Assembly (NCBI GenBank): GCA_030673825.1
Contig: JAUTCS010000095.1
Span: 1-32,241 of the forward strand
Direction of reading: 5' to 3'
DNA from: Verrucomicrobiota bacterium JB024
GTDB taxonomy: Bacteria > Verrucomicrobiota > Verrucomicrobiia > Opitutales > Cerasicoccaceae
DNA length: 32,241 nucleotides
This document shows, in pieces, positions 1-32,241 of this stretch. The notes beneath the pieces are model-generated. The model was not told where the DNA came from. It worked only from the letters and a program-made list of their open reading frames with translations, and ran no database searches. Within the stretch, counting starts at the first letter, position 1; each line of letters starts with the position of its first letter. Made by a program: the position numbers and the translations under genes.

Positions 1-1227
1 CCCCACCCGGAAGGCGTACAGGGCGCTGGAATGTTCGCTATACCCGTCACCGAGTGCGGGCGAACTGACAACTGGCTCGTAGAGCGACAGATCACCAGGA
101 GAGAGAAGAGCGACAATTGTTTTCAAGCTGAGGCCGTGAGGCGAAAGTTCATTGCCTTGGATGAGTGTACGCTGGTAGCCGTAAGATTTCGGGTCATCGG
201 GGGTGCGTGCGGCGAACCAGAAGATTTTGTATTTGTCAGGGCTGTCCCACTGGTTTCGGAGAGCCCAGTCAAGGAAGCGGGGCCAAGCGTTGCCGACGGA
301 GCTTGGGTTCTTGCTCCAGCCAAACTCGGTCTGCCAGATCGCTACGGAACCGAGGCCGCGCTTGCGTGCGGCGCTCTGGATGGCCTCGAAGGCCGACAAT
401 GGGAAATAATGCATGTCATGCACATCTACGGTCTTCCAGGCGTCGTGCCGGTCAAGTAGCGAGATGTAGCCGCGGATACTGCCACAACAGGGCCAGCCAC
501 CATAAACAACCTTAGCACCCTGCTCATGGATGATCTTCGCGGCCGGTAGATGTACCCGAATCATGTAGTCGTCCAATGATGTATAATCATAGAAACCGCT
601 TTCCGGATGCGCTTCGTTCCATATTTGGAAATACTTAACGTTGTAGGGCGGACTGGAGAGGAAGGTCACGACGCGGCGGACATAGTTTTCCCAAGCGGCC
701 ACATACTCGCTGGCAAAGGGCCAGCGGTTTCTCAACTTGGGGACACGGGTCTTGATCGTCTCCCAAGTACCGTCATGTTGCCTGAACTGAGTGGTCTCTA
801 AAAAACCGCCGTTCGCGTCGCGGGAGAGCGTCACCCGCTTGTCTTTGGAGATGGCGAGGGTGCGCGGGGTCTGGTCGATCGCCCAAGGGGCACTGTAGCA
901 GAGGATCGGGAGGAACTCGATGCCGTGGCTCCTCAGTTCGAGCACGCGCTGTCCCCATTTTTCGAGTTCCTCCTGCCTCCATTGGCCAGGCTCTGGTTCG
1001 AGTTTACTCCAGTGCAGATCGTTGCGATCCCAGCCGACGACACCATCGAGCAAGTCCTTACCCGGGATAGAGCTGTCCGGATCAGGAAGCTGGCAGGTCC
1101 CGGTGAAATTAAGGATCATGCTGCGTTGCGGAGACTCCCCCTCCGCCTCCGAGAGAGTGGCGAACGTCTGCGTGTGCAAAGCGCAGAAGAGAGCGCAGAA
1201 GAGCGGAAGAAAACGGCAAAAATTCAT
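1..1227 (-). CDS. Secreted clan GH-A-like glycoside hydrolase, 3' end cut by window edge
   Basis: The minus-strand frame stays open from an ATG at 1227 to position 1, giving 409 codons with no stop, so the C-terminus lies outside the window. The N-terminus is a signal peptide (MNFCRFLPLFCALFCA). The body reads as a retaining clan GH-A (beta/alpha)8 enzyme: an acid/base candidate E205 in the IWNEAHP motif and a nucleophile candidate E301 in WQTEFGW, about 96 residues apart. Both motifs, and long stretches between them, recur in the full-length paralogue at 9211-10767 (E204 and E299). By comparison with that 518-residue protein, about 110 residues are missing here. GH39-like or beta-xylosidase-like activity is a guess from the motifs; the substrate is unknown. 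The next gene on this strand is a LamG PEP-CTERM protein ending 53 bp upstream of this start, so co-transcription is likely. Confidence 0.85.
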   Translation of the reverse strand, partial: MNFCRFLPLFCALFCALHTQTFATLSEAEGESPQRSMILNFTGTCQLPDPDSSIPGKDLLDGVVGWDRNDLHWSKLEPEPGQWRQEELEKWGQRVLELRSHGIEFLPILCYSAPWAIDQTPRTLAISKDKRVTLSRDANGGFLETTQFRQHDGTWETIKTRVPKLRNRWPFASEYVAAWENYVRRVVTFLSSPPYNVKYFQIWNEAHPESGFYDYTSLDDYMIRVHLPAAKIIHEQGAKVVYGGWPCCGSIRGYISLLDRHDAWKTVDVHDMHYFPLSAFEAIQSAARKRGLGSVAIWQTEFGWSKNPSSVGNAWPRFLDWALRNQWDSPDKYKIFWFAARTPDDPKSYGYQRTLIQGNELSPHGLSLKTIVALLSPGDLSLYEPVVSSPALGDGYSEHSSALYAFRVG

Positions 1228-1280
1228 GACCTAAAAGCTGTCTGATGGTTTGCTTTTTGAGACGGGCAACGAGAGGCTGT

Positions 1281-2117
1281 CTAGGCATGGTCTTTTTTCA
1301 GGCGACGCTTCATGGCGAGAACCGCCAGAACGGCGAAGCCCAAAAGCCATGCAGCCCCTGCTGGTTCAGGGACTGAGATCAGCAACTGCCCGGGGGTGAG
1401 CACGGAGTCAGAGACGCGCACCTCACCGATAAGGCCGTCGAATGTATAAATGTCGGCCCCGCTATATGCACGATTTCCCACAACAAACCTGGCGGTTGGG
1501 GTATTGAGCGTCGTCAGCGTGTGAGAAACTACGCTTGTCAGAAGCGTCGCGCCCGAAGAGTCCAAGTCTAGTCCATAAAAAACAATGCCGCCATCTTGGT
1601 CACTGAGATCAAAGCTGACACCAATATAATAGTTGGTTGATGCAGAAATGGTGAAACTGGATGTATAGGTGGACATACCAGCGATGGTCCCATCAGAGCT
1701 AATCTCAAGCACAAGGTAGCCGTCCGAATTCACGCCCAAGCTATAGCTACGCTGGGCACCAGTACCGTCCCATTGGCCCAGCACATAGTAGGTTCCACTA
1801 TCGAAGGAAGTGTAATTGATCGTGGCTTCCAACGTAAAATCGCTGATGGCCTGGAAGGCGGCGTTGGATGAACGATACACCCTATAGATACTGCTGTTAC
1901 TAAGAGCGTCGTCACCGACCCCGAAGGCATTATCGACGTAGGTCTGCGTGCCAACTGAATTTGTTAGATCATAGCCATTTCCGCTACTATCTGCAAACCG
2001 GTTTTCACTGTCATCGAAGGTATAATGAACAATGACGGTGGCATGCGCGGAAGCAGCGATAGAAAGAAGCCCCAACGCAAAGAGCCCCAGAACACGGATC
2101 GATCCGATGGTATTCAT
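1281..2117 (-). CDS. LamG-type (concanavalin A-like) PEP-CTERM surface protein
   Basis: This is a secreted protein of about 278 residues. I start it at the ATG at 2117 because this gives a clean signal peptide (MNTIGSIRVLGLFALG, with cleavage near ASAHA). The frame is open up to another ATG at 2204, which would add 29 residues without signal-peptide character. The mature part begins with YTFDDSENRFADSSGNG, typical of the first strands of a LamG/laminin-G-like jelly roll, and continues with beta-rich Thr/Ser segments. The C-terminus is a PEP-CTERM sorting tail: VPEP, a hydrophobic stretch, then the basic cluster KRRLKK. Such tails are handled by an exosortase (none in this window) and usually lead to export or anchoring outside the cell. 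It lies in series with the glycosidase at 1-1227 and could bind the same polysaccharide; that role is inference. Confidence 0.85.
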   Translation of the reverse strand: MNTIGSIRVLGLFALGLLSIAASAHATVIVHYTFDDSENRFADSSGNGYDLTNSVGTQTYVDNAFGVGDDALSNSSIYRVYRSSNAAFQAISDFTLEATINYTSFDSGTYYVLGQWDGTGAQRSYSLGVNSDGYLVLEISSDGTIAGMSTYTSSFTISASTNYYIGVSFDLSDQDGGIVFYGLDLDSSGATLLTSVVSHTLTTLNTPTARFVVGNRAYSGADIYTFDGLIGEVRVSDSVLTPGQLLISVPEPAGAAWLLGFAVLAVLAMKRRLKKDHA

Positions 2118-2381
2118 ATGCTTAAGGCACGCTGCCACAGAAGCAGACAGCAAAGGAAAGGCTGAAGAGAAGGATTTGCAGGATTTCGGATATATTTTAT
2201 TCATGGGTTATAACATTTTTTGAGGGTTAGGGTAAGATTCAGGACCGATGATTTAATGCCTTCATGATCTCATCAGGCGTAGTGCCAGTGTGCTTACCAT
2301 GCGTCATGAAACGTCAGCCATCAACACAATTACAGCTTTTAGTAAACAAAGTGTTGCACCACAGTTTTCTTATTCTATTAA

Positions 2382-3512
2382 ATGTCCATAAAGCGGACAA
2401 AACCATTTAACACACAGGAAATGCAATCTGAGCAAAATAACCATAAACAGTCTACATTCCGCCCCAAATACGAAGAACTCTGTGATCTTTTGAGAAAAAA
2501 GATCCAAAAGCAGCCCAGCGGAACACGCCTGCCCTCCTTCCGCAGCCTCATGAAACGTCACAACCTGAGCGTCCAAACCGTGAAAATGGCGATACGCAAA
2601 CTTGAAGCGGAAAACCTCATTGTGGCTAAACGCGGCAGCGGTCTCTATGTCAGCGACCAGCGTACCACGAAACTGGTCTACTATCACCGTTCTCTCCATC
2701 CCTCCTACACGGAAGATGCGCGGGAAAAGTCCCTTCTCAGGGCGATCAAAGACGCCCATTGGTATATGGAAGTTTTCCGCCATGATGAGATCAGCGATGA
2801 GGACATTGGCATGTCCCCACAGCCACAGGCATGCGCCCATATCGTCTCACAAGATATGGTCAACCTGCGCCTGAACCTGATCACGCAACTGAAAAACCAA
2901 AACGTCCCGATCTTGGTTATTGGGCGGGAGACAAACATCGCACCACTGGATTACGTAACCGCCAATGACCACCAGATACTCAGCCTGCTGGTCAAGCATC
3001 TCCGAGCACTTGGCCACCGCAATATCGCCTATCTCGTGAATGAGCCTAGTTCGTTCCAAGAAATCGAACGCCGAAAAACCATTTTCCAAGAAATACTCGA
3101 AATGGCAGATATGCCTGAGGGGGTTATTATAGACTGTGCGACCGCCCCGGGGCACAGCAGCACAGTTATGGCTTACCATGGGCTAAAGAACTACCTGGAA
3201 GTGCACTCATCCCCACTACCGTTCACTGCCATCATCGTCTCCAGCGCAGCCGGTGCCCCAGGCACTCTACGGGCGCTGCATGAAAAAGGTATTGGCGTTC
3301 CCAAAGACTGTAGTGTTGCCAGTTTTGGTGCCGATCCGACCAACTCTTTTTTGATACCTTCCGTAACCGACGCAGGTATCTTAATTTCAGATTATGGAGA
3401 GTATGTAGTTAAGGTGCTCCAAAGGCGTTTCGATGGGGATGAATCCCCATGCATAGGCATGAAAATTCCCGCAAAGCTGGCAGAAAGAGAGTCTACTTCC
3501 CCATCGTCATAG
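2382..3512 (+). CDS. GntR-type winged helix / LacI-type sensor chimeric transcriptional regulator
   Basis: The 376-residue protein has a GntR-like winged-helix domain at about residues 27-85 (GTRLPSFRSLMKRH, then RKLEAENLIVAKRGSGLY) joined to a LacI/GalR-type periplasmic-binding-protein fold at about 140-365. Typical late-domain features are visible: LGHRNIAYL, FTAIIVSSAAGAPGTLRAL, and GVPKDCSVASFGAD. This layout is known from AraR-like sugar regulators. It is transcribed divergently from the LamG/glycosidase genes and is a paralogue of the regulator at 11142, which holds the same position in the second module. Local control of the adjacent carbohydrate genes by a sugar ligand is the likely role. 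The ATG at 2421 is an alternative start; an AGGAA directly abuts it, too close to act as a normal ribosome-binding site. Confidence 0.88.
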   Translation: MSIKRTKPFNTQEMQSEQNNHKQSTFRPKYEELCDLLRKKIQKQPSGTRLPSFRSLMKRHNLSVQTVKMAIRKLEAENLIVAKRGSGLYVSDQRTTKLVYYHRSLHPSYTEDAREKSLLRAIKDAHWYMEVFRHDEISDEDIGMSPQPQACAHIVSQDMVNLRLNLITQLKNQNVPILVIGRETNIAPLDYVTANDHQILSLLVKHLRALGHRNIAYLVNEPSSFQEIERRKTIFQEILEMADMPEGVIIDCATAPGHSSTVMAYHGLKNYLEVHSSPLPFTAIIVSSAAGAPGTLRALHEKGIGVPKDCSVASFGADPTNSFLIPSVTDAGILISDYGEYVVKVLQRRFDGDESPCIGMKIPAKLAERESTSPSS

Positions 3513-3961
3513 CTGGACCAAGACGAGCAAATTCTCTTTGCCTAGAACGAGCCATCAACTGCGAGAAAACTTCCGAAACAGTCAGGCTCGGGCCGAGGCT
3601 GATGCCTTGTTAACTTATTTTCGCTCTCTCCCGGAGAAACGGAGAAAAGGGCCATTTGGGGGCTGGTGGGCAGAAAGTGCTTAACAGGCCGTTTTCTCTG
3701 GTGGCGGAGTGAGGGTGAAGACATGCCCACGCAGATTGTCAGCGACTAGGAACCATTCTCCATGCGCTGGGGCCTGATCACCTTAGGCGGAGGCAAGATC
3801 GTCACGCAGGCGCAGGGGTTTGTCCAGGGGCCTGAATTCTGGAGCACCGTCCGCATGGTCGCGGGCTTCGTTTTCGGCGTGAAGGCCGTCTCCACCGGGA
3901 CGCGGTTGTTTTAACGTAAAACACAAGACGATAGAGTGTCGCACTTCCAAAGAAAAATTTA
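3513..3961. other. Gene-poor stretch between the two modules
   Basis: There is no convincing full gene in these 449 bases. The right part (3762-3914) is G+C-richer than its flanks and holds a 50-codon open frame, listed separately. A block at 3702-3709 (TGGCGGAG) matches the 3' end of the tRNA-Ser gene at 20134-20141. That match is too short and purine-rich to be called an attachment site. I see no terminator with a clear T tract after the regulator gene that ends at 3512. Confidence 0.5.
3762..3914 (+). pseudogene. Possible gene relic or 50-aa small ORF of unknown function
   Basis: An ATG-started frame of 50 codons ends in TAA at 3912-3914. The peptide begins MRWGLITLGGGKIVTQ and ends VFGVKAVSTGTRLF. 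Its G+C-rich, coding-like composition contrasts with the A+T-richer DNA on both sides, and it begins abruptly 12 bp after an in-frame stop-rich segment. I do not recognise a family. It could be the tail of a decayed gene, for example left by a mobile element, or a real small membrane-associated protein. Nothing here decides between these. Confidence 0.25.
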
Positions 3962-4714
3962 CTAGATAGGTTGTACTTTTAGATGCACATCTCCATTGGC
4001 ATCTTCGTAGAAAATGACAAGTACGCGCTTTCGCCTATCATGTGTCCACTCAGCAGAAAAGATTAACTCCCAGCCCGAAGCCTTACTAGGGGCAGCAATT
4101 TGAGTTGAAAACCTCTGTCTGTCACCGAACGCCGGTAATACTACTTCATGAGATCCGGCTTTTACCACCTCGCGAACATCGCCTAGTTTTATGGCGACGT
4201 CTCGTTGCGTAAGGTTAATGAAACGATAACTTCCGGCTGCGAAATTCTTGCCATTGATGCTAATCGCTATAATTCGATAGCGAGTCCTTTCATCAGGATA
4301 AATAAGCAAAATCGCTTTATCCACTGTTTGGGGAATGTCCACGTAAGCTTCCGGTACACGCATGGTAGAGCCGTCGGGCTGATTCTGCTCCGTAAAAAAA
4401 GTCAGACGAGGCGTTCCCATATAACGGTAAGGCCCATTCAGATAACGTGTGTTTGCCTGGATCGTATAGACTTCGCCGGTCGATGAAGCTTGGTACTTCA
4501 AACCGTCAATACTACCAGTCCATGCCAAGGTATAAAATTCCAGCGAGTGGCTTACGTCTTCATCCGCTGCTTGAAGATCAACACAGGAGATAGAGCCGCA
4601 AATGGCTACTAAGCTAAGCATCCAAGCTAAGGACGATATTTTCGAGATAATCACGATAAGTAAAAAGGTATTGCAGCAAGATACACATGTTAGATTTCCG
4701 ATGGTTCCAGCCAC
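3962..4714 (-). CDS. Secreted protein of unknown function, translationally overlapping the pseudopilin-like gene
   Basis: This 250-codon frame starts with GTG at 4714, which overlaps the end of the upstream gene (stop at 4690) by 25 bp. The N-terminal region is hydrophobic and ends in a signal-peptide-like segment (AWMLSLVAICGSIS, cleavage near DLQA/ADED). Alternative starts are a GTG at 4654 and an ATG at 4621; the former leaves a Lys before the hydrophobic core and is attractive. The mature part of about 200 residues is beta-rich, with no motif I recognise. It contains a run resembling a small folded beta domain (YRIIAISINGKNFAAGSYRF). The overlap with the pseudopilin-like gene suggests a shared transcript and linked function, perhaps as a periplasmic or surface partner. 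That is inference from position only. Confidence 0.75.
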   Translation of the reverse strand: MAGTIGNLTCVSCCNTFLLIVIISKISSLAWMLSLVAICGSISCVDLQAADEDVSHSLEFYTLAWTGSIDGLKYQASSTGEVYTIQANTRYLNGPYRYMGTPRLTFFTEQNQPDGSTMRVPEAYVDIPQTVDKAILLIYPDERTRYRIIAISINGKNFAAGSYRFINLTQRDVAIKLGDVREVVKAGSHEVVLPAFGDRQRFSTQIAAPSKASGWELIFSAEWTHDRRKRVLVIFYEDANGDVHLKVQPI

Positions 4715-7700
4715 CGGAATTCTAAGATCACATACCGACGATCGGTTGATCCCGGACCAGTAGGAATACGTTGCACTACGGCTTCAAGGTAGGCACTTGC
4801 AACCGTTTCCTGAGTAAGCGGATCGATGCTTCTCCCCACTGATCGGATATGAAAGGTATCCGAGCGTGATGTAAGAAATGAGCCTATTGGGGTTAAAAGG
4901 TCAGCTTGCGAGACGTAGGTAGCTGCCCCCAATGCGGACTTGCCCGATCCGTTTGTCTCAATTGCAGCACCAACATTGACACCACTTGAGGCATGACTAA
5001 ACCCAGCATTAATGTCCGTCGCATCAATCGCTCGTTGAAGAAGTCCTGCGTGGCGCTGAACATCACTTGAGGCATCAGGGTCCCGATTGATAAAATCAGC
5101 CAAGGACATGAACGGCCCTTCTTCGCTGATACGGGTTACGATTTCCTGGGCCAGCTCCTCTACTTCAGCGTCTGTGAGTGAGCGAAACCCCGCCCAGCTA
5201 CCCGTCGCGGATGCGACAGAATCGGGATCGGAAAAACGACTAAAATCAGACTGGCCGTCGGTGCTTTTTCCTCGAGTTCCAGATAAGATGGCCCTCCAAC
5301 TCTCCAGATTAGTTGAGTTAATATTGAAACCACCACGCACTCCGACATATTGTGCCATGTCAGTGAAACCCTCGGCGGAGAATACAGTGCTGATAATGGT
5401 AGCCGTATCTTGATTGCTCGGAAGCGGCCAGATACGGGCGTTGGGCAAGGGGTTATTCAAAGGATCATCCAGAAAATTGCCAAAAGCAGTTTGGTCGGGA
5501 GCCCCCAATCCACCTTGTGCGGTAGCCGGATCGCCATCAGTGGCGGTAGAAAAGAAAAAACGGTCCCACAAGGCACGGTTCTCATAGTAGCTCATGTCCA
5601 CGAACTTGATCTGATACTCGTTAATCGTGTCATTGGCCGGTATATACGGCGACGCGTAGGAATTTCCGATCACATGCATAGGCTCAATCGGGAATATAGC
5701 GTGGTCGGCATTCTGAAGCTGGGCCAGCGAATGCAACGGGGAGCGTGGGATGTCATAGACTTGGAGGTTGCTTTCACCTGAGGCGCTACGGGAGGAGCCA
5801 TAAAAACCGTCGTTAACAGCGTTGAATCCATTGATGCCGTCTGGCAGTTCAATGCCCCAGTTCGGTACTGCTGGGTAATTATATTTGTCTGCATTAGCCG
5901 TTATTCCGGCAATAGGTGAAGAGGTATTATAGCCCATTGGGGTGTACTGCCCGATACGCCCGTTAAACTCATCCTCTGCTTTCAGATAGAAACGTATAAG
6001 TGCAAACGGGGTCTTCACGTCATCCAGCGAAGTCGCATGTGTTAATGGATCGGTATAAACAAAAGAGAAATTGACGGGCGTCATAGCATTGGCCGCCTGA
6101 ATATAACCCCTTCGGTCAATTTCAATTTCACACAGCTCAAATGACTGCGGCTTCTGGTCCCCGATAGTGTCAAACTGACCGCCCAAAGAAATATCCATTA
6201 GCCATACTCGGGTAAAGAAGTCTTTAAAGCTATGAGTATCATCATGACCAACCGTAATCTTTCCGGTGGCATCCAGAGCACCGACAACCTTACTTCCATT
6301 ATTAATGTTTTCCGCATAAAACCCGCCTTGTTGGTTCCAGCCTTTACTCAAGCTTAAATCCTTATGCTGCGGGCTGGGCGTAATATTGTTGGGCGAGTAG
6401 GTGGCGACCGCCCCCGCGGGCAAGGTGACACCTGTCAGCGAAACCCGGTAGGAGGTGCTCGCATCCTTCCCCCCCAGCAAGTCTATCAGCCTCACGTCGT
6501 CATAAATAACCGTAGCCTCCGGGCCGGAGCCATCCGGGTCGATAGTAATGTCGAGTTTTACAGGTAAGCCACGCGCGTGAAGCGTAAGAGCGTGATCGCT
6601 TAGGTCCAAATCGATATCGTAAGGATTCCAAAGCGTGATGATCGGATCGACCACAAGCTGCATTTCGTAATCATCAGGTGTTGTCGCGTCACTATCTGCG
6701 TTTGGATTATCGACCAGTCGATAGCTCAGCAGATACTGCATTTCGGTGATTACTGGATGAATCTTCATCGTGGTAGGCCGAATCACTGGATACTGTCCTG
6801 AGCTCTTCCCCCATGGCGTGACCTGAAGAGTTTCCACATGCCACTGACCATAAAGTCCGGTCGGATGACCATGCATGGTGCGAATGCCGATCTCGGTATT
6901 GTTGTATTCAGGAGCAGGGAATGCCCGTTGCGGCTCAATGCTTTCACTACCACTATCAACTCTCATGTATTGGCGGTAGTAGTCGCGCAAAAGGTTCCAG
7001 GTCGGACCGGGTACGCGTCCGCCAGTGACAGAGACTCCGAAGAGATTCGCCGCAACAACACCGTCGGGATTGTAGTCGGTGATCAAAAGCGGGTCTGGCG
7101 TGGCGCGGTCGTCCCCCCGTGCGAGAATCTGCGTGATGGAATTATCTTCGAAATCGGTGTCGCTCTTTTCAAACAAAGTGGTCAAGTCATAACGAAAGCC
7201 CCCTTCCCTTGTGTTGGTGAACAAGCCCAGAGAGTACGGCGTGATCTCGTGAAATCGCTCAGTAAATTCCTGCGAAAATTCCATTTGCTGGCTCTGTGTA
7301 GCGCCGAGGAAGGCAAAATCTCTCAAACGCGCAAACCGGTGGATAAGTGCACTACCTGGCATAGCCAAATCATCCGGGACCAATGCCGCTTCATAGAGTT
7401 CCTGTAACTGCGGATCGATAAAAACGCCCTCTATGGCCGACCGCTCCGCCAGCGTTTTTGCGACAGCGTCAGGTGTGTTGGGTGAATTAGCCAGATTCAC
7501 CCTTGCCTTGACCCCTTCGTCACCTACCCACCATGCGAACTGGTCAGTCAACACTCCGTTGTTATCCATAACATCCACCAATTCAGCTTTTACCGCGGGT
7601 ACTTCGTCCACTTGGCCCGTCCGGCGAGCACTTACCAGCTCCACTGCGTAAGTGGTATTGGGCGCCCTGGAATAGTCGCTGGCTGGGTCCGGTGTAGCTC

Positions 7701-8046
7701 GCTGTGAGGCGAGCCATGCCAGTGGTTGACCGTATGAGCCTGAATCTGGATCAGCATCCCATACTCCGGTGTATTTTAGTTTGGCGGGGTCCGCACCCGC
7801 CATGATATCTGCCGTAGCCGTCACTCTCTGGTCCGGTCCGGTATATTTTTGCAGGTTGCCCAAAGCGACCTGCAGCCCTAACAGAGCATCACAACGAGCC
7901 CTTTCGAGATTCGTGTGAGTGGTTACTGATCGCGTCTCTAATGAGACCAACGATGAGAGTGACAGTATCAGTAAGAGGATGAAACCAAGCAACAGCAGAG
8001 AAACGATAAGCGCAAAGCCACGGGATTTACTTGGGACTGACTTCAT
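4690..8046 (-). CDS. Giant pseudopilin-like protein (Verru_Chthon cassette A / GspK-like)
   Basis: The protein has about 1,118 residues from the ATG at 8046; a TTG at 8088 would add 14 residues before the pilin signal and is less likely. The N-terminus is a type IV pilin-like signal: SKSRG|FALIVSLLLL with a long hydrophobic helix, the prepilin peptidase cut falling after G10. Position +5 is Val rather than Glu, as in GspK-type minor pseudopilins. The body carries long globular segments and, near the C-terminus, a GspK-like helical passage (MSLADFINRDP, HAGLLQRAI). Proteins of this size and start are known in Verrucomicrobia as 'Verru_Chthon cassette protein A', usually with other pilin-like partners. 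Here no other pseudopilin, ATPase or secretin is seen. It follows a PEP-CTERM gene and precedes a secreted protein on the same strand. Confidence 0.8.
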   Translation of the reverse strand: MKSVPSKSRGFALIVSLLLLGFILLLILSLSSLVSLETRSVTTHTNLERARCDALLGLQVALGNLQKYTGPDQRVTATADIMAGADPAKLKYTGVWDADPDSGSYGQPLAWLASQRATPDPASDYSRAPNTTYAVELVSARRTGQVDEVPAVKAELVDVMDNNGVLTDQFAWWVGDEGVKARVNLANSPNTPDAVAKTLAERSAIEGVFIDPQLQELYEAALVPDDLAMPGSALIHRFARLRDFAFLGATQSQQMEFSQEFTERFHEITPYSLGLFTNTREGGFRYDLTTLFEKSDTDFEDNSITQILARGDDRATPDPLLITDYNPDGVVAANLFGVSVTGGRVPGPTWNLLRDYYRQYMRVDSGSESIEPQRAFPAPEYNNTEIGIRTMHGHPTGLYGQWHVETLQVTPWGKSSGQYPVIRPTTMKIHPVITEMQYLLSYRLVDNPNADSDATTPDDYEMQLVVDPIITLWNPYDIDLDLSDHALTLHARGLPVKLDITIDPDGSGPEATVIYDDVRLIDLLGGKDASTSYRVSLTGVTLPAGAVATYSPNNITPSPQHKDLSLSKGWNQQGGFYAENINNGSKVVGALDATGKITVGHDDTHSFKDFFTRVWLMDISLGGQFDTIGDQKPQSFELCEIEIDRRGYIQAANAMTPVNFSFVYTDPLTHATSLDDVKTPFALIRFYLKAEDEFNGRIGQYTPMGYNTSSPIAGITANADKYNYPAVPNWGIELPDGINGFNAVNDGFYGSSRSASGESNLQVYDIPRSPLHSLAQLQNADHAIFPIEPMHVIGNSYASPYIPANDTINEYQIKFVDMSYYENRALWDRFFFSTATDGDPATAQGGLGAPDQTAFGNFLDDPLNNPLPNARIWPLPSNQDTATIISTVFSAEGFTDMAQYVGVRGGFNINSTNLESWRAILSGTRGKSTDGQSDFSRFSDPDSVASATGSWAGFRSLTDAEVEELAQEIVTRISEEGPFMSLADFINRDPDASSDVQRHAGLLQRAIDATDINAGFSHASSGVNVGAAIETNGSGKSALGAATYVSQADLLTPIGSFLTSRSDTFHIRSVGRSIDPLTQETVASAYLEAVVQRIPTGPGSTDRRYVILEFRWLEPSEI

Positions 8047-8168
8047 TCTGATTCGCTCGGGGTAAAGGAATGGGGAGTAGTTCGCCAAGGAGCAGCACAG
8101 TAGCTGTAATCCTTGGCGAACCTAAATCAACGAGGCTTAGGGTATAGATGTAAGAAGAAGAACCGTAT

Positions 8169-9146
8169 TTAATTAGTGAGCCGATGCTTTCTTCTCAGGA
8201 GAAGCATGCTTACGGCCAAGGCCATAAGCATACCTGTCGCTGATGTCTCTGGGATAATCGTGATCGTACCGAGTGTTCCGTCACCGATTGACAGGTCTAA
8301 CGTAATGGAGTTGCCATCGGACAATATGCCGGTGATCGTACCGTCCGTCCATGTCGAATCATCGTAGACACCGGCGGCGATTCCCTCAAAGGTTCCGGAG
8401 AGCGTAAGATTTCCGCCATCGACGACACCGGTCATCGTTTGATTCGCGGAGAAGGTCCCCCCCGAAAGGCTGATTTCTCCGGCATCCAAATAAAGCAGGG
8501 AAATCTCACTATCACTATTCAGGTTATAGGTGCCTCCCGAGATATCAATACGGCTGTTGTCATCGCCGCCAATGATCGCGAAAACATCCAGCGTCTGGGT
8601 GCCGGCCTCGGTAAGATTATAAACGCCTCCCGTAGCATTCACGGTTCCGTTTTCCTCGATGTAAACGAGCCGGGCACCACCCGCTCCTCCCTCGGAGATG
8701 GTGACGGTTCCACCCGTCAGGTTCACCGTGAATCCGCTTCCATCCGTGGATTTCAAGAACACGCAGTTACCGTTGAGGGTTTCCGTATAGGTAAAGCTCC
8801 CACTGTTGACAGAGACCGTCCCGCTATATCCGCTTTGCAGGGAAATTCCTATGGGAGAGCCGCCTGTATTCGCGTTGTCCGTGACGGAAAAGGATCCGCC
8901 GTTCAGATTATACGCAGAGGTATCGTAAATTCGGATGCCATCCGTATTGGTGCCGGTACCGTCGTAGGTTGCTCCAGAGTCCCAGTTGACCGTGGTTCCA
9001 TTGCTGATCTGGATTTGCGGATTGCTAGCCTCATCAGCAATTGAAGTAGACACATTATGTGTCTCTCCGTCGTTATATACAAGGGTTGCCCAAGCCTGCG
9101 GCAGCATAAGCACGAACATCCCTATACAAGATGCTGTTTTTTTCAT
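8169..9146 (-). CDS. Repetitive, beta-helix-like PEP-CTERM protein
   Basis: This 325-residue protein begins with a signal peptide (MKKTASCIGMFVLMLPQAWA). Its body is made of short Gly/Thr/Asn/Ser-rich strands with recurring 'GGT/GGS + beta strand' units (for example YNLNGGSFSVTDN, NLTGGTVTISEGG, DISGGTYNLNSD, SLSGGTFSANQT). This pattern fits a right-handed beta-helix or autotransporter-passenger-like fold. The C-terminus (IPETSATGMLMALAV, then LLLRRKHR) has the layout of a PEP-CTERM tail, with PET in place of PEP. It is likely exported and surface-bound or released. It sits between the glycosidase paralogue (64 bp upstream) and the pseudopilin-like gene, all on one strand, so a single operon is plausible. 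No catalytic residues are evident. Confidence 0.82.
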   Translation of the reverse strand: MKKTASCIGMFVLMLPQAWATLVYNDGETHNVSTSIADEASNPQIQISNGTTVNWDSGATYDGTGTNTDGIRIYDTSAYNLNGGSFSVTDNANTGGSPIGISLQSGYSGTVSVNSGSFTYTETLNGNCVFLKSTDGSGFTVNLTGGTVTISEGGAGGARLVYIEENGTVNATGGVYNLTEAGTQTLDVFAIIGGDDNSRIDISGGTYNLNSDSEISLLYLDAGEISLSGGTFSANQTMTGVVDGGNLTLSGTFEGIAAGVYDDSTWTDGTITGILSDGNSITLDLSIGDGTLGTITIIPETSATGMLMALAVSMLLLRRKHRLTN

Positions 9147-9210
9147 GGTTCTTTCTTTGGTTTTAGGGTTGCTAGAGAGGTATATTGTAAAGGTATAGCA
9201 CGATTATCCC

Positions 9211-10767
9211 TTACGATTGGTCCTTAAGGGTCACGACGACATAGAACACTTCAGGCAGCGTATCCTCCGGCATATCTGTGTAGGCAAATTCGGGCTTTTC
9301 TTCCCGGATAGGAGCCTTAACCAGAAGCTTACCGTCAGTATTCTGGTGCGCATTGAGTTCGATTCTTGTGCCAAGCATGCTGACGCGCTCGACTTTAACG
9401 ACCTCATCCCTTTCCAAGGCATACTCCAATTTAACGATGGGATTGCCGTTATCCAAATGATAGGTGGTCATGTCGCCTTCATTCCAATCGACAAAAATCT
9501 TGGCCTTGTTGTTGGGAATAAAATGACACGCTGTCACGATCGTGTTCCCGACGCGAAAATTCTCCATTGAGCTCAGGCGCTCATCGATCTCCGGCTTCAG
9601 TCTAGGTGTGGAAGTAACGCCTTCATACAAAGACATCGTCCCTCCATCTAAGATTTCACTCAGAGTCTTGAGAGATTTTCCACTTTCATTCAGCTCATCA
9701 CCTAGTAGAAGACATCTACGATACCCCTTCGCATCGGATGCGTCCGGAGAACGGTAGGCAAAGTAAAAGAGTTTGTACTTGTCAGGGTAGTCCCAGTCAT
9801 GGCTCAACGCCCAGTGTAATGCCCTAGGATAAAAATTGCCAATGAAGTTGGGATCAGCGGTGAATCCAATCTCCGTTTGCCACAGGCCAATATGCGTAAG
9901 GTTACGTTGTTCAAGTTGACGATAAACGTGTTCCCACCCCACCAAAGGAAAGTAGTGGATATCGATGATATCTACCGTTTCCCATATGTCATATTTGTCG
10001 AAAAGCTCAGCCATCTCGCTCAGCGGAGCACCACAGGGCCAACCTCCGTAAACCACTTTTCCGCCAAGCTCATGAATGATCTTTGCGGCGGGAATATGAA
10101 CGCGCTCCAGATAAATATCCATGTTGCCGTACCAGAAGGAACTGGTGGGGTACGCCTCATTCCAGATTTGAAAATACTCTACGCCTTCGGCGCGCAAAGC
10201 CGACACCACCCGGTAAACATACTCTTCCCAGTCACCAACATAATCCTCGGATAGATAGCGATGACTCATCCTTAAGGCCGAGATATTGCGCTCAATTATC
10301 GGTTCTGACTCATCATCGCCATCGAGCGAGAAGGCTCGCATAATAAAATTACCGTCGGGCTGGCGAACGATCTCATACCTCCGGCTGCCTAGTGTGAAAA
10401 ACTGGTCGGGGATGTCGCCTGAGCTCCAAGGCGCAGTATAAGCAAGAAGCGGCAGTAACTTTACATTCTTTGAGGCAGCTTGTTTAAACTCTTGATTGAT
10501 ATATTCATGAAAGGCTTTTTCATCCCACAGCCCTAGTTCCGGTTCCAGTTTATGCCAACTGGCTTCCTTGCGTTCCCAGCCTATGGCCTCCCCCCAAAGC
10601 TGCGGTCGTTTTAGATTCCCCTGACACACCCCTGAAAAATTAAGGAAGGTCGGGCCAACCTCTTCCGGTTTAGTTTCCGCAATGGCTGATGTGGTCCATT
10701 GCGCCGCGATCAAGGTAAAAGTCAGCAATGTTCTTACGCTATTCATAGGTTTGTTAATCTTTTTCAT
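9211..10767 (-). CDS. Secreted clan GH-A-like glycoside hydrolase (paralogue of 1-1227)
   Basis: The 518-residue protein has an N-terminal signal (hydrophobic SVRTLLTFTLIAA, cleavage near SAIAE); the ATG coding M8 is an alternative start. Its core reads as a retaining (beta/alpha)8 glycosidase: acid/base candidate E204 in YFQIWNEAYP and nucleophile candidate E299 in GLWQTEIGF. A C-terminal beta domain follows from about residue 400 to the end. It shares the order of motifs and long identical runs with the truncated protein at 1-1227 (for example AAKIIHE, KVVYGGWPC, and PDKYK followed by aromatic residues). This is the best template for the missing end of that protein. It is transcribed divergently from the regulator at 11142. 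GH39-like, exo-acting on a plant or algal-type glycan, is the closest guess; the EC activity cannot be told from the sequence. Confidence 0.87.
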   Translation of the reverse strand: MKKINKPMNSVRTLLTFTLIAAQWTTSAIAETKPEEVGPTFLNFSGVCQGNLKRPQLWGEAIGWERKEASWHKLEPELGLWDEKAFHEYINQEFKQAASKNVKLLPLLAYTAPWSSGDIPDQFFTLGSRRYEIVRQPDGNFIMRAFSLDGDDESEPIIERNISALRMSHRYLSEDYVGDWEEYVYRVVSALRAEGVEYFQIWNEAYPTSSFWYGNMDIYLERVHIPAAKIIHELGGKVVYGGWPCGAPLSEMAELFDKYDIWETVDIIDIHYFPLVGWEHVYRQLEQRNLTHIGLWQTEIGFTADPNFIGNFYPRALHWALSHDWDYPDKYKLFYFAYRSPDASDAKGYRRCLLLGDELNESGKSLKTLSEILDGGTMSLYEGVTSTPRLKPEIDERLSSMENFRVGNTIVTACHFIPNNKAKIFVDWNEGDMTTYHLDNGNPIVKLEYALERDEVVKVERVSMLGTRIELNAHQNTDGKLLVKAPIREEKPEFAYTDMPEDTLPEVFYVVVTLKDQS

Positions 10768-11141
10768 TAAAAGTCTTATGGCTATCCCCCCGATAGGCCT
10801 CTCTCATGCATATAAGTGTTTGGAGGACACCATAAGGAACTGACTTACCTTTGTTAAAACCTGGCCTAGCACATCAGGCAGGAGCTCAACCAACGGTGTC
10901 CTCACAATCTTCCCATCGTGAGAATGGGTAAATGTATGTCTGCAACTCCGAAGAGGGGTAGTTGATGGGGGCATGTTGTTGATATGTAATTTAGCAGCGC
11001 ACCTACTGGGCAAAGATGCCTGCGCGATTTTCGGTAACAATTAATGCTTGCCTACTCCAAGTCAATCATTTTGATTTTATATCAATACAAACCGTATCGA
11101 TGCAAAAAAAAAGACAACCGGGAAATTAACAAAAAGCGACA
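10768..11141. other. Divergent intergenic region between glycosidase and regulator
   Basis: These 374 bases separate two divergent genes and must hold both promoters. No credible gene is seen. The right half is A+T-rich and contains a perfect spaced palindrome at 11071-11085 and a second, shorter one (ATAC-5 nt-GTAT) just to its right. Both are candidate operators for the adjacent regulator. Confidence 0.5.
11071..11085. promoter_or_regulatory. Candidate operator: TTGAT-N5-ATCAA palindrome
   Basis: There is a perfect 5-bp inverted repeat with a 5-nt spacer, 57 bp upstream of the regulator start at 11142 and in the region shared with the divergent glycosidase gene. GntR and LacI-type proteins bind palindromes of about this size. 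I did not find the same sequence upstream of the other regulator at 2382, which weakens the case. Confidence 0.25.
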
Positions 11142-12206
11142 ATGAGCGATTCCGTAATACAGGCAAAATACATCCATATGGCCGACGTGCTACGCGAGCG
11201 CATCCAACAAGATAGAAATAGTGACCGGCTACCTTCCATACGCAGCATGATGAAACGTTACGGCGTTAGCCAAAGCACGATTACATCGGCTCTGAACATC
11301 CTCGAAAGTGAAGGACTTATAGCGCGCAAGGGGGGAAGCGGGGTTTACGCCACCCAAAGCAATCGGCCGATTACCATTTGCTTTTGTCGCACGATTGAAG
11401 CGAACTACAGAATCGATAAATGGGAATATGCCCTACACCAAGGCTGCAATAATCGTGGTTGGCACTTGGCCACCAGCCGATTCGCAGCGGACAAGGTAGA
11501 GTTATTCTCCGATGCCGTAGATGCCGATGCCTATGTAGTGACTCCAGATTTTGTTAATTTTCAGTCCCCACTACTCAATAATCTGACTTCCAGCCATATT
11601 CCTATTGTTGTTCTAGGGCGAGATACCGGCGGTGCGCGGCTAGATTTCGTCGCAAAAGATAATAACGCCATTATTCAGGAATATGTTCAGGGGCTAGTGA
11701 CACGTGGACACCGTAAACTCGCATTTCTGGACTGCGAGCCGCCTTTTCATGAGGTTAAGCAACGTGTAGATTGTTTCGAGAGAGCCTGTAGGCTATTGAA
11801 CATCGAATCCTCCATTGTTCTTGATGTTGGAGCGAAATACGGCAGCGATAGTCTAACTGCTTCAGCCGAATTCCTACGAAAATACTTGAGCACTCTGAAC
11901 GGTGGATCACTGCCCTTTACTGCGCTATTATCCAGTAGCGCATCTGGATCAATCCCCGCAATCAGAGTTTTCAACGATGCCGGATATCGAGTCCCTCAAG
12001 ATTTGAGTCTTTGCTGCCTAGGCAGCGACAGCCGGTCTATTTACGCCGTCCCAACCATAACGAATACTGTGCATAATCATGAAGAAAGCGCAGATGCAAT
12101 TCTTCAAATAATCGATAAACGTCTAAATGGTGATAGCTCGCCCCTCCTTTATAAATGGATCAACTATCAGATAGAGTGGCGCGATAGCGTCACCACTCTC
12201 AACTGA
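11142..12206 (+). CDS. GntR-type winged helix / LacI-type sensor chimeric regulator (paralogue of 2382-3512)
   Basis: The 354-residue protein has a winged-helix domain at about residues 8-72 (RLPSIRSMMKRYGVSQSTI, LNILESEGLIARKGGSGVY) and a LacI/GalR-like sensor at about 125-345 (LVTRGHRKLAFLDCEPPFHE, FTALLSSSASGSIPAIRVF, GYRVPQDLSLCCLGSD). It matches the regulator at 2382 domain for domain, including the 'MKR' at the recognition region and the sensor's late segments. It is divergent from the glycosidase at 9211 and is followed 33 bp later by the sulfatase on the same strand, so it probably controls one or both. No good Shine-Dalgarno sequence precedes the ATG. Confidence 0.88.
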   Translation: MSDSVIQAKYIHMADVLRERIQQDRNSDRLPSIRSMMKRYGVSQSTITSALNILESEGLIARKGGSGVYATQSNRPITICFCRTIEANYRIDKWEYALHQGCNNRGWHLATSRFAADKVELFSDAVDADAYVVTPDFVNFQSPLLNNLTSSHIPIVVLGRDTGGARLDFVAKDNNAIIQEYVQGLVTRGHRKLAFLDCEPPFHEVKQRVDCFERACRLLNIESSIVLDVGAKYGSDSLTASAEFLRKYLSTLNGGSLPFTALLSSSASGSIPAIRVFNDAGYRVPQDLSLCCLGSDSRSIYAVPTITNTVHNHEESADAILQIIDKRLNGDSSPLLYKWINYQIEWRDSVTTLN

Positions 12207-12239
12207 TCGTGACTGCACTATTCATCGCTTCCCATAAGC

Positions 12240-13685
12240 ATGCTACATATTGGTATGAGTAAAAACAATATACTTCTAATAACAACAGACCAACAGCGTT
12301 TCGATACGATAGCAGCCGCAGGCAACTACGCCATACTCACTCCTCACCTTGATTGGTTATGCGATGAAGGAATCCGCTTCGAGAGAGCCTATTCGGACTG
12401 CCCCCTTTGCGTCCCAGCACGAGCAACCATTATGACCGGTCTACATGCTTGGAATCATGGACTTACTCGAAATCGCGAGGATATTTTTCCGATTGCCAAT
12501 CGCACGACACTGCCAGGTGTGTTGACCCAATCGGGTTATCAAACGCGTGCCGTCGGCAAAATGCACTTCTCGCCAGCCCGCGCCAATTACGGTTTCGAGC
12601 ACATGGAAATTCTAGCTGACTACTACAGATGGATGGAAAAAATAGGCGGGTCTCCGCCTTTAAACCACGGCGTCGGGCAGAATGAGATGCAACCGGTTCT
12701 CAGCAGTTGCGAAGAGCATCATTCAATAACGAATTGGACGGTTGATCGGTCCATCGACTTTATCGAAACGCGTGACTCGACGAGACCGTTCTTTTTGTGG
12801 ACGAGTTTCTCGAATCCGCATCCTCCCTTCGATCCTCCAGAAAGTGTTTGGCAAATATACCAAAACATCGGCATGCCAGCCCCATGGCAGGGGAACTGGA
12901 GCGATGAAGATGCGGGAGAAGCCTGGAGGTTTCACACATGGGTCTTAAACGGAGCGGATCGCTTTACGAAGGATCAATGGAGCCTGATCAGACGGGCATA
13001 CTATGCTTGTATCACACATATCGACTACAGCCTCGGTCGTCTCTTTGCGCGGTTACGGGAGTTGGGTCATCTTGACGACACATGGATAGTGTTTACTTCT
13101 GACCACGGAGAAATGCTCGGAGATCATGGTTTGGCAGCCAAGGGACAGTTTTTGGAAGGGGCTTCGCATGTACCCCTCTTAATTCGTCCGCCTTCGAGTG
13201 AACAGAGCAATGCCCGATGGGATGATAAACGCGGCACAACAGATAGCCGCTTGGCCTGTCTAGCCGATATTCTCCCGACCATTCTGGATTGCGCGGGTGT
13301 CGGCTCAGAGGGGCTGAACATCGATGGCTTGAGTCTGCTCGAGGCGCACCGAAGGGAAACCCTTTGGGGGGAGTGTTGTAACTATCACGCAGTCATTACA
13401 GAGGATTGGAAATACCATTTCTGCGAGAGAGGAGCCGGCGAGCTGCTCTTTGAACTGAATAACGATCCCTGTGAGTTGGATAACCTGTCGAATTGTCCTG
13501 AATTTTCTGATCGAAAAACTGATTTGAAAGCGATGCTGACTGAGCATCTTCGGGGACAGCAACACCCGGCGGTGGAATCCGGTGAACTCAGGATGCTGTC
13601 ACAGATACCTTCGGCCCGTGAAGTGCGTGCCCACTCTTGGCGGGGACTGCACTCCCGCCATGAGCCAACGGATGTCCTCCATTAA
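12240..13685 (+). CDS. Type I (formylglycine) sulfatase
   Basis: The 481-residue protein is an alkaline-phosphatase-superfamily sulfatase. The first metal-binding strand is ILLITTDQQR (D17). The signature C57-V-P-A-R61 within CPLCVPARATIMTG carries the Cys that is converted to formylglycine by a maturase (none in the window). A second metal-site segment (FTSDHGEMLGDHGL) and the following K in AAKGQF are present. No signal peptide is seen, so it may be cytoplasmic, acting on imported oligosaccharides. The ATG at 12255 (M6) is an equally likely start. It follows the regulator by 33 bp, which suggests co-transcription and a sulfated substrate for the locus. Whether it acts on carbohydrate sulfate esters or another sulfate or phosphonate ester cannot be told. 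Confidence 0.92.
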   Translation: MLHIGMSKNNILLITTDQQRFDTIAAAGNYAILTPHLDWLCDEGIRFERAYSDCPLCVPARATIMTGLHAWNHGLTRNREDIFPIANRTTLPGVLTQSGYQTRAVGKMHFSPARANYGFEHMEILADYYRWMEKIGGSPPLNHGVGQNEMQPVLSSCEEHHSITNWTVDRSIDFIETRDSTRPFFLWTSFSNPHPPFDPPESVWQIYQNIGMPAPWQGNWSDEDAGEAWRFHTWVLNGADRFTKDQWSLIRRAYYACITHIDYSLGRLFARLRELGHLDDTWIVFTSDHGEMLGDHGLAAKGQFLEGASHVPLLIRPPSSEQSNARWDDKRGTTDSRLACLADILPTILDCAGVGSEGLNIDGLSLLEAHRRETLWGECCNYHAVITEDWKYHFCERGAGELLFELNNDPCELDNLSNCPEFSDRKTDLKAMLTEHLRGQQHPAVESGELRMLSQIPSAREVRAHSWRGLHSRHEPTDVLH

Positions 13686-14264
13686 TTCTGACTGACTTTT
13701 GGGGAGTAACTGACGGAGCCGGTTGCCGTCATCATAGCATTGACCGGGTATTGCGTGTACCATTTTTGTGAGACGCGTTCGCGTGAGCACGTTCGTTCTT
13801 CATGGGAGAGGATTCGATGTCGATAGCCCGGGTAACAGAATCAGGGCAATTGAACTGACGCATTGATCGGAGATCCTGTTGGCAGCACAGCAGGTTGGTT
13901 TTTACGGAAAAATTTCCGCGAAAGGTCATGCCGCCTTGACAGATTTTTCGCGTTGGGCGGCGCGTTCCTCGTGCGATTTTCTAGAAAAAATGGCGAAGTT
14001 TACTGCCGTTGCCCAACTGGAAACGGGAATGTTTTTCCGGGCCGCGTGCGCCGGGGCCAGCGTGGATGCGGCCTGCGCGAGGGGCCGGCCCGGCGTGCCA
14101 ACGGCTGCGTTGAATTAGGGAAATCCTCACTTCGCAAGTTTCCCTATTTGGGCGAGCGCTTCTGCGATATGATGTCCTTACACGTAAGGGGTAAAGCGTC
14201 CCGCTCAAAAAAACGCCAATGCGTTTCAAAAACTAAAAAAATCGCGCCAAGTCGCGCCTGTATC
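13686..14264. other. Non-coding region ahead of the relaxase; candidate oriT
   Basis: These 579 bases carry no gene I trust, although the relaxase frame happens to stay open back to 13863. Three inverted repeats stand out: CGGAAA-AA-TTTCCG at 13905-13918, TAGGGAAA-N15-TTTCCCTA at 14116-14146 with a small inner stem, and CCTTAC-AC-GTAAGG at 14176-14189. Inverted repeats directly upstream of a MobF relaxase gene are the usual setting of an origin of transfer. The base composition switches from A+T-rich to G+C-rich within this stretch. Confidence 0.45.
14116..14189. other. Candidate oriT core with two inverted repeats
   Basis: The first stem is 8 bp (14116-14123 with 14139-14146) and its 15-nt loop contains a small CTT-CGC-AAG hairpin. 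The second is a perfect 6-bp palindrome with a 2-nt loop (14176-14181 with 14184-14189). They lie 76-149 bp before the relaxase ATG. MobF relaxases recognise a hairpin and nick a few bases from it. No nick consensus could be identified by eye. Confidence 0.35.
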
Positions 14265-16997
14265 ATGCTCACGCCTAAGGCACAGTTCAACCTCAAGAAT
14301 GCGAAGCAATACTTTCGTGAACACTTGAAGGTGGGCGATTACTACGCCCATAATAATGCCATCCAAGGTGAGTGGTTCGGTCGAGGTGCCGAGCGCTTGG
14401 GGCTGCGCGGTGCAGTCGGGGAACGCGAGTTCATGGAGCTGTGCGAAGGCAATAATCCGAGGACTGGAATGCGCCTGACGCTGCGCAAAAATACCACCCG
14501 GCAAGTCGGGGATCGGGAGGTGGCCAACCGCCGAATCTTCTACGACTTCACGATCAGCCCTCCCAAAAGTGTCTCGCTGATGGCGCTGTTCGAGGACAAA
14601 CGGCTGATCGAAATCCACGACGAAGCCGTGAAAAAAGCGATGCGCGAACTGGAGACTTTCGCCATGACCCGCGTGCGTAAAAAAGGCCAGAGCAGTGACC
14701 GAGAAACCGGCAACGTGGTGGGTGCGGCCTTCCGTCACGAGACGAGTCGGGCGCTCGATCCGCACCTGCATACCCACTGCGTGATCATGAACGCGACCTT
14801 CGACCCGGTGGAGAAACGCTGGAAGGCGTTGCAGAATTACGAGATGCTGAAGGCCCAGAAGTTCGTGGAGCATTACTACTACCACGAACTGGCCAAGGGG
14901 CTGCATCGGTACGGGTATCCGATCAAAAATAATGCCCACGACTTCGAACTGGAGGGGGTCTCTCCTGAGTTGATCGAGCGCTTCTCCAAGCGTCATTTGG
15001 AGATCGACGAGGGGGTGCGGAAGCACCTTTCGAACGGCGGTCGCCCTCACAACATCAAAGAGCTTCGGGCGCAGATTGCGCATGAAAATCGCGCCCGGAA
15101 AATAGTGTTCGGTTCCCCGGAAATACTGCACGAGTTGTGGCGAGCCCAGATGTCCGACGAGGAGCGTGCCTCCATTGCCATCTGCAATATGTACCGCCAC
15201 GAACTCGACAACCACGTGCAAATACGTGAGCTGCTGGACTGGTCCGAAGCACATGTTTTTGAGCGCAAGTCGGTGGTCGAAGACTACCAACTCAAGGCCG
15301 CCGCGCTCGCCCGTGGCCGGGGAAAAAACTTTACGCTGTCCGAACTCAACCGGCGGATCGAGCGGCGTGACTACCTGACGGATGCGGATTATCCACACCG
15401 GATCACAACCCGCGAAGTGCGCGGTCACGAGAATTTTATCGTGACGGCGGCGCGGGACGGGCTGGGCCGTCACAACATGCTCAACTGGCAATACCGCCCC
15501 TCGAACCGGGTCTCCGACGAGCAGGCCGCCGCCATCATGCGCATCCTCAAAAGCACGGATTACGTGACGCTTTTCCGGGGCGGGGCCGGAACCGGCAAGA
15601 CCTTTACTCTGAAGGAAGTCGAGCAGGGATTGCGCCAGGGCGGCTTTACGCCGGTGGTGCTCGCGCCGCAACGCCAGCAGGTTTTCAGCCTGCAAGAGGA
15701 CGGCTTCGAGGCGCAGACCCTGGCGAAATTCCTGGCGGAAAAAACGTTGCCGGGCAATCCGGTCGTCATCCTTGACGAGGCCGGTCAGGTCGGGGGCAAA
15801 CAGATGCACGAGCTGTTCAAACTGGTGGGGCCAGACGGGCGGATCATCCTCTCGGGCGACTCTCGCCAGCATGGCGCGGTGGAAGCCTCGGACGCGCTCC
15901 GGGCGCTGGAGAAGCACGGCTTTGTCGAGCCCGTTGAGCTGAATACGATCCGCCGACAGGACCCCGAGCTTGGCCGCGACGAACTGGAACGCGCCTTCAT
16001 CGGGGAATACCGCGATGTCGTCAAAGCCGCCTCCGAAGGCAAGGCGCTTGAATCTTTCGAACGGCTGGACGCGATGGATTGCGTCGAGGAATTGGACGGC
16101 GACGAGCGCCGCGAAGCGCTGGCCTTCGATTATGTCGAGGCGCGGAAGGCCGGAGACAAAACGCTCGTTGTCTCGCAGACTTGGGATGAAATCCACGCCG
16201 TCAATGCGGCGGTCCGTCAGCGCCTTAAAGAAGAGGGGCTGCTCGGCAAAGATGTTCCCGTCACCCTCTATCAGGGCCGTGACCTGGATTCGGCCCAAAA
16301 ACAGGATGCGCGATACTACAGCCCCGGCGATCACGTTTATTTCATCCGTAAGTACGGACGCTTCCAGAAAGGGGAGCTAGTCTCGGTGGTGTCTGTTAAT
16401 GAGAAGTGGATATCACTTATGAGAGACGGGAAGGCATCTTCCGTCAGCCTGAAACAGTCCGAACATTTCGTGGTGGCCCGCCCGTATGCGGCGACACTGG
16501 CGGAAGGCGACCGTCTTCAGCTAAAGTTCAACGGGCGCTCGGTGGACGGCAAGCAGCTTCTCAACGGCGAACTCGTCACGGTCTCGAAGATTTTCAAAAA
16601 CGGGCATCTGTCCGTCGTCGATGACCGGGGCATCCGCAAGACCCTCGCCCCCAATCAGCGTCTAGCGAACTTGGGCTACGCTATTACCTCCTACGGCTCT
16701 CAGGGCAAAACCGTCGATACGGTCCTGTTCAGCGATTCTCAGAATCAGGCCGCGACTAACCGCAAGCAGTGGTACGTCACCATCTCGCGGGCGCGGCGTA
16801 AGATCAAGATTTACACCGCCGACAAGGAAGCCCTGCGCGACAACCTCCTGCGCTCCGGCGAGGAACCGCTCGCCCTCGACATGAAGGAGCGAGCCAAACA
16901 GGCCAAACAGGCCCAGCCATCCCCGCGCCAAAGCATCTCGGTCACTCACCATACGCCCAGTCGCCGTCAGGGCCAATCCCGAGGCATCAGAATGTGA
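14265..16997 (+). CDS. MobF-family conjugative relaxase with RecD-like helicase (TraI/TrwC-type)
   Basis: I start this at the ATG at 14265 because the family N-terminus begins there (MLTPKAQFNLKNAKQYF). The open frame extends upstream to 13863, but those 134 codons look non-coding. The 910-residue protein has an N-terminal relaxase domain: Tyr pair Y26-Y27 in GDYYAHN as catalytic candidates, and the metal-binding histidines H158, H169 and H171 in HETSRALDPHLHTH. A superfamily I helicase follows, with Walker A GGAGTGKT (about 439-446), Walker B DEAG (504-507), a late motif AITSYGSQGKTVDTVL and a C-terminal TISRARRKI motif. It would nick oriT, stay bound to the 5' end and unwind the strand for transfer. 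It is somewhat shorter than F TraI and close to TrwC in size. The basic C-terminal tail (RQGQSRGIRM) is typical of low-complexity relaxase ends. Confidence 0.93.
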   Translation: MLTPKAQFNLKNAKQYFREHLKVGDYYAHNNAIQGEWFGRGAERLGLRGAVGEREFMELCEGNNPRTGMRLTLRKNTTRQVGDREVANRRIFYDFTISPPKSVSLMALFEDKRLIEIHDEAVKKAMRELETFAMTRVRKKGQSSDRETGNVVGAAFRHETSRALDPHLHTHCVIMNATFDPVEKRWKALQNYEMLKAQKFVEHYYYHELAKGLHRYGYPIKNNAHDFELEGVSPELIERFSKRHLEIDEGVRKHLSNGGRPHNIKELRAQIAHENRARKIVFGSPEILHELWRAQMSDEERASIAICNMYRHELDNHVQIRELLDWSEAHVFERKSVVEDYQLKAAALARGRGKNFTLSELNRRIERRDYLTDADYPHRITTREVRGHENFIVTAARDGLGRHNMLNWQYRPSNRVSDEQAAAIMRILKSTDYVTLFRGGAGTGKTFTLKEVEQGLRQGGFTPVVLAPQRQQVFSLQEDGFEAQTLAKFLAEKTLPGNPVVILDEAGQVGGKQMHELFKLVGPDGRIILSGDSRQHGAVEASDALRALEKHGFVEPVELNTIRRQDPELGRDELERAFIGEYRDVVKAASEGKALESFERLDAMDCVEELDGDERREALAFDYVEARKAGDKTLVVSQTWDEIHAVNAAVRQRLKEEGLLGKDVPVTLYQGRDLDSAQKQDARYYSPGDHVYFIRKYGRFQKGELVSVVSVNEKWISLMRDGKASSVSLKQSEHFVVARPYAATLAEGDRLQLKFNGRSVDGKQLLNGELVTVSKIFKNGHLSVVDDRGIRKTLAPNQRLANLGYAITSYGSQGKTVDTVLFSDSQNQAATNRKQWYVTISRARRKIKIYTADKEALRDNLLRSGEEPLALDMKERAKQAKQAQPSPRQSISVTHHTPSRRQGQSRGIRM

Positions 16998-17044
16998 ACC
17001 CTTTCACCTTCATTCACAATACAACCATCAAATCCATAAAAATC

Positions 17045-17428
17045 ATGAGTTCATTAAAAGAAAGAGTCGAAGCCAAGCTGAGAGAGGCCCGTGCCGATCA
17101 ATCTGGTCCCGCCCATTGCGTATCTTCCCATCCGCACTCGCAGGCGGAAGACCTGCTATTGATTGATGAACATGGCGAATGCTGGCAAATGCCCTGGTCG
17201 TGCCTCAAATATAGTACGCTCAACAAACGCGGAGAGCACTTTCACCTCTCCTTTGAGACCCATGGAGTCTGGCTGTATGGCAAATACCTGGCGGAACTGT
17301 CCGAACCGCTGGCCAAGCGCCAAATCGCCTCCATCCGGGCTTGCGGCAGTGATCAGGTCCATCGCGCCTATTCAGATCAGCCCTTTGTCGAACGGATGAC
17401 CGTCTCCGAGAAAGGAAAGCTCGAATAG
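17045..17428 (+). CDS. Hypothetical protein downstream of the relaxase
   Basis: A 127-residue frame begins at the ATG at 17045 (MSSLKERVEAKLREAR). An ATG at 16994 overlaps the relaxase stop as ATGTGA and would add 17 residues rich in Ile/Thr that look non-coding, though such an overlap could couple translation. The start is helical and charged. The middle (DLLLIDEHGECWQMPWSCL, FHLSFETHGVWLYGKYL) looks like a small alpha/beta domain with several Trp and Cys. I do not recognise a family. Its position immediately after the relaxase suggests an element-encoded accessory or regulatory protein; this is inference. Confidence 0.65.
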   Translation: MSSLKERVEAKLREARADQSGPAHCVSSHPHSQAEDLLLIDEHGECWQMPWSCLKYSTLNKRGEHFHLSFETHGVWLYGKYLAELSEPLAKRQIASIRACGSDQVHRAYSDQPFVERMTVSEKGKLE

Positions 17429-17486
17429 TGATGGGGTATTGCTTTGGGGACGGATCAATCTTGATTCCCATTGACCCTGTGCCAGA

Positions 17487-17957
17487 TTGAAAGGAAAATT
17501 TAGTGCATACCTGTTACGCAAGGCCAACAATCTGGTACAGGTAATCCGAACAACAGACGTATATCCCATGGATCAGGCAAAGGAGTACCTTGTCACTTGG
17601 TGTTTCTCCGTTAATGGGGAGGAGTTCAACGTTGATTTCTTCAACGATGATACATGCGAATTCTACTCATGGCGGGATCGAAATAAGCAAACAGAGGGGG
17701 ACCCGATTATCTTCATTAAGGCGATTGCGGGTGATCGAGCTTCAAAAAATAAGATCACTAACCATCAACGGGAATTCTCGATCACAGTAACAAACGTCGA
17801 TCCTGATTTGATCTGCGAGATTATTGACCTTGACGATAAGATCGAAAGGGAGGGCGACATCACTGAACAAGAAGTCGAGGACATTGACTTACGATTAGCT
17901 CCCTACTTCTGGGATCAGGTGAACGACTTCCTGCCAACCCCACATCCAAAGCCATAA
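17487..17957 (+). CDS. Hypothetical acidic protein, possible partner of the next gene
   Basis: The frame of up to 156 codons begins with TTG at 17487; an ATG at 17568 (MDQAKEYLVTW) is an alternative start. The C-terminal half is strongly acidic (DLDDKIEREGDITEQEVEDID), with a beta-rich N-terminal half (YLVTWCFSVNGEEFNVDF). No family is recognised. It is A+T-richer than the relaxase and integrase on either side, like the next gene, and precedes that gene by 66 bp on the same strand. Small acidic proteins beside an enzyme-like gene on mobile elements are often immunity or antidote proteins, but nothing in the sequence proves this. Confidence 0.6.
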   Translation: MKGKFSAYLLRKANNLVQVIRTTDVYPMDQAKEYLVTWCFSVNGEEFNVDFFNDDTCEFYSWRDRNKQTEGDPIIFIKAIAGDRASKNKITNHQREFSITVTNVDPDLICEIIDLDDKIEREGDITEQEVEDIDLRLAPYFWDQVNDFLPTPHPKP

Positions 17958-18023
17958 TCGGGGGACAACCTGCTGGGGCATTATCTGACAAGTTTCAACC
18001 ATCCAACCAACGATACATACGGC

Positions 18024-18611
18024 ATGCGTGAGATTTCGCCAGCAATTGGGATGAGTGCTGATGACTTTTTGGCAACTCGTCCATGCAAGGTGCAAATATT
18101 AGTTAAGGGTATTCGGGAAGAAAAGCTGTCTGGCTCACGCCCGAAGCCTTCAGCAACGCTCATTGATAAATCTGAGATTCTGACACCGGAAATCCGTCGG
18201 TCTCTTTTGGATGCAATAGCGGAGCTCGTCGACGAGAACTTATGCGGACGTTCGGAGATGTGCCTTCAGTTTTCCACACTGCTTCATCGAGCCTTAACTG
18301 AATTCGGTGTCCCTTCTCGCATTGCGCTAGGCACTGCAATGTATTTTGATCGCGGTAAAGAAATATATCGCTGGGAGCACGCCTGGGTGAGGATTCAATC
18401 TGAGGTTGTTGATGGAAATACCGATATGCTCTACGAGAATTTACAGGCTCCAGATTCCATTCAAGCTCGCCCATTTTGGGGAGAGATAAAGCATATCCCT
18501 GTCGGGCGGCGATTACGTGAAGCCAACGGGGTCTCGCCCAGATACGATAGTGACGTAGACAAAGTTTGGTGGCCAGAGCTTAGGCAAACCATACAGCGCT
18601 TTAGACGTTAA
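18024..18611 (+). CDS. Transglutaminase-like (papain-fold) domain protein of unknown role
   Basis: The 195-residue protein carries the pattern of a transglutaminase-like cysteine peptidase core: C80 in GRSEMCLQFSTLLHRAL followed by GVPSRI, H119 in WEHAWVRI, and D130 or D134 in VVDGNTDML. The order Cys-His-Asp, the spacing of about 39 and 11 residues, and the 'HAW' motif all fit the family. There is no signal peptide or membrane segment, so it is probably cytoplasmic. It lies convergent with the integrase (29 bp between the ends), inside the putative mobile element and A+T-richer than the mobility genes. A protease, amide-hydrolase or effector role is possible. The function is unknown. Confidence 0.72.
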   Translation: MREISPAIGMSADDFLATRPCKVQILVKGIREEKLSGSRPKPSATLIDKSEILTPEIRRSLLDAIAELVDENLCGRSEMCLQFSTLLHRALTEFGVPSRIALGTAMYFDRGKEIYRWEHAWVRIQSEVVDGNTDMLYENLQAPDSIQARPFWGEIKHIPVGRRLREANGVSPRYDSDVDKVWWPELRQTIQRFRR

Positions 18612-18639
18612 AGCATATGGATACGACGGAGGAACAGGG

Positions 18640-20076
18640 CTAGGTCGGATTCTTCGCTGGGTAGAGTTCGAAATACGCCTCGGCGTCTTTGGGGCTGTTG
18701 AGCAGGCCGCGATAGTGTTCGACGAAGACTTCGGAGCTGTGGCCCATCTGTTCGATGGTCTTGTGCTTGTCGAAGCCGCAGGCGTAGTAGTAGTGGGTAC
18801 CGTAGGTGTGGCGGAGCACGTCCTGAAAGGTTTGCAGGGTCTTGCGGCAGCGGCTGGCGAAACGGTTTTCGTCTTCAGTGGGCTTGTGCCCGCCCTTGAC
18901 GGCCCGACGCAGCTTGATCAGGCGTTCGCCGTCGCCCTCGGGCAGGAAGGCCAGTGCCCGGAAATTCGCGTAGCGCACGTTGTTGCTGTTCGGGTTGTAG
19001 TGGAAACACAGCGGGAGTTTTTCCGCTTTGATGAACTTGAGCCAGACCAGGGCGCATTCGCTCAAAACGATGGTGCGCTGGTCGCGCTTTTTGCCGAAGC
19101 CGTCGATGCGGATGATACCCTCTTCCAACTTGATAAAGCGTTCCCAATAGTTGGACTGCGCAACCAAGTCGAAAACCTCGCTGGGGCGCATTCCGGCGAA
19201 CAGGCCGCAGACGGCGAAGCCCAGCATCCCGTGCTTGCGTTGCTCTTGGGCCACGTGCAGGACCCGCTTGACGGCTTCCAGCGACAGGATGACGGGGGCG
19301 CTGCGCTGCAATGGGGCGGACTTGACCGCGCTGGCCCCGTTGAACTTGCGGTAGTGCACCTGCACGCCGTCCATCGGATTCTTGTTGATGAAACGGTGCT
19401 CGTCCTTGGGGTTGGAGGCGTCGTTGAAAAAGTTGCCGATGTCGGCCAAGTAGTTTTCCAGCGTGCGTTCGGCCACGTCGAGCCCTTCGAAGAATTCGAT
19501 CAGTTGCCGCGCCGTGACGGCTCCGATGGTGATGCCGGGGTGCTTGGCCGCGAAGGTCTTGCGCAGGTTGTTTAGGCGCTGCTTGAGTGTCTTGTAGGTT
19601 TCCTCGCTGAGCTTGCCTTTCTCGGCAGCCTGCTGCTTGCGGCTGAGGAAGATGCGGATGCACTCATCCAGCGGCGGGCTGTCCACCGCCAGCCGGAGAT
19701 GATCGCGGTAAATCATGACCGCATCGACAAGACTTTTGCTGCGGTCGGGGATTTGCTCGAAGATCGCGAAAGCGGCCTTGGCCTCCCGTAGTTGCTTGGG
19801 CGTGAGGTGGACCTGTTCGCGCTCGCGTCGTTCCAATCGTTCGTGCTCCTCGCGGTCCTTGAGTATCGATGCCTGAAAGGAGAGGGCGGCGGTGCGTTGC
19901 TCGGTCAAGGTGGCGGATTTGCATTCTCGTTTCAGGTCCCGGACAAAGGACTTGCGCCGCGCCTTGGGGCGTCCCTTCTCGTCGAACTCAAAATACTCGC
20001 ACACCCACTGGTTGGTGGAGGCGTTCTTGAAAACGGAGGGCTTGGGCAGACTCCGGGGTCTGGCATTTGTGGGCAT
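18640..20076 (-). CDS. Tyrosine site-specific recombinase (integrase)
   Basis: The 478-residue protein has a basic N-terminal arm, a SAM-like core-binding domain at about residues 135-245 (LDECIRIFLSRKQ, RTLENYLADIGNFF) and a catalytic domain from about 265. Catalytic positions: R297 in FAGMRPSEVF, a probable Lys in DGFGKKRDQ, R422 in DVLRHTYGTH, H445 in QMGHSS and the nucleophile Y455 in EHYRGLL. In the usual HxLR box the first His is replaced by Asp (D419). The start codon is 58 bp from the 3' end of tRNA-Ser, so the enzyme probably integrates and excises the element at that gene. G+C-rich codon use resembles the relaxase and differs from the cargo genes between them. Confidence 0.92.
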   Translation of the reverse strand: MPTNARPRSLPKPSVFKNASTNQWVCEYFEFDEKGRPKARRKSFVRDLKRECKSATLTEQRTAALSFQASILKDREEHERLERREREQVHLTPKQLREAKAAFAIFEQIPDRSKSLVDAVMIYRDHLRLAVDSPPLDECIRIFLSRKQQAAEKGKLSEETYKTLKQRLNNLRKTFAAKHPGITIGAVTARQLIEFFEGLDVAERTLENYLADIGNFFNDASNPKDEHRFINKNPMDGVQVHYRKFNGASAVKSAPLQRSAPVILSLEAVKRVLHVAQEQRKHGMLGFAVCGLFAGMRPSEVFDLVAQSNYWERFIKLEEGIIRIDGFGKKRDQRTIVLSECALVWLKFIKAEKLPLCFHYNPNSNNVRYANFRALAFLPEGDGERLIKLRRAVKGGHKPTEDENRFASRCRKTLQTFQDVLRHTYGTHYYYACGFDKHKTIEQMGHSSEVFVEHYRGLLNSPKDAEAYFELYPAKNPT

Positions 20077-20133
20077 TTTTCAGAAAAATTACACTGAATT
20101 CCTCTGACTGTCAACGCTAGGGCCCACTAGTAA

Positions 20134-20144
20134 TGGCGGAGAGG
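20134..20144 (-). other. Probable attachment-site half at the tRNA-Ser 3' end
   Basis: This is the 3' acceptor strand plus the encoded CCA of the tRNA-Ser gene, the side facing the integrase. tRNA 3' ends are the commonest integration targets of such recombinases. The extent of the core is unknown because no second copy was found in the window. The best partial match is the 8-bp TGGCGGAG at 3702-3709. Confidence 0.35.
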
Positions 20145-20221
20145 GAGGGATTCGAACCCCCGGTACCTTGCGGTACACCTGATTTCGAGTCAGGCACAAT
20201 CGGCCACTCTGCCACCTCTCC
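20134..20221 (-). tRNA. tRNA-Ser (anticodon CGA)
   Basis: The minus strand reads GGAGAGG (20221-20215) to CCTCTCC (20144-20138), a perfect 7-bp acceptor stem, with discriminator G and an encoded CCA (20136-20134). The anticodon stem-loop CCTGA-CTCGAAA-TCAGG gives anticodon CGA, reading UCG serine codons. A long variable arm (GTACC-GCAA-GGTAC) marks a class II tRNA, and the T arm carries GGTTCGAATCC. The length of 88 nt fits tRNA-Ser. It appears intact, so integration next to it did not destroy the gene. Confidence 0.97.
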
Positions 20222-20634
20222 GTGCAAAGCAGTAACGTAATAGGGGCATCGCGGACGGATTCAACCCATAAATCTTCGGGATGACTTGTTTTTGACTGGC
20301 AACTCTTCTTGAGGATAAACAGTTACTTTCCATCTTACCGATTCAACGCCTCCCCTCGGGGACATTGGCAAGATTTAGTCCTTCCGCGAGCAATGGCTTG
20401 ACAGTTCAAAATTCAACATATTAATAAAATAAAAATTTGAATAATAAGACCCACTGACTTCAGCCGTATCTCCCGATTGGGTTAATAGGGGATAACCGCT
20501 GGATTCATGGAACTCGTTAAACCAGAAATGACAGATTTTTTCGTCTCGGAATGCTCCGCAAAAAACGTTTGCCACCTAGTTAGGTGATTGGCATCTAAGA
20601 GCTTACCTGAATGCGATTAGGAACCTAAGGCTGT
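20222..20634. other. A+T-rich intergenic region between tRNA-Ser and the LpxR-type gene
   Basis: These 413 bases should hold the tRNA promoter (minus strand, near 20222-20270) and the promoter of the gene at 20635. A minus-strand frame at 20375-20575 (66 codons) lacks any recognisable feature and is not called. A consensus -35 hexamer occurs at 20398. Otherwise I see nothing specific. Confidence 0.5.
20398..20427 (+). promoter_or_regulatory. Possible sigma-70-type promoter
   Basis: A perfect TTGACA at 20398-20403 is followed 18 bp later by TAATAA (20422-20427) in an A+T-rich stretch. It lies more than 200 bp ahead of the next plus-strand gene, so a long leader would be implied. It rests on the hexamers alone. 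Confidence 0.25.
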
Positions 20635-21729
20635 ATGACTATGAAAATACCGTGCGCTACACTTCTCACCCTATGTCTCACCCTCCCCTCATTTGGCCAG
20701 GAGGCCGTCATCAAAAACGGCAAGGCCGCCTCGATAGACAATTTTTCCTTCAAGTCGGAAAATGACGTCTATGCCGGGACCGACAAGTGGTACACCAACG
20801 GCCTTCAGTTCAACTGGACGCTGGCCGACGTGCGCACGTGGGATACCCCGACGGACAGCGAAGCGTGGGCGCAGAGCAGCTTCTCTGCTAAGCTGCCGGA
20901 CTGGGCACAGTTCATGGTCAGCACCCTGCCCTTTTCCGAGGACTACGAGAATAACCTGTACCGCCTGAACTTCAGCGTCGGGCAGAACATGTACACCCCG
21001 GCGGACATCACGATCTCCGCGCCCCAGCCCACCCAGCGTCCCTGGGCCGGTTGGCTGTACATGAACCCGTCGTTCGTCGTACAGAGCGATGAGCGCATGG
21101 ACGTGCTCGAGCTCTCCCTCGGGGTGATCGGCCCGTGGTCGCTCGCCTCCGACACCCAGAAGAAGTTCCACGACATCATCGGCAGTAACTCTCCCCAGGG
21201 ATGGAGCAACCAGTTGCACAACGAAGTGGTCTTTTACCTCTCGTGGCAGCGCTACTGGCGCGTGCTGCTGACCGAGGAGACGCACAACACATTCGGGGCG
21301 GACTTCATCGGCAACGTCAGCGGCACCGCCGGGACAGTCTATGTGTACGGGAACGCCGGCTTCATGCTGCGGGCGGGGTATAACCTGCCGCAGGACTTCG
21401 GCACCTCGCTGATCCGTCCCGCGGGCACCTACGGCACCCCGGTCAACGACGGCGACCCGCGCCTGTCCGATTCCACCGATTTCAGCATCTACGGCTTTGT
21501 CGGCACCCAGCAGTACCTGATGGGGCGCAACATTTTCCTCCAGGGCAATACCTTCGAGAGCAGCCCGAGCATCGACATGAAGACCTGGGTGGGCGACTTC
21601 AGCGCCGGGATCGGCGCCACCACCGGCCCCGTCATGGTCAACTTCACCATGAACTGGCGCTCAAACGAGTTCGACGGCGAGAGCGGCGGCCAGTGGTTCG
21701 GCTCACTCAACCTCGGCGTGCTGTTCTAG
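20635..21729 (+). CDS. LpxR-family outer-membrane lipid A 3'-O-deacylase-like protein
   Basis: The 364-residue protein starts with a signal peptide (MKIPCATLLTLCLTLPSFG). The mature N-terminus carries the LpxR motif SENDVYAGTDKWYTNG, with N43 and D44 matching the Asn-Asp pair needed for activity in this family, and T49-D50 just after. A second conserved block, KKFHDIIGSNSPQGWSNQL, supplies the catalytic-type His (H179). The rest is made of alternating amphipathic strands and ends in aromatic F (LNLGVLF), as expected for a 12-strand beta-barrel. LpxR removes the 3'-acyloxyacyl chain of lipid A in the outer membrane. Whether the substrate in this organism is lipid A is inferred from family membership. 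The ATG at 20641 is an alternative start. Confidence 0.85.
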   Translation: MTMKIPCATLLTLCLTLPSFGQEAVIKNGKAASIDNFSFKSENDVYAGTDKWYTNGLQFNWTLADVRTWDTPTDSEAWAQSSFSAKLPDWAQFMVSTLPFSEDYENNLYRLNFSVGQNMYTPADITISAPQPTQRPWAGWLYMNPSFVVQSDERMDVLELSLGVIGPWSLASDTQKKFHDIIGSNSPQGWSNQLHNEVVFYLSWQRYWRVLLTEETHNTFGADFIGNVSGTAGTVYVYGNAGFMLRAGYNLPQDFGTSLIRPAGTYGTPVNDGDPRLSDSTDFSIYGFVGTQQYLMGRNIFLQGNTFESSPSIDMKTWVGDFSAGIGATTGPVMVNFTMNWRSNEFDGESGGQWFGSLNLGVLF

Positions 21730-21876
21730 GACGATTTCTCATAGCCCTGGCTCAACCACACTGGCCAGGCCGGATGAACCAACGACTCAAGCCACTGTCC
21801 TACAAGTCGTGACGGCAGTAAATGCTGGTTCGCGCCAGTCATTGCTTCTCGTTTCACCTCCTTTGATCCCAGCCAC

Positions 21877-22344
21877 ATGCCCTCGGACGACCTCAGTCAA
21901 CTGCGCACGCTCAACACCTTGTTGAGCCTGGCCACCGGCTCCAATGAGGAGCTGGCCCGGCACATCGAGCGGGCGATCGAGTTCAGCCGTGAACAAGTCG
22001 GCGAGGCCCACCCCGCTCACGAGATGCTGGCCCGCTCGGCCCGCCGTCTGCTGGAGCTGCACCTGGACAACCGCACCACCTGTGGCTTCCAGCACTGCGA
22101 CCTGCACGGTCAGCAGAACGACCCGCTGTGGATCCGCGCGCAGGTACTCCAGTCCCTGCGCAAGCTCGCGGGCTCGCGCGAGGCGATCCTGCTCGTCTCC
22201 GGACTACCCTCGCTCGTGCGCCCGCAGGGCCGCCGCTGGTCCCCGACCCGCCGCAAGACCTACCAGGACCTCGTCGGCTATATCCAGCACCTCGCCGCCG
22301 CCCACTGCTCCCCCCGCACGCGGTTGCAGTTGATTTTTCTGTGA
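21877..22344 (+). CDS. Hypothetical protein
   Basis: The 155-residue protein has strong G+C-rich coding bias and a single convincing ATG. The N-terminal half is helical and charged (LRTLNTLLSLATGSNEELARHIERAIEF), a middle part contains Cys and His residues (RTTCGFQHCDLHGQ), and the C-terminal half is basic (RPQGRRWSPTRRKTY). No signal peptide or membrane segment is seen. I do not recognise a family. The spacing of two Cys and two His could bind a metal, but the pattern is not a standard zinc site. Its stop codon lies inside a strong terminator hairpin, so it ends a transcription unit. Confidence 0.65.
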   Translation: MPSDDLSQLRTLNTLLSLATGSNEELARHIERAIEFSREQVGEAHPAHEMLARSARRLLELHLDNRTTCGFQHCDLHGQQNDPLWIRAQVLQSLRKLAGSREAILLVSGLPSLVRPQGRRWSPTRRKTYQDLVGYIQHLAAAHCSPRTRLQLIFL

Positions 22345-22353
22345 AAAATCAAC
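22329..22353 (+). terminator. Terminator-like hairpin overlapping the stop codon
   Basis: A perfect 11-bp stem (GTTGATTTTTC with GAAAAATCAAC) with a 3-nt loop spans the TGA at 22342-22344. The A/T runs within the stem give a terminator character on either strand, although no long T tract follows. Confidence 0.5.
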
Positions 22354-22360
22354 GGCATGA

Positions 22361-22465
22361 TTCGTAAATTTATAAATTCGTAGATTCAGCAATTCCGGAC
22401 ATTCGCTGAGATTTCGTCAGGATAAAGCATTTATGAATTTATAAATCTTCGAATTTACGCATTTA
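22361..22465. repeat. A+T-rich inverted repeat pair ahead of the HIT gene
   Basis: Two A+T-rich units each contain the palindrome ATTTATAAAT (22368-22377 and 22437-22446). Flanking pieces also recur in inverted form: CGTAAATT begins the left unit, and its reverse complement AATTTACG occurs at the right end of the second. They stand out sharply from G+C-rich surroundings. They could be a small dispersed repeat or the promoter region of the HIT gene. Confidence 0.5.
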
Positions 22466-22472
22466 TTTTCCC

Positions 22473-22814
22473 ATGCCCGAGAAAACCCTCTTTGAAAAAA
22501 TCATCGACCGGGAGATTCCGGCCAAGATCGCCTACGAGGACGAGCGCTGCCTCGCCATCTACGACATCGACCCGAAGGCACCCACGCACCTGCTCGTCAT
22601 CCCCAAGCGTGTCATCCCGCGCATCGCCGAGGCCGGTGAGACCGACGCGGAGCTGCTCGGCCACCTGCTGCTGACCGCTGGCAAACTCGGTGCCGAGCAC
22701 GGTCCGGAGGGCTTCCGCATCGTCATCAACAACGGTCCCCACGGCGGCGAAACCGTCCCGCACCTGCACGTCCACGTGCTCGCCGGTCGTGCCCTCGAAT
22801 GGCCTCCCGGTTGA
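22473..22814 (+). CDS. hinT: HIT (histidine triad) nucleotide-binding protein
   Basis: The 113-residue length is typical of the HINT branch. It opens with TLFEKIIDREIPAKIAYEDE, the standard family start, and carries DIDPKAPTHLLVIPKR and the histidine triad H97-L-H99-V-H101 in ETVPHLHVHVLAG. The N87-G-P-H-G-G segment (INNGPHGGETV) completes the nucleotide site. HINT proteins hydrolyse purine nucleoside phosphoramidates and adenylated intermediates in the cytoplasm. It stands alone, after an A+T-rich repeat pair and before a terminator-like hairpin. Confidence 0.93.
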   Translation: MPEKTLFEKIIDREIPAKIAYEDERCLAIYDIDPKAPTHLLVIPKRVIPRIAEAGETDAELLGHLLLTAGKLGAEHGPEGFRIVINNGPHGGETVPHLHVHVLAGRALEWPPG

Positions 22815-22830
22815 GCGGGAGTGTTGTTTT
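22804..22830 (+). terminator. Probable Rho-independent terminator of the HIT gene
   Basis: A 6-bp stem CTCCCG/CGGGAG with a 6-nt loop (22804-22821) overlaps the stop codon and is followed by a T-rich tract (TGTTGTTTT). Confidence 0.5.
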
Positions 22831-22878
22831 CATCAACCAATCGGCTTAATCGACGCCACAGGGAGCATTCCCCCGGGC

Positions 22879-23577
22879 TCAGTACCCGTCCGTGGCAGCC
22901 ATCAGTGGCAGATCCAGCGTGGGCCGGTCAGGCAGGCTGACGGTGGCGGAGGTGCCCGGCAGTTCCTGCATTTCGCGCAGGCAACGCACGCGCATGGCCA
23001 ACTCCTCAATGGAGATGGGCTGCGTATTTACCAACGGCTGCAGCGGGTTGACCGGAGGTGCTTCGTAAGCGACAGGCGTCACGACCCAGCTCTGCCCGCG
23101 GTCCCCGATACGGGTAGCCACGACAGCGTGGGTGTTTTGCTGCTCCATCAGGCGCTGCATGAGCTCACGGCTCGGGGCGGCGTCCATCACGACGATGATG
23201 TGGCGCACATCCATCTGACCGCGCAGTTGCGAGGCGTCCTGAGAAATGGTGTCGAGTTGATCCGCGTCGCTCTTTGTCACGTAGATAAACGCCCCCACGG
23301 ACAGGGCGACAGCCGCAGCCATGCCCCCGATCTGGGTGACATAGGCGAAAAGCTTCTGCCGGCGCGAGGGCTCGGGCATGATGTCGTCCGCCGGGTCCGG
23401 CACGTAGGAGCCGCAGATGATACGGTTCTCCGCTGCGCGCAGGCTGCGGTACTGCTGAAAGGTCCGGCGACGCTCGGCACTCTCGGCCAACTCCTTTTTT
23501 AGCGTGGCGAAACCCTCGGGGGAAATTTCCTTGTCGAGGTAAAGGTTGACCAGCTGCTCAAAGCGGCTGTCGGTCAT
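22879..23577 (-). CDS. Putative transmembrane anti-sigma factor
   Basis: The 232-residue protein starts with an ATG that overlaps the sigma-factor stop (ATGA at 23577-23574), so translation is coupled. Its N-terminal cytoplasmic part (residues 1-70) has the helical DSRFEQLVNLYLDKEISPEGF pattern common to anti-sigma domains, but lacks the HxxxCxxC zinc motif. A single membrane segment follows at about 82-100 (IGGMAAAVALSVGAFIYV), then about 130 residues predicted outside the membrane. It most likely sequesters the adjacent ECF sigma factor until an envelope signal releases it. Assignment rests on layout and gene pairing more than on a diagnostic motif. Confidence 0.75.
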   Translation of the reverse strand: MTDSRFEQLVNLYLDKEISPEGFATLKKELAESAERRRTFQQYRSLRAAENRIICGSYVPDPADDIMPEPSRRQKLFAYVTQIGGMAAAVALSVGAFIYVTKSDADQLDTISQDASQLRGQMDVRHIIVVMDAAPSRELMQRLMEQQNTHAVVATRIGDRGQSWVVTPVAYEAPPVNPLQPLVNTQPISIEELAMRVRCLREMQELPGTSATVSLPDRPTLDLPLMAATDGY

Positions 23578-24164
23578 TTGAAATCACTCCCCATCTGCTC
23601 GCGGAGGCTTTCGCGGGCGCGGGCGATGCGACTTTTGACCGTGCCGACGCTGATGCGCAGTTCGTCGGCAATCTCCTCGTAGGAGAGGTTGTGAACGTTC
23701 CGCAGCACCAGGATCTCGCGGTGCTTTTCGTTGAGCTGATCCATGCAGGAGGACACGCGGTCCACAAATTCCTGCGTCAGGGTGGCCTCGCCCGGGTCCT
23801 CGCCCTCAGCGGGCAGGACATCGGCCAGGGTCGCGTCGCTGTCCTGGGTCAGGCTCTGGTCGAGCGAGAAGGACGCGCTGCGCTTGCGCCGCCACCAGTA
23901 CCAGTAGCGGTTGTGGGCAAGATTGGTGGCGATCTGGTAAAGCCAGGTCGAAAAAGCGGAATCGCCGCGGAAGTTATCGAGCCCTTTCTGGGCGCGGATG
24001 AAGGTGTCTTGTGTGACCTCTTCAGCGTCTTCGCGGTTCTTGAGCAGTTGGAAAGCGCGGGCGAAAATACGGTCCCAGTACAGCGTGACGATCTCACCGA
24101 ACGCGCCATTATCGCCGTCCTTCACGCGGGCGACGAGGACTTGATCAGCTTGGGGAGTCTCCAT
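23574..24164 (-). CDS. ECF-type RNA polymerase sigma factor
   Basis: The 196-residue protein has region 2 at about residues 22-92 (NREDAEEVTQDTFIRAQKGLDNF, SAFSTWLYQIATNLAHN) and region 4 at about 140-190 (REILVLRNVHNLSYEEIADEL, SVGTVKSRIARARESLREQM). Both are typical of extracytoplasmic-function sigma factors, and regions 1.1 and 3 are missing as expected. An aromatic/basic patch (RYWYWWRRKR) at the end of region 2 is unusually Trp-rich. It is the first gene of a two-gene operon with its probable anti-sigma factor. The target regulon is unknown; autoregulation is common in the family, but I could not identify a matching promoter. Confidence 0.93.
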   Translation of the reverse strand: METPQADQVLVARVKDGDNGAFGEIVTLYWDRIFARAFQLLKNREDAEEVTQDTFIRAQKGLDNFRGDSAFSTWLYQIATNLAHNRYWYWWRRKRSASFSLDQSLTQDSDATLADVLPAEGEDPGEATLTQEFVDRVSSCMDQLNEKHREILVLRNVHNLSYEEIADELRISVGTVKSRIARARESLREQMGSDFK

Positions 24165-24300
24165 GGAATAGAAATCGGTTGTCTTATAAGAACCTTAAAC
24201 AGGGGTGAATGTTCCCTGAGTGTGGCAGAAAAATGCGCCGTTGGCAAGCCCCGGCTGAAGACGCACCGGGCCGCCCGGCCCCAGGGCCAAGCCTGAGCGT

Positions 24301-25236
24301 TTACCGCTGATTCTCCTCGCCCTCTCCGTTCTGGTCCGAGACGCCGACCTCGCGCAGATGCTCCTCGCTGGCGGGTTCCACATGTATCAGGACATCAAGG
24401 ACTTCCTTGTGCCTGGAGAGGATATTATCGCGCACCTTGCGGGCGATTTCATGCCCGGCCTCCACGCTCAGCTCGCCATCCACTTGCAGGTGCAGGTCCA
24501 CATCGAGCATGTCCCCCACCCGACGGACCCGGAACTGGTGGTAGGCCACCGCGCCCGGCACGGGCAGGATATGCTCCCGGATGTCGTTGATGACGGCGCG
24601 GTCCGGCGCGGTGTCGAGCAGGTCGTTGCAGGTGTGGACGATAATCTTCATCGCCTCCAGCCCCAGCCAGCCCCCGAGAATGATCCCCACCAGCTTGTCC
24701 AGAAAGGCCAGTTGCGGTCCCACCAACAGGATCGCCAGCAACGCGACCAGCACCAGCGCCGAGGAGAGCGAGTCGGTCCGGTGGTGCAGGGCGTTGGCCA
24801 GCAGCAGGCGAGACTTTTCCTTGTGGGCGATGCGCCGCGTGCGCAGGAACAACCACTCCTTGGCCACGAGTGAGACGGCGGCGGCGGCCAGCGCGGGCCA
24901 GGCCGGGTCGGCGGAGTCCCCGTCCACCAATTGGTGCAGTGAGCTGATAATCAGCCCCACGCAAAAGCCCAACAGCGCCAGTCCGATGAAGAGCGAGCTG
25001 AGGCTGGCGAAGCGGTGGTGGCCGTAGGGGTGGTTGTCGTCGCGGGGCTTGGCCGCCATTTTCAGGCCGAAGAGCGCCACCACGTCGGTCGAGAGGTCCA
25101 CCAGCGAGTGCAGGCCGTCCGCCAGCAGTGCCGCCGAGTGCGCGGCCAGGCCGATAGCGCACTTGAGGGCTCCGAGCGCGATATTCATCCACACGCTCAG
25201 CCAGGTTACGCTCAGACCCTCTTGCTTTTTCTCCAT
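24301..25236 (-). CDS. Cation diffusion facilitator (CDF) family metal exporter
   Basis: The 311-residue protein has about six membrane helices followed by a cytoplasmic ferredoxin-like domain from about residue 215. The transport site motifs are visible: D40-G-L-H43-S-L-V-D47 in the second helix and H151-H-R-T-D155 in the fifth. The first is HxxxD-like, as in Zn/Cd/Co exporters. A His-rich loop (HPYGHHR) lies between helices two and three. The tail is acidic (DQNGEGEENQ). CDF proteins exchange divalent metal for protons across the inner membrane. Iron, zinc or manganese cannot be told apart here. It stands alone on the minus strand, divergent from thiG. Confidence 0.92.
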   Translation of the reverse strand: MEKKQEGLSVTWLSVWMNIALGALKCAIGLAAHSAALLADGLHSLVDLSTDVVALFGLKMAAKPRDDNHPYGHHRFASLSSLFIGLALLGFCVGLIISSLHQLVDGDSADPAWPALAAAAVSLVAKEWLFLRTRRIAHKEKSRLLLANALHHRTDSLSSALVLVALLAILLVGPQLAFLDKLVGIILGGWLGLEAMKIIVHTCNDLLDTAPDRAVINDIREHILPVPGAVAYHQFRVRRVGDMLDVDLHLQVDGELSVEAGHEIARKVRDNILSRHKEVLDVLIHVEPASEEHLREVGVSDQNGEGEENQR

Positions 25237-25370
25237 CAGGTACTACTCTTTCTCGGATCGGGCAGCCCAAGACAAGGCTAGGTTCGTTGATCCTGAGATA
25301 AAAATCGCCGGGTCGGCGCAGGTGCCTCTGCCTTGTCCCCGGGAAACTGCCCCGCACCCAGGCAACAGCA

Positions 25371-26168
25371 ATGACGAACGAATCCTTATCCTGCCAGCCG
25401 CTCGAGATCGCGGGCCGGAGCTTCAGCTCTCGCCTCCTCGCCGGCACCGGTAAATTTTCCTCCAACACGGCCATGCGCGACGCGCTCCGGGCCTGCGGCA
25501 CCGAGCTGGTGACCGTCGCCCTCAAACGCGCCAACCTCGAGTCTCAGGCCGACCCCTTCGCGGACATCCTGGACTTCCTCGAGCCCGACCGCTATCTGCT
25601 CCTGCCCAATACCGCCGGAGCCATGGACGCCGACGAGGCCCTCCGCCTCGCCCGCCTCTCGCTGGCCGCCGGGCTCCCGCAGTGGATCAAGCTGGAAATT
25701 CACCCCGACCCGAACTACCTCCTGCCCGACCCGATCGAGACCTATAAGGCCGCCAAGGTCCTCGTCGATGAGGGCTGGACCGTCCTGCCCTACATCAACG
25801 CCGACCCCGTCCTCGCCGCCCGCCTGCAGGACATCGGCTGCGCCGCCGTCATGCCGCTGGGTGCCCCCATCGGCTCCAACCGCGGCCTGGAAACCCGCGC
25901 CCAGATCGAGATCATCATCGAGCAGGCCCGCGTCCCCGTCGTCGTTGACGCCGGGCTGGGCACACCTTCCCACGCCGCCGCCGCCCTCGAAATGGGCGCC
26001 GACGCCGTCCTCGTCAACACCGCCATCGCCGTGGCCGATGACCCCTGCCGCATGGGCCGGGCCTTTGCCGCCGCCGTCGAGGCCGGTCGCGCCGCCTACG
26101 AAATGGGCCTCGGCGCCCAGTCCACCAAAGCCGTCGCCACCAGCCCCCTGACCGCGTTTTTGGACTAG
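25371..26168 (+). CDS. thiG: Thiazole synthase
   Basis: The 265-residue TIM-barrel protein makes the thiazole phosphate of thiamine from 1-deoxyxylulose 5-phosphate, dehydroglycine and ThiS thiocarboxylate. Family features are clear: [10 protein letters not shown] near the start, [19 protein letters not shown], the Schiff-base Lys K107 in [63 protein letters not shown] and the C-terminal VATSPLTAF. The length is usual. It is followed by a 400-bp structured repeat, then thiH and thiS, which supply dehydroglycine and sulfur. The upstream region has a CTGAGA-like string but no complete TPP riboswitch that I can fold. Confidence 0.96.
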
Positions 26169-26180
26169 CGTTGATGGGGG

Positions 26181-26550
26181 AATGCGGGGCTCCGCGCCCC
26201 GCACCCGCCGCTGGGCCTGCGCGGCCCAGACCCGCGGCAGGCACAGCCTGCACTTTCGATGCTGCGCATCGCATCAGCGTTTATTGAAAACAGCTTCGCT
26301 CTTTTCAATAAACGCTGAGAGAGCATCAAAACTGGGTCGCCACCATTGGGAGCACGGCTGTGGCTCACACCCATTTCTGATGGCGATCCTGTGTCAGCGA
26401 AGGCTTCCAAGTCGGTCCAACGTTTGGGCGCAGCCCGGACGTTGGACCGGGGGTGCAGCCCTCGGCTGCCGCGGGGTGTGGGGGCGCGGAGCCCCCGCAT
26501 CTTCCCCTCTCCCCGAAATCTCTTTGCAAAGGCGTTGCCTTTCGGGGCAG
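26181..26550. repeat. Dispersed structured repeat, copy A (train of hairpins inside the thi cluster)
   Basis: The segment consists of consecutive hairpins: GCGGGGC/GCCCCGC (26184-26202), CTGGGCC/GGCCCAG, GCAGGC/GCCTGC, a perfect 16-bp stem at 26275-26290 with 26302-26317, GGTCCAACGT/ACGTTGGACC (26414-26448) with an inner GGGC/GCCC, GGGGGC/GCCCCC (26480-26496) and CCCCGAAA/TTTCGGGG (26511-26547) enclosing AAAGGC/GCCTTT. The first 185 bp recur at 32085-32241. Open frames through it have no protein-like features and are not genes. It ends 21 bp before thiH. Confidence 0.85.
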
Positions 26551-26571
26551 CGCGAGTATGATTAACCGATC

Positions 26572-27780
26572 ATGGCCAGACCTGCCAAGTACCACACCCC
26601 GGCGCAAGCGCCGGTGGGAACATTTTCTGAAAGCCTGCAACGGCTGCCCATCAGCGAGCTCGCCTACCGTTCGCGCCACGGCGACCGCGAGAAGATCGCC
26701 CGCATCATCCGCAAGGGCCGCGCCGAGACGCTGGAGGAGTTCGCCCTGCTGACCTCGCCCGAGGCCGGGGAATGGCTGGAGGCGATGGCAGCGATTTCGC
26801 AGCGGCTGACGCAGCGGTTTTACGGCAAGGCTATCCGGCTGTTCGCGCCGCTTTACCTGTCCAACGAGTGCGTCAACGTCTGCACGTACTGCGGCTTCTC
26901 GCGACACAACGACATCCCACGCCTGACTATCCCGGTCGAGGTGGCCGAGGAACAGATCGCCAAGATCGCCCGGCAGGGTTTCCGCTCGCTGCTACTGGTG
27001 GCCGGGGAGCACCCCAAGTACGTCTCCAACGGCTACGTGGCCGAGTGCATCAAGGCCGGATTGCGACATATGCCCTCCGTCGCGCTGGAACTGGGGCCGA
27101 TGGACGCCGCCGACTACGCCCCGCTCGTCCAGACCGGGGCCGAGGGCCTGATTGTTTACCAGGAGAGCTATCACCAGGCGACCTACGAAACCATGCACAA
27201 GGCTGGGCCGAAAAAGTACTACGCCTGGCGCATCGACACCGCCGAGCGCGGCTACGAGGCCGGATTCCGCCGCCTCGGGATCGGCGCGCTCTACGGGCTC
27301 TACGACTGGCGGCACGAGACCATGGCCGTGGCCGCGCACGCCCGGCACCTGCTCAAGAATTGCTGGAAGGCGCAGGTCTCGGTCAGCTTCCCGCGCATGC
27401 GGCCCGCCGCTGGCGGTTACCAGCCGGACCCGTCCTTTATCATGAGCGACCGCGAGATGGTGCAGGTCATCTGCGCGTTGCGGATGTTCCTGCCGCAGGT
27501 GGGCATCACCCTGTCCACCCGCGAGTCCCCGAAGCTGCGCGACGGCCTCGTCAAGGTCGGCGTCACCCTGATGAGCGCGGGCTCCAGCACCGAGCCCGGC
27601 GGCTACGCCAACTTCAGCGAAGAGAGCTGGACCCCGACCGAAGACCAGCCCGGCGAGCAGTTTCATATTGCCGATGAGCGCCCGCCGGTCGAGATTGCGG
27701 CCATGATCCGCCGCCAGGGTTACGAAGCGGTCTGGAAAGACTTCGACCGCGCCCTCGTCACCACCGACACCTCCAGCTGA
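26572..27780 (+). CDS. thiH: 2-iminoacetate synthase (tyrosine lyase)
   Basis: The 402-residue radical SAM enzyme cleaves tyrosine to dehydroglycine and p-cresol, feeding thiazole synthase. The cluster-binding motif C100-V-N-V-C104-T-Y-C107 sits in APLYLSNECVNVCTYCGFS, characteristic of ThiH. LLLVAGEHPKYV, GLIVYQESYH, YAWRIDTAERGYEAGFRRLGIGALYGL and LSTRES are further family segments. Because aerobes mostly use glycine oxidase (ThiO) instead, ThiH suggests an anaerobic or facultative lifestyle. It is separated from thiG by the repeat and followed by thiS after 23 bp. Confidence 0.95.
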   Translation: MARPAKYHTPAQAPVGTFSESLQRLPISELAYRSRHGDREKIARIIRKGRAETLEEFALLTSPEAGEWLEAMAAISQRLTQRFYGKAIRLFAPLYLSNECVNVCTYCGFSRHNDIPRLTIPVEVAEEQIAKIARQGFRSLLLVAGEHPKYVSNGYVAECIKAGLRHMPSVALELGPMDAADYAPLVQTGAEGLIVYQESYHQATYETMHKAGPKKYYAWRIDTAERGYEAGFRRLGIGALYGLYDWRHETMAVAAHARHLLKNCWKAQVSVSFPRMRPAAGGYQPDPSFIMSDREMVQVICALRMFLPQVGITLSTRESPKLRDGLVKVGVTLMSAGSSTEPGGYANFSEESWTPTEDQPGEQFHIADERPPVEIAAMIRRQGYEAVWKDFDRALVTTDTSS

Positions 27781-27803
27781 ACCGATCAACCCTTTCCCCT
27801 GAC

Positions 27804-28016
27804 ATGAGCGACAAAATCCACATTACCGCCAACGGAAAACCCTACGTGCTGGAAACGGCGACCACCCTACCGGACTTTCTCGGCACGCTGGGGCTGGCCC
27901 CGGAGCGCGTCGTGGTCGAGCGCAACCGCGAGGCCCTCACCCCCGCCGACACCCTCAAAACTTCCCTCGCCGACGGCGACAACCTGGAAATCGTCCGCAT
28001 CGTCGCGGGGGGGTAA
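27804..28016 (+). CDS. thiS: Sulfur carrier protein ThiS
   Basis: The 70-residue beta-grasp protein ends in the obligatory Gly-Gly (IVRIVAGG), which is adenylated and converted to a thiocarboxylate as sulfur donor for thiazole synthase. VVVERNREALTP and the LADGDNLEIVRIVAGG end are typical of the family. It follows thiH by 23 bp and is clearly co-transcribed with it. No ThiF adenylyltransferase is present in the window, so that step must be encoded elsewhere. Confidence 0.95.
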   Translation: MSDKIHITANGKPYVLETATTLPDFLGTLGLAPERVVVERNREALTPADTLKTSLADGDNLEIVRIVAGG

Positions 28017-28174
28017 GCAAACGCCCCGGAGCGGTGACACCTTCACCCAAAAAAAGCGGACAGGATAAAGGACGGGCAGGCATCACTTGTCCTAATCCGT
28101 ATGGGCACACAGCCTTATCTATACCGTGATTGAGATAATTTAACTTTGTTGGGGACTCGCATTCCATTAGAAAA

Positions 28175-28867
28175 ATGGGCATGAAAGCTGTCCTCTCTGC
28201 CTTATTGCTTATCTTCCTTTCGACCAGCCTCTACGGCTCCATCACGCTTTATTTTGGCTACACTGCTCAAAATAGTTATCCTTCGGGACAGAATGACCCG
28301 CTAGGTTTTGCTGGTGCCCATTTCGACTACACTTTTGTCATCGACCAGCCAAGCTACAATATTAATGGCTGGAACGAAACTACCGCCACTCTATCACTGG
28401 CCGAAGTAACAATCACAGGCTCAAGAGAAGGAGGCATTGATGGCAATTATACGATCGTTGACAAGAGTGCAGAACCACTGACTCTATTTTACAATAATAC
28501 CTCTCACGATCCAATGTATGAAGTCATAAGCAGTGAAGCTATACTTCAAAATATAGACTCAAATCCTTTCGGCAGTGCAATTTGGCTTAACTTCTTTTGC
28601 ATGAAGCCCCAAGGGACCTCAGATCCCATTCCCGGCGATCGCATCAAGGTCGAAGATTTTGCAATCAATGACTTTGCCATTACCTTGGCTTACACCTTGG
28701 ATGGCCAGTGGTATGAACTGGACGTCATCGAAGGCACAAAAACCTTTTCCGCCGTCCCCGAAATAAGGCAGTGGGCCGTCTGGCTAGGCATGGGTATCCT
28801 GCCCGTTGTCATCTATACAGTCGAACGCCGGGAGAAAAAGAAGGCGACCGGTAAAAATGCCGCCTGA
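28175..28867 (+). CDS. Secreted PEP-CTERM-like protein of unknown function
   Basis: The 230-residue protein has an N-terminal signal peptide (MKAVLSALLLIFLSTSLYG), a beta-rich middle with Tyr/Asn/Thr-rich strands and a C-terminal tail of the PEP-CTERM type: VPEI, a hydrophobic stretch (WAVWLGMGILPVVIY), then basic residues (ERREKKK). The 'VPEIR' variant of the motif is known in Verrucomicrobia. It is clearly A+T-richer than thiS and the nuclease gene on either side, suggesting recent arrival or different selection. The enzymatic role, if any, is not visible. Confidence 0.78.
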   Translation: MGMKAVLSALLLIFLSTSLYGSITLYFGYTAQNSYPSGQNDPLGFAGAHFDYTFVIDQPSYNINGWNETTATLSLAEVTITGSREGGIDGNYTIVDKSAEPLTLFYNNTSHDPMYEVISSEAILQNIDSNPFGSAIWLNFFCMKPQGTSDPIPGDRIKVEDFAINDFAITLAYTLDGQWYELDVIEGTKTFSAVPEIRQWAVWLGMGILPVVIYTVERREKKKATGKNAA

Positions 28868-29020
28868 GCGTATCTCCCCCATCCCCCCCTGGACAGCAGC
28901 CACTATTTTCGGTTCGAAAATGGAATCGGAAATGTAGGTGGCCAGGGACGGACCACCGGTATTTTCCCGCACAGGGGGATTGCCTTACCGGGCTTTTCCT
29001 CGTTAGGCTGCCCGTTTTCC

Positions 29021-30379
29021 ATGAAGTTGACAGATCTGAACCCGCACGGAGGCATCGGGGCAAATTGCCTGCTGGTCGAACTCGGCCCCTTCCGGTTCCT
29101 CATCGACGCGGGTATCCACCCGAAAAAAGTCGGACGCGAGACGCTGCCGGATTTTGACAAGCTCGCCCCCAACAGCATCGACGCGCTCATCCTGACGCAC
29201 TGCCACCTCGACCACCTCGGGGCCGTGCCCGTGGCCCTGCGCCACCAGCCCGAGGCGATGATCATCCTCTCCCGTCCGACCCAGGAGCTGGCTATCCGCA
29301 TGCTGCGCAACTCCTGCAACGTCATGAAGCGCCAGCGCGACGAGCAGCGCATCCCCGAGTACCCGCTGTACTCCTTTTCCGAGCTGGACCGGCTGGAGCC
29401 GATCATGTTCGCCCTGCCCTACGGGCACACGCGCACCTTCGCCAAGGGCGGTGAGGAGGTGCAGGTCACGCTCTACGCCTCGGGCCACATCGTCGGTGCC
29501 GCCGCCGTCAAGCTCACCTATAAGCACCGCTCGATCTTCTTCACTGGCGACGTACTCTTCTCCGACCAGAAGACCCTCCCCGGCGCGGCCTTCCCGAACG
29601 AGACCTTTGACACGCTCGTGATGGAAACGACCCGCGGTCTGACCCGCCGTACCGGTGAGAACCGCCGCGAGGAGGAGGTCTCCCGCCTGCTCCAGACCGT
29701 CGCCCGCACCCTGGAAAAGGGTGGCTCCGTGCTCATCCCGGCCTTCGCGCTCGGACGCATGCAGGAGATCCTCGCCCTGCTCGACGAGGCGCTCGCCAAA
29801 GGCGTCATTCCCAAGGCCCCGGTCATCTGCTCCGGCCTCGGGCTGGATCTGGTCGATTACTTCGACGCCATCGCCCGCAAGCTCGGCGCGGTCAACTTCC
29901 GACGCACGGTCCTCAAACGCCTCGGCGTGCAAAGCCTCAAGCGCTTCCCCGATCCGGGTAAATCGCCCTCGAAGCCCACGATCTACGTGGTCAGCAGCGG
30001 CATGCTGGTGGAGAACACCCCCTCCTACGCCGTCGCCGCCTCCCTGTTGGGCAATCCGCACAACGCCTTGTGCTTCGTCGGCTACTGCGACCCGGACACC
30101 CCCGGCGGCAAGCTGCTCGAAACGACCCACGAAAGTTCCTTTGTCTTCGACGCGCTCGACTACGTCACCCCCGTGCGGGCCGCCATCGAGCGTTTCGACC
30201 TCAGCGGTCACGCCGACCGCGAGGAGTTGCTGGAGTTCGCCCACCGCTGCGAGCCCCGCGCCATTGTGCTCACCCACGGCGATCCCGACGCGCGCGCCTG
30301 GTTCCGGGAGCAGTTGGAAATGGACGAGAACGCCTATCAGGTCACCGACCCTGAGCCGGGGACCTGCTACACGGTCTGA
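29021..30379 (+). CDS. Beta-CASP metallo-beta-lactamase-fold RNA nuclease (CPSF/RNase J-like)
   Basis: The 452-residue protein has the metal motif H60-C-H62-L-D64-H65 in LTHCHLDHLGAVP, a second site in YASGHIVGAAAV with FFTGDVLFSD, and a beta-CASP insertion in the second half (GSVLIPAFALGRMQEILALLDEAL, VVSSGMLVENTPS, VGYCDPDTPGGKLLE). The late motif FDLSGHADREELLEF (His) and VLTHGDPDARAW complete the active site. Proteins of this type are RNA endo/exonucleases; some bacterial members process mRNA or rRNA. The C-terminal KH or RNase J helical domain is absent, placing it nearer CPSF73-like proteins. No signal peptide is present, so it acts in the cytoplasm. Confidence 0.92.
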   Translation: MKLTDLNPHGGIGANCLLVELGPFRFLIDAGIHPKKVGRETLPDFDKLAPNSIDALILTHCHLDHLGAVPVALRHQPEAMIILSRPTQELAIRMLRNSCNVMKRQRDEQRIPEYPLYSFSELDRLEPIMFALPYGHTRTFAKGGEEVQVTLYASGHIVGAAAVKLTYKHRSIFFTGDVLFSDQKTLPGAAFPNETFDTLVMETTRGLTRRTGENRREEEVSRLLQTVARTLEKGGSVLIPAFALGRMQEILALLDEALAKGVIPKAPVICSGLGLDLVDYFDAIARKLGAVNFRRTVLKRLGVQSLKRFPDPGKSPSKPTIYVVSSGMLVENTPSYAVAASLLGNPHNALCFVGYCDPDTPGGKLLETTHESSFVFDALDYVTPVRAAIERFDLSGHADREELLEFAHRCEPRAIVLTHGDPDARAWFREQLEMDENAYQVTDPEPGTCYTV

Positions 30380-30426
30380 GCTAGGCCATTCACCCCCGCG
30401 ACTCACCAGAAGTTTCCTTAATCGCG

Positions 30427-30455
30427 TTGACAACCCAATCTACTTAGGGTAACTC
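30427..30455 (+). promoter_or_regulatory. Possible promoter of the 30537 gene
   Basis: TTGACA at 30427-30432 matches the -35 consensus, with a weak TAACTC 17 bp later. An imperfect inverted repeat (CTTAGGG...CCCTTAAG) overlaps it, which could be an operator or the end of the preceding transcript. Confidence 0.25.
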
Positions 30456-30536
30456 CCTTAAGCAGTTGGGTACGGAATTTGCACGATCACAGTTGCCTAA
30501 CGCTCTAAATTAGGTTAATTCAATTTATATCAGCTC

Positions 30537-31121
30537 ATGATCAGAAAAACGACAGCACTTCTGGGCTTTATCGCCTCTATCAGCGCGGCCAGTGCCGCCC
30601 CCGCCGGACTTCTGTCCGTCGAGTCCGCCAGCCAACTTGCCCTGAGCGTGCTCAAAGAAGACTGGGCTCCGAATGAGGTCGTCGTGCTCGACCGCCCGGC
30701 CTTCTCCCTCCAGTACCCCGCAGGCTGGAAAGTCGCCACCCACCAGCAGGACTACAATGCCGACCGCCTTTTCACCATCGAGGTGGCCAATGGTGACTCC
30801 TACATCACGATCAAGGTTTTCGTTCCCGACCCTAATGCCGATGCCGACGACCTCATGTTCAGCATCCAGACCACGCTGGACGGTCCGATGATCGACACCT
30901 ACTCGCGTGAGCATTTCGAGAACTGGGGCTCCTTCCAGGGCAAGGGTCTTCACCTCAAGGGCAAGATTGCCGGTTTCCTACCCGGTGGCGCCCGCATCTT
31001 TGTCACCACCACGGACGGCAAACAGGGCCTCCTTGTCACCGAGCTGTACTACTCCGACGACCTCGAAGAGGCGATGCCGGGCTTCGACCTCGTGCGCAAC
31101 AGCTTCAAGTTCAAGCAATAA
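30537..31121 (+). CDS. Secreted PsbP/DUF1795-like protein of unknown function
   Basis: The 194-residue protein has a signal peptide (MIRKTTALLGFIASISAASA, cleavage near residue 20). The mature part contains FSLQYPAGWKVATH and ITIKVFVPDPNADADDLMF, then GKGLHLKGKIAGFLPGGARIF and a closing GFDLVRNSFKFK. That order resembles PsbP/DcrB-type domains, which commonly read 'YP.GW.v ... F....l'. It is presumably periplasmic. It is monocistronic, between a possible promoter at 30427 and a bidirectional terminator at 31151. The function in this organism is unknown; the family call is moderate. Confidence 0.7.
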   Translation: MIRKTTALLGFIASISAASAAPAGLLSVESASQLALSVLKEDWAPNEVVVLDRPAFSLQYPAGWKVATHQQDYNADRLFTIEVANGDSYITIKVFVPDPNADADDLMFSIQTTLDGPMIDTYSREHFENWGSFQGKGLHLKGKIAGFLPGGARIFVTTTDGKQGLLVTELYYSDDLEEAMPGFDLVRNSFKFKQ

Positions 31122-31150
31122 GAACGCTCGAACGAAATACTCTTTTCTTC

Positions 31151-31182
31151 AAAAAGCCGCGTTTTGATACGTGGCTTTTTTT
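31151..31182. terminator. Bidirectional Rho-independent terminator
   Basis: A stem of 11 bp (AAAAAGCCGCG with CGTGGCTTTTT, one G-T wobble) and an 8-nt loop is flanked by A and T tracts. It lies between convergent genes and ends at the stop codon of the minus-strand phosphatase gene, so it can stop transcription from both sides. Confidence 0.85.
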
Positions 31183-32026
31183 ATGCCTGGGTTTCGCCCC
31201 GGTACACTTCCAGCACACGGCGGCAGAACGCCGGGTTACCCGCCACGTAGCGCACGGGCGGCATGTGCACATGAAAGGCGCTGAGCGGAAACATCGGCTC
31301 TCCGTCGAGGTAGGCGATCTCGCCACCCCCGGCCTTGATCAGAGCGAAACCGGCGGCCACGTCCCACAGCTTGACCCGGAAGTCCACGCAGGCTTCGAGC
31401 TTGCCAACGGCGGTATAGGCGAGGTTCATTGCCGCGCTGCCGAAGGAACGCACCCGGAAGTGCTCCAGCAACGGACGTACCCGCGTGAGGTCCTCTGGCG
31501 CGAAGGGGAAATTTGTCGCGAAGTGGCTCTGCGCCGTCGGCTCGGTGGTAATCACACGGGCCTTGCGCGTACCGTCGAGCACCCCCTCACCCTCTCCACC
31601 TTCGATCAGCGTGTGCCGGGCGTAGTCGTAGATATAGCCGTAAACGGGCTCGCCGTTGCGAAGCAGGGCCAGCGAGATCGAACACATCGGGATGCCCAGC
31701 GCGTAGTTGTTCGTCCCGTCGATCGGGTCGATGATCCAGGCGTACTCGGCCTCCAGTTGCACAACCTCGTCCTCGGGGTTGGACTCCTCGCTGCAATAGT
31801 CGTCATGCGGAAACGAGCGCCGCAGCTCCGTAAACACCTTCTCGGAAATGGCGAAGTCCACGAAGGTCACGCGGGTCTCGTCTTCCTTCCACTGGCTCTC
31901 AACCTGCCCGAACTGGCTCTCGAAAAAAGCAATCTGGTTCTTCACCGCGACCCGCCCGGCGTTGATCCGGTGGCGCAGCTCGCTGGCGACCGGTTTGCGA
32001 CCCGGCTTTCTCTTCTGCGGCTTCAT
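31181..32026 (-). CDS. Inositol-monophosphatase-family phosphatase
   Basis: I choose the ATG at 32026 (MKPQKRKPGRKPVASEL). The frame continues upstream to 32206, but those codons lie in the dispersed repeat and look non-coding. The 281-residue enzyme carries the metal-binding motifs of the family: E80-E81 in YCSEESN, D100-P-I-D-G-T in AWIIDPIDGTNNYALG, and the later LWDVAAG. These residues bind three Mg2+ in inositol monophosphatase, histidinol phosphatase (HisN) and 3'-nucleotidase (CysQ) members. Substrate choice cannot be read from the motifs. The basic N-terminal tail (KRKPGRKP) is unusual. The gene ends at the shared bidirectional terminator. Confidence 0.93.
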   Translation of the reverse strand: MKPQKRKPGRKPVASELRHRINAGRVAVKNQIAFFESQFGQVESQWKEDETRVTFVDFAISEKVFTELRRSFPHDDYCSEESNPEDEVVQLEAEYAWIIDPIDGTNNYALGIPMCSISLALLRNGEPVYGYIYDYARHTLIEGGEGEGVLDGTRKARVITTEPTAQSHFATNFPFAPEDLTRVRPLLEHFRVRSFGSAAMNLAYTAVGKLEACVDFRVKLWDVAAGFALIKAGGGEIAYLDGEPMFPLSAFHVHMPPVRYVAGNPAFCRRVLEVYRGETQA

Positions 32027-32084
32027 AAAGCCGGCCACCCTGACACCTCCCCCGCCCCTTGGCAACGCCAGAGGCGGGGCTTTT

Positions 32085-32241
32085 AATGCGGGGCTCCGCG
32101 CCCCGCACCCGCGGCAGGCAGAGCCTGCACTTTCGATGCTGCGCATCGCGTCAGCGTTTGTTGTAAAGAGCTTGGCTCTTTTCAACAAACGCCGAGGGGG
32201 CATCAAAACTGGGTCGCCACCATTTGGGGTACGGTTGTGTC
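32085..32241. repeat. Dispersed structured repeat, copy B (cut by window edge)
   Basis: This matches copy A (26181-26365) along its whole visible length except for a 27-bp module absent here (26209-26235 in copy A). The hairpins GCGGGGC/GCCCCGC, GCAGGC/GCCTGC and the long stem (32152-32194) are all conserved. It begins 59 bp upstream of the phosphatase ATG, and a G+C-rich hairpin (CCCCGCC/GGCGGGG) lies just left of it. The window ends within the repeat. Confidence 0.85.

What the first reader, a model, noticed from the sequence alone, without database searches (positions are those of the whole stretch)
26181..32241. Dispersed structured repeat with a compensatory base-pair change
Copies at 26181-26365 and 32085-32241 share about 155 aligned bases built from successive hairpins. 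In the longest stem, A26283-T26309 in copy A is G32160-C32186 in copy B: both partners changed and pairing is kept. Elsewhere the copies differ by single mismatches at different positions of the stem. A paired change is what selection for structure, rather than for protein, predicts; it could reflect an RNA element or a palindrome needed for copying.
Basis: seen in the sequence. Interest (0 to 1): 0.75.

Follow-up and report, generated by a model that had tools for sequence, protein, structure and literature searches.

The report
Ever-changing perfect palindromes between genes
Dozens of copies of a hairpin-rich DNA element lie just behind genes in one bacterial genus, and their longest hairpin keeps changing its letters while its two halves stay exact mirror partners, which looks more like one half being copied onto the other than like an RNA held in shape by selection.

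Summary
Copy A is about 325 bp (26181-26505), one of dozens of copies per genome in one Verrucomicrobiia genus. In 120 complete copies from four species, 85 have perfectly complementary 20-bp arms in the long stem (H5), in 65 different sequences; a sequence-only alignment has 542 of 2,516 cells changed on both sides. Three facts speak against ordinary RNA selection. G.T pairs are almost absent (6, against 15 A.C and 2,580 Watson-Crick). Mirrored one-pair changes have the transition share of single mutations (11 of 28; 48% in flanks), not of wobble-mediated or double-hit change. In codirectional spacers the element is sense 20 times and antisense 20 times. In like-armed copies loops are inverted more often than shuffles give (11 against 4.7), a modest signal. 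At shared sites related species carry different palindromes. Best reading: a REP/REPIN-like extragenic element whose arms are kept identical at the DNA level by arm-to-arm copying (template switching or hairpin-primed synthesis), possibly with exchange between copies. The copying is inferred, not seen. No Y1 (RAYT-type) transposase was found in three of the four species; what spreads it is unknown. New variant of a known kind.

The parts
26181..26505 (+). copy A, full element, between thiG (stop 26168) and thiH (start 26572)
   Evidence: gene names by Pfam
26183..26203 (+). H1, 5' terminal GC-rich hairpin (TGCGGGGC...GCCCCGCA)
   Evidence: read; its core GGGGCTNCGCGCCCC occurs 35 times in G000, 37 in G001, control 0
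26211..26229 (+). H2 hairpin
   Evidence: covaries, G.T 9, A.C 17 in 106 copies, automatic placement
26237..26251 (+). H3 hairpin
26257..26271 (+). H4 hairpin, the most conserved (4 of 6 pairs never vary in 44 distinct copies)
26274..26318 (+). H5, long hypervariable palindrome
26323..26344 (+). conserved 3' frame GCATCAAAACTGGGTCGCCACC
26413..26449 (+). H6, second long hairpin; in some copies replaced by other hairpins
26480..26499 (-). 3' terminal hairpin, inverted relative of H1
   Evidence: 26481-26495, minus strand
32085..32241 (+). copy B, cut by the contig end; core match 32115-32221

Best explanation
A dispersed, extragenic, multi-hairpin DNA element with inverted ends, its full form found in one genus only and placed at the 3' ends of genes; it works like a REP/REPIN-type miniature element. 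Shown: the long palindrome H5 changes fast, its arms mostly stay perfectly Watson-Crick complementary, and the changes look like single mutations present in both arms. Inferred: a mutation in one arm is copied into the other when replication (or the element's own propagation) passes through the folded hairpin, by polymerase template switching between arms or by hairpin-primed resynthesis. That keeps the palindrome perfect without selection on each base pair, and at times flips the loop. Exchange between copies probably also moves H5 variants. The mobilising enzyme is unknown.
For: 85 of 120 copies have exactly complementary 20-bp arms, in 65 sequences. 2,580 Watson-Crick, 6 G.T, 15 A.C. One-pair mirrored neighbours: 11 transitions of 28; flanks 1,314 of 2,744, frame 22 of 44; single-hit fits (P 0.24), two-hit less so (P 0.0097; 0.016 on the forest; 0.037 on 14 disjoint pairs). 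Loops inverted in 11 of 78 like-armed pairs, 4.7 by shuffling, reached in 15 of 10,000. Related elements with matching frames differ in H5 at mirrored pairs. Orientation 20:20 in codirectional spacers. Sites occupied in one species and empty in another.
Against: Copying was not observed. H6 keeps two T.G pairs, and H3 has G.T as often as A.C (17, 16). The coarser loop test is significant pooled (24 of 5,000) but, by genome, only in G003. Several G003 stems are imperfect. 28 partly dependent pairs is a small sample. A 15:6 split of A.C to G.T (P 0.08) would be a slight wobble excess if the other strand were the RNA.
Confidence: 0.6

Rival explanations
1. DNA-level selection: a structure-specific protein (unknown transposase, recombinase or nucleoid protein) needs a perfect DNA hairpin, so mismatched copies are lost and compensated ones survive, without arm-copying.
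For: Watson-Crick only; several hairpins of the element covary; position at gene ends.
Against: Two independent hits predict 63% transitions; 11 of 28 seen, P 0.0097. Loop inversion is not predicted. Arms vary more than the frame.
Confidence: 0.2
2. RNA-level selection: H5 and neighbours are a structured RNA (3' UTR element or small RNA) kept by compensatory mutation.
For: Massive covariation, strong fold, copies close behind stop codons (median 45 nt to H3 in 92 copies with a same-strand upstream gene), T.G pairs kept in H6.
Against: G.T 0.2% of paired cells in H5; no transition excess; 20 sense and 20 antisense in codirectional spacers; nothing in Rfam but weak microRNA matches below cut-off.
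Confidence: 0.1
3. Cassette exchange: recombination between copies swaps whole H5 units within conserved frames, so pairing is kept because the palindrome moves as one piece.
For: H5 differs in blocks between related elements; arms at G000/G001 orthologous sites are nearly as different as random pairs (mean 0.30 over 12 pairs against 0.33); some stems look chimeric, e.g. L171 and L024.
Against: It does not explain the origin of 65 distinct perfect arms, 28 pairs of which are one mirrored pair apart.
Confidence: 0.08

Closest known systems
REPINs, paired REP sequences with RAYT transposases (PMC3116915, passages seen)
   Same: Extragenic, many copies, inverted terminal palindromes around a middle whose capacity to form a hairpin is kept; [quoted passage not shown]
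   Different: Longer, with several hairpins; no GTAG excess; no Y1 transposase found in G001-G003; near-absence of wobble pairs and a single-mutation spectrum, which the passages I saw do not report for REPINs.
GTAG and CGTC REP families (PMC3733652, passages seen)
   Same: Mostly between convergent or unidirectional genes; that paper says the verrucomicrobium O. [quoted passage not shown]
   Different: A chain of hairpins of about 325 bp rather than a 20-40 bp palindrome.
Perfect palindromes in Nematomorpha mitochondrial genes (PMC6649704, passages seen)
   Same: Arms evolve in concert and stay perfect; active conversion or template switching was proposed.
   Different: Mitochondrial, inside genes, not a dispersed family with a conserved frame.
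Template-switch mutation in hairpins (PMC8794818, abstract and start of text; PMC8604942, start of abstract)
   Same: One event restores or changes pairing in both arms; inverted-repeat arms homogenise and spacers invert.
   Different: Described there for RNA genes and yeast coding sequence, not as the signature of a bacterial repeat family.
Repetitive hairpin elements of sponge mitochondria (PMC2800124, passages seen)
   Same: Dispersed hairpins in intergenic regions.
   Different: There stems are conserved and loops vary; here stems vary too, in mirror.

Membership tests
REPIN / REP with RAYT | Terminal palindromes in inverted orientation around a hairpin-forming middle | tested here: met
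REPIN / REP with RAYT | GTAG tag beside the palindrome | tested here: not met
   GTAG or CTAC in the 53 nt before H3 in 30 of 120 copies, against 27 of 117 in a stretch further upstream; the 3' side was not tested
REPIN / REP with RAYT | A RAYT (Y1_Tnp) gene in the genome | tested here: not met
   0 matches at E 0.001 in G001, G002, G003; 4 in G000, 3 over the cut-off; no element sequence beyond 13-base matches in the 20 fetched Y1 loci
REPIN / REP with RAYT | Extragenic, between convergent or codirectional genes | tested here: met
   65 convergent, 40 codirectional, 2 divergent of 107
CGTC-tagged REP | CGTC at one end of the palindrome | tested here: inconclusive
   CGTC at the foot of H5 in 39 of 120, TGTC in 55; its last two bases are within the stem
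Structured RNA family | Covariation above shuffled controls | tested here: met
Structured RNA family | G.U tolerated as an intermediate, transitions favoured | tested here: not met
   for H5; H6 keeps two T.G pairs
Structured RNA family | Fixed orientation to transcription | tested here: not met
   20 sense, 20 antisense in codirectional spacers
Structured RNA family | A transcript is made | not testable with these tools
   no expression data
MITE | Terminal inverted repeats | tested here: met
MITE | Target-site duplication | not tested
   none noticed by eye in the empty-site alignments, no systematic test
MITE | Related autonomous transposon | tested here: inconclusive
   only Y1 and RT families were sought
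Palindrome kept by template switching | Mirrored changes with a single-mutation spectrum | tested here: met
Palindrome kept by template switching | Spacer (loop) inversion | tested here: met
   11 of 78 against 4.7 by shuffling; by-genome column shuffles significant only in G003
Palindrome kept by template switching | Mismatch correction seen to happen | not testable with these tools
   needs an experiment

The most novel reading that the evidence does not exclude
A genus-specific mobile element that propagates as folded single-stranded DNA, one arm of its hairpin being resynthesised from the other at each round by an unknown, non-RAYT enzyme. Every mutation is then mirrored by the way it is copied, the palindrome is a self-correcting product of copying rather than a selected structure, and covariation here is no evidence of RNA function.
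Probability: 0.2. Interest if true: 0.85.

Novelty: new variant of a known kind. Interest (0 to 1): 0.62.

Why it matters
Covariation is widely taken as the strongest sequence evidence for RNA structure. This family shows overwhelming covariation that carries marks of DNA arm-copying: hardly any wobble, a single-mutation spectrum, some inverted loops, indifference to orientation. It suggests simple tests to separate the two causes, and offers over 100 comparable palindromes in four related genomes on which to measure how palindromes repair themselves. It also asks what spreads REP-like elements where no RAYT is found.

Tried and rejected
RNA family: nothing in Rfam at gathering scores in the window but a tRNA; at E up to 1 around copy A only two microRNA models far below their cut-offs.

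RAYT or reverse transcriptase as partner: no Y1_Tnp match in G001-G003, no RVT_1 match in G001 but some in G002, G003, G005 and a weak one in G000. BLAST of copy A against the 20 of 25 Y1 matches and the 6 RT matches that were fetched gave only 13-base matches.

Carriage by phage or plasmid: no match to copy A in either collection. The one viral-contig hit and two of 17 genome-contig hits to a short pattern lack the rest of the element and are taken as chance.

Guide hypothesis (variable arm or linker matches the insertion site): own flanks match no better than shuffled pairings; H5 188 and linker 47 of 200 shuffles at least as good, 71 copies. A first run on 82 copies had suggested a linker signal; it went when copies whose downstream gene lay within 90 nt were left out.

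Loop inversion by column shuffling: pooled 24 of 5,000, duplicates collapsed 65 of 5,000, by genome only G003 (34), not G000 (4,415), G001 (1,401), G002 (3,267). The test on like-armed copies was positive.

Rows dropped: of 158 regex hits, 38 were left out of the stem counts (listed). My reading of that list: 10 real copies with perfect palindromes but a diverged 3' frame, H4 or short H5; 6 with H5 lost or cut; 2 from G005; 8 opposite-strand reads of counted copies; 1 inverted H4 beside another hairpin; 11 spurious. R1 matches were not all fetched. The 67 'other' cells lie largely at the outer edge, where the automatic fold runs past the stem.
Full report
WHAT IS THERE. The window is a whole contig (C95) of a 4.6-Mb draft genome, G000. 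Copy A fills most of the 403-nt spacer between thiG and thiH (Pfam; the thiH name is from its radical-SAM and BATS domains and place). Copy B lies at the contig end beside an inositol-monophosphatase-like gene.

HOW MANY AND WHERE. BLAST gave 51 matches in the own genome (40 of 90 candidates scored, some being opposite-strand reads of palindromes). Of 28 genomes searched, 5 had matches: G000, three more of its genus, and G005 of a sister genus, in part; 23 had none. A covariance model of 45 copies hit the same five of 177 genomes of the order, with strict filters. An exact 20-base-plus-gap pattern in one genome per species gave 17 stretches: 13 in Verrucomicrobiia MAG 5_bin.45, 2 in Verrucomicrobiia MAG Co_bin.226, 2 elsewhere without the rest of the element. 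So the full element was found in one genus only; the sister genus has the terminal hairpin (22 exact copies; none in G004 or G007) in a related modular family. No plasmid or phage record matched copy A.

THE PALINDROME. I collected 120 complete copies (48 G000, 44 G001, 17 G002, 11 G003). Folding each H5 on its own gave 2,580 Watson-Crick pairs, 6 G.T, 15 A.C, 67 other, 40 bulged bases, 101 distinct arms as folded and 45 different loops. In 85 of 120 the 20-bp arms are exactly complementary, in 65 sequences; 18 have one mismatch, 17 more. In an alignment from sequence alone, 2,400 of 2,516 cells are Watson-Crick, 542 changed on both sides, 25 G.T, 40 A.C, 51 other; 12 of the G.T and 13 of the A.C fall on two neighbouring positions by the loop, where a one-base length difference probably misaligns. 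At one position A-T, T-A, C-G and G-C occur 36, 34, 26 and 18 times. Mean pairwise identity within a genome is 0.91-0.95 in H4, 0.79-0.89 in the 3' frame, 0.75-0.97 in H3, but 0.63-0.77 in the arms and 0.35-0.42 in the loop. Ten of 38 copies set aside before counting carry further perfect palindromes.

WHY NOT SIMPLY RNA SELECTION. Selection on an RNA helix tolerates G.U and moves mostly by transitions through it (recalled; PMC8794818 states the G-U intermediate as the common belief). In H5 G.T is 0.2% of paired cells and not commoner than A.C (6 against 15, two-sided P 0.08). Among perfect arms, 28 pairs differ by exactly one mirrored base pair: 11 transitions, 17 transversions; the 52 pairs two apart give 50 and 54. 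Ordinary changes in these genomes are 48% transitions (1,314 of 2,744 in flanks of eight orthologous locus pairs; 22 of 44 in the 3' frame). One hit copied to the other arm predicts 48% and fits (P 0.24). Two independent hits predict 63% and fit poorly (P 0.0097 on 28 pairs; 0.016 on the 27-edge forest; 0.037 on 14 disjoint pairs). The pairs are few and partly dependent, so this is evidence, not proof.

LOOPS. If arms exchange strands, loops should invert. Among 78 same-genome pairs of distinct copies with like inner arms, 11 have loops that are exact reverse complements, 1 reversed, 2 complemented; shuffling loops within genomes gives 4.7 on average and reaches 11 in 15 of 10,000. Column shuffling is weaker: 24 of 5,000 pooled, 65 with duplicates collapsed, and by genome only G003 (34) stands out, not G000, G001 or G002.

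TURNOVER IN PLACE. L003 and L009 are related elements of one genome whose frames around H5 agree while H5 differs at four mirrored pairs and in the loop. Nine sites with both flanks shared between species hold an element in both; orientation agrees at five and is opposite at four (L029/L117, L030/L111, L121/L164, L137/L172). In one search the copies of these four pairs lie between convergent genes, L164 not being classified. Over 17 putative orthologous pairs, some matched on one flank only, arms differ at 33% of positions and the 5' frame at 14%; the 12 G000/G001 pairs among them average 30%, against 33% for all G000/G001 pairs (the 30% by hand from its rows). So arms at the same site are nearly as different as random ones between species whose flanks there are 85% identical.

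CONTEXT. Of 107 copies with both neighbours called, 65 lie between convergent genes, 40 between codirectional genes (20 sense, 20 antisense), 2 between divergent genes; 1 of 120 overlaps an ORF call (gene calls by my own codon script, which misses some genes). The upstream stop is a median 45 nt before H3 in the 92 copies with a same-strand upstream gene. Bases just before the first hairpin are T-rich (67% and 47% T at -2 and -1 in the 92 copies where a script placed it). The thiG-thiH spacer is 20 nt without element in G003, about 105 nt without it in G004 of another genus, and holds a different ORF in G001 (spacers read by eye); in G002 the element follows thiG but thiH is elsewhere. Of eight G001 sites probed, three gave one match spanning both flanks, hence no full element, in another species (L120 and L125 in G000, L122 in G002); the alignment shows it for L120 and L122, with short hairpins left in G002. 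The other five were rearranged, partly matched or probably occupied. Presence thus differs between species.

MECHANISM. Shown: an extragenic palindromic element with fast-changing, mostly perfect arms, a single-mutation spectrum of mirrored changes, some loop inversion, indifference to the direction of transcription, presence and absence at orthologous sites. Inferred: arms are equalised by DNA copying through the folded hairpin, with exchange between copies adding to the mix. Unknown: what moves it. No Y1 match in G001-G003, no reverse transcriptase match in G001, and no element sequence in the fetched Y1 and RT loci.

AGAINST THIS READING. H6 keeps two T.G pairs (read; 24 of 120 copies hit by the H6 pattern, some only in part). 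H3 shows G.T as often as A.C (17 and 16), H2 9 and 17 (automatic placement). Several G003 stems are imperfect. Some H5 have been lost. The copying has not been observed, and a protein that demands perfect hairpins remains possible.

RELATION TO KNOWN KINDS. It works like a REPIN: inverted terminal palindromes, extragenic, hairpin middle with compensatory changes (PMC3116915, passages), and sits where REPs sit (PMC3733652, passages). Two defining tests, the GTAG tag and a resident RAYT, are not met, so I do not file it as a REPIN. The behaviour of the arms is closest to the perfect palindromes of Nematomorpha mtDNA, for which active conversion was proposed (PMC6649704, passages), and to template-switch maintenance of hairpins (PMC8794818, abstract and start of text; PMC8604942, start of abstract). 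Word searches for such elements in this group and for concerted perfect repeats or arm homogenisation listed no description of this family; only an open-access library was searched.

Noticed in passing
13863-20221: A TrwC-type relaxase/helicase (PF08751) and a tyrosine-recombinase-like ORF (18640-20076, no Pfam hit at 1e-3; name is my reading) beside tRNA-Ser(CGA): perhaps an integrated mobilisable element. No tRNA stretch of 12 bases or more recurs in the window.
   Followed up: partly
26535-26562: A promoter-like TTGCCT/TATGAT pair before thiH, with a counterpart in G001 (TTGCCT/TACAAT), lies downstream of the element: thiH may have its own promoter where something separates it from thiG.
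   Followed up: no
L054, L042, L050, L207 (G005): The sister genus has a related modular family: the H1-type hairpin, a module TGCGTGACCGCACAGGACA that returns inverted at the other end, and a different long hairpin TTTTGCCGCAAAGG. In G005 an H1-type hairpin also follows thiG.
   Followed up: partly
L018, L019, L027 and others, 3' part: Many copies end in other short hairpins (GGGGTAGCCGCC...GGCGGCGTAGGGGC and the like) that may be a second repeat family.
   Followed up: no
linker after 26344: The stretch of about 55 nt after the 3' frame is also highly variable between otherwise similar copies such as L001 and L002; it does not match insertion sites.
   Followed up: partly
contig ends of G000 (C1, C11, C45, C94, C95, C135, C145): Copies often sit at contig ends, probably because the repeat breaks the assembly.
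   Followed up: no
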